DNA of 38,049 nt from positions 1 through 38,049 of IMG/VR virus record IMGVR_UViG_3300042389_000805. One strand, 5' to 3'. Positions 1 through 38,049 of the stretch are shown here, one piece after another; the first letter of the stretch is position 1, and each line of letters starts with the position of its first letter. The position numbers were made by a program, and so were the translations under genes. This DNA comes from a virus. A model generated the notes under the pieces. That model did not search any database. It was not told the DNA's origin and saw only the letters and a list, made by a program, of their open reading frames with translations.

Positions 1-678
1 AACCGCGAAAGCGCGGGTAATCAGTCTTTTGAAAGCATACTAAAGAGCGGCGGTTTTTTTCAGGACAATGTGTCATTTGGAAAATTGAAATATATTTTAG
101 TGAACGGTAAGACGGTGCAAGGCGCAACGCATCCAACCACAGAAGCAAAGGAGGGGGTAAAATCTCTTTTTGGTGATGAAAAACCACGCCGCACATTTGC
201 AACAATGGCAGATAGCGCAACAATGAAACGAGGCGCGGACGGAGTAAAGAAAGGATATGACGACTTAACTTATTTTGCGGAAAACTTTTGGCGGCAATTT
301 TTTAATGTTTTTGAATATGTAAAATGGATATTCTACGGGGTTGGTACAGTAACACTATACTTTGCATTAGTTGGCAAAAATGAATACACTCACACGGGCA
401 GATGGCAGGATAAAGTACTTTTGTGGATACAAAGAACATCATCTTTAGTTCTGTTTTTGGATATTACTGTTATGGTTGCAATGTATTTAATACAGGCAAT
501 TTTAAAGATAAAAACATGGGATTTACCAGTTCCGATAATTCTTTTTTTGCTTTGGTTATTGGCTAATGGTTTAGCGTGGGCAACGTCTTATGTTATTCCG
601 AATGCAACGGTAAATAATGGCGGTTTTGCAAATAGAAATAGAGATAACAGGGATAATGATTTTAAACAACTTAGATAA
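1..678 (+). CDS. Membrane protein, 3' part of a gene that probably starts at 37981
   Basis: The frame is open from the first base, so the GTG at 70 is unlikely to be the true start. Joined to the 23 codons at 37981-38049 it gives a protein of about 248 residues: signal peptide ending KAQ, a soluble stretch with FESILKSGGFFQDN, then three hydrophobic segments (around VKWIFYGVGTVTLYFALVG, SLVLFLDITVMVAMYLIQAI and VPIILFLLWLLANGLAW) and a polar Asn/Arg-rich tail. No family recognised. It sits between the tail-tip genes and the lysis-like genes and its stop overlaps the next ATG (TAATG), so the two are translationally coupled. A role in lysis or genome entry is inferred from position and membrane topology only. 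Confidence 0.75.
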   Translation, partial: NRESAGNQSFESILKSGGFFQDNVSFGKLKYILVNGKTVQGATHPTTEAKEGVKSLFGDEKPRRTFATMADSATMKRGADGVKKGYDDLTYFAENFWRQFFNVFEYVKWIFYGVGTVTLYFALVGKNEYTHTGRWQDKVLLWIQRTSSLVLFLDITVMVAMYLIQAILKIKTWDLPVPIILFLLWLLANGLAWATSYVIPNATVNNGGFANRNRDNRDNDFKQLR

Positions 679-1205
679 TGTTTGAAATTAAATCTATCTA
701 CATAATGTCACACCAAAACCCGCTTAACATATCAAAGTGGTATTTATGGAAAATTGGCATTAGTAAAGACCCAACCGAACGCAAAGCGCAAATAAGCAAG
801 TCAATACTAGAAAAAAGCGGCGTTTATTTCCCTATAAGAATTTGGATAAAAATACCGCTTTTTTCGGCTCGATTGATTGAAACTAAAGCGCACGGATTGT
901 TCCAGCGTTTCAGATCGAAAAGAGTGCCGCAAGGTAGTTCCGGCTATACCGAATGGTTTACCGCTCCAAATTCGATTATATCACTTTTGCTTTATTTCCT
1001 TTTGCCCGATTTTGCGGGCAAATCTGCCTTTTGTTTGGCCGTATTTCTTGCTCCTGTTCCGTTTGATTTTATGGCGGTTTGCATTGGAATGGCGGCGGCT
1101 GAGTTGTTTTTGGCTGCCTTTGTTTTGTGCAAGGTTGTTGAGTGGGCAACGGGTTTTGATTTGCTGGGTAGCACTATTTATATTTTAAAATATTTTACAC
1201 AATAA
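678..1205 (+). CDS. GIY-YIG/T5orf172-like nuclease domain fused to C-terminal membrane helices
   Basis: 175 residues. The first ~95 carry a GIY-YIG-like pattern: IYIM near residue 7, KIGIS at 25-29, the conserved Arg in DPTERKAQI (31-39), a Glu in LIETKAH (66-72) and the closing GYTEWF (89-94), as in T5orf172/Mug113-type proteins. Residues ~98-155 are strongly hydrophobic (two or three membrane segments), which is not usual for this family. ATG overlaps the preceding stop. The nuclease activity is inferred from motifs; the membrane part could make it an anchored nuclease acting at the cell envelope, for example in superinfection exclusion or host DNA attack. The domain call is moderately secure, the role is open. 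Confidence 0.65.
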   Translation: MFEIKSIYIMSHQNPLNISKWYLWKIGISKDPTERKAQISKSILEKSGVYFPIRIWIKIPLFSARLIETKAHGLFQRFRSKRVPQGSSGYTEWFTAPNSIISLLLYFLLPDFAGKSAFCLAVFLAPVPFDFMAVCIGMAAAELFLAAFVLCKVVEWATGFDLLGSTIYILKYFTQ

Positions 1206-1218
1206 AACACACTAAAAA

Positions 1219-1614
1219 ATGATAAATTGCGCGGGTGTAATTATAGAAAAAATGTCCAAAAGATACGGCGTAAAAATAGGTGTTATGCCAAATTTTGCGT
1301 ATCAAAAATACTGCACAACAGGCGAATTAAGAGACTACTTAAAGTCTATGGGGTTGATCGTAACATACGACGACACAAAGTCAATGTCTTTTTATTTTAA
1401 AGATTTGCAAAAGCACAATATTACTATGCTTATATCTTACAATAGTATTAATAGAGACAGTAGCAAGCACGTAGAAATAGTTCAAGACATGGACAAAGAC
1501 AACAGGGTAAAATTGCCGCACATCGAAAGATATATAAGTCAAGATGAGTTCGGTGAGAGTGTATTTACATTTGTTTCAGACAGAGACATTACGGGTATAG
1601 TTGACTTTTTTTAA
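1219..1614 (+). CDS. Hypothetical protein
   Basis: 131 residues, soluble, mixed charge. No family recognised. ATG follows the leader AAAACACACTAAAAA, also found before the gene at 6584. Lies between the GIY-YIG fusion and the transglycosylase gene, so probably in the same late transcript. The 84 bases after it hold no recognisable element. Confidence 0.7.
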   Translation: MINCAGVIIEKMSKRYGVKIGVMPNFAYQKYCTTGELRDYLKSMGLIVTYDDTKSMSFYFKDLQKHNITMLISYNSINRDSSKHVEIVQDMDKDNRVKLPHIERYISQDEFGESVFTFVSDRDITGIVDFF

Positions 1615-1698
1615 TTCTTTATGCCTAATATAGCAAATTGCATTCAGCCGCCGTTGTCAAATACGACAAATTAACATACAAGACAGTCAAGTCATAAA

Positions 1699-2589
1699 AT
1701 GAACATCACCGACGCGCTTCAAATTGCACTAAGTTATGACGGCTTATTCGGCGCATTAATTTGCACCGCACTTTGCTATCTAATTTATTGGACTTTAAAA
1801 CTATTGGGTATAACAATCCAATTTTTAGAGGTGTCTGTTAAATTTCTTTTTGGCAAAGATCGGCACGGCTTTTTAAAAAGATTTGGCGTAATGCTAATTT
1901 TAGGTTACGCCGTTTCTTTTTTTCGTGCTGAAATATCGGATTTTGTGCAAAGGTTTGAAACACCCGTGTATGATGGCCAATACGACGGATTAAGCAGCGA
2001 CAATATAAGTGAGGCGTTCGAGCGTAGAATTATGGATTTAAACCCTGCCTACATATCAAAAGAGGTTATAAAAAGAACCAGGTCGCTTGCAGCGGAACTA
2101 CAAATACCGCCGCACTACATTTACCAAACTGCTTTATCTGAGTGCAGCCTAAAACCCTTAACAATACGCCGCGACGGTATTGCGGCTGGGTGGATTCAAT
2201 TTACCGCAATTGGATTGAGTGGTATAACGTCCGAAAGTTTGGCAGACGTAAAACAGTACTGTAAAAACGGGCAAATATCGCAAATTATGGACTTAACGGA
2301 TAAATATGTCCGTTATCACACAAAAGGCAAAAAGATCACACGGGCGGTAGATTTTTATTTGGTTGTGTTTTCGCCTGCTAATTTAGGGCGCGGTAACGAT
2401 GCTGTTTTGTACGAAGGGGCAAATAATCCAGCGTACTATTTAAACGCTGGATTCGATGGATATACGCAAAAAGCAGACGGTCGTATCATGCGAAGCCGTA
2501 AAAATATGGATTATCGTATTACGGTTGGGGAACTAGCCTTGTGTATTGAGGCAAAGAAAAACAAATTAATACAAAGCATTAATAAATAA
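1699..2589 (+). CDS. Membrane-anchored lytic transglycosylase-like peptidoglycan hydrolase (endolysin)
   Basis: 296 residues. Two hydrophobic segments lie at ~17-37 and ~62-76; the C-terminal half looks like an SLT/lysozyme-like fold: IPPHYIYQTALSECSLKP with the candidate catalytic Glu at 148, the AAGWIQFT turn (162-169, compare AGLIQF in lytic transglycosylases), DFYLVVFSPA (218-227) and a following Asn/Gly/Tyr-rich stretch around NPAYYLNAGFDGY. It would cleave glycan strands of murein, either for host lysis or for genome entry. The N-terminal membrane anchor suggests signal-anchor-type export, so a separate holin might only trigger it. Family assignment from motifs is fairly secure; lysis versus entry is inferred. 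Confidence 0.75.
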   Translation: MNITDALQIALSYDGLFGALICTALCYLIYWTLKLLGITIQFLEVSVKFLFGKDRHGFLKRFGVMLILGYAVSFFRAEISDFVQRFETPVYDGQYDGLSSDNISEAFERRIMDLNPAYISKEVIKRTRSLAAELQIPPHYIYQTALSECSLKPLTIRRDGIAAGWIQFTAIGLSGITSESLADVKQYCKNGQISQIMDLTDKYVRYHTKGKKITRAVDFYLVVFSPANLGRGNDAVLYEGANNPAYYLNAGFDGYTQKADGRIMRSRKNMDYRITVGELALCIEAKKNKLIQSINK

Positions 2590-2599
2590 AATATAAAAA

Positions 2600-2983
2600 A
2601 TGGGAAACGTTGTACTAATTCCACAAAATAGAAAATTAGGGTATTTTGCATTTTTAATAGTAGATGAATCAATTATTAAAAATGGCATTACGCAATATTT
2701 GCCAATACATAGGCCGATAACGCGCGGGGCTATTGCCGTAAAATGCCCCGTAAGCAAATCAGATAAAATATATATAGTCGACGGTATTGATCCTGACTTT
2801 ATTACGGCTGACGACAATATTAGCAAAGGTGTTATTTCTGAATTAAACTCTGTTGATCTTTCAGATATGAAAATTGGAATGTCGGAGGCTAGTTCTGATA
2901 ATTACATTTTTATTAAAAGCCTTTGGAATCAATTGCCTGACACTTTAGGAATAACCGTGCATTATAGGCGAAAAGGCGTGTAG
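2600..2983 (+). CDS. Hypothetical protein
   Basis: 127 residues, soluble, no family recognised. Starts 10 bases after the transglycosylase gene behind an AAATATAAAAAATG leader and is the last gene before the promoter region at 3007-3090, so it likely ends the lysis-region transcript. No clear terminator follows it. Confidence 0.65.
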   Translation: MGNVVLIPQNRKLGYFAFLIVDESIIKNGITQYLPIHRPITRGAIAVKCPVSKSDKIYIVDGIDPDFITADDNISKGVISELNSVDLSDMKIGMSEASSDNYIFIKSLWNQLPDTLGITVHYRRKGV

Positions 2984-3006
2984 TGTGTTGATTGTGAATA
3001 CTTTAC

Positions 3007-3090
3007 CTACTTTCAGAAGTTTTTGAAAAATAAAAATCAAAAATAATCGAATAAATGTTACCACTTTAATAACTAAGTACCGTATCTTTG
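3007..3090 (+). promoter_or_regulatory. Repeated promoter, copy A (upstream box, TTTCA-N8-TGAAA, TTACC-N20-TATCTTTG)
   Basis: Bacteroidota-type promoter. The -7 box TATCTTTG is at 3083-3090 and a -33-like TTACC at 3058-3062, spacing 20. Upstream, 3007-3037 is a 31-nt box identical to one at 13683-13713 and closely matched at 11870-11898. It contains the inverted repeat TTTCA-N8-TGAAA. Drives the gene at 3141. Confidence 0.8.
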
Positions 3091-3140
3091 TATCACTAAA
3101 GCGCGGTAAGCGTATAAAATCACACTTAAATAAAAATATT

Positions 3141-3560
3141 ATGACAAATTTATCTGAATTTCAACAAGCGGCTGTATTTTCGGTATTGCCAACGATACAC
3201 TGCACTATTTTTGAGCCTACCGATTCCGCTATTGAGTTAGGTTATAAGCGCGTTGTTATGCCTATTGATGAGGGTAGGGCAAAGTGGGAAGAGTATAAAA
3301 ATAACAATATTGATTGTTATTTTTACTATCACGAAGAAAGGTTTCTTTATGAAACATATAATAAGGTGGATGGTTATAGGTTTGGAATTGGATACAAAGA
3401 AGGAACTGGAACATTAGATGTCGTAACAGACGGTAAAGTTTTCATCGTGGGATATGATGCTAATAATTTGCTAATTGGGGAATATCCTAAATACGCATCG
3501 TATCAATACGACACGATAGACCAATGCTTGTGTCATGCAAAAAAAGAAGGGTACTTATAA
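3141..3560 (+). CDS. Hypothetical small protein under repeated promoter A
   Basis: 139 residues, soluble, slightly acidic, no family recognised. ATG preceded by AAATAAAAATATT. It is the only gene between promoter A and the hairpin-rich region ending in the terminator at 3829-3863, so it forms its own transcription unit. Sharing the promoter with the 12008 and 13827 units suggests co-expression with those small accessory genes, plausibly early in infection. Function unknown. Confidence 0.75.
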   Translation: MTNLSEFQQAAVFSVLPTIHCTIFEPTDSAIELGYKRVVMPIDEGRAKWEEYKNNNIDCYFYYHEERFLYETYNKVDGYRFGIGYKEGTGTLDVVTDGKVFIVGYDANNLLIGEYPKYASYQYDTIDQCLCHAKKEGYL

Positions 3561-3862
3561 TACTTTGACCCTTCGCAAGATGGGTGCGGAAAGAATGTGG
3601 AAAAAACCACAGGAGGCAGCAGGTTTGCGCGATGAAAATTACACACACCTGCCTTTATTTGGAAATACATAACCAAATATCGTAGTGCTATTTATTTAGC
3701 ACATTGTGCGTTGATAAGTTTACTTTGTGATGCTCAAGAATCCCCGATATTGAGCCGCTTACTACATTCGCTATATCAGCATGTATAGCGTCAGTGGCCA
3801 GATCTGGTAAATGGAGTGCTAGGGGATACGCGCCGATGTTTTTTTGGGCATCGGCGCGTTTT
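3561..3862 (+). ncRNA. Candidate structured non-coding RNA or long structured 3' UTR
   Basis: No ORF. Successive hairpins can be paired by eye: 3597-3600/3607-3610 (GTGG/CCAC), 3619-3624/3647-3652 (GCAGGT/ACCTGC), 3656-3662/3673-3679 (TATTTGG/CCAAATA), 3685-3690/3697-3702 (GTGCTA/TAGCAC), an alternative 3699-3702/3706-3709 (GCAC/GTGC) that excludes the previous one, 3732-3737/3750-3755 (GCTCAA/TTGAGC), 3769-3775/3784-3790 (CGCTATA/TATAGCG), the palindrome CCAGATCTGG at 3798-3807, then the terminator. The density in AT-rich DNA is suggestive. No known RNA family is recognised; it may simply be the 3' UTR of the 3141 gene. Confidence 0.4.
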
Positions 3863-3863
3863 T
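3829..3863 (+). terminator. Strong intrinsic terminator
   Basis: Perfect 10-bp stem CGCGCCGATG (3829-3838) / CATCGGCGCG (3849-3858), 10-nt loop, followed by TTTTTAAT. Ends the transcript from promoter A and insulates promoter D. Confidence 0.9.
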
Positions 3864-3906
3864 AATCTTACAATTTGTTAATAAGTTGTTAATACTTGAA
3901 AAAGCG

Positions 3907-3937
3907 TTGCACGGGTTAGCCTTAACAACTACCTTTG
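3907..3937 (+). promoter_or_regulatory. Bacteroidota-type promoter D
   Basis: TTG at 3907-3909, 20-nt spacer, -7 box TACCTTTG at 3930-3937. Located 25 bases before the ATG at 3963 and directly after a strong terminator. It lacks the upstream inverted-repeat box of promoters A-C, so this unit is probably regulated differently. Confidence 0.7.
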
Positions 3938-3962
3938 TATCACATTAAATAACTTATCAAAA

Positions 3963-4364
3963 ATGCAAGATCAACAAATTATTATCGAGTTCAACGAATC
4001 ATATACGGTAATGTATTCGCAAACAGAGGGTGTAACCGTAACCGTAAAAGGTGAATGCGAAATTGACCACTACGAAGGAACAAACGACATTGACGACCAA
4101 AGCGAAACTAATTTCCACTTTTCAAATGTCTTTATGTGTATTAATGAGGTTAGCACAGAGTCTTTGCAAAAATCTTACAAGGAATTTGGCAGGGAATTAA
4201 CACAGCAAGATATTGACGATGTAAACGTTTGGATTGCAGTAAATACCGATTTTGAAACGGAGTTTGCTTATAGTGCGGACAAGCCGCACCTTAAAGACTT
4301 CATTGAGCAGGTGAAAGACTACTGTTTAGAAGCGGCGGCAAATTATGAAAGCGATGAAACATAG
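3963..4364 (+). CDS. Acidic hypothetical protein
   Basis: 133 residues, very rich in Asp and Glu with few Lys/Arg, no family recognised. Own promoter at 3907-3937; a hairpin follows at 4391-4417. High net negative charge and small size are properties shared with DNA-mimic anti-restriction proteins, but no such family is recognised, so this is only a hypothesis. Confidence 0.75.
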   Translation: MQDQQIIIEFNESYTVMYSQTEGVTVTVKGECEIDHYEGTNDIDDQSETNFHFSNVFMCINEVSTESLQKSYKEFGRELTQQDIDDVNVWIAVNTDFETEFAYSADKPHLKDFIEQVKDYCLEAAANYESDET

Positions 4365-4390
4365 CATTTTTGGTGATTGATTTATATACG

Positions 4391-4417
4391 GTCGGGGCGT
4401 AACTTTTGCGCCCTGAC
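4391..4417 (+). terminator. Weak terminator or attenuator hairpin before recT
   Basis: GTCGGGGCG (4391-4399) pairs with CGCCCTGAC (4409-4417) over 9 bp including one G-T pair; only a short ATTTT follows. It lies between the 3963 gene and recT and may reduce read-through rather than stop it. It also covers the TTG at 4406, arguing for the downstream ATG at 4445 as the recT start. Confidence 0.55.
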
Positions 4418-4444
4418 ATTTTACCACTTAAAAAAAATATAAAA

Positions 4445-5404
4445 ATGAGTAATATTGCAGAAAAAGCAAAAACCGCGCTTGCTAGCGCAACAAAGCCAGG
4501 CACAATGGTAGGATTTAATTCTACTTCAATTGAGGCTACACTTGCACCATACGCCGCACAGATAGCCAAGGCAATGCCCAATGGCGGAAAACCTGACGCA
4601 ATTATACAGGCGGCTGTATTTCAAATATCTACTAATCCAGCACTAAAAGAATGCAGTGTACAAACCCTTATTGGTGCGGTGCTTCACGCCTCTTTGTTGG
4701 GATTAAATACCGCACTTGGTCAATGTCATTTTATACCTCGCAAAAATGGAATGACGGGGCAAGTTGATTGCCAATTCCAAATTGACTACAAGGGTTTAAT
4801 TACGCTTGCATATCGTAGCGGACAGGTAAAAAGCGTATTTGCTGAGGTTGTGCGCCGTAATGATGTTTTTGAGTTTGAGCGCGGTACAACGCCACGAATA
4901 AAGCATATACCAGCACTAGAAAACACGGGCGAAACGTTTGCCGTTTACGCGGTTGTTGAGTTTGAAAACGGCGGTAAAGAGTTTGTTGTTATGGGCAAAA
5001 CAGAGGTAGAAAAAAGGAGAATGGCTTCGCCCTCACAAAGGGGCGAACCTGAAAAAGTTTGGCTAAAATGGGCTGATGAAATGTGGAAAAAAACAGCACT
5101 TCGTAACCTGTTAAAAATTGTCCCTTTGTCGTCTCAAACTATTTCTGCTATCGCAACAGATGACCGCGCCATTAAATTAGAAGACATTAAAGGCGGAAAC
5201 GTTTCAGGGACAATTGAGATTTCTGAAAATTCAGAAATTATTGAAGCAAGCGACATTAAAAACATACGCGAAGGCGTTGAGGCGTGTTCCGATAATGACG
5301 AACTACAAAGGTACTGGAATCAAGGCGCGTCGGAATGGAGCAGCCGTGAAGATGTAAAGGCTATTTTTAATAATCGTAAAAACGAAATATCTCGCAATGA
5401 CTAG
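4445..5404 (+). CDS. recT: RecT-family single-strand annealing protein
   Basis: 319 residues from the ATG at 4445, which follows AAAAAAAATATAAAA; upstream in-frame codons lie inside a hairpin. Matches RecT in length and pattern: N-terminal AAQIAKAMP, then LIGAVLHASLLGLNTALGQCHFIPRKNG, VDCQFQIDYKGLITLAYRSG, the basic KTEVEKRRMASPSQRG and EMWKKTALRNLLKIVPLSSQ. It anneals complementary single strands in recombination with the exonuclease encoded directly downstream, whose ATG (5397) overlaps its stop. The acidic variable C-terminal region (after ~250) is typical. Confident. Confidence 0.93.
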   Translation: MSNIAEKAKTALASATKPGTMVGFNSTSIEATLAPYAAQIAKAMPNGGKPDAIIQAAVFQISTNPALKECSVQTLIGAVLHASLLGLNTALGQCHFIPRKNGMTGQVDCQFQIDYKGLITLAYRSGQVKSVFAEVVRRNDVFEFERGTTPRIKHIPALENTGETFAVYAVVEFENGGKEFVVMGKTEVEKRRMASPSQRGEPEKVWLKWADEMWKKTALRNLLKIVPLSSQTISAIATDDRAIKLEDIKGGNVSGTIEISENSEIIEASDIKNIREGVEACSDNDELQRYWNQGASEWSSREDVKAIFNNRKNEISRND

Positions 5405-6281
5405 TGAAAAAAAAGAATGGCATACCCTCCGATCAAAAGGTATCGGAGGGAGCGAAATAACGAGCGTGCTTGGCCTTAATCCGTACCAAACGCCGTACGC
5501 TCTTTGGGAGCAAAAAACGGGGCGCGTTGCAAGTTTTGAGGGCAATAAGTTTACGGTTGCTGGAAATTATTTAGAGCCAGTTGTCGCTCAAATGTTTGCC
5601 GATCAAGGATTTGAACTTTACGGCGGAGGTGACCAGCATTTTTCACACGAAGTACACACGTTTTGCATTGGTACACCTGACCGATTTGTAAAGGGCAAAC
5701 ACGGGGACGCGGTACTAGAAATAAAGACGACACAAAAAACGCCTACCAAAGACGATATTCCACTAAACTGGTACTTTCAAAATTTATGGTATCAAGGTAT
5801 AACAGGAAAGCGGCGCGGCTATATTGCGTGGTTGTCGCGCGGTGTTGACTTTGATTGGATAGAAATTGAATTTAACGAAGATATTTTTAGTGATATGATT
5901 GAGCAGGCTGCACAATTTTGGACGGTAAACGTATTGCAAAATATTGCGCCTCCACCGCTAAAAAAAGACGACATTTTAAAGATTGTTTCAAAGGTTGGCG
6001 GGAATAAGGAGTTAAATCAAGATTTAGCAATTTATCACAGTCAAATAAAAAGCAACAGCGCAAAAATTAAGGAACTAGAAGCGGCAAACGACGAACTGAA
6101 AGAGGCCATACAACTTGAAATGATGGAAAACGAAACGGCTACCTTTATGGGCGCAAAGATGTTTTCTTGGAAAGAACAGGAAAGGATTGGGGTAGATGCA
6201 AAACTACTAGAATTAGAACAGCCGGAAATATTTAAGAAATACAAAACAGTAACAAAATCACGCGTTTTTCGCATATCCTAA
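5397..6281 (+). CDS. YqaJ-family viral exonuclease (RecE/lambda-exo type)
   Basis: 294 residues. YqaJ signature: LRSKGIGGSEITSVLGLNPY (11-30), GNYLEPVVA (56-64), the PD-(D/E)xK core with Asp95 in GTPDRF and Glu108-Ile-Lys110 in VLEIKTT, then the YFQNLWYQGI helix (126-135) that carries the conserved Gln. Residues ~205-240 look like a coiled coil. It digests 5' ends of double-stranded DNA to expose strands for RecT; the 8-base overlap with recT supports the pair. Confident. Confidence 0.92.
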   Translation: MTSEKKEWHTLRSKGIGGSEITSVLGLNPYQTPYALWEQKTGRVASFEGNKFTVAGNYLEPVVAQMFADQGFELYGGGDQHFSHEVHTFCIGTPDRFVKGKHGDAVLEIKTTQKTPTKDDIPLNWYFQNLWYQGITGKRRGYIAWLSRGVDFDWIEIEFNEDIFSDMIEQAAQFWTVNVLQNIAPPPLKKDDILKIVSKVGGNKELNQDLAIYHSQIKSNSAKIKELEAANDELKEAIQLEMMENETATFMGAKMFSWKEQERIGVDAKLLELEQPEIFKKYKTVTKSRVFRIS

Positions 6282-6286
6282 CAACA

Positions 6287-6571
6287 ATGAGCAACAAGGA
6301 ATTAGTAGAAACCGCAAAACAAGTAATTGAGGATTTGGGTGGACTTCACGGCACAAAAACAGCCTGCGATTGTTTGCGTCTGTTTTGCGAACGGATTGAG
6401 CAGACGAAAGAATTGAAGCAAATTATTGAAATTTTGCAGGTATGCGCAAACAAAAACCTAATGCGTGGCGAGGAATTAGATCAAGTATCATGGCGCGATC
6501 GAGAGGGCGTATTGATAACCAACAGACAGGCGTTAGATATTGCCAAATACACCCCATTATATCACGACTAA
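6287..6571 (+). CDS. Hypothetical protein
   Basis: 94 residues, mainly helical by eye, with four Cys that form no obvious metal motif. Follows the exonuclease gene by 5 bases, so it belongs to the same operon. No family recognised. Confidence 0.7.
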   Translation: MSNKELVETAKQVIEDLGGLHGTKTACDCLRLFCERIEQTKELKQIIEILQVCANKNLMRGEELDQVSWRDREGVLITNRQALDIAKYTPLYHD

Positions 6572-6583
6572 AACACACTAAAA

Positions 6584-6952
6584 ATGCAGCAGCAAACGCA
6601 AACGCAAAAAAAGTACAAAGACCTATTCACAATTGACCAACACGAAATACCAAAGGTCAATGCGAAAAAAATAAACGAATACCTTACCAACCTTTTAATC
6701 GAGGGTTTTGATTCGTTTATAGACGGGGTACACGTCACAACACGTGTATCGTTCGGTAAAAATAATAAAAAAACCCTTGTAAACGAGGTAACTATATTGC
6801 AAGCCAAAACCAACGAAATGGTTATCAATATCTACTACAATGACAGTTATAAGGTCGTTGTTGAAAAGTTGGACGCCCTAACGGACTACATGAAGGGCAA
6901 AACATTATATAACAAACTTCGCCAAATAAAGGGCGAAAACAAATGGATTTAG
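6584..6952 (+). CDS. Hypothetical protein
   Basis: 122 residues, lysine-rich, Gln-rich N-terminus, no family recognised. The leader AAAACACACTAAAAATG repeats that of the 1219 gene. The end overlaps the start of the SEC-C gene at 6943, suggesting coupling. Confidence 0.7.
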   Translation: MQQQTQTQKKYKDLFTIDQHEIPKVNAKKINEYLTNLLIEGFDSFIDGVHVTTRVSFGKNNKKTLVNEVTILQAKTNEMVINIYYNDSYKVVVEKLDALTDYMKGKTLYNKLRQIKGENKWI

Positions 6953-7152
6953 CCATGGATATAACAAAAGAAATTTTACCATTTACAATACTTGCGCCGC
7001 CTCCGTTTGACATATATTACCCAAAGCGGAAAAAATTTGGCAATGACGTACCAGTGCGCACAGAGCCAAAAATAAACAGGAACGCCATTTGCCCAAAATG
7101 CGAAAGCGGCCTAAAGTACAAAAAATGTTGTTTACTAAAAACTAAAACATAA
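6943..7152 (+). CDS. Small SEC-C motif zinc-binding protein
   Basis: 69 residues. The C-terminus has CPKCESGLKYKKCC, a close match to the SEC-C zinc motif (CxCGSGxKYKxCC) found at the end of SecA and in many phage proteins; here CPKC replaces CPCG. The first ~40 residues are unassigned. A second ATG at 6955 could also start the protein. It binds zinc by family knowledge; partner unknown, possibly a nucleic-acid or protein adaptor. Confidence 0.75.
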   Translation: MDLAMDITKEILPFTILAPPPFDIYYPKRKKFGNDVPVRTEPKINRNAICPKCESGLKYKKCCLLKTKT

Positions 7153-7156
7153 AATT

Positions 7157-7354
7157 ATGCAAAATGACAGTCCAATACCAATGGCAGACGACCAGGACGA
7201 AAACAAAAAGTCAAACGCCATAGAACTCCACGACGAAGGGTTAATTGCGCTTTATAGAGCAATTTTAAAGCAGGACGCAAGCAAACTAAAGGGGCAACTT
7301 AAAAAAATTGAACTTGAAAAGTTGACACCTGAAAACGAGCAACAAGATGAATAA
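7157..7354 (+). CDS. Hypothetical acidic/helical small protein
   Basis: 65 residues with a charged helical C-terminal half (KLKGQLKKIELEKL). The start follows AAAATT. Its last 8 bases overlap the start of the next gene. No family recognised. Confidence 0.6.
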   Translation: MQNDSPIPMADDQDENKKSNAIELHDEGLIALYRAILKQDASKLKGQLKKIELEKLTPENEQQDE

Positions 7355-7862
7355 GGTTATTACAATACACGACATAAACGGCACGGACGCGGTAACAACC
7401 ACCGAGGCGCGTATCATTGAAGAACTAATAATGCAGGGCGGACTAAAGCCAATTATTACCTTTATGAATATTTTAAAGGCAATGAGTGTAGCGCGGCAAA
7501 TTAGAGACGAAGCAGGATATAAAGAAGTATCTAGGGGATACAAAGAGGCGTTTAACGAGGCGGTGGATATGCTAAACACAAAACAGGGGACTATTGCAGC
7601 AAAGGCAGAACTTCCCAAAACGCAACGGACGGACGCAAAACCATGCAAGGATTGTGGTCATTTAGTTTTATGGCTCAAAGGCTCTGAAAAATCCGTTCCT
7701 GTTTTTGCTGAAAATGTAGGCATGAACGAAATGGTATTTAATCCTGACGTACATAAAACGCACTATTTTAACGACTGCAAAAGGTTGCGGGGCGCGAATA
7801 AAACAAATAAATTTACACCACCTGACGCAGAAACGCGCAAAGACCAGGCTAAACTATTTTAA
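7347..7862 (+). CDS. Hypothetical protein with putative C-terminal zinc ribbon
   Basis: 171 residues. The N-terminal ~85 are helical; the C-terminal part has CKDCGH, then HKTHYFNDC about 40 residues later, giving potential Cys/His zinc ligands in a C-x2-C...H-x5-C layout. Such a region could bind nucleic acid. Coupled to the preceding gene by overlap and 3 bases before the methyltransferase-like gene. No named family recognised. Confidence 0.65.
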   Translation: MNKVITIHDINGTDAVTTTEARIIEELIMQGGLKPIITFMNILKAMSVARQIRDEAGYKEVSRGYKEAFNEAVDMLNTKQGTIAAKAELPKTQRTDAKPCKDCGHLVLWLKGSEKSVPVFAENVGMNEMVFNPDVHKTHYFNDCKRLRGANKTNKFTPPDAETRKDQAKLF

Positions 7863-7865
7863 AAG

Positions 7866-8567
7866 ATGAACTTTTTAATAGGCTTCGAGGAAAGCCAAAC
7901 CGTAACCATTGAATTGAGGGCATTAGGAATAAACGCCTTTAGTTGCGACTTAAAAGACTGTTCAGGCAGGCATCCTGAGTGGCACTTGAAAATGGATATA
8001 TTTGAGGCGTTACGGCTTAAAAAGTGGGACTTTATCGGGTTGCATCCAGTTTGCACAAAGATGACTTTATCGGGAAATAGGACATACGCAAAAGGTAAGC
8101 CAAAGCACCAGGAACGGATTGAGGCAACGGAGTGGACAATACAGTTATGGGGGTATGTTTGCAGTATTTGCGATCACGTTTACATGGAAAATCCGATGGG
8201 CGCAATGAATGGGAACAAAAAACTGCCAAAGCCGCAAATTATACAGCCGTATTTTTTTGGTGATGAGTTCCAAAAAACAACGTGTTTGTGGTTAAAGGGG
8301 TTAGACCCGTTATACCATAACAAAACTGCAAATCTTTTTGATAGCAATGTTAGCCATGTTGGAAAAGGGGAAATGTTTGAATGGGTAAGTAAAGAGGGAA
8401 AACAAAAAAGACAGCCTCTTTGGTTTGCACAGGCCAAAGGCTTTGGGGGCGCAAAAGCGGCAAAAGACTGGAAGCAAACAAGAAGTAAAACATTTCCAGG
8501 CATAGCCAAAGCCATAGCAAACCAGTGGGGCAAAACTTTATTAGAAAAATATCAAACAGCAAAATAA
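7866..8567 (+). CDS. DNA cytosine methyltransferase-like protein (phage type)
   Basis: 233 residues. The N-terminus IGFEESQTVTIELRALG resembles the SAM-binding motif I region of C5 methyltransferases; CDL at 27-29 fits motif II; HPVCTKMTLSGNR (60-72) corresponds to the HPPCT...SG motif IV of phage cytosine methyltransferase-like proteins with its Cys at 63; ENP at 108-110 is motif VI. It is shorter than bacterial Dcm-type enzymes and has no evident target-recognition domain, as usual for this phage family. No restriction partner is seen, so self-protection of phage DNA is the likely role. Activity is inferred. Confidence 0.75.
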   Translation: MNFLIGFEESQTVTIELRALGINAFSCDLKDCSGRHPEWHLKMDIFEALRLKKWDFIGLHPVCTKMTLSGNRTYAKGKPKHQERIEATEWTIQLWGYVCSICDHVYMENPMGAMNGNKKLPKPQIIQPYFFGDEFQKTTCLWLKGLDPLYHNKTANLFDSNVSHVGKGEMFEWVSKEGKQKRQPLWFAQAKGFGGAKAAKDWKQTRSKTFPGIAKAIANQWGKTLLEKYQTAK

Positions 8568-8568
8568 A

Positions 8569-8694
8569 ATGACAGAAATAACAGCAAACGGCGGAAGTGC
8601 GGTAATAATAGGAATGCTACGCTTTTGCCTCGGTGCGGTTTTCACAATTGCACTACTTACATTTTTAAACAGAAATAGCAAATATGAAGATTAA
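8569..8694 (+). CDS. Small single-span membrane protein
   Basis: 41 residues: short polar N-terminus, one hydrophobic segment (MLRFCLGAVFTIALLTFL), polar C-terminus NRNSKYED. ATG one base after the methyltransferase-like stop; the end overlaps the next gene by 11 bases, consistent with real coupled translation. Function unknown. Confidence 0.6.
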   Translation: MTEITANGGSAVIIGMLRFCLGAVFTIALLTFLNRNSKYED

Positions 8695-9043
8695 AATTAC
8701 GGGCAAAAGTCAAGAACTTTTTGAGCATTATCTAACCGCCGTATTAAACTTTGCAGCAGTGGCAGCAATGGGCGGACATATTCCAACACAAAGGGACATT
8801 GAGAAGCCGGATATTTTTGGTCGTTATTGGTATAGAGAAAAGGAGGGCGCAACACTAGACCGCTTCAATATCTATCCACTAAGCAACGACTATTTCGCAA
8901 ACGTGACAGAACAGGGCGAAAACTACATTGTGCTAGATTTTTGGTACAGGCATGATCGATCAAGCGGCGGCTCTTTTGTTGCGGCGTTGTGCAATTTGCT
9001 TGTAATCCGTTTTTTCGATAACGTTTCAATTATTGCGGAATGA
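8684..9043 (+). CDS. Hypothetical protein
   Basis: 119 residues, soluble; contains AAVAAMGGHIPT and FWYRHDRSSGG, reminiscent of small Bacteroidota phage proteins but not assignable. Overlaps both neighbours by a few bases, so embedded in the early operon. Confidence 0.7.
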   Translation: MKIKITGKSQELFEHYLTAVLNFAAVAAMGGHIPTQRDIEKPDIFGRYWYREKEGATLDRFNIYPLSNDYFANVTEQGENYIVLDFWYRHDRSSGGSFVAALCNLLVIRFFDNVSIIAE

Positions 9044-9285
9044 ATACACCAACAACCGAACAAATAAGAGCCGCAACACAAAACGTACTTCGCTTAATTG
9101 AGGATAATTTTGGCAAGGATAATCAACATTATATTGCACTAAATACGCCGCAATATTTGCCACGCGTTGAACTTGAAAAGGGCGTTTATAGTGTGAGTAT
9201 TTTACACGCTAATTTTAAAGCAAAGGACAACCATCGAGCGGCGGCGGTTTGTATGGAATATTTAAACTTGAATAAAAAAATATGA
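9040..9285 (+). CDS. Hypothetical protein
   Basis: 81 residues, soluble, no family recognised. ATGA overlap with the gene before and the VRR-NUC gene after, so translated as part of that block. Confidence 0.65.
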   Translation: MNTPTTEQIRAATQNVLRLIEDNFGKDNQHYIALNTPQYLPRVELEKGVYSVSILHANFKAKDNHRAAAVCMEYLNLNKKI

Positions 9286-9692
9286 AAAAACAGGACGAAT
9301 ATAAAATGCAAGCCGCTTTTGTTTACGCGGTGCAGATGAAATACAAGGGTAGTGTTATTGTATTTTCAGATACGGCGGCACATATCGGTAAAACAATGCA
9401 GCAGCAACAAAGGGCAAATAAACTGAGCAGCAATTTAAAGCAGCCGGATATGGCAATATTTGCGATGTCCGAAATTTACGGGGCATTGTTGATTGAATGG
9501 AAATCAAAAAGCCCCTACAAAAAAAACAGCACCGAACTACTAAAAAATGAACACGTAGAGGCGCAAAGCAAAGCATTGCATGAACTGAAAATGAGGGGTT
9601 ACGCGGCTGTTTTTTGCTGGGACGTGCATACCGGGTTGCAATATTTAGAAGACTACCTAAACAATAAAATAATTCAACAAAAATATGAATAA
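9282..9692 (+). CDS. VRR-NUC domain nuclease
   Basis: 136 residues. VRR-NUC layout: N-terminal EYKMQAAFVYAV helix, NLKQPDMAIF with candidate catalytic Asp56, ALLIEWKS with the Glu72-Trp-Lys74 pair, a helix with EAQSKALHELKMRGYAAVFCW containing Gln95, and a closing helix. Small stand-alone VRR-NUC proteins in phages act as structure-specific (Holliday-junction or flap) nucleases; here it would resolve intermediates made by RecT and YqaJ. Family call confident, substrate inferred. Confidence 0.85.
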   Translation: MKKQDEYKMQAAFVYAVQMKYKGSVIVFSDTAAHIGKTMQQQQRANKLSSNLKQPDMAIFAMSEIYGALLIEWKSKSPYKKNSTELLKNEHVEAQSKALHELKMRGYAAVFCWDVHTGLQYLEDYLNNKIIQQKYE

Positions 9693-9786
9693 GGAAATAT
9701 TAAAGCAAACAGCATGGGAGGCAATTGCATGGACAATAATTGTTTTATTTGTTGCAGCATTGGGCGTTAATGCAATTTTTGAATAA
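9685..9786 (+). CDS. Small single-span membrane protein
   Basis: 33 residues: MNKEILKQTAWEAIAW then a hydrophobic run TIIVLFVAALGVNAIF. It overlaps the VRR-NUC end by 8 bases. Second tiny membrane protein of this operon besides 8569. Function unknown. Confidence 0.55.
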   Translation: MNKEILKQTAWEAIAWTIIVLFVAALGVNAIFE

Positions 9787-9806
9787 CTTTTTAAAATACA
9801 AAAAAA

Positions 9807-10160
9807 ATGACAGTAAATGAATTAATGATAGGGAATATTGTCGAGTACAACGACACAAGTATGACCGTTTTGGGTATAATGCAAAATAGTGTGATTTTGG
9901 ACGGTGTTAATAGTTTGATTGACATTGAACTAATAAGCCCAATATTGCTATCAGAAAATATACTATTAAGTATTGGGTTTCAACTAGAATTAACTGCAAA
10001 AACTAGGCAATACAAAAAAGGATTGGTTAGGATTAATTATGTTTTTGATGGACGTTTAAAAGGTAAAGTATTTATTGCTTTTGCCAATATAGTCTATGAA
10101 AACTACGACGCAATTAAGTATGTTCACCGCATTCAAAACCTAATAACTACCACATCGTAA
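9807..10160 (+). CDS. Hypothetical protein with ELMIGN-type N-terminus
   Basis: 117 residues. The opening NELMIGNIVEYND resembles the LRIGN start common in Bacteroidota phage proteins of unknown function; the rest is beta-rich. ATG follows AAAATACAAAAAA. No role can be assigned. Confidence 0.7.
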   Translation: MTVNELMIGNIVEYNDTSMTVLGIMQNSVILDGVNSLIDIELISPILLSENILLSIGFQLELTAKTRQYKKGLVRINYVFDGRLKGKVFIAFANIVYENYDAIKYVHRIQNLITTTS

Positions 10161-10175
10161 ACCGCACAATAAATT

Positions 10176-10730
10176 ATGATAACAATAGAAACAAAGCGCG
10201 GTCAAATTACAACAGAAACCAAGCCAGTAATTCGCAATTTGGTAGAGGCATTGCCGGACGGCCAGCACATTGTAAATATTTACACGGTTGGTAGTGCAAT
10301 AAGTGAAGCGTCTAAAATTGCAGAATGGTACAATTCAATACCGTCCGATTTCCAAGATTTGGACACGCTGCAAAAGGCATTAGACGGAATGGCCTATTAT
10401 TGCTTTTTATATACAAACGAATTAGGTCTTGCTTCGCAAGAAAAGCGAGTTGCGCAAACTAATAGCGAGGTTGGTTATGCAGTTGAAAAAATGAAATTAC
10501 GCAGCAGTGGGGATAATTTTACAGATGCTAACGCAAAGGCAAAGATTGCAAGCGCGGAAATGATGCAGATTGAAGCAATTGCAGAGGCTCACCATGAAGT
10601 TGTAGCGGCTCAATTAAAAGCACTTGACGGAATGCAAAGGGCGATGATGATGCGTATATCTCAATTGAAAAAAGAACGGGAATATATGTCAGTAGGTAAT
10701 AATTACAATTTTGGACACGAACAAAAATAA
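10176..10730 (+). CDS. Hypothetical helical protein
   Basis: 184 residues; N-terminal ~50 mixed, then long helices with likely coiled coil (AKAKIASAEMMQIEAIAEAH, then AQLKALDGMQRAMMMRISQL). No family recognised. Located between the ELMIGN-type gene and a small coiled-coil gene in the early operon. Confidence 0.7.
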   Translation: MITIETKRGQITTETKPVIRNLVEALPDGQHIVNIYTVGSAISEASKIAEWYNSIPSDFQDLDTLQKALDGMAYYCFLYTNELGLASQEKRVAQTNSEVGYAVEKMKLRSSGDNFTDANAKAKIASAEMMQIEAIAEAHHEVVAAQLKALDGMQRAMMMRISQLKKEREYMSVGNNYNFGHEQK

Positions 10731-10737
10731 TAATACA

Positions 10738-10944
10738 ATGACAAAAGAACAAGCAACAGAAAATTTTAACGCCATGCCAAGGGATATAAGAACGACTATA
10801 ATTGCCCATGAATTAAAACTTGAAATACAGATAATTAATCGAGAAAAAAAGGCGGCAATTTTGGCACACGCCAAAAGAGTTAAAGAAATAAACGAAAGGA
10901 TAAAAAGACTTGAAGATAGTTTAAGTGCATTAAAGTACGATTAA
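10738..10944 (+). CDS. Hypothetical coiled-coil protein
   Basis: 68 residues from the ATG at 10738, chosen because it directly follows an A-rich leader; the in-frame TTG at 10711 lies inside the previous gene. The C-terminal two thirds form a charged coiled coil (HAKRVKEINERIKRLEDSL). Function unknown. Confidence 0.65.
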   Translation: MTKEQATENFNAMPRDIRTTIIAHELKLEIQIINREKKAAILAHAKRVKEINERIKRLEDSLSALKYD

Positions 10945-10955
10945 GCAGAAATAAT

Positions 10956-11165
10956 ATGAAAAAATACAGACTAATACAATTAATTACAGGGGTTCACTAT
11001 ATCCATCATTGGGATTATTCTTATGGTCTCAAACTTCCATTTGTAGATGTTGCATATTTTGAAAAATACGGCTGGAGAAAAATAAATATATCAAACCTAA
11101 AGGATAAAAATGGCAATAAAATAAAGAAGCCATACCACAACTGCACAAAAACAGGAATATATTAA
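10956..11165 (+). CDS. Hypothetical protein
   Basis: 69 residues, basic and Tyr/His-rich, no family recognised. ATG after AAATAAT, 11 bases from the preceding gene. Confidence 0.6.
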   Translation: MKKYRLIQLITGVHYIHHWDYSYGLKLPFVDVAYFEKYGWRKINISNLKDKNGNKIKKPYHNCTKTGIY

Positions 11166-11177
11166 TAGGTATGAACC

Positions 11178-11558
11178 ATGAACAAAGCACAAAAAGAAAC
11201 ACTCAGTAAGTTTGCAAAAACAAGCGAGCCAGTACCGCTACAAACTTACATCAAGGCGCACCACATCACAAAACGCGATCTAAAACGCGCCGAAAAAATG
11301 GGCATTGCAACGGTAACGCATGGACATATATTTGTTACGGGCAAATACGCGCCGCGCAAACGACAAATAAAACCGACTGACAAAATGATGCAAGTGATTA
11401 GGCAGGTGCAAAACGGCTCTGAGTACTCAAATGAGATAGCGGAACAAATAGGCAGTACTACTGAAAAGGTGCGGAATATTTTGTATCGTGCTTTTAAGGC
11501 GGGCTTATTGCAAAGGCAGGAAAATAAAAGACGCGGCGGTATTAGGTATTTTATTTAA
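11178..11558 (+). CDS. Putative winged-helix DNA-binding protein
   Basis: 126 residues, strongly basic. Residues ~70-126 read as a winged helix: KMMQVIRQVQNGSEYSNEIA, then IGSTTEKVRNILYRAFKAGL as recognition helix and QENKRRGGIRYFI as wing. The N-terminal part (TYIKAHHITKRDLKRAEKMG) may be a second helix-turn-helix. It is the best candidate in this window for a transcription regulator and sits shortly before repeated promoter B, but that it binds those sites is only inference. Confidence 0.65.
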   Translation: MNKAQKETLSKFAKTSEPVPLQTYIKAHHITKRDLKRAEKMGIATVTHGHIFVTGKYAPRKRQIKPTDKMMQVIRQVQNGSEYSNEIAEQIGSTTEKVRNILYRAFKAGLLQRQENKRRGGIRYFI

Positions 11559-11574
11559 AAATCAAACAAAAAAT

Positions 11575-11841
11575 ATGTACAAAATAATTATTACAACAAT
11601 TAAGGGGTGGATTTTGCACCCGTTTTCGTGGTCAAAATGGGTAGACATTCAGACGTTTTCTTTTCTAGGCGAAGCGTTTTTGTTACAAGCAAAAATAAAC
11701 AAGGTGTCAAACTTAAAGCGGTTTAGAGTGCAAAGAACGAGACAGGATAGGCTATCTGCAACAAACGTAGGGGCAATAAACATTGAGGAACTAGAAAAAC
11801 GGGATTTGATTTCCTATGATGTTGAGTATTTTAAATTGTAG
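11575..11841 (+). CDS. Hypothetical protein
   Basis: 88 residues from the ATG at 11575 after CAAACAAAAAAT; an upstream in-frame start would lie within the winged-helix gene. N-terminal hydrophobic patch around IIITTIKGWILHPFSW, then a basic middle. Last gene of the early operon before the promoter B region. No family recognised. Confidence 0.65.
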   Translation: MYKIIITTIKGWILHPFSWSKWVDIQTFSFLGEAFLLQAKINKVSNLKRFRVQRTRQDRLSATNVGAINIEELEKRDLISYDVEYFKL

Positions 11842-11869
11842 TAAGTTGTTGATAATTAGCACGTTATAA

Positions 11870-11951
11870 ACTTTCAATTGTTTTTGAAAAATAAAAATGA
11901 AAAAAAGTTTATTAAATGTTACCACTTTAATGCGAAGTGGGCGTATCTTTG
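11870..11951 (+). promoter_or_regulatory. Repeated promoter, copy B
   Basis: -7 box TATCTTTG at 11944-11951, TTACC at 11919-11923, spacing exactly 20 as in copies A and C. The upstream box at 11870-11898 keeps TTTCA-N8-TGAAA although the 8-nt centre differs from A and C, which points to selection on the half-sites. Drives the 12008-13019 gene group. Confidence 0.8.
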
Positions 11952-12007
11952 TATCATCAAAAACGCACAGCGCGGTAATTTACTCACTCACTTAAATACT
12001 TAAAATT

Positions 12008-12184
12008 ATGATTTACGCACCAAAAGTAACAGCATATCAAAAAGCACTACATATAATAAGGATTGTTAAAAACGTAGGCAAATCAATTGATTACGCAATT
12101 GATATTGTTGCGTGGTACACAATGACTGACAGCGAGCAAAAAGAGGTGGAGTGTTTAGTCTTGGCAAACTTTAACAAAGTATAA
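12008..12184 (+). CDS. Small hypothetical protein, first gene of the promoter B unit
   Basis: 58 residues, beginning MIYAPKVTAYQKALHIIRI. Leader ACTCACTCACTTAAATAC then TTAAAATTATG. No family recognised. First gene after promoter B, which argues that it is expressed despite its size. Confidence 0.65.
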   Translation: MIYAPKVTAYQKALHIIRIVKNVGKSIDYAIDIVAWYTMTDSEQKEVECLVLANFNKV

Positions 12185-12249
12185 TCCATTAACATTCCAC
12201 AAAACGCCCGCCTAAAAACGGGCAAATTTCACTCAATAAAATATAAATT

Positions 12250-12399
12250 ATGCTATACGTTAGAACCCCATTACACGGGAACGAATTTAAAGTTTGCGAC
12301 GAATTGACCGACGACGTGGTTGCTATTTTTTTTAATCAAAAAGATGCAATTGATTACGTCAACTGGAAAACAAATAAACAAGTAACTTTCACTCAATAA
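12250..12399 (+). CDS. Small hypothetical protein
   Basis: 49 residues (MLYVRTPLHGNEFKVCDELT start). Preceded by TTTCACTCAATAAAATATAA, a leader repeated almost exactly before the next gene, whose copy overlaps this gene's stop codon. Function unknown. Confidence 0.55.
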   Translation: MLYVRTPLHGNEFKVCDELTDDVVAIFFNQKDAIDYVNWKTNKQVTFTQ

Positions 12400-12409
12400 A
12401 ATATAAGCA

Positions 12410-12694
12410 ATGTCAAATACTTTGAAATTAAAAGCGCGGCACCAGGATAGCGTAATTGGCCAAATATTATCGGTAAAATCTGCTGTAAATTATCACAATG
12501 ATGTAGTATTGCCGCGCTACAAAGAAATGGACGTTTGGGAGGCAAACGAATATGAAGTATTAAACCAAAAAAATCTAACAGAACTGGAACGGCTGGAAAA
12601 TTACATCAAACACCACGAAGCACTTTTTAATGAGTTACTTTGTGAGTACGATTTAACCGTTACTACTTTTCTTGCAAAATATATAAAAAACTAA
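12410..12694 (+). CDS. Hypothetical helical protein
   Basis: 94 residues, charged and helical (LTELERLENYIKHHEALFNE), no family recognised. Third gene of the promoter B unit. Confidence 0.65.
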   Translation: MSNTLKLKARHQDSVIGQILSVKSAVNYHNDVVLPRYKEMDVWEANEYEVLNQKNLTELERLENYIKHHEALFNELLCEYDLTVTTFLAKYIKN

Positions 12695-12698
12695 AAAT

Positions 12699-13019
12699 AT
12701 GGCGCAAATAGTAAAATCTGAAACAGGTCATTGGGTAGGCAAAGAGATTTACCCAGGTGAACAATATTTTTCGCATAGTGAACATAGATACCGGCATCCG
12801 GCAATAAAAATGCTAACAGTGGATTTTGATGAAATCCAAGCAGATATTTATAAGCACCTGCAAATATCTGTTTATCCGCAAACGCCGCAATCTTTAGTAA
12901 AAAAACTGGCAATAGACCTTTGCCATGAAAGTATTGGTGTTATTTATTTGATTGACTATAAATCGCCATTTGGTGTTAGAAAAATAATCGACTTTAGCCC
13001 TAAGCAATACACTCAATAA
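12699..13019 (+). CDS. Hypothetical protein
   Basis: 106 residues, His/Tyr-rich N-terminal half with HWVGKEIYPGEQYFSHSEHR, no family recognised. Starts 4 bases after the preceding gene in the promoter B unit. Confidence 0.65.
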   Translation: MAQIVKSETGHWVGKEIYPGEQYFSHSEHRYRHPAIKMLTVDFDEIQADIYKHLQISVYPQTPQSLVKKLAIDLCHESIGVIYLIDYKSPFGVRKIIDFSPKQYTQ

Positions 13020-13032
13020 AACACAAAACACA

Positions 13033-13086
13033 ATGACTGAAAAATACGAAGAGGTGTTAACCCTTGATATAGGCGTTACAGTTTAA
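13033..13086 (+). CDS. Possible 17-residue leader peptide
   Basis: ATG after an ACACAAAACACA leader and a CACTCAATAAAA element, encoding MTEKYEEVLTLDIGVTV. It ends inside the hairpin-prone stretch just before promoter I. It could be a short leader or a chance ORF. Confidence 0.25.
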   Translation: MTEKYEEVLTLDIGVTV

Positions 13087-13105
13087 AAAAACTGCATTAT
13101 CTTTG
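13076..13105 (+). promoter_or_regulatory. Bacteroidota-type promoter I
   Basis: -7 box TATCTTTG at 13098-13105, possible upstream element TTACA at 13076-13080 (spacing 17, shorter than the other sites). An imperfect palindrome CAGTTTAAAAAAACTG lies between them. The gene at 13121 starts only 15 bases after the -7 box, so its mRNA would have a very short leader. Confidence 0.55.
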
Positions 13106-13120
13106 CGCAAAAAAATAACC

Positions 13121-13465
13121 ATGACAGAGCAAACAACGGATTTATTTTTGACCTTTTACATGCAGATTATGGCAGCCATATCCGGCGCGGGCATCGGAAC
13201 TGCGATATGGTTATTAATGCGAGATATTGGCTACCCACTATATTTTGTAATGGATTGGCTAAGGCAAAGGCATAAAGCAAAATACGGCATTGTTAAAAAT
13301 TCGCCTTATATGCTGCTTACTGACCACCCTTTTGTTATTTGCGGCGCGGTCGGGTTGCTTGTGTCGGTATTCCCGTTTATAGGCGTTCGGTTTGCTTTGT
13401 TTTCTACCAGTGGGGCGTTAGTCCTGGGTTACATACTCATTAGGTACATCAAAAAATTGCCGTAA
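13121..13465 (+). CDS. Membrane protein, three predicted segments
   Basis: 114 residues from the ATG at 13121; the longer frame from TTG 13103 would begin inside the -7 box. Hydrophobic segments around IMAAISGAGIGTAIWLLM, VICGAVGLLVSVFPFIGV and LFSTSGALVLGYILI, short basic C-terminus. A holin-like size and topology, but located away from the transglycosylase gene; no family recognised. Its stop overlaps the next ATG (TAATG). Confidence 0.65.
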   Translation: MTEQTTDLFLTFYMQIMAAISGAGIGTAIWLLMRDIGYPLYFVMDWLRQRHKAKYGIVKNSPYMLLTDHPFVICGAVGLLVSVFPFIGVRFALFSTSGALVLGYILIRYIKKLP

Positions 13466-13611
13466 TGACTGAGCGGAATGGAAGTTTTAATAAAGGTTGC
13501 AAATATGCGTTTATTTTTAGTGCCTGCATTTGGATGCTAATTTATGCAGTTTTTAAGATGCGATCTTTATTTGGTTGGAGTTTTTGTATTTTATTTTTAT
13601 ATTTTTATTAA
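13465..13611 (+). CDS. Small membrane protein
   Basis: 48 residues with two hydrophobic segments (AFIFSACIWMLIYAVF and FGWSFCILFLYFY). Start overlaps the preceding stop, and the terminator at 13632-13662 follows at once, so the two membrane genes form one unit behind promoter I. Confidence 0.55.
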   Translation: MTERNGSFNKGCKYAFIFSACIWMLIYAVFKMRSLFGWSFCILFLYFY

Positions 13612-13631
13612 GTGAGATTATTTTAATTTTG

Positions 13632-13662
13632 GCCGCTCCGTTGTAAATCGGGCGGCTTTTTT
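13632..13662 (+). terminator. Intrinsic terminator with TTGTAAAT loop, copy 1
   Basis: GCCGCTCC/GGGCGGC stem around the loop GTTGTAAATC, followed by six T. From about 13638 the sequence is identical for 27 nt to the terminator at 16216-16246. Confidence 0.85.
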
Positions 13663-13682
13663 ATTGATTATCAATCGTTTAT

Positions 13683-13776
13683 CTACTTTCAGAAGTTTTT
13701 GAAAAATAAAAATGTAATTTTATGAAAAATAATTGCTTTTTTGTTACCACTTTAATAAAGTAGTACCGTATCTTTG
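13683..13776 (+). promoter_or_regulatory. Repeated promoter, copy C
   Basis: Upstream box 13683-13713 is identical to that of copy A; TTACC at 13744-13748 and TATCTTTG at 13769-13776 with the same 20-nt spacer. Between box and core this copy carries about 10 more bases than A. Drives the 13827-15620 group. Confidence 0.8.
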
Positions 13777-13826
13777 TATCATCAAAAAGCGGTAACGCAC
13801 TCACTTAATCTTAAAATATAAAAATT

Positions 13827-14078
13827 ATGATTTACTTATCAATACCATTCAGCGCAACACACCCAAGGGAAGTAGCAAAACGCACAGGAGCAAAATGGAA
13901 TCCAAATACAAAACTTTGGAGCATTGAAGCAGAAAACGAAAACGAGATTAGCCCAAAATTGCGCCCGTACATTGTTACAAGTAGCACACCAGCAGCCGCA
14001 CCAAAAACAAACCAAGTTGACCAAACCAAAGTTTTTGGCACAATGGACTGGTTAATGAGCGGCATGAATGCAGAATAA
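13827..14078 (+). CDS. DUF5710-like small protein
   Basis: 83 residues. Residues 1-38 (YLSIPFSATHPREVAKRTGA then KWNPNTKLWSI) match the pattern of DUF5710 (YLNVPFxEKDEAKxLGARWDxxxKxWYV), a short domain found in phage and mobile-element proteins, often with DNA-metabolism enzymes. The C-terminal tail is low complexity (PAAAPKTNQVDQT) ending FGTMDWLMSGM. First gene behind promoter C. Domain call from pattern, biological role unknown. Confidence 0.7.
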   Translation: MIYLSIPFSATHPREVAKRTGAKWNPNTKLWSIEAENENEISPKLRPYIVTSSTPAAAPKTNQVDQTKVFGTMDWLMSGMNAE

Positions 14079-14133
14079 TTTGCAAATTTTAATCGAACCA
14101 CAGGGAATTATTCACTTTAAAACATAAAATACA

Positions 14134-14535
14134 ATGTCAAAAGAATTATCATTACAAGTACTCGAAAACCTAAAAGTAAACTTTTCCGATTTAAAAACAT
14201 TGGCTTTTTCCGATTGGGAGCAAAGAAATGAAGTTCGTAAATTTTTGGAATATGAAGGCGAAGGCTTTAAATTGGAAGGGAATGGATTTGGGGCATATTT
14301 GGAGGATGGGGAAAATGTACACTATATCCATTTTGACAGCGACGCACCGGAATATATTTTCTTAGAAAAAAGCGTAGATTATCCGGTACTTTATAGCGGT
14401 ACTGATATTTTGGACTACAATAGGGTTTTATTCCAGTCCGAGGATGGATTTTGCGCAAACTATGACCACAGCAGGGAATTTTTCTTTGATTTTGAAAACC
14501 ACTCCGACGACTTGATCGAAGAGTGGGAGGCATAA
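14134..14535 (+). CDS. Strongly acidic hypothetical protein
   Basis: 133 residues, very rich in Asp/Glu and aromatic residues (EYEGEGFKLEGNG, HFDSDAPEYIFLE, FFFDFENHSDDLIEEWEA). No family recognised. Same length and similar charge to the 3963 product but no clear sequence match. Leader ATTCACTTTAAAACATAAAA. A DNA-mimic or inhibitor role is a hypothesis from charge only. Confidence 0.7.
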   Translation: MSKELSLQVLENLKVNFSDLKTLAFSDWEQRNEVRKFLEYEGEGFKLEGNGFGAYLEDGENVHYIHFDSDAPEYIFLEKSVDYPVLYSGTDILDYNRVLFQSEDGFCANYDHSREFFFDFENHSDDLIEEWEA

Positions 14536-14549
14536 AAACTAACGCTTAT
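14533..14549 (+). repeat. 17-nt direct repeat, copy 1
   Basis: TAAAAACTAACGCTTAT, beginning with the stop codon of the 14134 gene; exact second copy at 14857-14873 begins with the stop codon of the 14581 gene. The pair marks a duplicated intergenic junction. Confidence 0.85.
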
Positions 14550-14580
14550 TAATTCACTCACTTTTTAAAATATAAAAATT

Positions 14581-14859
14581 ATGTCAATTCAAGTAAAAAG
14601 ACACTGCATGAGGTCTTACGATTTATTGCAACAATTAAGGGACGTTTCGCCAATGCCTATGGAACTTGACGAAATGGAGCAACAAACATCGTTAGGTATT
14701 ATCAAAAAATTAAAAGCGGTTCTTGATAGTGAATATGTTAAATCTTTGCCAAGTTCAAAGGTTATAGTTTCGGGCGGCAACGACCATTATAACTGGTTTA
14801 AGTCCGACTTTAAATCGGCTGCGGCTGAAATTTATAGCGAATGCAAGGATTATCTTTAA
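14581..14859 (+). CDS. Hypothetical protein
   Basis: 92 residues, no family recognised; contains SLPSSKVIVSGGNDHYNWFK. Leader TTCACTCACTTTTTAAAATA followed by TAAAAATTATG, the repeated leader type. Flanked by the two copies of a 17-nt repeat, so the gene itself may be a cassette. Confidence 0.65.
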   Translation: MSIQVKRHCMRSYDLLQQLRDVSPMPMELDEMEQQTSLGIIKKLKAVLDSEYVKSLPSSKVIVSGGNDHYNWFKSDFKSAAAEIYSECKDYL

Positions 14860-14873
14860 AAACTAACGCTTAT
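14857..14873 (+). repeat. 17-nt direct repeat, copy 2
   Basis: Exact copy of 14533-14549, again starting at a stop codon. The two copies bracket the 14581 gene and its leader, as expected after tandem duplication or cassette insertion. Confidence 0.85.
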
Positions 14874-14876
14874 GAG

Positions 14877-14916
14877 GCACAGGCGCTCCGGTCATAAAGT
14901 TGACTGGGGTGCTTTT
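14877..14916 (+). terminator. Possible terminator with interrupted stem
   Basis: Outer pair GCAC (14877-14880)/GTGC (14909-14912) and inner CCGGTC (14888-14893)/GACTGG (14902-14907), followed by TTTT. Unpaired AGGCGCT on the left makes it imperfect; it may attenuate rather than terminate. Confidence 0.5.
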
Positions 14917-14944
14917 AAAAATCACACTTAAAGATAGACACAAA

Positions 14945-15316
14945 ATGAAATTAAATTACGACAACATTTTTATTTTTGGGATATTTTTTATCCTTATTAC
15001 CGTCTTTGTGGGCGGTTGCGGTATTGCGGTTTACGACCAATCACGTAAAGCGCAATTAAGCGCAACGGTTACAGATTTGCAGCAGCAGCAGAAAATAAGC
15101 GGCTCAGGTAGCAGCATGAAAACTGAAATACGTTATATTGTCATAACGGACAAAGAAACGTTTATTGTTGAAAATTCTATAATAAATGGAAAGTTCAATA
15201 ATTCAGATATTTTTTACAGGCTGCAAAAGGGCGCAAAGTATAACTTTACGGTATCAGGTGTTGGCAAAGGTATTTTTACTGATTACCGCAATATTTTAGA
15301 GTATTCACAGCAATGA
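14945..15316 (+). CDS. Membrane-anchored hypothetical protein
   Basis: 123 residues from the ATG at 14945 after AGACACAAA; the TTG at 14900 lies within the preceding hairpin. One N-terminal membrane segment (IFIFGIFFILITVFVGGCGI), then a likely outward-facing beta domain with LQKGAKYNFTVSGVGKGIFT, a pattern seen in small phage/prophage membrane proteins of unknown function. Stop overlaps the next ATG. Confidence 0.7.
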   Translation: MKLNYDNIFIFGIFFILITVFVGGCGIAVYDQSRKAQLSATVTDLQQQQKISGSGSSMKTEIRYIVITDKETFIVENSIINGKFNNSDIFYRLQKGAKYNFTVSGVGKGIFTDYRNILEYSQQ

Positions 15317-15441
15317 AAATAAAAACGCCCGACAAATACACAATTTTAACCCTAATCTTTGGCCTAATTGCCGGATTTGGATTAATGGCAATTGGAATTG
15401 CAATAACTAAAATATTTCAATTATGGATTTATCAAAACTAG
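15313..15441 (+). CDS. Small single-span membrane protein
   Basis: 42 residues; central hydrophobic run TILTLIFGLIAGFGLMAIGI. Overlaps the preceding gene by 4 bases and the following one by 19, so its reality rests on tight packing and hydrophobic pattern. Confidence 0.5.
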   Translation: MKIKTPDKYTILTLIFGLIAGFGLMAIGIAITKIFQLWIYQN

Positions 15442-15620
15442 AATTAGGTGAATACTACCGCATAAACGGCACAAAAAAGATTTTATATTGGGACGGCGAA
15501 AAATGGCTAAAACCACAAAAAGATAGCCGTAAAAATTACGGCACATATAACAGCCATTTAGAAAAACAGCCTACTAACATAAAGTCGGTTGAGTTGGTGG
15601 ATATTCGCACCGTTTCTTAA
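15423..15620 (+). CDS. Hypothetical protein
   Basis: 65 residues, basic, beta-like (LGEYYRINGTKKILYWDGEK), no family recognised. Last gene of the promoter C unit; followed by the long non-coding region. Confidence 0.6.
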   Translation: MDLSKLELGEYYRINGTKKILYWDGEKWLKPQKDSRKNYGTYNSHLEKQPTNIKSVELVDIRTVS

Positions 15621-15638
15621 AGCCAAATGTTAACGATA

Positions 15639-15668
15639 TTGCAAAGTGAAAAAATTTACCTACCTTTG
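15639..15668 (+). promoter_or_regulatory. Bacteroidota-type promoter E for a short RNA
   Basis: TTG at 15639-15641, 19-nt spacer, -7 box TACCTTTG at 15661-15668. It faces no ORF; the predicted transcript reaches a hairpin at 15704-15731 within about 60 bases. Confidence 0.65.
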
Positions 15669-15669
15669 C

Positions 15670-15735
15670 AGTACCACTTTTCATGAGATTATATACATGA
15701 GATGCCGCCAATTCAAAAGAGAGTTGGCGGCTATT
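15670..15735 (+). ncRNA. Candidate short RNA between promoter E and hairpin
   Basis: Short transcript predicted from promoter E, containing a direct repeat CATGAGAT (15682-15689 and 15696-15703) and ending in the 8-bp hairpin GCCGCCAA (15704-15711)/TTGGCGGC (15724-15731) followed by TATTTAAAA. The weak T-run means it could instead be a leader reading into the tRNA-like genes. Confidence 0.4.
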
Positions 15736-15740
15736 TAAAA

Positions 15741-15808
15741 CGGGGGTCTAGGAAAGTTTGATTTTGATTAATTAGGCTTTATTTTTGGGTTCGATTCCCA
15801 TGCCTCCA
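15741..15808 (+). other. tRNA-like 3' half (T arm plus acceptor strand), degenerate tRNA or attachment site
   Basis: 15786-15800 is a perfect T arm: TGGG, loop TTCGATT, CCCA. It is followed by TGCCTCCACA like a tRNA or tmRNA 3' end. An upstream CGGGGGT (15741-15747) can pair with GCCTCCA (15802-15808) in six of seven positions, two of them wobbles. No D or anticodon arm can be drawn in the 38 bases between. Such 3' halves are frequent phage attachment cores, but no integrase is seen here, so a decayed tRNA is equally possible. Confidence 0.4.
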
Positions 15809-15880
15809 CATAGGAAATTGAATATAAGTTGTTTATGGGTAAACTAGGCCAATTGTAGCAATATAAGCGGCTTTTAAATG

Positions 15881-15955
15881 ATAGCGGTAGTTCAGATATG
15901 TAGAACATCACTTAATTGGGAGTGAAGGACGAAAGTGCGACTCTTTCCCGTTGTC
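15881..15955 (+). tRNA. tRNA-like gene with an 8-nt anticodon loop (TAATTGGG)
   Basis: Hand fold: acceptor ATAGCGG (15881-15887)/CCGTTGT (15948-15954), all seven pairs including two wobbles; D arm GTTC (15890-15893)/GAAC (15903-15906) with a 9-nt loop lacking GG; anticodon stem TCACT (15908-15912)/AGTGA (15921-15925); loop TAATTGGG of 8 nt; 5-nt variable region AGGAC; T arm GAAAG (15931-15935)/CTTTC (15943-15947) with loop TGCGACT. CCA follows directly (15955-15957). If T16 of the loop region (15916) acts as U33, the anticodon is TGG (Pro) with an extra G. All stems being intact argues against simple decay; function is uncertain. Confidence 0.55.
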
Positions 15956-16024
15956 CAAATAAGACCCGTAACGCCTCTAAATTATGCGCATCGTGGCGGG
16001 TTATTAGATAAAGATTGTTTTCAT

Positions 16025-16080
16025 TTGGTTTTTTGGGGTTTTCCGTCCTGGTGTAAATCGGGACGGTTACCCAAAACCAA
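16025..16080 (+). other. Long hairpin with TGTAAATCGG loop
   Basis: TTGGTTTT (16025-16032) pairs with AAAACCAA (16073-16080), GGG with CCC (16070-16072), then CCGTCC (16043-16048) with GGACGG (16061-16066). The loop carries TGTAAATCGG, shared with the terminators at 13632 and 16216. No T-run follows, so it is not an ordinary terminator; it may be a processing or stability element for the RNAs encoded upstream. Confidence 0.5.
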
Positions 16081-16215
16081 GAAACAAAGAAACACGTATA
16101 AAGAATTGCATTGCTTAAAAAACCTTAGATGTAAATTTAAGGTTTTTACCAGTGCCTTGTATCAATCAAAAAAAGATGTGAGTTTATAAAATATGGTTTT
16201 TCAATTTTTAACTTT

Positions 16216-16246
16216 GCCGCCCCGTTGTAAATCGGGCGGCTTTTTT
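16216..16246 (+). terminator. Intrinsic terminator with TTGTAAAT loop, copy 2
   Basis: GCCGCCCCG (16216-16224), loop TTGTAAAT, CGGGCGGC (16233-16240), six T. Near-duplicate of 13632-13662. It closes the non-coding region before promoter F. Confidence 0.9.
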
Positions 16247-16286
16247 ATACCAAAATTTAGGCAATTACACAAAAAATATCAATCAG

Positions 16287-16319
16287 TTAACAAAATAACA
16301 ATCAAATACGTTACCTTTG
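16287..16319 (+). promoter_or_regulatory. Bacteroidota-type promoter F (packaging genes)
   Basis: TTAAC at 16287-16291, 20-nt spacer, -7 box TACCTTTG at 16312-16319. Placed 17 bases before the HNH ATG and just after a strong terminator, so it probably starts the packaging transcript. Confidence 0.7.
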
Positions 16320-16336
16320 CAGTAATACAGCGCAAT

Positions 16337-16648
16337 ATGCCAACTATCACACACAAAAGACGCAAAAGGCAGCCGGAAAAGGTAATCAGTAGAAGGGTAG
16401 ATAATTCAGACATTTATAATTCTAGTGAATGGAGGCGGGCGCGTAAAGCGTTTAAGTCGCAAAGAGAAAACGCATTTTGTGTAAAGTGCTTAGAATTGGG
16501 AATATATACGGTCACTTATGCAGTAGATCACATTATACCAATCACGCAGGGCGGTAGCGTTTGGGATAGATCAAACTGGCAGCCTCTTTGTAAAACGCAT
16601 CATAACCAAAAGAGTGGGCGCGAGGCTCACTCCCATTTTGATAGGTAA
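16337..16648 (+). CDS. HNH endonuclease
   Basis: 103 residues from the ATG at 16337; upstream in-frame codons cross promoter F and the terminator, so a longer start is ruled out. HNH core: CVKC (48-51) as first zinc pair, AVDHIIPITQGG with Asp64-His65, WDRSNWQPLC with Asn80, and CKTHHN with Cys85, His88, His89. HNH proteins next to terminase genes in HK97-type phages assist DNA cleavage during packaging, and the position here fits. Basic N-terminal tail (HKRRKRQPEK). Confident. Confidence 0.9.
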   Translation: MPTITHKRRKRQPEKVISRRVDNSDIYNSSEWRRARKAFKSQRENAFCVKCLELGIYTVTYAVDHIIPITQGGSVWDRSNWQPLCKTHHNQKSGREAHSHFDR

Positions 16649-16651
16649 ATA

Positions 16652-16918
16652 ATGGGTACAGTACAAAGCATTGAACAATATAGCGGACTTATGCAAGTAT
16701 CAATAAGTAATAGCCAACACTTTATAAAGCATTGCGAAATTCACCCAATGACACAATTAAAGTTGTTAGTCGGTGCTTATGACAAGGGCGGCGTAAAAGG
16801 AAAGTTAGAACAAATGAGGCGTTGTTCTACTGCTAAATACTTAAAGGCTATGCAACTAGGTATGGGTAAAGCAGAATACCAAAGACAAGTATTAAACGCA
16901 TACACGCCAAAGCAATGA
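16652..16918 (+). CDS. Hypothetical protein, member 1 of a local paralogue family
   Basis: 88 residues. Residues 9-40 (QYSGLMQVSISNSQHFIKHC...) align with residues 10-41 of the 16915 product and with a stretch of the 17340 product: Y-x2-L(M/L)-x2-S(I/V)-x2-S-x-H(F/Y). Basic overall, helical. It overlaps the next gene by ATGA. Family unknown. Confidence 0.65.
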   Translation: MGTVQSIEQYSGLMQVSISNSQHFIKHCEIHPMTQLKLLVGAYDKGGVKGKLEQMRRCSTAKYLKAMQLGMGKAEYQRQVLNAYTPKQ

Positions 16919-17133
16919 GAGATACAATACAACAAGATTGGCAATACAATAGCCTAATGCTTGCATCTGTAAAGGATAGCGACCACTTCATTAGGTCGTG
17001 TATGGTTTACAGTAGGATGGCAATAAAATCGTTTTTTGCGGTTACTGATAATGCGTTCACAATTACATACTACTATATACCAGCAGCAATGCAAGGCAAT
17101 ACAATACAAAGTAATTATTATGGACAAAAATAA
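16915..17133 (+). CDS. Hypothetical protein, member 2 of a local paralogue family
   Basis: 72 residues. Contains WQYNSLMLASVKDSDHFIRS, matching the motif of the 16652 product with shared QY, LM, Ser, Ser, HFI and Cys. The C-terminal part diverges (TYYYIPAAMQGN). Coupled at both ends by overlaps. Confidence 0.6.
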   Translation: MRDTIQQDWQYNSLMLASVKDSDHFIRSCMVYSRMAIKSFFAVTDNAFTITYYYIPAAMQGNTIQSNYYGQK

Positions 17134-17365
17134 GGCAGACTTCATGGTAAAGCAGGCGCGCAAACCCAACATGACAGAAACGTATTCAATGCTGTTTATG
17201 GCTTGCTTAGTAAGCGAGATAGAAGCAAGCATTGATAAAAATCAAGGCCATTTGCTAACTAAATCAGATCGTAATAATCTAACGAATAAAAGGCATAGTG
17301 CAATGAATAAAGCAATACATAACTTAAAAGCCAATTACTATGACACTAAACGATATGTTAGATAG
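17120..17365 (+). CDS. Hypothetical small basic protein
   Basis: 81 residues from the ATG at 17120 (14-base overlap with the previous gene); the earlier in-frame ATG at 17036 would overlap by almost 100 bases. Contains TYSMLFMACLVSEIEASI, a weak match at best to the neighbouring LMxxS motif, then a Lys/Asn/His-rich helical end. Function unknown. Confidence 0.55.
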   Translation: MDKNKADFMVKQARKPNMTETYSMLFMACLVSEIEASIDKNQGHLLTKSDRNNLTNKRHSAMNKAIHNLKANYYDTKRYVR

Positions 17366-17621
17366 TATATTCGATCAATACAAAGGGGACGAAGCACTGC
17401 TTAATGATGTGTGGGATGAGCGATACAAGAACCTGTTAGATGTGTCTATTAGATCAAGCAGGCACTATCATAAATATGTCAATGGCAGTGTATTGCAGTG
17501 CGGTATTAAACCAGATGCAGTATATGAAAGCGTTACAGATTGGTTGTGTGGATGCACCCCGGTATTTCCTAGCAATGGAGTGCAATACATGGGCAAAATT
17601 AAAGTTAATATAAATGAATGA
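17340..17621 (+). CDS. Hypothetical protein, member 3 of a local paralogue family
   Basis: 93 residues. RYKNLLDVSIRSSRHYHKYV (28-47) fits the Y-x2-L(M/L)-x-V-S-I-x2-S-x-H(F/Y)-x-K motif of the 16652 product. Acidic N-terminus, Cys-rich tail with WLCGCTPVF. Overlaps the previous gene by 26 bases. Role unknown; location before the terminase genes suggests packaging or regulation of it. Confidence 0.6.
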   Translation: MTLNDMLDSIFDQYKGDEALLNDVWDERYKNLLDVSIRSSRHYHKYVNGSVLQCGIKPDAVYESVTDWLCGCTPVFPSNGVQYMGKIKVNINE

Positions 17622-17775
17622 GGTGTAGAACACACATAGGAGCGCAAAAGGGCAAAGGGAGGGGGTGTTGCATCATAAAAGCCTTTGTTGGTAACACCGC
17701 CGCTGCCCCCAAACACATACTTTGGCAATTTTTAGGCAGGGGGTACACTAAAAAAAAGTTTAGACTAATCTAAAA
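17622..17775 (+). other. GC-clustered non-coding region before the terminase genes, possible packaging site
   Basis: 154 bases without a gene and with unusual G and C runs for this genome: GGGAGGGGG near 17657, GCCCCC near 17706 and AGGGGG near 17738. It contains the inverted repeat GGTGTT (17664-17669)/AACACC (17693-17698) and the hairpin TTTAGA (17759-17764)/TCTAAA (17769-17774) right before the ATG at 17776. Cos or pac sites often lie next to the small terminase gene, so this is a candidate, not proven. Confidence 0.35.
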
Positions 17776-18087
17776 ATGGAATTTACAGCCGATCAACTGC
17801 AAGAAATAGAAAATTTTGGCGGGTTAAGGTATCTACCCGAACAAATTTGTACGCTAATGGATATTGAAGATAAGGCACTATTTTTGCAGGTATTCAATGA
17901 CCCTAATTCGCTATTTTCAAAACACTATGAAAAGGGCGCAATAAAAGCACAATACGCACTTGATTTAATGGTATTTGAACAGGCGCAAAACGGAGACTTT
18001 AAAGCACTAACAGAGCATAACAGACGCATAAATGTAAACAATAAGGCGTTAAAACGGGTTAAAAATGGCCAAACACACACCAGTTGA
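17776..18087 (+). CDS. Putative packaging-associated helix-turn-helix protein
   Basis: 103 residues. LRYLPEQICTLMDIEDKALF resembles the helix-turn-helix start of small-subunit-side proteins in Bacteroidota phages, followed by HYEKGAIKAQYALDLMVFEQ and NGDFKALTEH. Overlaps the P27-type small terminase by 23 bases. It may be a DNA-recognition partner for packaging. Moderate. Confidence 0.55.
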   Translation: MEFTADQLQEIENFGGLRYLPEQICTLMDIEDKALFLQVFNDPNSLFSKHYEKGAIKAQYALDLMVFEQAQNGDFKALTEHNRRINVNNKALKRVKNGQTHTS

Positions 18088-18523
18088 AGTCAAAAAGGCA
18101 AAGGGGACATTTAGGGACGACAGACACCTGCCCGACTATGCAAGACTTGATACGGTCGAAAGCGTACCAATGCCACCGCCAACATTAAACAAAGAAGCGC
18201 ATTATGTTTGGTATGCTCAAGTAACGGCTATGCAGCAAATGAAAACACTAACACACGCCGATTTTGTTTTACTAGAATTGTTTTGCCAACAAAAATACAT
18301 TTATGACCGGGCGGTTAAGGAAATGGCAAATGACGACCTTATTACCGACACAAACAACGGCACTACAATAATGATAAACCCACTTATCAAAATGCAGACG
18401 GATGCACTAAATAACATGTTGAATTTATCCAAAACATTAGGATTTTCACCACTACACAGGACGAGCATAGGCGTAAAGGATAGCCAACCGAACGACCCAC
18501 TAAAAGACCTACTAAAAAAATAA
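18065..18523 (+). CDS. terS: Terminase small subunit, P27 family
   Basis: 152 residues. P27 features: N-terminal KKAKGTFRDDRH, PPPTLNKEAHYVWYAQV, LTHADFVLLELFCQQ, a helix with YDRAVKEMA, the NGTTIMINPLIKMQ stretch and the conserved LGFSPLHRTSIG near the end. It recognises phage DNA and loads the large subunit. Its terminal codons KDLLKK are duplicated at 19322-19338 just before the large subunit gene. Confident. Confidence 0.9.
   Translation: MAKHTPVEVKKAKGTFRDDRHLPDYARLDTVESVPMPPPTLNKEAHYVWYAQVTAMQQMKTLTHADFVLLELFCQQKYIYDRAVKEMANDDLITDTNNGTTIMINPLIKMQTDALNNMLNLSKTLGFSPLHRTSIGVKDSQPNDPLKDLLKK
18503..18519 (+). repeat. 17-bp direct repeat at terS end, copy 1
   Basis: AAAGACCTACTAAAAAA, encoding the last residues of the small terminase (KDLLKK). 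Exact copy at 19322-19338. The pair flanks the PLD-like gene and a small ORF. Confidence 0.9.
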
Positions 18524-18525
18524 AA

Positions 18526-19179
18526 ATGATAGTCAATAAAGTTAATCGTAACCCAATGGGCGTATGTACGCAATATCAAAAACCGCGTGTTTTTGCCGGA
18601 CTGGCAAAGCATAGGATTAAGTACAAATACGCCGAGGAACTGGCAAAGGAAATTAAGCCTGTAATGGGTGAACGGTATTATTGCGTGGTAAATGGTACGT
18701 TTATTTTTGGCGATTTTATAGAAGCGTTTGTAGTAGAAAATAATTACAAGGTCAAAGAGTTAAGTATATCCACATTGGGATATAATCAAAATAACGTTGA
18801 CAGCCTGCAAAACTTAATTGATGGTGATTTTGTTGAAACGCTAAATATTATCGCATCGGCAGAGTTTTATGGATTTGAGCGCGGCGTAGATAGATTAATA
18901 CCATACACCTATGAAAAACTAAACACAGGCAAAGCGGCGTTTCAACTTTCCTTTGCAGACACACACATGAAAATTGTAAACATAGAAACGGCGTGCGGAA
19001 TGTTTATAACGATGCATGGTAGCGCAAATTTGCGAAGCAGCGGAAATATAGAACAGTTTGTAATTGAGTGCGACAAAGATTTATACCAATTCAATAAAAC
19101 CCTTTTTGATACCATACTCGAAGCCACAAAGACAATAAAAAAACCATTGCGTAAATCCGCGCTATGGAATATACTATAA
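18526..19179 (+). CDS. Phospholipase D-like protein inserted between terminase genes
   Basis: 217 residues. A single HKD-like motif: HMKIVNIE (H-x-K-x4-E, with Glu in place of the usual Asp) followed by HGSANLRSSGNIEQF, matching the GSxN block of PLD-like nucleases. PLD-like proteins beside terminase genes occur in other Bacteroidota phages. With one motif it would work as a dimer; the Asp-to-Glu change leaves catalysis uncertain. The flanking 17-bp repeats indicate a later insertion (moron). It could act as a nuclease in packaging or against competing DNA. Confidence 0.65.
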   Translation: MIVNKVNRNPMGVCTQYQKPRVFAGLAKHRIKYKYAEELAKEIKPVMGERYYCVVNGTFIFGDFIEAFVVENNYKVKELSISTLGYNQNNVDSLQNLIDGDFVETLNIIASAEFYGFERGVDRLIPYTYEKLNTGKAAFQLSFADTHMKIVNIETACGMFITMHGSANLRSSGNIEQFVIECDKDLYQFNKTLFDTILEATKTIKKPLRKSALWNIL

Positions 19180-19183
19180 AAGC

Positions 19184-19309
19184 ATGAGCGATAAAAAAAG
19201 TAAAATGGCCGCAAAGTACAAGGTGCTTAAAGGCTCACAGACGGCAGCATCAAAAAGGAAGCCCAAATACGTACCATCTAAGCCTTTTGAAGGCGGCGTA
19301 CCTTTTTAA
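19184..19309 (+). CDS. Small basic hypothetical protein
   Basis: 41 residues, Lys-rich (SDKKSKMAAKYKVLKGS, then KRKPKYVPSKPFEGGVPF). 4 bases after the PLD-like gene and inside the same repeat-flanked segment, so probably part of the inserted cargo. Function unknown. Confidence 0.5.
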   Translation: MSDKKSKMAAKYKVLKGSQTAASKRKPKYVPSKPFEGGVPF

Positions 19310-19321
19310 TTAATTTACCCC

Positions 19322-19338
19322 AAAGACCTACTAAAAAA
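19322..19338 (+). repeat. 17-bp direct repeat, copy 2 (terS relic)
   Basis: Exact copy of 18503-18519. Read in the proper frame, it gives KDLLKKQ then a stop, i.e. a leftover end of terS 12 bases before the terL start. It indicates that terS once ended here, adjoining terL. Confidence 0.9.
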
Positions 19339-19349
19339 GCAATAGGATT

Positions 19350-21083
19350 TTGACGAGTGCAAAAGACAAAGTAAAACGGTATATTGATTTCTGCCTAAAC
19401 CCCGAAAGCGTTGTTTCGTCGTGGGTAGTCAAGGCGGTTAAGATGCACCTTTCTGATTTGGAAAAGGTCAAAGATAAATCGTTCCCGTTTTACTTTGACG
19501 AAGATGCGGCCATGCACCCGATAACCCTTTTTGATAATTTGCAATTTGCAAAGGGTAGTAAGGAGTTTTTTAATTTGCTTGACTGGCAAACAATGGTAAT
19601 GTGGTGCGCTTATGGATGGAAAAGAAAATCACACAATATTAAGGGCGAGTGGATAATTGATAAAAAAAACGACTTTCGTAGATACAAGCAGATTTACATA
19701 AAAGTTGCCCGTAAAAATGGTAAAACCGAATGGATGGCGGGTATAGGTTTGTACGGTCAATTCTTTGACCCACACACCGAGGATGCAGAAATATATTGGT
19801 TCGCAACCAAAAAAGAACAGGCCGCAAAAGGCTTTGACAGGCAAAAGGAAATGACAACGCGACTGGCCGCACATAGTCCGGCTTTTGCTTTAATGGCGCG
19901 GGTGATGCAATACCGCATCGTTAGCCGTTCGGGTAGTTCATTTACCACATATTTAGGGCAAGACAGCAAGGGCGAGGATGGAGCATACCCGTTTTATGGC
20001 CTATGTGATGAGTACCACGCCCACAAAACAAACGGAATGCTAAACGTTGTTGAATCGGGCATGGTAAGCCGCCATAGCCCGATGACTTGGATAATAACAA
20101 CGGCGGGAGATAACCCAGACAGCCCGTGCGCTCAGTTTGAAAAGTTTTGTAAACAGGGATTGGATGAGGTTGTGTCATTGGGCGGCACACTACCCTTTAT
20201 TTTTGATTTGGATGAGGGGGATGATTGGGAGGATGAAAAGATGTGGCAAAAGCCAAACCCGTCACTAGGCCAAACGGTAATAATTGAAAATTTACGGGAC
20301 GACTACCAGCGCGCAATATCGCAGGGTATATCCTTTAAAAACAACTTTCTAAGGAAAAATTTAAATGTATGGTTGCGGGCGCATAGTGAATGGCTAGCAG
20401 CCGACGTGTGGAAAGCAAACACCGAAGGCGCAACCGTTGAGCAGTTGCGCGAAAGTTTAAAAGGCCGTACGTGTTTTGGTGGCTTAGACTTGGCGTTAGT
20501 GTCTGACCTTTCATCTATTGTATTGATTTTTCCGCCTGAAAAAGAGGGCGAACGAATTAAATTATTATCTTGGTCTTTTTGCCCCGAAGATACAGCGTAC
20601 AAAAGAGCGGAATTAGATGCCGTTCCTTATATCGAATGGGCGGAAAGCGGCTATATGATGCTAACGCCTGGCAATGTAACAGACTTTAGTTTTATCAAAA
20701 AAAAGATACTCGAACTATCCGAAACATACGCCATTCACAGCATAGGTTACGACCCGTATAAGTCCACGCAATTGGTCACGGACTTGATTGAGGAAGGCGT
20801 ACAAATGGAATCATTCGCACAAAAGCCCGCCATAATGTCCCCCGCCGTTAATGAGTTTGAAAGATTGGCATTATCAAGGTCTTTTGAACATGGCGACGAT
20901 CCAATTTTAAAATGGTGTATATCTAACGCGCAGGTCGTTAAGTCCGCACAGGATAACGCCCGATTAGACAAAGGGGCAAGTTCTGAAAAGATCGACGCAG
21001 CGGTCGCGGCTGTTATGGCTGGCGGTCAATGGGCGGAACACCGGGACAATACGGGCAACGATGTTTTATTTGCAATTTTATAA
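19350..21083 (+). CDS. terL: Terminase large subunit
   Basis: 577 residues from TTG at 19350; no ATG is available upstream of conserved sequence, and the start adjoins the terS relic. ATPase: Walker A VARKNGKT (119-126), Walker B YGLCDEYH (216-223), coupling motif TTAGDN (250-255). Nuclease: GGLDLALVSD (377-386) with Asp380, a central GYDPYKS, and KIDAAVAAVMAGG near the end with the last acidic residue. Terminase_1 type, paired with P27 TerS. It packages DNA into the prohead and cuts it. Confident; start codon less so. Confidence 0.95.
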   Translation: MTSAKDKVKRYIDFCLNPESVVSSWVVKAVKMHLSDLEKVKDKSFPFYFDEDAAMHPITLFDNLQFAKGSKEFFNLLDWQTMVMWCAYGWKRKSHNIKGEWIIDKKNDFRRYKQIYIKVARKNGKTEWMAGIGLYGQFFDPHTEDAEIYWFATKKEQAAKGFDRQKEMTTRLAAHSPAFALMARVMQYRIVSRSGSSFTTYLGQDSKGEDGAYPFYGLCDEYHAHKTNGMLNVVESGMVSRHSPMTWIITTAGDNPDSPCAQFEKFCKQGLDEVVSLGGTLPFIFDLDEGDDWEDEKMWQKPNPSLGQTVIIENLRDDYQRAISQGISFKNNFLRKNLNVWLRAHSEWLAADVWKANTEGATVEQLRESLKGRTCFGGLDLALVSDLSSIVLIFPPEKEGERIKLLSWSFCPEDTAYKRAELDAVPYIEWAESGYMMLTPGNVTDFSFIKKKILELSETYAIHSIGYDPYKSTQLVTDLIEEGVQMESFAQKPAIMSPAVNEFERLALSRSFEHGDDPILKWCISNAQVVKSAQDNARLDKGASSEKIDAAVAAVMAGGQWAEHRDNTGNDVLFAIL

Positions 21084-21093
21084 TTAAGACAAT

Positions 21094-21315
21094 ATGAACA
21101 GAAACGAAAGGACGGAATTATTTATGAACCTTTACTTGGAAAAGGTAAAAGAAACGCCCGATATAATTCGATATGCTTGTTATTTGCGAGCCGAGGCCGA
21201 TATGGTTTTAAAGACTGGCAGCCGTCAATATGAAAAATATGAGACGTTTAAGGCATCAATGTCGCGGCGTGAAAAAATAAAGCGGTTAAACAAGGTGAAG
21301 TTAACCAATAGTTAG
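21094..21315 (+). CDS. Hypothetical helical protein
   Basis: 73 residues, basic C-terminus (SRREKIKRLNKVKLTNS), no family recognised. 10 bases after terL. Its end coincides with promoter H. Confidence 0.6.
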   Translation: MNRNERTELFMNLYLEKVKETPDIIRYACYLRAEADMVLKTGSRQYEKYETFKASMSRREKIKRLNKVKLTNS

Positions 21316-21323
21316 TATCTTTG
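21316..21323 (+). promoter_or_regulatory. Possible promoter -7 box H
   Basis: TATCTTTG followed by TGGGG, 19 bases before the ATG at 21343. No good -33 match at the expected distance, so strength is uncertain. Confidence 0.45.
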
Positions 21324-21342
21324 TGGGGTAAAAATAAAAACA

Positions 21343-21567
21343 ATGGACAAAATGGTAAAAATTATTGAGCCCGAATATGATGAGTTTTTGGCCTTAATCA
21401 TAAGGCTGATAGATAACGGCAATATTGACGAGGTGTTTAATGATAAAATATTGAACACCAAAACAAATTTGTATGAATTAAACGGTGATGGGATAAGCGT
21501 TGAAATGCTAAACGACATTAAGGCAAACCCGAATCATTATAGGCAATTTATTGGAGTTAAAAAATAA
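21343..21567 (+). CDS. Hypothetical acidic small protein
   Basis: 74 residues, acidic, helical; no family recognised. The leader AAAATAAAAACA and box H suggest a local transcript start. The next ATG follows its stop directly. Confidence 0.65.
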   Translation: MDKMVKIIEPEYDEFLALIIRLIDNGNIDEVFNDKILNTKTNLYELNGDGISVEMLNDIKANPNHYRQFIGVKK

Positions 21568-21906
21568 ATGGAACAAGTAATAACACTACCCAACGGATTT
21601 AAATCATGGCTTGATTTTTATAATTCCATAAAAAACACTAAAGAGTTCAATTCTCTTAACTGTTACGGTGAAATTAAATACCAACAATATGACGATAATT
21701 TTGTGGTTACGGGCATAGTAACTATTTCAAGGCATGAATTAGACACATTGGTTTTAGGTGAATTATTGCCAATTGTTCCGCCTTACAGCGACGCAAAAGA
21801 AATGCTTTACGAGGTTTCGATATGCCAAAGCGAAAACACCAAGCAAAAATCAAAATTAGTAGATATGATTATTTCAATAATGGAAATACAAACACCAAAT
21901 ACTTAA
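21568..21906 (+). CDS. Hypothetical protein
   Basis: 112 residues, mixed; no family recognised. Begins immediately after the preceding stop and ends 2 bases before the lipoprotein gene. Confidence 0.65.
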   Translation: MEQVITLPNGFKSWLDFYNSIKNTKEFNSLNCYGEIKYQQYDDNFVVTGIVTISRHELDTLVLGELLPIVPPYSDAKEMLYEVSICQSENTKQKSKLVDMIISIMEIQTPNT

Positions 21907-21908
21907 AC

Positions 21909-22157
21909 ATGAAAAATACAACACTTATACTAATTGCGTTTTCGATTGTATCGCTTGCAATGTGCAAAAAAGTAGAAACGGGGCCAAACGCCAACAAAAG
22001 CGATATTGAGATTGGTAAAATAGTAACCAATGAAGGCCACCGCTTTCAAATATTAACAATAGATTCGTGCGAATATATCGCTTTGCAGGTTGGTGCAAAC
22101 TTTGGCCTACTAACTCACAAAGGAAATTGCAATAACCCATTTCACTGTAAAAAGTAA
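21909..22157 (+). CDS. Small lipoprotein
   Basis: 82 residues from the ATG at 21909; the longer frame from 21822 would overlap the previous gene. N-terminal signal TTLILIAFSIVSLAMC with Cys19 as lipid-attachment candidate (LAMC, a slightly unusual lipobox). The mature part contains GHRFQILTIDSCEYIALQ and LTHKGNCNNPFHC with four Cys. A lipoprotein between packaging and head genes is out of place for virion assembly and fits a moron acting at the host envelope, such as superinfection exclusion. Function inferred only. Confidence 0.65.
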   Translation: MKNTTLILIAFSIVSLAMCKKVETGPNANKSDIEIGKIVTNEGHRFQILTIDSCEYIALQVGANFGLLTHKGNCNNPFHCKK

Positions 22158-22160
22158 CCC

Positions 22161-22370
22161 ATGAAAAAGAAAAAAAAGAAACTAGCAAACGGCGGCGTTT
22201 TAATTGAGCCGGCAACGATGATTGTTTTCAAGGAAAAACAGCCCGGACACTATGTAGGATATACAGTACCGAGCAAAAAGTTGGCAGAATTAATGCAAGG
22301 CAATGAAGAAATAACGGTGCATGGTAGCGTTATTGGGCATGACCTAGTTATAAAACCAAAAGAACCATAA
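22161..22370 (+). CDS. Hypothetical protein with poly-Lys start
   Basis: 69 residues beginning MKKKKKKLANGG, then beta-rich (IVFKEKQPGHYVGYTVPS). 3 bases after the lipoprotein gene. No family recognised. Confidence 0.6.
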   Translation: MKKKKKKLANGGVLIEPATMIVFKEKQPGHYVGYTVPSKKLAELMQGNEEITVHGSVIGHDLVIKPKEP

Positions 22371-22378
22371 ACAATGAA

Positions 22379-22558
22379 ATGAAACAAGAAAAGATATTTA
22401 AATTTGTTGGCGATACACTTATGCGACCCGGTGAAGAAAGGCAATACAAGGCAGACAAAAAAATAAGAGCCAATAAGAAAAACAGACTACACAAAAAATA
22501 CTTTACCCGCAAGGACAGGATTAACGCATTTATACTAAAATGGTATAGAGGTGATTAG
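22379..22558 (+). CDS. Small basic hypothetical protein
   Basis: 59 residues, very Lys/Arg-rich (KKIRANKKNRLHKKYFTRKD). ATG at 22379. Last gene before a terminator, closing this small-gene block. May bind nucleic acid; unknown. Confidence 0.55.
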   Translation: MKQEKIFKFVGDTLMRPGEERQYKADKKIRANKKNRLHKKYFTRKDRINAFILKWYRGD

Positions 22559-22605
22559 TTGTAAAGAATAGGAAGTGTAATAGAAATTGTTTTCATTTTT
22601 TTTGG

Positions 22606-22644
22606 AGAGCCATACGCGGTAACGTGTTATGGCTCTTTTATTTT
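22606..22644 (+). terminator. Intrinsic terminator before the head genes
   Basis: Perfect 9-bp stem AGAGCCATA (22606-22614)/TATGGCTCT (22628-22636), followed by TTTATTTT. A T-rich run also precedes it, so it may work on both strands. It separates the packaging/small-gene transcript from the head module. Confidence 0.85.
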
Positions 22645-22683
22645 GCCCAATAAACACCAATAACCCCACAATAATACAGCACG

Positions 22684-22740
22684 TTAACCCAACAGTTAAC
22701 AAAAATATACCCTTTTGGCTTGCTTATTGCCTCATCTTTG
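22684..22740 (+). promoter_or_regulatory. Possible promoter for the structural genes
   Basis: Two TTAAC elements (22684-22688, 22696-22700) and TTTTG (22713-22717) precede CATCTTTG at 22733-22740, one mismatch from the -7 consensus. The portal ATG is only 7 bases after it, so the transcript might be nearly leaderless. The exact core is uncertain. Confidence 0.45.
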
Positions 22741-22747
22741 TGCAAAC

Positions 22748-24067
22748 ATGGGCGTAGTACAAAAAATATTAGGAAGTTTTGGGTATGCTCCAATACAGCA
22801 ACAGCCGCAAATTGAGGAACGCAGCACCCTGCAAAATCCCGAACAATGGTTTATTGATTGGATTGGAGGCGGTAACCAGTCTCTTTCAGGCGTAAACGTT
22901 ACACCAGAGGCCGCTCTTTCTATTAGTGCCGTTTATGCGTGTTGTAGGATTATTTCCAACACAATCGCCTCGTTACATTTGGGACTTTACGAAAGGCTGC
23001 CAAATGGCGATACAATAGAGGTGACAGATACGCCGGAATACATTATACCTTGTTTAGAGCCAAACGATTTATACAGCCGCTTTACTTTCGACAGCACAAG
23101 CGAACTGCATTTATCATTGCGCGGCAATTCTTACACCCGTCTTTATTTTGGGCGTTTTGGCAAAATTTCTAAAATGGAGATTTTGCACCCAGATTGTGTA
23201 AAACCGTTTTTAAAGGATAAAAAACTATACTACCAATATAGCGACATAGAGGGAAGGAATCAAATTGTACACGATTGGGAAATACTGCATTTTAAGAACT
23301 TTTCAGATGACGGCCTGATAGGCCAAAGCCCGTTACAGGCAGCGCGTGAAACTTTTGGAATGGCAATAGCAGCAAACCAATACGCCGCAAATATGTACAA
23401 AAATGGCGGGTACGCTAAGGGTATAATTGAAAGCGAGGCGGCGTTAAAAACGGAGCAGATCGCAGAACTAAGGCGGTCTTTCCTTTCTGTTTTACAGGAC
23501 TACAAAAACACGGCGGCCATACCTGTTTTGGGCGGCGGAATGAAGTATAGGCAAATTTCAATGTCTCCAAAAGATGCGGAATATATCGCAGCATCAAAAA
23601 TGAGTGTTTTGGATATTTGCAGAATTTACGGAGTGCCTCCGCACTTAATTGCTGAAATGACAAACAGCACGTACAGCAACATTGAACAACAGGCAATTGA
23701 GTTTGTGCAAAATCTAGTAAGGCCAAAGGTAAAATTAAGAGAAACGGAAATGAACCGCCGTATTTTAAGGCAATCAGACAAAGGAAAGTATTTTTATAGG
23801 TACAACCTTGATAGTCTTTTGAGGGGTGACACGGCGGCACGTGGCGAATATTTGGTTAAGATGCTCCAAAATGGAGTTTACAACATAGATGAGGCGCGGG
23901 CATTAGATAACTTAAATCAATTACCCGACGGATTGGGTAAAGCGCACTATCGACCGTTAAACATGGTAGAAGTGGGCGTAACACCCGAACCGACAACACA
24001 AAATAATGACCCGGTGGCAACGGGCGCAAACGATACAGACAATGGAATACCGCAAGGCACAAACTAA
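22748..24067 (+). CDS. Portal protein, HK97 family
   Basis: 439 residues from the ATG at 22748; a TTG 33 bases earlier lies in the candidate promoter. Portal pattern: ALSISAVYACCRIISNTIAS, LHLSLRGNSYTRL, LHPDCVKPF, WEILHFKNFSDDGLIGQSPL, then MSVLDICRIYGVPPHLIAEM and RYNLDSLLRGDTAARGEY with the C-terminal NIDEARALDNL. It forms the dodecameric DNA channel at the capsid vertex. The end overlaps the protease gene. Confident. Confidence 0.95.
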   Translation: MGVVQKILGSFGYAPIQQQPQIEERSTLQNPEQWFIDWIGGGNQSLSGVNVTPEAALSISAVYACCRIISNTIASLHLGLYERLPNGDTIEVTDTPEYIIPCLEPNDLYSRFTFDSTSELHLSLRGNSYTRLYFGRFGKISKMEILHPDCVKPFLKDKKLYYQYSDIEGRNQIVHDWEILHFKNFSDDGLIGQSPLQAARETFGMAIAANQYAANMYKNGGYAKGIIESEAALKTEQIAELRRSFLSVLQDYKNTAAIPVLGGGMKYRQISMSPKDAEYIAASKMSVLDICRIYGVPPHLIAEMTNSTYSNIEQQAIEFVQNLVRPKVKLRETEMNRRILRQSDKGKYFYRYNLDSLLRGDTAARGEYLVKMLQNGVYNIDEARALDNLNQLPDGLGKAHYRPLNMVEVGVTPEPTTQNNDPVATGANDTDNGIPQGTN

Positions 24068-24857
24068 TAGGGAAAATAAAGAAACGGGCGAAAATATCAA
24101 TGTTCGATTTTTTGATATTAAGCACCGATCCGAACAACGCATGGACGGCGAAAAACCGAAAAAGGTTATCGGTGGCCTAGCGTCCGTATATGACAAATAT
24201 ACCGACATGGGTTGGCATTTGGAGGTAGTGCGTCGCGGTTTTTTTGATGGTATAGACACAACGCAAACGGCTGCACTTAAAAACCACGACCCGAACTTGA
24301 TTTTAGGTCGCACAGCAAACGGAACGTTAACGCTAAAGGACACGCCCGACGGCTACGACTACGAAGCAATTGTACCAGATACGCAGGTAGGGCGCGACAC
24401 ATACGAGGAGGTAAGTGGCGGTTATATCTATCAGTCGTCTTTTGCGTTCACCGTAACTTCGTCGGTTTGGCGCGAAGTTGATCGTTCGGAATTGGCGGGC
24501 ATTATTGACGAGCAAATACTAAACAAAGTTTCATACGGCGGGAAAGTGGATATTAGAGAATTAGTAAAAGGCGGCAAATTGTACGACGTTTCTCCGGTCA
24601 CTTTCCCGGCCTACCAAAGCGCAACAAGTGAAGCCCGCAGCCTAATTGAGGAAAGAAATGCTTTTTTGGGCAACGTTCGACAACTTGACGAACGCGCAAA
24701 GGTAAAAATTGAGATTGAAGTAGACACAAGCGATAACCCCGAAAGCGAAACGCCCGACGAAACGCCCGACGAAACAACAGCAAGCACACGGGACACAAAT
24801 AACAGAAATATACGCCTCCGCATGGCTATTGCGAAAGGCAACACATTAACGCAATAA
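24042..24857 (+). CDS. Prohead protease, HK97 family (S78)
   Basis: 271 residues from ATG 24042; an in-frame ATG at 24006 is possible but would overlap the portal gene by 62 bases. Core: GGLASVYDKYTDMGWHLEVV, catalytic His in LKNHDPNLILGRT (His82 from this start) and Ser in YQSSFAFTV (Ser133). It cleaves the capsid delta domain and itself during maturation. The C-terminal tail has repeats of ETPDETPDE, low complexity. Confident except for the start. Confidence 0.92.
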   Translation: MEYRKAQTNRENKETGENINVRFFDIKHRSEQRMDGEKPKKVIGGLASVYDKYTDMGWHLEVVRRGFFDGIDTTQTAALKNHDPNLILGRTANGTLTLKDTPDGYDYEAIVPDTQVGRDTYEEVSGGYIYQSSFAFTVTSSVWREVDRSELAGIIDEQILNKVSYGGKVDIRELVKGGKLYDVSPVTFPAYQSATSEARSLIEERNAFLGNVRQLDERAKVKIEIEVDTSDNPESETPDETPDETTASTRDTNNRNIRLRMAIAKGNTLTQ

Positions 24858-24871
24858 ATAAAAATTAAGCT

Positions 24872-26152
24872 ATGTCAGTACTACCCAATTTTAGGGAATT
24901 AAAACAGAAGCATGACGCTGCATTGGTAGCCATGCAAGAGGCGGTAACCGAATTAGGCAAACCCGGATTAACCGAGGCGCGGTCAAAGGAATTAGACGAC
25001 CTTTTCAGTCGCGCTGAAAAAGACCAAGCCGAAACGTACAAACTTTTGCAACGCGCCGAGCAAGTTTCTAAAATCGAAAAGCAATCGGCCGAAGATTTTA
25101 TGGAAGAGCGCGAAAAGCAGGAGGCAGAAAACGGCACAGCAAAAGCAAAGCGCACAAAAGAGGCTGAAAATCAGGAGAAATTGGAAATTTTCGCCCGTGC
25201 AATGCACCAAGGTTTTGACGCTCTGAGCGAGCCGGAACAACGCATCTATAAATCAATGGCAGTTGAAAAGCGCGGCACGGCAACGCAGATCAGCGGAACG
25301 GCTGGATTGGGTGGTTTTCTTGTGCCTGTTTTGCTTCAAAACGAGATCATCAAATTGATGAAATTGTATAGCGGCGTTTTGCAGGTTGCAAAGGTGCGCT
25401 TTACAGCGACAGGCGGGCAAATTACATTCCCATCACGCAATACCACAGGCCGAAAAGCAGTAAAGACAGCAGAAAGCGGCTCTATTGCGGTGCAGGATAT
25501 TACCTACACGCAGATCGTAATGGATGCGTATAAGTACACCGACGCGCTCAAAATTTCGTACGAACTTTTGCAGGATAGCGAGTTTGATATTTTGGCCGAG
25601 TTCCAAGACGCGTTTTCGGAATCATTTGGCCGTGCCGCAAACGATACCCTAACATTGGGTGATGGTACGGGCGATCCAAACGGTATCGTAGTTGCTTCAA
25701 CATTGGGAAGGACGGCGGCATCTGCAACCGCTATTACATTAGGCGAATTGATCGACCTTTCACATGAGGTTGACCCTGCCTATCGTGCTTCGCCAACGTG
25801 CGGGTATATGATGAACGACAAAATTTTGGCCGTCATCAAAAAATTATCATTAGCCGCAACTAACATGGGCGCGGGTACATGGCAGCCTTCATTCCGCGAC
25901 GGCGCACCTGCTACAATCAATGGTTTCCCTTACTGGGTTAATCAGGACATGGTAGCAACGGTCGCAACCGCAACACGAACCGTTCTTTTCGGTGACTTCT
26001 CAAAATACAACGTTCGTATCGCTAAAGATATGACCATTTTGAGAAACGACGCACTACACATGGCGACTGGTGAAGTTGGTTTCTACGCCCACGCACGTTG
26101 GGACGGCGAACTATTCGACACCACCGCCGTAAAACACCTAGTTCAAGCGTAA
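24872..26152 (+). CDS. Major capsid protein, HK97 fold
   Basis: 426 residues. The N-terminal ~125 form a charged helical delta/scaffold domain (LNDLF-type coiled coils, EREKQEAENGTAKAKRTKEA). The mature fold starts near RGTATQISGTAGLGGFLVP, with typical IIKLMKLYSGVLQVAKV, DALKISYELLQDSEFDILAE and LGDGTGDPNGIV. The upstream protease would remove the N-domain. Shells are built from hexamers and pentamers. Confident. Confidence 0.95.
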   Translation: MSVLPNFRELKQKHDAALVAMQEAVTELGKPGLTEARSKELDDLFSRAEKDQAETYKLLQRAEQVSKIEKQSAEDFMEEREKQEAENGTAKAKRTKEAENQEKLEIFARAMHQGFDALSEPEQRIYKSMAVEKRGTATQISGTAGLGGFLVPVLLQNEIIKLMKLYSGVLQVAKVRFTATGGQITFPSRNTTGRKAVKTAESGSIAVQDITYTQIVMDAYKYTDALKISYELLQDSEFDILAEFQDAFSESFGRAANDTLTLGDGTGDPNGIVVASTLGRTAASATAITLGELIDLSHEVDPAYRASPTCGYMMNDKILAVIKKLSLAATNMGAGTWQPSFRDGAPATINGFPYWVNQDMVATVATATRTVLFGDFSKYNVRIAKDMTILRNDALHMATGEVGFYAHARWDGELFDTTAVKHLVQA

Positions 26153-26153
26153 T

Positions 26154-26345
26154 ATGAAAGTATTAATAGTTGAATCGTGCGCGGGTAGTGACTTTGTGTA
26201 TAGTCGCGGTCAAACGGTAGAAAGTAACGACCCGGTTGTTATTGAACACCTTAAAGATTTAATTAAGGGCGAACTTGCTACCGAGGTTAAAGGCGATCAA
26301 GCAGAACGCGCCATGCGCGACACCGCTAAAATAGAAAAGCGATAA
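26154..26345 (+). CDS. Small structural-region protein, unknown
   Basis: 63 residues; starts 1 base after the capsid gene. MKVLIVESCAGSDFVYSRG and VIEHLKDLIKG suggest the small proteins often found between capsid and connector genes (rho-N-like or decoration-related), but no match is certain. Confidence 0.65.
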   Translation: MKVLIVESCAGSDFVYSRGQTVESNDPVVIEHLKDLIKGELATEVKGDQAERAMRDTAKIEKR

Positions 26346-26349
26346 TTAT

Positions 26350-26934
26350 ATGTATCAATATCAAGAGTCTTCGTTAAAAATCAATTACGGTAATGATGTT
26401 ATCTTTTCAGTAGATGACATGAAAAAACATTTGCGCGTAACTGGTAATAGCGAAGACTCTTTGATTGAGATTTATATAAAAGCAGCAACGCGGTACGTGG
26501 AAAATTACACGCGTCTTTTGTTGGCAGGCGGAACGTCTAAGCAGGTGTTTTTTAGTCCTACGACAATGGACAATAAACAATTTTTTTCACTTGCAATAGG
26601 TAACGCCACGGCGGTAACAAGCATAACATGCAACACAGTGGACAACCTAACAGCGGAATTTGCGATAACATCGGATTGGACTTTGGTTAAAGACACAAAC
26701 AAGCCTAGGGTGTACGCACCAGAAGGATTAGAGTTTGCGGGTAATGTTACACCGCACAGCATAGCAATAACATACACGGCGGGTTTTACGGAATGCGAAA
26801 TACCGCCGGATATTAAGGTTGCAATAATGCTAGTTTGTGCCGACATGTACGAAAATAGAATGGACTCAGTAAAGCAGTTACCCACAGCAGCCGAAATACT
26901 CCTTTCTCCTTATGTCGTAAATCAGGGCGTGTAA
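26350..26934 (+). CDS. Head-tail connector protein (gp6-like)
   Basis: 194 residues. SVDDMKKHLRVTGNSEDSLI then IYIKAATRYVENYT is the usual start of gp6-like connectors; YTAGFTECEIPPDIKVAIML then CADMYENR is the usual C-terminal helix. It forms the ring under the portal. A central insert of beta sequence makes it longer than the ~100-residue minimum. Stop overlaps next ATG. Confidence 0.88.
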   Translation: MYQYQESSLKINYGNDVIFSVDDMKKHLRVTGNSEDSLIEIYIKAATRYVENYTRLLLAGGTSKQVFFSPTTMDNKQFFSLAIGNATAVTSITCNTVDNLTAEFAITSDWTLVKDTNKPRVYAPEGLEFAGNVTPHSIAITYTAGFTECEIPPDIKVAIMLVCADMYENRMDSVKQLPTAAEILLSPYVVNQGV

Positions 26935-27269
26935 TGCAGCGAAAGAAAAAAGAGACTATTGGAACACTAGATAGTGAAATATGTATCCAGCGCAAAACGA
27001 TAACAGAAAACGCATACGCCGAAAAGGCAGAAACTTGGACGGAGTTGTTAACGGTTTGGGCGGCGGTTACATACCCACTAACAGGCGCGGGCGAAAATTA
27101 CGACGAAGGTATAAATGTTTACACCCGTTCAATAATTTTTGAAATACGGGCAACGGATATACTTGTTTCGGATCGGATAAAATTTGATAGTATGTTTTTT
27201 GATATTAACAGTATTGAAAAAGAACGGATAACAGGGCGTTATAAAATTCATTGTTCATCATCGAGATAA
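26934..27269 (+). CDS. Head closure/head-tail joining protein
   Basis: 111 residues. Pattern of the Phage_H_T_join family: ICIQRKTITENAYAEKAETW, ELLTVWAAVTYP, RSIIFEIRAT and the closing RIKFDSMFFDINSIEKERIT. It plugs the connector and presents it to the tail. TAATG overlaps at both ends. Confidence 0.85.
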   Translation: MQRKKKETIGTLDSEICIQRKTITENAYAEKAETWTELLTVWAAVTYPLTGAGENYDEGINVYTRSIIFEIRATDILVSDRIKFDSMFFDINSIEKERITGRYKIHCSSSR

Positions 27270-27757
27270 TGGCACTAACAAACGAGATAGAGCAGTTAAT
27301 AAGAGATTTGCGGTTAGTTAGTCAAACATCTAAGCGGCAAACATCTAGGATATTGGGCAAAAACGCCAAGCCAATAGCGGACGCTCTTTTTTTAGCAGCA
27401 CCACACGGCACAAAAATACACAAAAGGTATCGAAAGGCGGGGTTAAGCAAGAAAATACGCGCACCACGCGGCAAAGGTTCGGTAGTTGCAATTTATAGGC
27501 CGGGTAATACCGCTACGTCGTTTAAGTTGTTCAGATTTAAGGGCGCAAAGTACAGTATTCAAGTGGGCGCAAAGTTTCAAAAGAATAACGCTACTGGTGC
27601 GTTTGGACCAGGAACAGGCAGAAACGACGCATACTACACACACATACTCGAGCAAAGAGACCCTTTTATCATTCCAACTTGGAACAGGATGAAAGCGGGC
27701 GTTGAGCGCGGTATAATTTCGGACTTAAAAACGCTAATCGAAAAGGCAAATAAATGA
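27269..27757 (+). CDS. HK97 gp10-like tail completion protein
   Basis: 162 residues from the ATG at 27269, which overlaps the previous stop; the TTG at 27251 would overlap further. Basic, with KIHKRYRKAGLSKKIRAPRG and a C-terminal HILEQRDPFIIPTWNRMK typical of gp10-like proteins. It joins head and tail. Good confidence from pattern and order. Confidence 0.8.
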   Translation: MALTNEIEQLIRDLRLVSQTSKRQTSRILGKNAKPIADALFLAAPHGTKIHKRYRKAGLSKKIRAPRGKGSVVAIYRPGNTATSFKLFRFKGAKYSIQVGAKFQKNNATGAFGPGTGRNDAYYTHILEQRDPFIIPTWNRMKAGVERGIISDLKTLIEKANK

Positions 27758-28176
27758 ACATACCAGCAGTTTTCAGAAAATTAATAGCAGACGACGCGGC
27801 GGCTTATGCTGTTTTTGCGGATAGAGTTTATCCATTGCATACGGTTGATACGCCAACTTTCCCGTTAATAATTGTGACCGTTACAAGCATCACACCATCT
27901 ACAAATAAGATTGTACCGTCTTTGGTTGATATGGTCATGGTTCAATTAGATATTTATTCAGATAAATATTCAGATAATTGCGCCCATGCAGAATTGGTCA
28001 GGACGGCGGTTGATATGAAAATCGGGGACGTGACATTTATGGGTTCTACGATAAAAATGGACGGAGTGCATTTTGATAGTGGAAGCCAGGATTTTTCCGA
28101 CATACAAGGCAGCAACGGACAAATGAGAATTTACCGACACGTTCACAACTATTCAGTAAGGATAAAAAGAAACTAA
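27754..28176 (+). CDS. Tail terminator/completion protein (DUF3168, gp17-like)
   Basis: 140 residues. ADRVYPLHTVDTPTFPLIIV, then VMVQLDIYSDKYSDN, follow DUF3168. It caps the tail tube at the head-proximal end. Overlaps the gp10-like gene by 4 bases; gene order gp6, joining protein, gp10, gp17, tail tube is canonical. Confidence 0.83.
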   Translation: MNIPAVFRKLIADDAAAYAVFADRVYPLHTVDTPTFPLIIVTVTSITPSTNKIVPSLVDMVMVQLDIYSDKYSDNCAHAELVRTAVDMKIGDVTFMGSTIKMDGVHFDSGSQDFSDIQGSNGQMRIYRHVHNYSVRIKRN

Positions 28177-28180
28177 AAAT

Positions 28181-28456
28181 ATGTCAGATAGATACCAGTT
28201 TTTAAAAGACTATCAAGATCCGCAAAACCCCGCAAAGACATTTAAGTCAGGTAGCACCGCACGAATGTCGGACGGTGACGGCGCGGCACTAATAGCAAGC
28301 GGCACAGTTAAGCAGGTTGCAGACTTTACGCCACAAAGAAAAAACGCACTTGCCCCCGGCGGTTGTACCGAACTAAGCGAGGCGCAAAAGGCAGAAATAA
28401 CGCCACCTGATACCAATGAAGCACAAGCGGCAATTAACACAAAAAATAAAAAATAA
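28181..28456 (+). CDS. Small hypothetical structural-region protein
   Basis: 91 residues; FLKDYQDPQNPAKTFKSGST then ARMSDGDGAALIASG looks like a small domain seen in minor phage proteins, followed by a low-complexity Ala/Thr/Asn tail. Between terminator and tube genes. Function unknown. Confidence 0.65.
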   Translation: MSDRYQFLKDYQDPQNPAKTFKSGSTARMSDGDGAALIASGTVKQVADFTPQRKNALAPGGCTELSEAQKAEITPPDTNEAQAAINTKNKK

Positions 28457-28458
28457 TT

Positions 28459-28872
28459 ATGCCAACTACGGGAATAGTAAACAGTAGGTTAATGGTTATC
28501 AAAGTAGGCACGACGGTTGTTAGCTGCCTTACAGATGCATCATTGAGCCTTTCGCAAGAGTTCAGGGACACCACCTGCAAAGATAGCGGCGGATTTAATA
28601 ACATTTTGCCCGCAAAGCGCGGTTGGGAAATGTCGGGTTCTGCGTTGTTTTCATACGACGGCACAACCACATTTGAAGACTTTTTTGCTCTTTGGAACGG
28701 CCAAACACTCGCAACCGTTATATTTGGAACGACCGTTTCAGGAGACAAAATTTACACGGGTTCGGCATACCTTTCGAGCCTTTCAAGCAGTTCGAGCGGC
28801 ACGGATGAAAACGTGACCTTTGAGTTTAGTTTGACAGGTACGGGAACATTGACCGAATCCACGAACCCATAA
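28459..28872 (+). CDS. Major tail tube protein
   Basis: 137 residues. VVSCLTDASLSLSQEFRDTT then CKDSGG, GWEMSGSALFSYDGT and TFEFSLTGTGTLTE match the TP901-1-type tail tube family. It polymerises around the tape measure. A strong terminator follows directly, which would give the high transcript level a major virion protein needs. Confident. Confidence 0.88.
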   Translation: MPTTGIVNSRLMVIKVGTTVVSCLTDASLSLSQEFRDTTCKDSGGFNNILPAKRGWEMSGSALFSYDGTTTFEDFFALWNGQTLATVIFGTTVSGDKIYTGSAYLSSLSSSSSGTDENVTFEFSLTGTGTLTESTNP

Positions 28873-28883
28873 AAAACATAAAA

Positions 28884-28918
28884 GGGCGGGCGCACATAGA
28901 TACGTCCGTCCTTTTTTT
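28884..28918 (+). terminator. Intrinsic terminator after the tail tube gene
   Basis: GGGCGGGCG (28884-28892)/CGTCCGTCC (28903-28911), 9 bp with two G-T pairs, 10-nt loop, then seven T. No new promoter is evident before 28930, so partial read-through probably supplies the less abundant downstream tail proteins. Confidence 0.9.
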
Positions 28919-28929
28919 AAAATAACCAT

Positions 28930-29298
28930 ATGGCAGTACAATATATTGATTTTAATGGTGAGCAAACGCCCATACTTTTTGGTAACGCCGCATTTTACCA
29001 CTACGAAAAAAGGCATAAAGAAAGCGGTTTTGCTGCTTTTATGCAGTCCGTACCGCAGGACGAAACGGGCAATGTGGATATTAACAAAGTAAAGATTTCA
29101 TTCTTTATTGATATTACAATGTGCGCACTAATCGCAGGCGGCAACAAAGAAAGAAAGCCGTTTTTGGGCATAGTTGACGACGTGGCAGCATGGATGGACA
29201 ACGAAAATATGATGACCATCATGGAAATGATTACAGATAGTTTACCCATTGCAAAAGATCAAAAAGACGAAGCAACGGAGCAAGAAGCGGGGGAGTAG
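28930..29298 (+). CDS. Tail assembly chaperone, gpG-like
   Basis: 122 residues, between tail tube and tape measure. Acidic C-terminus; contains FGNAAFYHYEKRHKESGF, ISFFIDITMCALIAGG and a final helical acidic stretch. By position the counterpart of lambda gpG, coating the tape measure during tail assembly. The last codons GCG GGG GAG TAG contain a G5 run at 29289-29293 where a -1 slip would enter the frame of the next ORF. Confidence 0.85.
   Translation: MAVQYIDFNGEQTPILFGNAAFYHYEKRHKESGFAAFMQSVPQDETGNVDINKVKISFFIDITMCALIAGGNKERKPFLGIVDDVAAWMDNENMMTIMEMITDSLPIAKDQKDEATEQEAGE
29289..29298 (+). promoter_or_regulatory. Probable -1 ribosomal frameshift site (G5 run before stop)
   Basis: In frame: GCG GGG GAG TAG. 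A -1 slip on the G run continues as GGA GTA GCG GGT and on to the MIDAAGWIGM sequence without a stop. The -1 frame is open from 29241. The heptamer is G GGG GAG, not a perfect X XXY YYZ, so efficiency is uncertain. Confidence 0.55.
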
Positions 29299-29321
29299 CG
29301 GGTGTTGATTATTGGCAAACA

Positions 29322-29618
29322 ATGATAGACGCTGCCGGATGGATTGGAATGTCTGAAAGCGAATTTTGGGAAACAACACCCCGATATTTTGCCGCACGGG
29401 TCAGGGGCAAGCAGCGAGACGACCGCGAAAAGTGGGTAATAGCGCGACAAACAGCCTATTGGACAATTTTACCGCACATGGGTAAAAAGCAAATAAAACC
29501 CACGGCGTTAGGCGTTTTTGAGTGGGAGCAGCAGCCATTGACAGTAAAAGAAATAACGCCAGAACAAAAGGCGGACATGGCCAAATTTAAAGAAATGGCA
29601 TTAAAACTACTAAACTAA
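29322..29618 (+). CDS. Tail assembly chaperone, gpT-like part (likely read by -1 frameshift)
   Basis: 98 residues if started at the ATG 29322; via the frameshift it is fused to gpG as a product of about 229 residues (junction EQEAG-GVAGVDYWQT). AAGWIGMSESEFWETTPRYF matches the T domain found in gpGT proteins, and the codons between 29292 and 29322 (VAGVDYWQT) belong to this conserved part, arguing against an independent start at 29322. It helps assemble the tail around the tape measure. Confidence 0.78.
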   Translation: MIDAAGWIGMSESEFWETTPRYFAARVRGKQRDDREKWVIARQTAYWTILPHMGKKQIKPTALGVFEWEQQPLTVKEITPEQKADMAKFKEMALKLLN

Positions 29619-29622
29619 CAAC

Positions 29623-32442
29623 ATGGCAAATATTGCAGAATTAAATATAAGGCTGGGAGTTAGATTTAGAGATTTTGACAGGTCGATGAGGCAGGTGGAA
29701 AACCGCCTCAAGCAGACCGCACAATCAATGGACGGTATTGCTAATTCAATGGCGCAATCCTTTACCGCTCCATTTTTGGCCATTGGTGCGTTAGCAATTA
29801 AGGCGGCGGGTGATTTTGAGGCGTTAAAGTTGGCTATGCAAACCACGATGAAGGATGCAGGGTATTCAACAATTGAAACCACAAAGGAACTAGAGGCACT
29901 TAGAAAGGTTGCACTTGCGCCCGGCATTGATTTACAACAGGCCGTAAAAGGCTCAATTGCCTTGCAGTCGGTTGGTTTTAGTGCTGAAAGAGCGCGTAAA
30001 ACATTAGAACAACTAGCAAATGGCGTAGCGGCGGCTGGTGGTAGTGCGGAAAACCTAGAGGGTGTTGTTAAGCAATTTGCGCAAATTTCGGCCAAAGGCA
30101 CAGTATTACAGGAAGATTTAGGGATAATAAAAGAAAACATGCCCAGCGTTGTAAAGGCCATGCGCGAGGCGTTCGGCACAACAACAGCGGAAGGAATACG
30201 AAACGCGGGTGTTTCGGCAGATCAATTTATAGATGGTATTACCAAACAACTTGCAAAAAACGAACGTGTTCAAGGCGGTATAAAAAACGCAATTGACAAC
30301 ACACGCAGCGCAATTACTCAATTTTTCGCGGCAATTGGTGACGGTATAAATGAGGCGTACAACCTAAACGCGGTTGCGGGCGCAATGAGTGACAAGATTA
30401 ACGACCTTGTTACGGTGTTTAAAATGTTAGACCCTGAAACAAAAAAGAGTATTTTTAATTTTGCGCTTTACGCGGCGGCGTTCCCTATACTTATTAAAAG
30501 TATGGCGTTACTTTTTGGCGCAGGCCAACAAGTAATTGCCATGACGCGGCTTTTGTCAAGTGGGGCGGCAAGCGCGGGCGGTGCGTTATTGGGGTTTGCA
30601 GATAAATTTGGAAAACTAAACACGGCTATGAAAGTGGGCGCGGCTGGTGTTGCGCTGGTAGGTATTCTTGCACTTTACGCGGGTTATCAAAAATTATCAG
30701 ATGGCGTAAATAAAGCCTTTGAGGCTCAAACTAAATTTGCAAAAGCAAAAGACGAAGTAAACAAAGAGGCGGGCAAAGAAATTGCAATTGCAAATAAAAA
30801 CATTGAGGCGTTAAAATCCGAAACAACATCAAGGGAGGAAAAAATAAAGGCGTTTAACGCGCTAAAAGAATCATACCCCGATTTATTAAAGCAGTACGAC
30901 AACGAGAAAATATCAGTATCGCAGTTGACAATGTTACAAGATAGGCTCACAAAGTCTATTATTAACAGGGTTGCAGAAACTAGAAAATCTGCCTTATTAG
31001 ATGAACAGGCGGGCAAGATAGTAGAGGCGCGTTTAAAGAAAACACAATTAGAGGCGCAAGGACTAAACGCCATTTATGGGGAAACGCAAGCGGGCTTTTT
31101 GAGGGGCGCAGAGGGTATGGGATTGGGTGGTTGGATGGGTACGGAGGCTAGTATTGTAGGCGAAGAAATGGCCAAACTTGACAAGGTGATAATGCAAGCA
31201 GAAAAGACTTCAAAATCACTTGAAGAGCAGTTTGCTAAAACTTTTGGGACAGGAACGAGTGCGGCGGAAGAGACGGCGGCAAACTTATACGCATTAAGAG
31301 ATGCGGAGGTAGATTATAGTGAACTTAATAGCAAGTTTGCGGAAAACTGGAAAAAGAGGGAGGCGGGCAAAAGCCAAGCAACTACCAAATCAGGAAAATC
31401 AATATCCGCAATTTTTAAAGAGGTTTCAAAAGACCTTGACGACATAAATAAAAAAGCGGCGGCATTAGGGGCAACAGGCGGCGAAGATCATTTTGATGAT
31501 TTTGCAAAGGGTATCGAAAGCGGTATTAGTAAATTAGTAGAAGCGGGCGCAAAAGTTGACGGCAAAGAAATAACAGCATTAAAGCAATTGGCGCGTGAAG
31601 GATTAGGGGCGCAATTAGTTGCACCCGACTTGCTGCCAACAGCGGCAACGGCGCAATCAGTCGGCACAAGATCGGCGGAAATTCCCGACGTTCGTATTGC
31701 CTACGATAAAGACGCACTCAATGAGTTTTTGAGCGACAGCCAAAAGATTGGTCAGGTTTTAGAGCAAATGAAGTCGGGCTTTATTTCAGCAAGTGAGGGG
31801 TTTGATGCAATTAACGCCATACTGGCAACGACAAATGAAAACTTTACAGGCACGGGGTTAAAAATGCAGGAAATGTCGTTTGCGTTTCAAGCGTTAGGAG
31901 AACAATTTCAAATGCTTGGGCAATCGTTTCAAGCGGGAGGCGATGCTCAAAAGGCGATATTTGATGCAGTGGGGGCAAGTATTGCAGACCTTACAAACGA
32001 AGGGAGCGTAAACATGAAAGACTTTGCCAAAGCCGCTCTTTTGAGTTCTATAAAAGTGGCAAAGGCATACGCGGTACAGGGTATTTTTGCGGCGGTTTCT
32101 AAGGCATTGCAAAGCGTACCTTTCCCGATAAATTTAGTAGCGGCGGCGGGCGCAGCGGGTGTTGCAAGCGCGTTGTTAAATGGCTTAGCAAATAAGATTT
32201 CAGCACCAAAACTTGCAAAGGGTGGTTTGGCATACGGCGAAACTTTGGCAATGGTTGGTGATAATCCAAACGCTAGTGTTGACCCCGAAGTAATCGCACC
32301 ACTATCAAAACTTAAAGACATAATTGGCGGCGGCGCAAGCGAAATAATGGTTGGCGGTACATTTAGGATTAGGGGCGAAGATTTGATATACACAATTGAA
32401 AAAGCAAATACAGCACAAGCAAGGCGTTACGGCAAAAAATAA
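29623..32442 (+). CDS. Tape measure protein
   Basis: 939 residues. The N-terminal tape-measure domain: FRDFDRSMRQVENRLKQTAQ, SFTAPFLAIGALAIKAAGDF, then GTVLQEDLGIIKENMPSVVK. Hydrophobic segments near IFNFALYAAAFPILIKSMAL and AAGVALVGILALYAGY; long coiled coil in the middle; Ala-rich hydrophobic C-terminal region before GGLAYGETLAMVGDNPNASV. At about 1.5 angstrom per residue the length predicts a tail of roughly 140 nm. Stop overlaps the next ATG. Confident. Confidence 0.95.
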   Translation: MANIAELNIRLGVRFRDFDRSMRQVENRLKQTAQSMDGIANSMAQSFTAPFLAIGALAIKAAGDFEALKLAMQTTMKDAGYSTIETTKELEALRKVALAPGIDLQQAVKGSIALQSVGFSAERARKTLEQLANGVAAAGGSAENLEGVVKQFAQISAKGTVLQEDLGIIKENMPSVVKAMREAFGTTTAEGIRNAGVSADQFIDGITKQLAKNERVQGGIKNAIDNTRSAITQFFAAIGDGINEAYNLNAVAGAMSDKINDLVTVFKMLDPETKKSIFNFALYAAAFPILIKSMALLFGAGQQVIAMTRLLSSGAASAGGALLGFADKFGKLNTAMKVGAAGVALVGILALYAGYQKLSDGVNKAFEAQTKFAKAKDEVNKEAGKEIAIANKNIEALKSETTSREEKIKAFNALKESYPDLLKQYDNEKISVSQLTMLQDRLTKSIINRVAETRKSALLDEQAGKIVEARLKKTQLEAQGLNAIYGETQAGFLRGAEGMGLGGWMGTEASIVGEEMAKLDKVIMQAEKTSKSLEEQFAKTFGTGTSAAEETAANLYALRDAEVDYSELNSKFAENWKKREAGKSQATTKSGKSISAIFKEVSKDLDDINKKAAALGATGGEDHFDDFAKGIESGISKLVEAGAKVDGKEITALKQLAREGLGAQLVAPDLLPTAATAQSVGTRSAEIPDVRIAYDKDALNEFLSDSQKIGQVLEQMKSGFISASEGFDAINAILATTNENFTGTGLKMQEMSFAFQALGEQFQMLGQSFQAGGDAQKAIFDAVGASIADLTNEGSVNMKDFAKAALLSSIKVAKAYAVQGIFAAVSKALQSVPFPINLVAAAGAAGVASALLNGLANKISAPKLAKGGLAYGETLAMVGDNPNASVDPEVIAPLSKLKDIIGGGASEIMVGGTFRIRGEDLIYTIEKANTAQARRYGKK

Positions 32443-35021
32443 TGGCTAAACGATTCTCAAGTACGTTCTATTCAGCAAAAAGCGTTTTATACGTTGTTGA
32501 AATTTGGGACTCTGCTTACAGCGGAACGGTAACGCCATTTACTATTTCAGGAAATAACTTTCAGTTACAGCAATCTGGGTCAGGCGACAAAATATTAAAC
32601 CATATGTCTCCCACAAGTTGCCAATTTGATTTCTTTATACAAAACACGACGCACGAAGGCTTGATTACTGATTTGATAGACGCAACAGAAGGGCGTTTTA
32701 CGGTTGCAATATTCCAGTCAACAACCACAAATTTGTATTGGGCAGGGCAAATTGTAGCAGACATTGGGAGTATAGAGGAGGCGTATTATCCGTATGCGTT
32801 CACTATTAGAGCGACGGACGGACTCGGTTTGTTGAAAACGGTAGATTACAAAGACACGGGCGGCGCGTACACAGGCAAAGACAGGAGTATTGATATTATA
32901 AAAAGGTGCATAAAAAAACTACCTTATGTAGCGGTTCACTATACAAGTTCAAGCCCGTTTATATCTACCATATTGGATATTTGGGCGGCAGGTATGACAA
33001 ACATAGGAACCGGAACGTGTGCATTATACCAGTCTTACATTGATAATTCAGTTTGGCAGACATATGAAAAAGGCGTAGAAAAGTACACTAATTGCTACGA
33101 TGTTATTGAGCATATACTAAAGCCGTTTATTGCACGTATAACCCAAAGAAACGGCCAGTTTTTAATTGAAAATATATTTTATCGTACTGAATCAATAGTA
33201 ATACAACGCAAGTATTCACGAGATGGCGGGCTTTTAGATACGGGTAACTTTTTTGGCACAAACACCATAAACCAAACAGCAAACGGCGCGTTGTTGGCAG
33301 GGGCGCAATATGAATTTTTTCCAGGACTATTAGAGGCGCACCACACATACAAGTCAAACACGCGGCGCAACTTTTTAGAAAGCGCGGCGGCGTTAAATGA
33401 CACAAGCACCCTGTTAGACATAAAAAAGCCGATCAATGCAAACGGAGGCAGTTCTACTTTAAGGCTAACGGGTAATGTTGTACTTTCTTTGCAGTCTTTA
33501 GACCCTGATATAACTTTCGGTTCACCATTTGAGCCGTTTTGTATAATCTTTAGAATAAATCTGTTTTTGGACACGGTTGGCTTATCGCGACCTTATACCG
33601 TGTTGCCAACCTTTCAAGTAAATTACGGAGCGACCGAGTGGGCGGCTTCGCCTGGGTTTTATATTGCGCTCCGTATTGATAATGCGGCGTTTTTAGTAAA
33701 CACAACAAGCGACGTTTTTACCTTTACGCAAGGCGTTGACGTGATGACCCCGGTAATGCCCGAATCATGCGAAGATTTTAGTATTTCTTTCAATGTTGAA
33801 TCAATTCAAAAATACAGCGGCGGAACTTACAACTTAGCAGATTTTGAAATAGGCTTTCAGTTAAACAACCAATGGCTCGAGGTGTACAGTTATGGCAATC
33901 CTGCAATAACAGAAGATGAGGTTGAGTATGAGACAATAAATACTACCAATACCACCAATACGGCAAAATTAGAGCAAGATAGCATAATTGGTACGTCGTC
34001 AGACCCTAACAGTTTGGGGGCATTATGGATAAAGCCCGCATCTACATTTACACTTGCAAACGTTTGGCAAACAGGCATAGCAACGCCAAACACACTGCTT
34101 GAGCAACTTGTTACAAAAATAGCAATGTCGGGACAATACGCACCGACTAAAAGGTTAAACGGGGTTTTATATGGAACAATAGACAAGTTAAATAGGGTTT
34201 TATGGGAGGGCGAGTATTACCTGTTTTTGGGCGGCACGTGGAATGCAGACATGGACGAACTAACAGGCGATTGGGTTTTATTGCGCTATGATGTGAACTT
34301 TACGCCTTCGCCACCGATCAAAAAGATAAAGAAGGGCCCAGATCCGCCAACACACCCGCCATCAAACGGATTAGGGGGCGCAAGTTATGAAATGGTAGCA
34401 AAACCTCCCGCAACTTTGCTCTATCCGGTTGCGGCAACTACGAGCGCGGTCGCTCTTTTGTCGGGCGCAATTACAACGCTACCAATCAGCGGAACGGCAA
34501 CGGACGGAGATTTTTACATAGGTGACACGGTTACAATTGTAAACCCATTAACGGGCGAATTTACAAACTTAACAGTAACAGCCAACAGCGTCGCGGGTGA
34601 CACATCGGTAGCGGTTAGCGGTACTTTGAGTGGTCAATATCCAGCAAATGCCCCGATCATTAAAAAGCCAAAAATAGGCGGGTCGGATTTGCCGCCGTTA
34701 GGTAGCGCGTTACAGGTTTTGCAGGTAAATGCGGCGGGAACAGGCTTGCAGTATTACAGCCAAAGCCAACAGGTCACAACGGGCGTAAATTACACCTTTG
34801 CCTTACCTGCCAAAAGGTGGGCGGTTGCGGTATCAATCGAAAGCGCGGCGCAAACTATCACAATAGGCAAAACGAGCGGCGCGGGCGATTATAGCACATT
34901 GGACGTAGTAAGCGGCGAACCTAACACGGTCACGCTTTTTGTTTATGGCGGCGCAAGCGGAACGAATATATTTTTTGCTGGAATTTCAGTAAGCACAATT
35001 ATCACGATTTTAACAGTATGA
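32442..35021 (+). CDS. Large tail protein (distal tail/baseplate hub candidate)
   Basis: 859 residues, directly after the tape measure where siphoviruses encode the distal tail and hub. The first ~210 residues (SPTSCQFDFFIQNTTHEGLI, IVADIGSIEEAYYPYAFTIR, DGLGLLKTVDYKDTG) follow the pattern of tail-tip proteins of Bacteroidota phages. The middle is beta-rich; a Pro-rich linker (PDPPTHPPSNG) leads to a C-terminal beta domain that may bind sugars or hold the fibre. Precise homology to gp27-type hubs is not visible. Overlaps the fibre gene by 4 bases. Confidence 0.75.
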   Translation: MAKRFSSTFYSAKSVLYVVEIWDSAYSGTVTPFTISGNNFQLQQSGSGDKILNHMSPTSCQFDFFIQNTTHEGLITDLIDATEGRFTVAIFQSTTTNLYWAGQIVADIGSIEEAYYPYAFTIRATDGLGLLKTVDYKDTGGAYTGKDRSIDIIKRCIKKLPYVAVHYTSSSPFISTILDIWAAGMTNIGTGTCALYQSYIDNSVWQTYEKGVEKYTNCYDVIEHILKPFIARITQRNGQFLIENIFYRTESIVIQRKYSRDGGLLDTGNFFGTNTINQTANGALLAGAQYEFFPGLLEAHHTYKSNTRRNFLESAAALNDTSTLLDIKKPINANGGSSTLRLTGNVVLSLQSLDPDITFGSPFEPFCIIFRINLFLDTVGLSRPYTVLPTFQVNYGATEWAASPGFYIALRIDNAAFLVNTTSDVFTFTQGVDVMTPVMPESCEDFSISFNVESIQKYSGGTYNLADFEIGFQLNNQWLEVYSYGNPAITEDEVEYETINTTNTTNTAKLEQDSIIGTSSDPNSLGALWIKPASTFTLANVWQTGIATPNTLLEQLVTKIAMSGQYAPTKRLNGVLYGTIDKLNRVLWEGEYYLFLGGTWNADMDELTGDWVLLRYDVNFTPSPPIKKIKKGPDPPTHPPSNGLGGASYEMVAKPPATLLYPVAATTSAVALLSGAITTLPISGTATDGDFYIGDTVTIVNPLTGEFTNLTVTANSVAGDTSVAVSGTLSGQYPANAPIIKKPKIGGSDLPPLGSALQVLQVNAAGTGLQYYSQSQQVTTGVNYTFALPAKRWAVAVSIESAAQTITIGKTSGAGDYSTLDVVSGEPNTVTLFVYGGASGTNIFFAGISVSTIITILTV

Positions 35022-37333
35022 GAAAGATATTTATATTATTTTTGTTTTTGCCATTTTTGGGCATGGCGCAACCAGCGGAAGTAGCGGCAATAAGGATACG
35101 CGCAACCGAAAAACTGCAACTAAGCGACAAAACATTAACGGCAATAGTTGAGGCTATTACCGTTTTAAGTACACACGCCCAAAGCCCAACAGCAAAAGCG
35201 GTTTACGATTTGACAGCGGCAATGATAACGAGCGTATCCACAAACGCCACGTTATCTGGTAACGGAACAAGCGGCGACCCTTTGAAAATTGCACAACAAA
35301 GCGCAACAAGTGGACAGGTTTTAAAGTGGAACGGTACGACTTGGCTGCCGGCAACAGACAACAATACAGGCACGGTAACAAGCGTGTCAGTGACCCCCGC
35401 GCAAGGTGTTACCGCAAGCGTGACAAACGCCACAACAACGCCCAACATCAGCATAGGATTAGGCGCAATTACACCCACATCAGTAGCGGCATCCGGCAAC
35501 GTTACAGGGGCAAATTTAAGCGGAACAAACACAGGCAATCAAATCCTCTCATACGCCGCGCCAAACATTTCTTTATCGGGCGGTGGCGGTTCGGTTGCTA
35601 TACCGCAAGGGGACATAACAGGGACGGGAGCAAATACAAGATTAGCGTATTTCACAGGGGCAAAAACAATAACAGGCAGCGGAAACGCATTGTACGACGG
35701 CAACGGGTTAAATATTTTTGGACACAGGTTTATAAATTCTGGACTTATAATGCCCTATGCAGATACAAACGATTTATCAATAGTTGCAAGAAATAATTTT
35801 CACATGTACACGCTTGTTGCGCCGGGTCAGCCTGTTTTTACGGTAACAGCGGCTGGCAAATTTGGCGTAAACAAATACAATCCAGTAGATTATTTTCATA
35901 TTTTATCAAACGACATAAACACTTATATAACTGGCGAGACTACACAATTTGGGTCAAACGCTTCGCCCGCAACAGTCGGCTTTAAATTTATTGGAGGTGG
36001 CGCGTATCAATTGGGAGAAATAACAATGCAAGCGCGACTTGCAAATGTTTTAGAGGGTTTAATGCAGTTTAAGTCACGAACGGCGGCTGGTTCTTTAGTT
36101 ACAGCAATGGCAATAACTGGCGACAATGTAGGCATAGGCACTGTTAGTCCGGCTGCAAAATTACATGTTGTTGGCGCGGCTCGAATAACAGGCAGTAGCG
36201 GTACTGGAACATCTATAATGCTACGAAATGCAAGCGGCGATATTTCAAACGCAACACTAGGCGCGGGTTTATCTTTGTCGGGCGGCACACTAAGCAGCAC
36301 GGCAACAGGTACAGTAACAGGTACAGGCATAGCAAACAAAGTCGCATATTGGAGCGGAACAAACGCAATTACAGCGACTAACAATTTTGCATTTGACGGA
36401 TCTAATTTATCAGTTGGCACGGCAACGCCGGGCGCGGGGCGGTTTAATGTAACAGGCAATAGCACAAGTGTAGGGCTGCAGGTTGACGCAGGCGCACTAC
36501 CCGATTTTGGCTCAACGATGCAAATGAGAGCATCTAACGCCGCGCAAACAATATACGGAATTGACGCGGAAGGCAACACAGGTGGAACAACAAACTACCT
36601 AAACAAGTTTTTCAATACTGGAACAGGCAGCAGCATCTTACAATTGGGTGCAACATCGGACGGCACGGGCGACCCGGTTGTGCAGTACAATATCACAGGC
36701 GGCGGCAATGTTTGGGTAGGCGGCATAGACAATTCAGACGCGGACAAATTTAAGATACAGCCTACCACATCAATAGGCAGCACAACGACAGGCGTAACGG
36801 TAACAACCGCCGGACTAGTTGGGATAAACCAAGATGCTCCGTTAGTTTCTTTGCAAGTAGCAGGAACGGATGGAATCGCAGTACCCACAGGCACGTCAGC
36901 GCAAAGGCCAGTTTCTGCACTTCAAATAATTAGATACAATTCGCAGTTGCAAGGATTAGAGGTTAAAAATAGCGGCAATTGGCATCTTTTAAATAGTCAA
37001 AATTTAGTAAATAGTACAGGCTCTTTAACACCGGGATTAGCACTGGGAACAACGCCAACCGTGACAATAAACGGAGGCCACGAGTCAGCATACACAATAA
37101 GTTTAACGGTCGGAACTGCACCCGTGGCAAATGAAATAATTTATACGCGCACGTTTCCTTCAACATGGAGCAGCGCACCACGCCCCGTATTTTCAGCAGC
37201 AAACGCACTCGCAGCGTCCGAAATAACAAAATTCTATGTTGACAGTAGTACGTCAGGCTCTTATGTAATTAGGGCAAACGGCACACTAACGGCGGGTGGA
37301 TTATACAGATTAAACGTTTTAGTACATAATTAA
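35018..37333 (+). CDS. Tail fibre/receptor-binding protein with N-terminal signal peptide
   Basis: 771 residues. MRKIFILFLFLPFLGMAQ is a complete Sec signal peptide of Bacteroidota type, unusual for a virion fibre. The rest is a Gly/Ser/Thr/Asn-rich repetitive beta protein: GNGTSGDPLKIAQQ, SGQVLKWNGTTWLP, TGTVTSVSVTP, and two copies of a TGTGxANxxAYxxG module (ANTRLAYFTGAKTITGSGN and ANKVAYWSGTNAITATNN), plus VGIGTVSPAAKLHVVGAARI-type turns. It resembles host surface proteins as well as phage fibres. The C-terminus GLYRLNVLVHN may form a trimer cap. Role inferred from place and composition. Confidence 0.8.
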   Translation: MRKIFILFLFLPFLGMAQPAEVAAIRIRATEKLQLSDKTLTAIVEAITVLSTHAQSPTAKAVYDLTAAMITSVSTNATLSGNGTSGDPLKIAQQSATSGQVLKWNGTTWLPATDNNTGTVTSVSVTPAQGVTASVTNATTTPNISIGLGAITPTSVAASGNVTGANLSGTNTGNQILSYAAPNISLSGGGGSVAIPQGDITGTGANTRLAYFTGAKTITGSGNALYDGNGLNIFGHRFINSGLIMPYADTNDLSIVARNNFHMYTLVAPGQPVFTVTAAGKFGVNKYNPVDYFHILSNDINTYITGETTQFGSNASPATVGFKFIGGGAYQLGEITMQARLANVLEGLMQFKSRTAAGSLVTAMAITGDNVGIGTVSPAAKLHVVGAARITGSSGTGTSIMLRNASGDISNATLGAGLSLSGGTLSSTATGTVTGTGIANKVAYWSGTNAITATNNFAFDGSNLSVGTATPGAGRFNVTGNSTSVGLQVDAGALPDFGSTMQMRASNAAQTIYGIDAEGNTGGTTNYLNKFFNTGTGSSILQLGATSDGTGDPVVQYNITGGGNVWVGGIDNSDADKFKIQPTTSIGSTTTGVTVTTAGLVGINQDAPLVSLQVAGTDGIAVPTGTSAQRPVSALQIIRYNSQLQGLEVKNSGNWHLLNSQNLVNSTGSLTPGLALGTTPTVTINGGHESAYTISLTVGTAPVANEIIYTRTFPSTWSSAPRPVFSAANALAASEITKFYVDSSTSGSYVIRANGTLTAGGLYRLNVLVHN

Positions 37334-37338
37334 TCGAA

Positions 37339-37674
37339 ATGATAAATAATACAGCAGGCAAGGCCGACATAGGCTACACGCAAGGGGACGACATAGCGCA
37401 CACATTCACCTTTTTAGATGAAGCAGGCGCGGCTATTTCGGTAAGCGGTTGGGCGTGGACTATGGTAATAACAAAATGCAACGGTGACGCGGTCGCAACC
37501 TATACAAACGCAAGCGGTATAACTTTCGATAGTGCTAACGTTTTGCGCGTTACGCTTGCAAATTCAATCGCAATATCTGATAATTTGATAGATGCAAATT
37601 ATACACTCGCAGCGGTTGCAAGCGGCAAAAAACGAACATATCTATTTGGTCAGTTCAAAAAGCAAAAAATATAA
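37339..37674 (+). CDS. Baseplate/tail-tip small protein, BppU-N-like
   Basis: 111 residues. YTQGDDIAHTFTFLDEAGAA, then WTMVITKCNGD and YTLAAVASGKKRTYLFGQFK, follow the pattern of small beta-sandwich proteins like the BppU N-terminal domain. Ends with TAATG overlap into the next gene. Likely a tail-tip component; moderate. Confidence 0.65.
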   Translation: MINNTAGKADIGYTQGDDIAHTFTFLDEAGAAISVSGWAWTMVITKCNGDAVATYTNASGITFDSANVLRVTLANSIAISDNLIDANYTLAAVASGKKRTYLFGQFKKQKI

Positions 37675-37967
37675 TGAGTTGCACGACGACGGTAATAGTA
37701 ACAGATTGTGGCGTAACGGTACAGCCGCAAAATACGGAGGCAATCGTAAAGGTACAAAATTGCACTACACAGGTAATTATACCCTTTTGCGCTCCGTCCG
37801 TACCAGCCGCAAACCCGCCGGGGTGGTACACCCTTTTGAGTTACTATGATACCGACGAGGAAGCAATTGGAGCAGGACTAGCAGTAGGGCAAATTTATAA
37901 AGTAAAGACAACGGGCGGCGCGCTAGGATTAAAGCGCGGCATGATTGTAGAAATAGAAGCAATATAA
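37674..37967 (+). CDS. Small tail-tip protein
   Basis: 97 residues, N-terminal Cys/Val-rich beta part (CTTTVIVTDCGVTVQPQNTE), then SYYDTDEEAIGAGLAVGQIY and GMIVEIEAI, a short C-terminal module often seen at the ends of phage fibre and head-fibre proteins. Likely virion tip component. No enzymatic motif. Confidence 0.65.
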   Translation: MSCTTTVIVTDCGVTVQPQNTEAIVKVQNCTTQVIIPFCAPSVPAANPPGWYTLLSYYDTDEEAIGAGLAVGQIYKVKTTGGALGLKRGMIVEIEAI

Positions 37968-37980
37968 ACACATAAAAAAT

Positions 37981-38049
37981 ATGAGATTACTTTTTTTATC
38001 AATTTTTTTGATCGTAAATTTATTAGGCGCAAAGGATTGCAAAGCGCAA
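37981..38049 (+). CDS. 5' end of signal-peptide protein, continues at base 1
   Basis: MRLLFLSIFLIVNLLGAKDC then KAQ: a signal peptide running off the edge after exactly 23 codons. Leader ACACATAAAAAAT. The frame at base 1 continues it as NRESAGNQSFES, placing the cleavage site at the joint. See the entry at 1-678. Confidence 0.75.
   Translation, partial: MRLLFLSIFLIVNLLGAKDCKAQ

Follow-up and report, generated by a model that had tools for sequence, protein, structure and literature searches.

Why should a phage carry nearly the same non-coding sequence before three separate groups of small genes, and what does that sequence do? The question arises from a 38,049-base IMG/VR virus record, IMGVR_UViG_3300042389_000805 (G000; "the window" is this whole stretch of DNA), in which genes for structural proteins, terminase, portal, RecT and a YqaJ exonuclease can be recognised and whose first 25 kb gave no megablast match among named phages. 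The original prediction had placed three related sites at 3007-3090, 11870-11951 and 13683-13776, and all three are present, read as quoted and are homologous. Used as a query within the window, the third (copy C) recovers copy A with E = 9e-27 and copy B with E = 3e-18, so their likeness is not a matter of chance. The homology spans about 150 bp, the predicted promoter itself roughly 120 bases, and a direct-repeat search of the window recovers the same repeat families. The features are listed in Table 1.

Table 1. Features of the three promoter modules of the window and of their surroundings.
Feature	Position	Strand	Remark
Copy A, putative IHF-like box	2993..3005	+	degenerate (TGTGAATACTTTA) where other copies match WATCAANNNNTTR
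Copy A, inverted repeat	3011..3028	+	TTTCA-GAAGTTTT-TGAAA; predicted -84 to -67
Copy A, TTACC	3058..3062	+	-33 position
Copy A, -7 element	3083..3090	+	TATCTTTG; predicted start A3095 (rule from PMC6847099)
Copy A, leader hairpin	3101..3113	+	GCGC-GGTAA-GCGT
Copy A, cargo gene	3141..3560	+	139 aa; no family above cut-off
Terminator-like hairpin 3' of copy A cargo	3828..3859	+	strong
Candidate regulator	11178..11558	+	winged-helix/MarR-like; directly 5' of copy B in three phages
Copy B, putative IHF-like box	11854..11866	+	degenerate (AATTAGCACGTTA)
Copy B, inverted repeat	11872..11889	+	TTTCA-ATTGTTTT-TGAAA
Copy B, TTACC	11919..11923	+	-33 position
Copy B, -7 element	11944..11951	+	TATCTTTG; predicted start A11956 (rule from PMC6847099)
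Copy B, leader hairpin	11964..11972	+	CGC-ACA-GCG; Vienna favours an overlapping register
Copy B, cargo genes	12008..13019	+	ORFs 12008-12184, 12250-12399, 12410-12694, 12699-13019; no family above cut-off
Terminator-like hairpin and T run	13638..13660	+	directly 5' of copy C
Copy C, putative IHF-like box	13669..13681	+	TATCAATCGTTTA, exact WATCAANNNNTTR
Copy C, inverted repeat	13687..13704	+	TTTCA-GAAGTTTT-TGAAA; 57 bp before TTACC
Copy C, TTACC	13744..13748	+	-33 position
Copy C, -7 element	13769..13776	+	TATCTTTG; predicted start A13781; core holds fusion point of two ancestral promoters
Copy C, leader hairpin	13789..13798	+	GCG-GTAA-CGC
Copy C, cargo group	13827..15620	+	DUF5710 in first gene

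Pattern scans of viral contigs, relatives of the window's proteins and whole-record searches brought together five further IMG/VR phage records that carry the module, with 16 copies besides the window's three: 3300046776_000001 (G001, 64.9 kb), 3300034013_000646 (G002, 51 kb), 3300044643_002102 (G003, 11 kb), 3300033992_000828 (G007) and 3300047095_000568 (G008). G001 closes on itself, its first and last bases matching window positions 14751 and 14753, and about 20 kb of it are absent from the window, which is therefore a fragment; the full phage probably carries additional copies. Neighbouring genes and sequence together distinguish eight module positions, namely A (G000, G001), B and C (each in G000-G003), D, E and I (G001), F (G002, G007, G008) and H (G001-G003).

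The core TTACC-N20-TATCTTTG is as predicted in copies A, B and C, and it has much in common with the housekeeping promoters of Bacteroidetes. In F. johnsoniae the -7 element spans T-12 to G-5 with the consensus TAHHTTTG, and conservation of the -33 element is weak (PMC6847099). The module shares the -7 element and the spacing with these promoters (TTTG / TANNTTTG), but departs from them in having TTACC in place of TTG or TTTG, in every copy, and in carrying an upstream dyad (PMC6847099). The -7 box is TATCTTTG throughout, with TACCTTTG in E, and thus matches TANNTTTG (TAHHTTTG), a pattern that is enriched in the window (78 versus 55 +/- 7) and fits the F. johnsoniae consensus. When the F. johnsoniae rule is applied, the predicted starts given in Table 1 place TTACC at -37 to -33 and the centre of the upstream repeat at about -75.5 in A and B and about -85.5 in C, with an A/T-rich stretch between repeat and core at about -57 to -38. 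On the 5' side of the repeat, C, D, E and F have a box matching WATCAANNNNTTR, degenerate in A and B, which may be an IHF-like site.

The repeat itself, TTTCA-N8-TGAAA, is close to chance as a bare motif. Four exact matches occur in the window (at 3011, 11872, 13687 and, inside a gene, 17915), and eight when up to one mismatch is allowed, against 3.8 expected, a number that 4 of 100 shuffles reached; it is therefore not counted alone, and what makes it significant is that it keeps a fixed position within a conserved module. It is intact in 17 copies, which represent seven of the eight positions and six phage records, the copies where it is not seen being position I and the G003 copy of B, which the end of the contig truncates. 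In all 17 repeat-bearing copies TTTCA begins either 47 bp (A, B, D, E) or 57 bp (C, F, H) before TTACC, so that 10 extra bp separate repeat and core in copy C compared with A and B; the difference is about one helical turn, though the copies share ancestry and are no independent tests, and the 57-bp class possibly goes back to one 10-bp insertion. The centre varies, with GAAGTTTT, ATTGTTTT, ATTATTTC, TTATTTTC, ATATTTTC, GAAATAAT and GAAGTTAT found among the copies, and within the window copy B has ATTGTTTT where A and C have GAAGTTTT while both half-sites are retained, exactly as had been noticed beforehand. Counted by column, the half-sites are invariant at 10 of 10 positions and the centre at one of eight, figures that overstate independence, since the copies are co-descended and the repeats were found by their own pattern, which partly builds in the invariance. 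Type H is the best single test of half-site retention that the alignment offers: it keeps both half-sites at the 57-bp distance, while over 43 flanking columns its identity to the other types is 35-42%. Half-sites retained around a variable centre among relatives bear out the proposal of a dimeric-regulator-type site, and a dimeric regulator probably binds TTTCA-N8-TGAAA.

It had also been foreseen that relatives keeping the core and losing the repeat would count against a regulon marked by the repeat. This is seen once, at position I (G001:29411), a paralogous case and a minority of one in eight positions. With this core lacking a repeat, the statement that the motif defines a regulon is too strong, while its other part, a compound promoter common to several transcription units, stands. 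A canonical promoter, TTG-N20-TACCTTTG at 3907-3937, before the RecT/exonuclease operon, does without the repeat.

What the modules precede is less constant than the modules themselves, as orthologous promoters lead into non-homologous first genes in different phages. Position B has three different first genes in four phages, position F three in three, position A two in two and position H two in three, and at position C three relatives share one first gene and the window has another. On this comparison the promoters are joints for gene exchange, and homologous recombination would be the route. The window's copy C preserves such an event: its 5' part and core (117 bp) are 100% identical to the C copy of G002, and its leader and gene start (70 bp) are 100% identical to the H copy of G002, which lies 643 bp downstream of C in that phage, whereas the identity between C and H is 71% over the first of these stretches and 76% over the second. 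Copy C of the window is, by this alignment, a fusion of two promoters. The pair of promoters, C and H, is present in each of G001, G002 and G003. The simplest reading is that recombination between adjacent copies removed the C cargo in the window's lineage; alternatively, the cargo may have been gained in the lineages of those three. Copy A of the window looks similar: its leader is like the one at a second promoter, which G001 has a further 659 bp along.

We consider it probable that the module is a host-polymerase promoter with the site of a dimeric regulator, itself probably an activator, that is reused before interchangeable cassettes, and that its copies are exchange joints. Each copy would be a promoter-leader cassette for the main RNA polymerase holoenzyme of the host, of the Bacteroidetes sigma-ABfr type, composed of a good -7 box (TATCTTTG), a poor -33 box (TTACC), an A/T-rich stretch and the 18-bp inverted repeat. 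A symmetric dimeric protein, sitting on the repeat on a fixed face of the helix, would activate the weak core (or restrain it), and by the shared site dispersed gene groups would be switched together, perhaps early in infection as originally suggested. The transcript would open with a small hairpin followed by the start-associated stretch CACTCACTT. The near-identity of the copies, together with the phage's own RecT and exonuclease, may let them act as joints for homologous exchange, in which the promoter stays while the genes that follow it are replaced, lost or newly acquired.

Several other explanations have to be weighed against this one. The upstream block could be an extended UP-like or bent A-tract element that serves the alpha subunits and HU/IHF, with the dyad a by-product and the promoters strong and constitutive; the block is indeed A/T-rich, C, D, E and F have the IHF-like box, relatives encode an HU/IHF-type protein, and one copy without the dyad works or at least persists. 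Type H, however, lost the AATAAAAA tract and kept both half-sites at the same spacing, the half-sites hold an invariant C and G that would be superfluous in an A-tract, and the repeat, at -84 to -67 or further out, is upstream of where UP elements usually sit. We think this explanation unlikely. No greater credit is given to the idea that the repeat is not an activator site but the operator of a repressor silencing the cassettes, either late in infection or in a prophage state: a place well upstream of the core is a less easy one for repressors, the poor -33 box suggests a need for activation, and no integrase or lysogeny repressor is found among the matches listed for G001 (72 ORFs; 25 of 33 PHROGs), whose life style is likely virulent. 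Dispersed identical sites before many genes would nevertheless suit the shut-off of early genes, with stoperators as a precedent in the prophage state, and wHTH, HTH_39 and XRE-like proteins are indeed found among the products of these phages; a wHTH protein is believed to switch off the early genes of SIRV2, where silencing late in infection has been proposed for Aca8 (PMC11065993).

Hardest to believe is that the copies are alike merely as recent duplications kept alike by recombination, the repeat having no regulatory role. Copy C is a clear fusion, leaders shuffle between positions and recombination genes are present, all of which such duplication would explain, but change has touched the N8 centre, the spacer between -33 and -7 and the flanks and has spared the half-sites, TTACC and the -7 box, and type H speaks for selection acting on the half-sites.

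If the favoured reading of a regulator-dependent promoter holds, the repeat is a clear target for finding its regulator. The winged-helix protein at 11178, put forward in the original prediction, is one of several candidates: it has weak wHTH/MarR-like similarity and a predicted structure of low confidence (pLDDT 52, pTM 0.29), and it occurs in G000, G001 and G002 and is absent from the three other contigs, which are fragments. The HTH_39 and XRE-like proteins, encoded by G001, G002 and G007 in an arm missing from the window, or a host protein, are further candidates. An HU/IHF-type protein is encoded by G001 (32837-33169; L095:12837-13169), G002, G007 and G008, about 90% identical among these relatives, and had no match in the window; the assignment of the HTH_39 and HU matches to given G001 ORFs, and the label XRE-like, were made by reading the sequences.

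The leader tells a different story from the promoter. GCGGTAA and CACTCACTT had been counted as part of the promoter, and their likeness as a mark of the regulon, neither of which we can uphold: both elements also occur away from the promoter, with CACTCA at the internal gene starts 12230, 12390 and 14555 and a leader with the hairpin following a canonical promoter at G001:13351. The leader consists of a small 5' hairpin (3-4 bp, G/C, at about +7 to +20 of the predicted transcript) and then the start-associated motif CACTCACTT, 20-29 nt ahead of the start codon. Three sequences, GCG-GUAA-CGC, CGC-GGUAA-GCG and ACGC-ACA-GCGU, give one hairpin shape, and the argument for the hairpin is that differing sequences form the same shape, the single shuffling tests being modest (fractions 0.02-0.2, some inputs having begun 3 nt before the predicted start). 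GGTAA (at about +11) was considered as a second operator paired with TTACC and set aside as less likely, since a GGTAA-less leader still forms the hairpin; that it does so from another sequence points to an RNA-level element. More widely, CACTCA(CTTAAA) stands 20-29 nt before the starts of small genes that have no such promoter, at 12230, 12390, 13010 and 14555 in the window and likewise at 1362, 3473, 20147 and 20572 in G001, often with a G/C hairpin such as ACGCCCGCCTAAAAACGGGC on its 5' side. The upstream part of the RecT-operon promoter (3907-3937) is common to a second G001 promoter with a hairpin leader (G001 13374, 11988), and promoter halves and leaders have thus been recombined outside the dyad-bearing modules too.

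As to the genes behind the modules, they are small, as predicted, and nearly all lack family matches. The exceptions are DUF5710 at 13827 in the window, a sub-threshold DUF1015 match in the cargo of G003 and an N6/N4 DNA methyltransferase encoded by the fourth gene after module I of G001. PADLOC, applied to 72 G001 proteins, gave 56 families, of which the 25 listed are all methyltransferases. By analogy with archaeal viruses it is reasonable to guess at a counter-defence role, and the swappable cargo genes are good candidates for host-takeover or counter-defence functions. We can go one step further and imagine a portable, regulator-responsive promoter dock, at which a dimer of phage or host origin fires exchangeable counter-defence cassettes jointly and whose sequence is the homology by which Bacteroidetes phages trade them, although as a whole this is a speculative and rather improbable picture.

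The design has relatives among known systems. Promoter early stem-loops (PeSLs) of T4-type phages are reportedly the subject of Arbiol et al. 2010 and Comeau et al. 2014, as cited in PMC4503421. PeSLs resemble the present module as repeated promoter units between small accessory genes that are shuffled among related phages. They also lie next to terminators; here terminator-like hairpins stand before copy C and after cargo A, apparently without being fixed in every copy. The module differs from PeSLs in its Bacteroidetes TAnnTTTG recognition, its upstream dyad at fixed spacing and its leader hairpin with start motif, and the phages do not belong to the T4 type, having no T4-like genes and no T4 early promoter. 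Archaeal viruses have a conserved early regulatory sequence before anti-defence genes, with inverted repeats in some (PMC11065993). Like the SIRV2 sequence, the module is one regulatory sequence placed before several small, unrelated and variable genes, but SIRV2 has an archaeal TATA/BRE core, and timing and anti-defence function have been demonstrated there for some genes (PMC11065993). By its promoter the module belongs to neither the PeSL nor the SIRV2 type; in how it works as a whole it is comparable to the PeSL cassettes. In cluster K mycobacteriophages, a start-associated sequence (SAS) precedes the start codons of some small genes, and about half of these have an inverted repeat (ESAS) upstream (PMC3203893). 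The present leaders are similar in having a start-associated motif, CACTCACTT, before small genes; unlike ESAS, which is 17 bp long and lies just 5' of SAS, the dyad described here lies upstream of the promoter, and the sequences are unrelated (PMC3203893).

For most small phage genes no family can be recognised, and a constant promoter with exchanged cargo hints at which of them act together. To our knowledge, few anti-defence genes are known for phages of Bacteroidetes. If the dock picture were true, the module could be used as bait for new ones, and in archaeal viruses the same bait logic yielded new anti-CRISPR and anti-toxin genes (PMC11065993).

The module was also sought outside the viral records. 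The core pattern gave 52 matches in 84,980 species genomes, none with the repeat or the surrounding module, and these were set aside as chance; the module as a DNA query found just short A/T-rich matches, likewise judged chance, in 395 Bacteroidia genomes. The best match of TerL in the same 395 genomes has 34% identity, and no host is therefore assigned. An Rfam search gave no match, and no terminator was found directly 5' of copy A or copy B. A perfect 7-bp hairpin, CCACTTTAATGCGAAGTGG, lies between TTACC and the -7 box of copy B (11922-11940); in copies A and C it is weak. The terminator-like stretch before copy C (13620-13664) recurs at 16204-16248 before an HNH endonuclease gene (89% over 45 nt), so that ORF 16193 probably begins further downstream than its apparent start. 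Finally, the large terminase of the window (19350-21083) is 98-99% identical in four contigs (G003, L073, L074, L075), whereas G001, about 90% identical to the window over the recombination region, has no DNA match at the window's terminase and carries other terminase families, so that packaging and structural modules have been exchanged wholesale.

What the first reader, a model, noticed from the sequence alone, without database searches (positions are those of the whole stretch)
15881..15955. Nearly perfect tRNA with an 8-nt anticodon loop (TAATTGGG)
All four stems pair completely, variable and T loops have standard length and CCA follows, yet the anticodon loop has one extra base and the D loop lacks GG. 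Decayed tRNAs usually lose stem pairs first. Eight-base loops are the hallmark of known +1 frameshift-suppressor tRNAs, including tRNA-Pro variants that read CCC-N; TTGGG here would fit a Pro-type anticodon. It may suppress frameshifts, or serve as a decoy for host tRNA-cleaving defence nucleases.
Basis: partly seen in the sequence, partly recalled or inferred. Interest (0 to 1): 0.7.

Follow-up and report, generated by a model that had tools for sequence, protein, structure and literature searches.

The report
Phage tRNA-like RNA beside antitoxin RNA
The odd tRNA is real but cannot read codons normally; it sits in a phage RNA cassette next to a small RNA of the kind that disarms AbiF, a bacterial suicide toxin, and similar misshapen tRNAs sit beside the same RNA in other phages, which suggests an RNA-based counter-defence.

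Summary
The observation largely holds. Window 15880-15955 matches the tRNA family (Rfam 37 bits; own model 40.9 bits, E 2.8e-9), with 21 of 21 stem pairs kept. The 8-nt loop is best drawn as a 6-bp stem with a 6-nt loop (AAUUGG); the loop lacks U33 and the elbow is changed (no GG; U55 to G). Frameshift suppression is not supported.

The surroundings matter more. The tRNA-like RNA lies in a ~600-nt non-coding cassette. Its 3' neighbour, 15962-16004, is an abiF-family RNA, below Rfam's cut-off but found with a model built from 61 other phage sequences (41.4 bits, E 1.6e-9). Such RNAs are the antitoxin of the AbiF RNase toxin. In 86 of 87 phage records the toxin domain was not found. Phage abiF RNAs lie next to tRNA genes more often than chance. 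Among tRNA hits with good anticodon and T stems, non-7-nt loops were 7 of 18 within 62 nt of an abiF RNA against 1 of 87 elsewhere; a small hold-out (1 of 6 against 0 of 26) agreed but was not significant.

Best reading: a non-decoding tRNA-shaped module in an orphan-antitoxin (anti-AbiF) RNA cassette, probably for processing or stability. No function was tested; a relic remains possible.

The parts
15639..15668 (+). promoter-like site TTG-N19-TACCTTTG (Bacteroidota type, motif recalled)
   Evidence: Only match in the window, expected 0.21 by chance; the -7-like part TANCTTTGNA occurs 8 times against 2.1 expected; kept in all four cassettes
15704..15731 (+). 11-bp hairpin near the transcript 5' end
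   Evidence: fold of 15672-16252; kept in four phages
15742..15808 (+). module 1: D-arm-less tRNA-like structure: acceptor GGGGGU/GCCUCC, 11-bp hairpin with 6-nt loop, T arm UGGG-UUCGAUU-CCCA; acceptor resembles the tmRNA end
   Evidence: fold -20.1 kcal/mol, z -1.98; weak Rfam tmRNA match 10.6 bits, E 0.048; R2 14.6 bits, E 0.41; nearly identical in all four phages
15880..15955 (+). the finding: tRNA-like gene with 8-nt anticodon loop (6 bp + 6 nt), no D-loop GG, T loop UGCGACU
15962..16004 (+). abiF-family RNA (orphan antitoxin-like)
   Evidence: model R1 41.4 bits, E 1.6e-9; Rfam RF03085 19.7 bits, below cut-off 37
16015..16087 (+). long hairpin of the conserved 3' part
   Evidence: z -5.76; almost unchanged in four phages
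16118..16147 (+). 13-bp hairpin
   Evidence: z -4.77
16216..16246 (+). terminator-like hairpin and T run
   Evidence: a 93%-alike copy at 13621-13664

Best explanation
The element is a tRNA-derived RNA that no longer decodes. It is one module of a phage non-coding RNA cassette whose other identifiable module is an orphan abiF-type RNA. The abiF RNA would bind and silence the host's AbiF HEPN RNase during infection, as pseudo-ToxI does against ToxIN (step inferred). The tRNA-like modules, which keep acceptor and T arms while losing anticodon-loop and elbow features, would act as processing and stability elements: host RNase P and RNase Z would cut at their ends and free the antitoxin RNA (step inferred; recognition of acceptor and T arm by these enzymes is recalled). 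Shown here: structure, abiF family membership, toxin domain not found in the phage, clustering of phage abiF RNAs with same-strand tRNA genes. Not shown: transcription, processing, binding, any effect on infection.
For: abiF RNA: R1, built from 61 other phage sequences without the window or its kin, finds 15962-16004; the free pair of the loop is Watson-Crick in 60 of 61 model sequences and 38 of 38 held-out ones, and the window has A-U there. Toxin domain PF07751: found in 0 of 7 records, 0 of 40 and 1 of 40; in that one, L203, the RNA lies just upstream of the toxin gene. tRNA neighbourhood: 19 of 80 abiF cores within 300 nt of a tRNA, all 19 on the same strand, against mean 9.7, maximum 16 in 2000 random intergenic draws; in 38 unseen loci 9 within 100 nt, reached by 4 of 2000 draws, 9 of 9 on the same strand. 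Named phages with abiF RNA inside tRNA clusters: S-SZBM1, Arthrobacter phage Mimi, S-CREM1. Loop aberration concentrated beside abiF: 7 of 18 within 62 nt against 1 of 87. Selective change: all stems kept, while U33, U55 and D-loop GG are lost. In L005 abiF and module 1 persist without the tRNA, which fits a dispensable helper. AbiF neutralised in trans by its RNA: PMC12373285 (abstract, passages and first part of the Discussion read).
Against: No expression or processing data. Hold-out for odd loops is 1 of 6 against 0 of 26, not significant, and that one (L226) is a near copy of L147. The distance of 62 nt was chosen after seeing the data; 150 and 300 nt give weaker p (4e-4, 9e-3). L006 has the cassette and tRNA-like genes but no abiF RNA, so the tRNA-like parts are not only for abiF. 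Most phage abiF RNAs have no ARAGORN tRNA within 300 nt (61 of 80). 25 of 80 cores overlap a crude ORF call of 50 aa or more. The window's outer abiF stem has one mismatch. L005 needs no tRNA next to its abiF RNA.
Confidence: 0.42

Rival explanations
1. Relic: a tRNA gene of a phage tRNA cluster that lost decoding function and is drifting; its place beside abiF only reflects that abiF RNAs settle in tRNA clusters.
For: Bit score low for a tRNA (37 and 40.9); element absent in L005 and different in L006 and L085; changes in both loops of the elbow; hold-out loop test not significant.
Against: 21 of 21 pairs intact, plus an added U-G closing pair, although at least three highly conserved single-stranded positions changed; random loss should hit stems, which are more than half of the bases. 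L085's gene in the same slot is also fully paired with an 8-nt loop.
Confidence: 0.28
2. Decoy: the RNA mimics a tRNA to occupy or absorb a tRNA-cutting defence nuclease (AbiF itself, Cas13, PrrC, VapC type), and its altered anticodon arm resists or misdirects cleavage.
For: Neighbour is an AbiF-type antitoxin RNA; Cas13a, held to descend from AbiF-like proteins, cuts tRNA anticodons (PMC12373285, Discussion part 1); phage tRNAs with anticodon-loop mutations are proposed to evade anticodon nucleases (PMC10264068, passages read) and phage tRNAs help phages evade retrons (PMC11555353, listing and passages read).
Against: Those cases concern working tRNAs; this RNA has no usable anticodon, and the loop sequences of the abiF-side RNAs differ from each other. 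The target of AbiF is not defined in the part of the paper read.
Confidence: 0.18
3. +1 frameshift suppressor tRNA of proline type reading CCC-N.
For: 8-nt loop counted from a 5-bp stem; GGG in the loop.
Against: No U33, loop ends pair, no bases left for 37-38, elbow altered; other abiF-side RNAs have loops of 8, 9, 14 and 19 nt with unrelated sequence.
Confidence: 0.03
4. Attachment-site remnant: the tRNA/tmRNA-like pieces are 3' ends of host genes carried by an integrating phage.
For: Module 1 has a weakly tmRNA-like 3' end.
Against: No tyrosine integrase (PF00589) in 4 of 4 records with the cassette (serine recombinases not searched; records may be incomplete); module 1 folds with its own 5' acceptor strand; the 15880-15955 element is a whole cloverleaf.
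Confidence: 0.04

Closest known systems
abiF RNA (Rfam RF03085) and the AbiF/RCd22 toxin-antitoxin of Clostridioides difficile (PMC12373285)
   Same: 43-nt abiF motif at 15962-16004 with the same core, inner helix and outer stem
   Different: No AbiF toxin domain found in the phage; a single motif, not two; followed and preceded by other structured modules; loop pair is A-U, the rarest type in the model (2 of 61)
Cyanophage S-CREM1 tRNA region with annotated abiF sRNA (PMC9964418)
   Same: abiF RNA between tRNA genes
   Different: Its neighbouring tRNAs have 7-nt loops where the model aligned them; the passages read give no link between abiF and tRNAs
Pseudo-ToxI of phage PhiTE (PMC3475682, abstract read)
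   Different: Different toxin and RNA family; no tRNA-like parts mentioned in the abstract
SufB2 frameshift tRNA (PMC7803779, passages read)
   Same: One extra base in the anticodon loop
   Different: Here U33, anticodon space and elbow contacts are lost; proline identity not tested
tmRNA tRNA-like domain (RF00023)
   Same: Module 1 lacks a D arm and has a similar acceptor and T arm
   Different: No tag reading frame or pseudoknots recognised; 10.6 bits against cut-off 47

Membership tests
tRNA (RF00005) | score above the family cut-off | tested here: met
   37 bits against 29; not reported by the default-filter searches
tRNA (RF00005) | four intact stems | tested here: met
   21 of 21 pairs
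tRNA (RF00005) | 7-nt anticodon loop with U33 | tested here: not met
   TAATTGGG, folds to 6-nt AAUUGG
tRNA (RF00005) | G18G19 in D loop and UUC in T loop | tested here: not met
   D loop AGATATGTA, T loop TGCGACT
tRNA (RF00005) | charged and used in translation | not testable with these tools
   needs experiment
abiF RNA (RF03085) | Rfam gathering score 37 | tested here: not met
   19.7 bits
abiF RNA (RF03085) | conserved core, inner helix, loop pair and outer stem | tested here: met
   R1 41.4 bits, E 1.6e-9; A-U at the covarying loop pair; one outer-stem mismatch
abiF RNA (RF03085) | lies upstream of an Abi_2 toxin gene | tested here: not met
   PF07751 not found in G000; the same holds for most phage abiF RNAs examined
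type III antitoxin function | binds and neutralises the toxin | not testable with these tools
   needs experiment
+1 frameshift suppressor tRNA | otherwise normal tRNA with one extra loop base next to the anticodon | tested here: not met
   U33 lost, loop ends pair, elbow altered
tmRNA (RF00023), module 1 | score above cut-off | tested here: not met
   10.6 against 47

The most novel reading that the evidence does not exclude
Phages carry a recurrent two-part counter-defence RNA: an orphan AbiF antitoxin mimic joined to a tRNA-shaped, non-decoding RNA that releases it or baits a tRNA-cutting nuclease. The placing of abiF RNAs in phage tRNA clusters across Bacteroidota-type, cyanobacterial, actinobacterial and other phages would mean that part of the content of phage tRNA islands is there for defence warfare and not for decoding.
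Probability: 0.3. Interest if true: 0.8.

Novelty: new variant of a known kind. Interest (0 to 1): 0.6.

Why it matters
Why phages carry tRNA genes is a long-standing question. If antitoxin RNAs ride in tRNA clusters and some tRNAs beside them have lost decoding features, some phage tRNAs are RNA parts of a counter-defence and not translation aids. It also makes a testable prediction: many phages, including laboratory ones, should resist AbiF, a toxin family held to be ancestral to Cas13.

Tried and rejected
T4's orphan stable RNAs rnaC and rnaD were tested as possible abiF RNAs: no (best 8.0 bits, E 0.48, outside both genes). Patterns from module 1 and from the A-U abiF core in 84,980 bacterial and archaeal genomes: 0 matches, so neither host nor donor was identified. 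BLAST of the cassette against named phages gave only chance-level pieces. Loci found with the small upstream protein (L089-L093) have no such cassette at that place: no ARAGORN tRNA, sequences read, no Rfam match. Orthology of the window and L085 tRNA-like genes was tested and not shown (58% identity against at most 61% with unrelated phage tRNAs), so their pair differences were not counted as covariation. tRNA-Gly, -Asp and -Pro parentage, judged by eye from memory, was not tested and is not used. A claim that U55-to-G marks abiF-side RNAs was dropped: it also occurs far from abiF (L239; L136). No paper linking abiF RNA with phage tRNA clusters was found in four searches of an open-licence library; that is weak evidence of absence.

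Counting notes: one search printed 127 distinct tRNA hits; the loop test kept 105 with at least 4 anticodon-stem and 4 T-stem pairs. The Fisher figure printed used hand-typed counts and is replaced. The loci are not all independent (for example L141, L149 and L197 look alike; L152 and L218 share sequence; L147 and L226 are near copies). One hold-out gene that ARAGORN reads with an 8-nt loop (L221, 71 nt from abiF) fell outside the hold-out count because the model aligned only 3 of its anticodon pairs.

Full report
What is there. The window is an IMG/VR virus record of 38,049 bases with terminase, portal, capsid and tape-measure genes. The finding lies in a non-coding stretch between a small ORF (15423-15620) and an HNH gene (about 16338-16648). 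The tRNA-like element scores 37 bits with Rfam tRNA when the region is searched permissively, and 40.9 bits (E 2.8e-9) with a model of 15 other phage tRNAs. ARAGORN and default scans miss it. All 21 pairs of the cloverleaf are standard. The fold reproduces the cloverleaf with an eighth acceptor pair (G15880 with C15955) and a sixth anticodon pair, leaving a 6-nt loop AAUUGG. The D loop has no GG and the T loop reads UGCGACU. From general knowledge of tRNA, loss of U33 and of the usual elbow contacts makes it unfit for normal decoding.

The cassette. A promoter-like site at 15639-15668 and a terminator at 16216-16246 frame a transcript of about 580 nt that folds far better than shuffles (z -5.5). 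Pattern and protein scans gave three other phage contigs with the same cassette: L005, L006/L086 and L085/L088. The shared parts align at about 85-95% DNA identity in L005 and L006, but one slot varies. L005 has no tRNA there: blastn jumps from window 15877 to 15957. L085 has a different tRNA-like gene with intact stems and an 8-nt loop. L006 has a CAT tRNA with a normal loop plus a second tRNA-like gene with a 28-nt anticodon region. Upstream, module 1 (15742-15808) is kept in all four: a D-arm-less tRNA-like fold with a tmRNA-like acceptor. Its G-U third acceptor pair with A73 recalls the alanine signal of tmRNA; that is recalled and untested.

The neighbour. At 15965-16001 Rfam shows a sub-threshold abiF RNA (19.7 bits, cut-off 37). 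An exact 19-base core was then found in five viral contigs, three of them unrelated by cassette (L094, L095, L096); one of these passes the Rfam cut-off (39.2 bits), two lie in tRNA arrays. A degenerate core gave at least 120 stretches in viral contigs, the scan stopping at its limit. From the first 80 loci, 61 non-redundant sequences show clear covariation: inner pair 57 of 61, free loop pair 60 of 61, outer stem 70% of cells, covariation score 0.445 against 0.18 in shuffles. Model R1 from these, without the window or its kin, finds the window element at 41.4 bits (E 1.6e-9), L005 at 42.1, L085 at 46.4, L094 at 52.9, L096 at 34.2 and L095 at 30.5, none in L006. The loop-pair rule held in 38 of 38 further loci.

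What abiF RNA does. In C. difficile the RNA RCd22 carries two abiF motifs and neutralises the toxin AbiF, an Abi_2 HEPN RNase, by direct binding, in cis and in trans; an AbiF of a Prevotellaceae bacterium was solved with its RNA by another group (PMC12373285: abstract, passages and first part of the Discussion read). The Abi_2 domain was found in 1 of 87 phage records examined (0 of 7, 0 of 40, 1 of 40); many of these records are fragments, so absence is not proof. In the one exception the RNA lies just upstream of the toxin gene, which serves as a positive control. Orphan abiF RNAs in phages therefore look like antitoxin mimics, with pseudo-ToxI of phage PhiTE as precedent (PMC3475682, abstract). 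That inference is mine.

Association with tRNA genes. Within 300 nt of an ARAGORN tRNA lay 22 of 85 abiF cores, against a mean of 6.7 for random positions. With a stricter intergenic control it was 19 of 80 against a mean of 9.7 (none of 2000 draws reached 19), all on the same strand. In the 38 unseen loci it was 9, all on the same strand; with the intergenic control 4 of 2000 draws reached that at 100 nt and 49 of 2000 at 300 nt. In named phages the RNA lies unannotated between tRNA-Pro and tRNA-Ala in S-SZBM1 and between tRNA-Tyr and tRNA-Lys in Arthrobacter phage Mimi, and annotated between tRNA-Asn and tRNA-Gly in S-CREM1 (R1 scores 56.1, 36.7 and 49.5 bits). Counter-examples: Aeromonas phage PZL-Ah8 has it between structural genes, and most loci have no tRNA within 300 nt.

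Odd loops. ARAGORN itself gave 5 of 146 tRNAs with non-7-nt loops. With the loop-tolerant model, hits having at least 4 anticodon-stem and 4 T-stem pairs had non-7-nt loops in 7 of 18 within 62 nt of an abiF core and in 1 of 87 elsewhere (p 1e-5). Without the window, L085 and L006 it was 5 of 16 against 0 of 84 (p 6e-5); at 150 nt, 7 of 29 against 1 of 76. The hold-out was 1 of 6 against 0 of 26, not significant. Some of these RNAs also lack a D arm (L141, L197), like module 1. Their single-sequence folding energies are mostly not exceptional, so the structural claim rests on homology.

Reading. The pattern of what is kept (acceptor, T arm, pairing) and what is lost (U33, elbow contacts, sometimes the D arm) suits RNAs that must be recognised by tRNA-processing enzymes but not by the ribosome. 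Because they abut an antitoxin-type RNA on the same strand, I favour processing or stability elements of an anti-AbiF cassette. A nuclease decoy and a drifting relic remain open, and nothing here shows expression. Frameshift suppression is unlikely.

Noticed in passing
L160:7817-7919 (+): Phage abiF RNA directly before what ARAGORN calls a permuted tmRNA (tag ANDDVYTEDFALAA).
   Followed up: no
L006:934-1007 (+): Phage tRNA with CAT anticodon that by eye resembles an initiator tRNA with a T1xC72 mismatch, in the same slot as the window's tRNA-like gene.
   Followed up: partly
window 2988-3144, 11864-12011, 13686-13829: A repeated intergenic element of about 150 bases (72-78% alike) holding TATCTTTGTA promoter-like boxes, also repeated in L005.
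   Followed up: partly
window 13621-13664 and 16206-16248: Two copies of one terminator-like stretch, 93% identical.
   Followed up: no
L263 (Arthrobacter phage Mimi), L262 (S-SZBM1), L260 (Mycobacterium phage Thibault), L259 (Acj61), L261 (PZL-Ah8): Unannotated abiF-family RNAs in isolated phages; BLAST listed many further Mycobacterium phages.
   Followed up: partly
L005:1-3100: Pieces of the window's repeated intergenic element occur several times, in another order.
   Followed up: no
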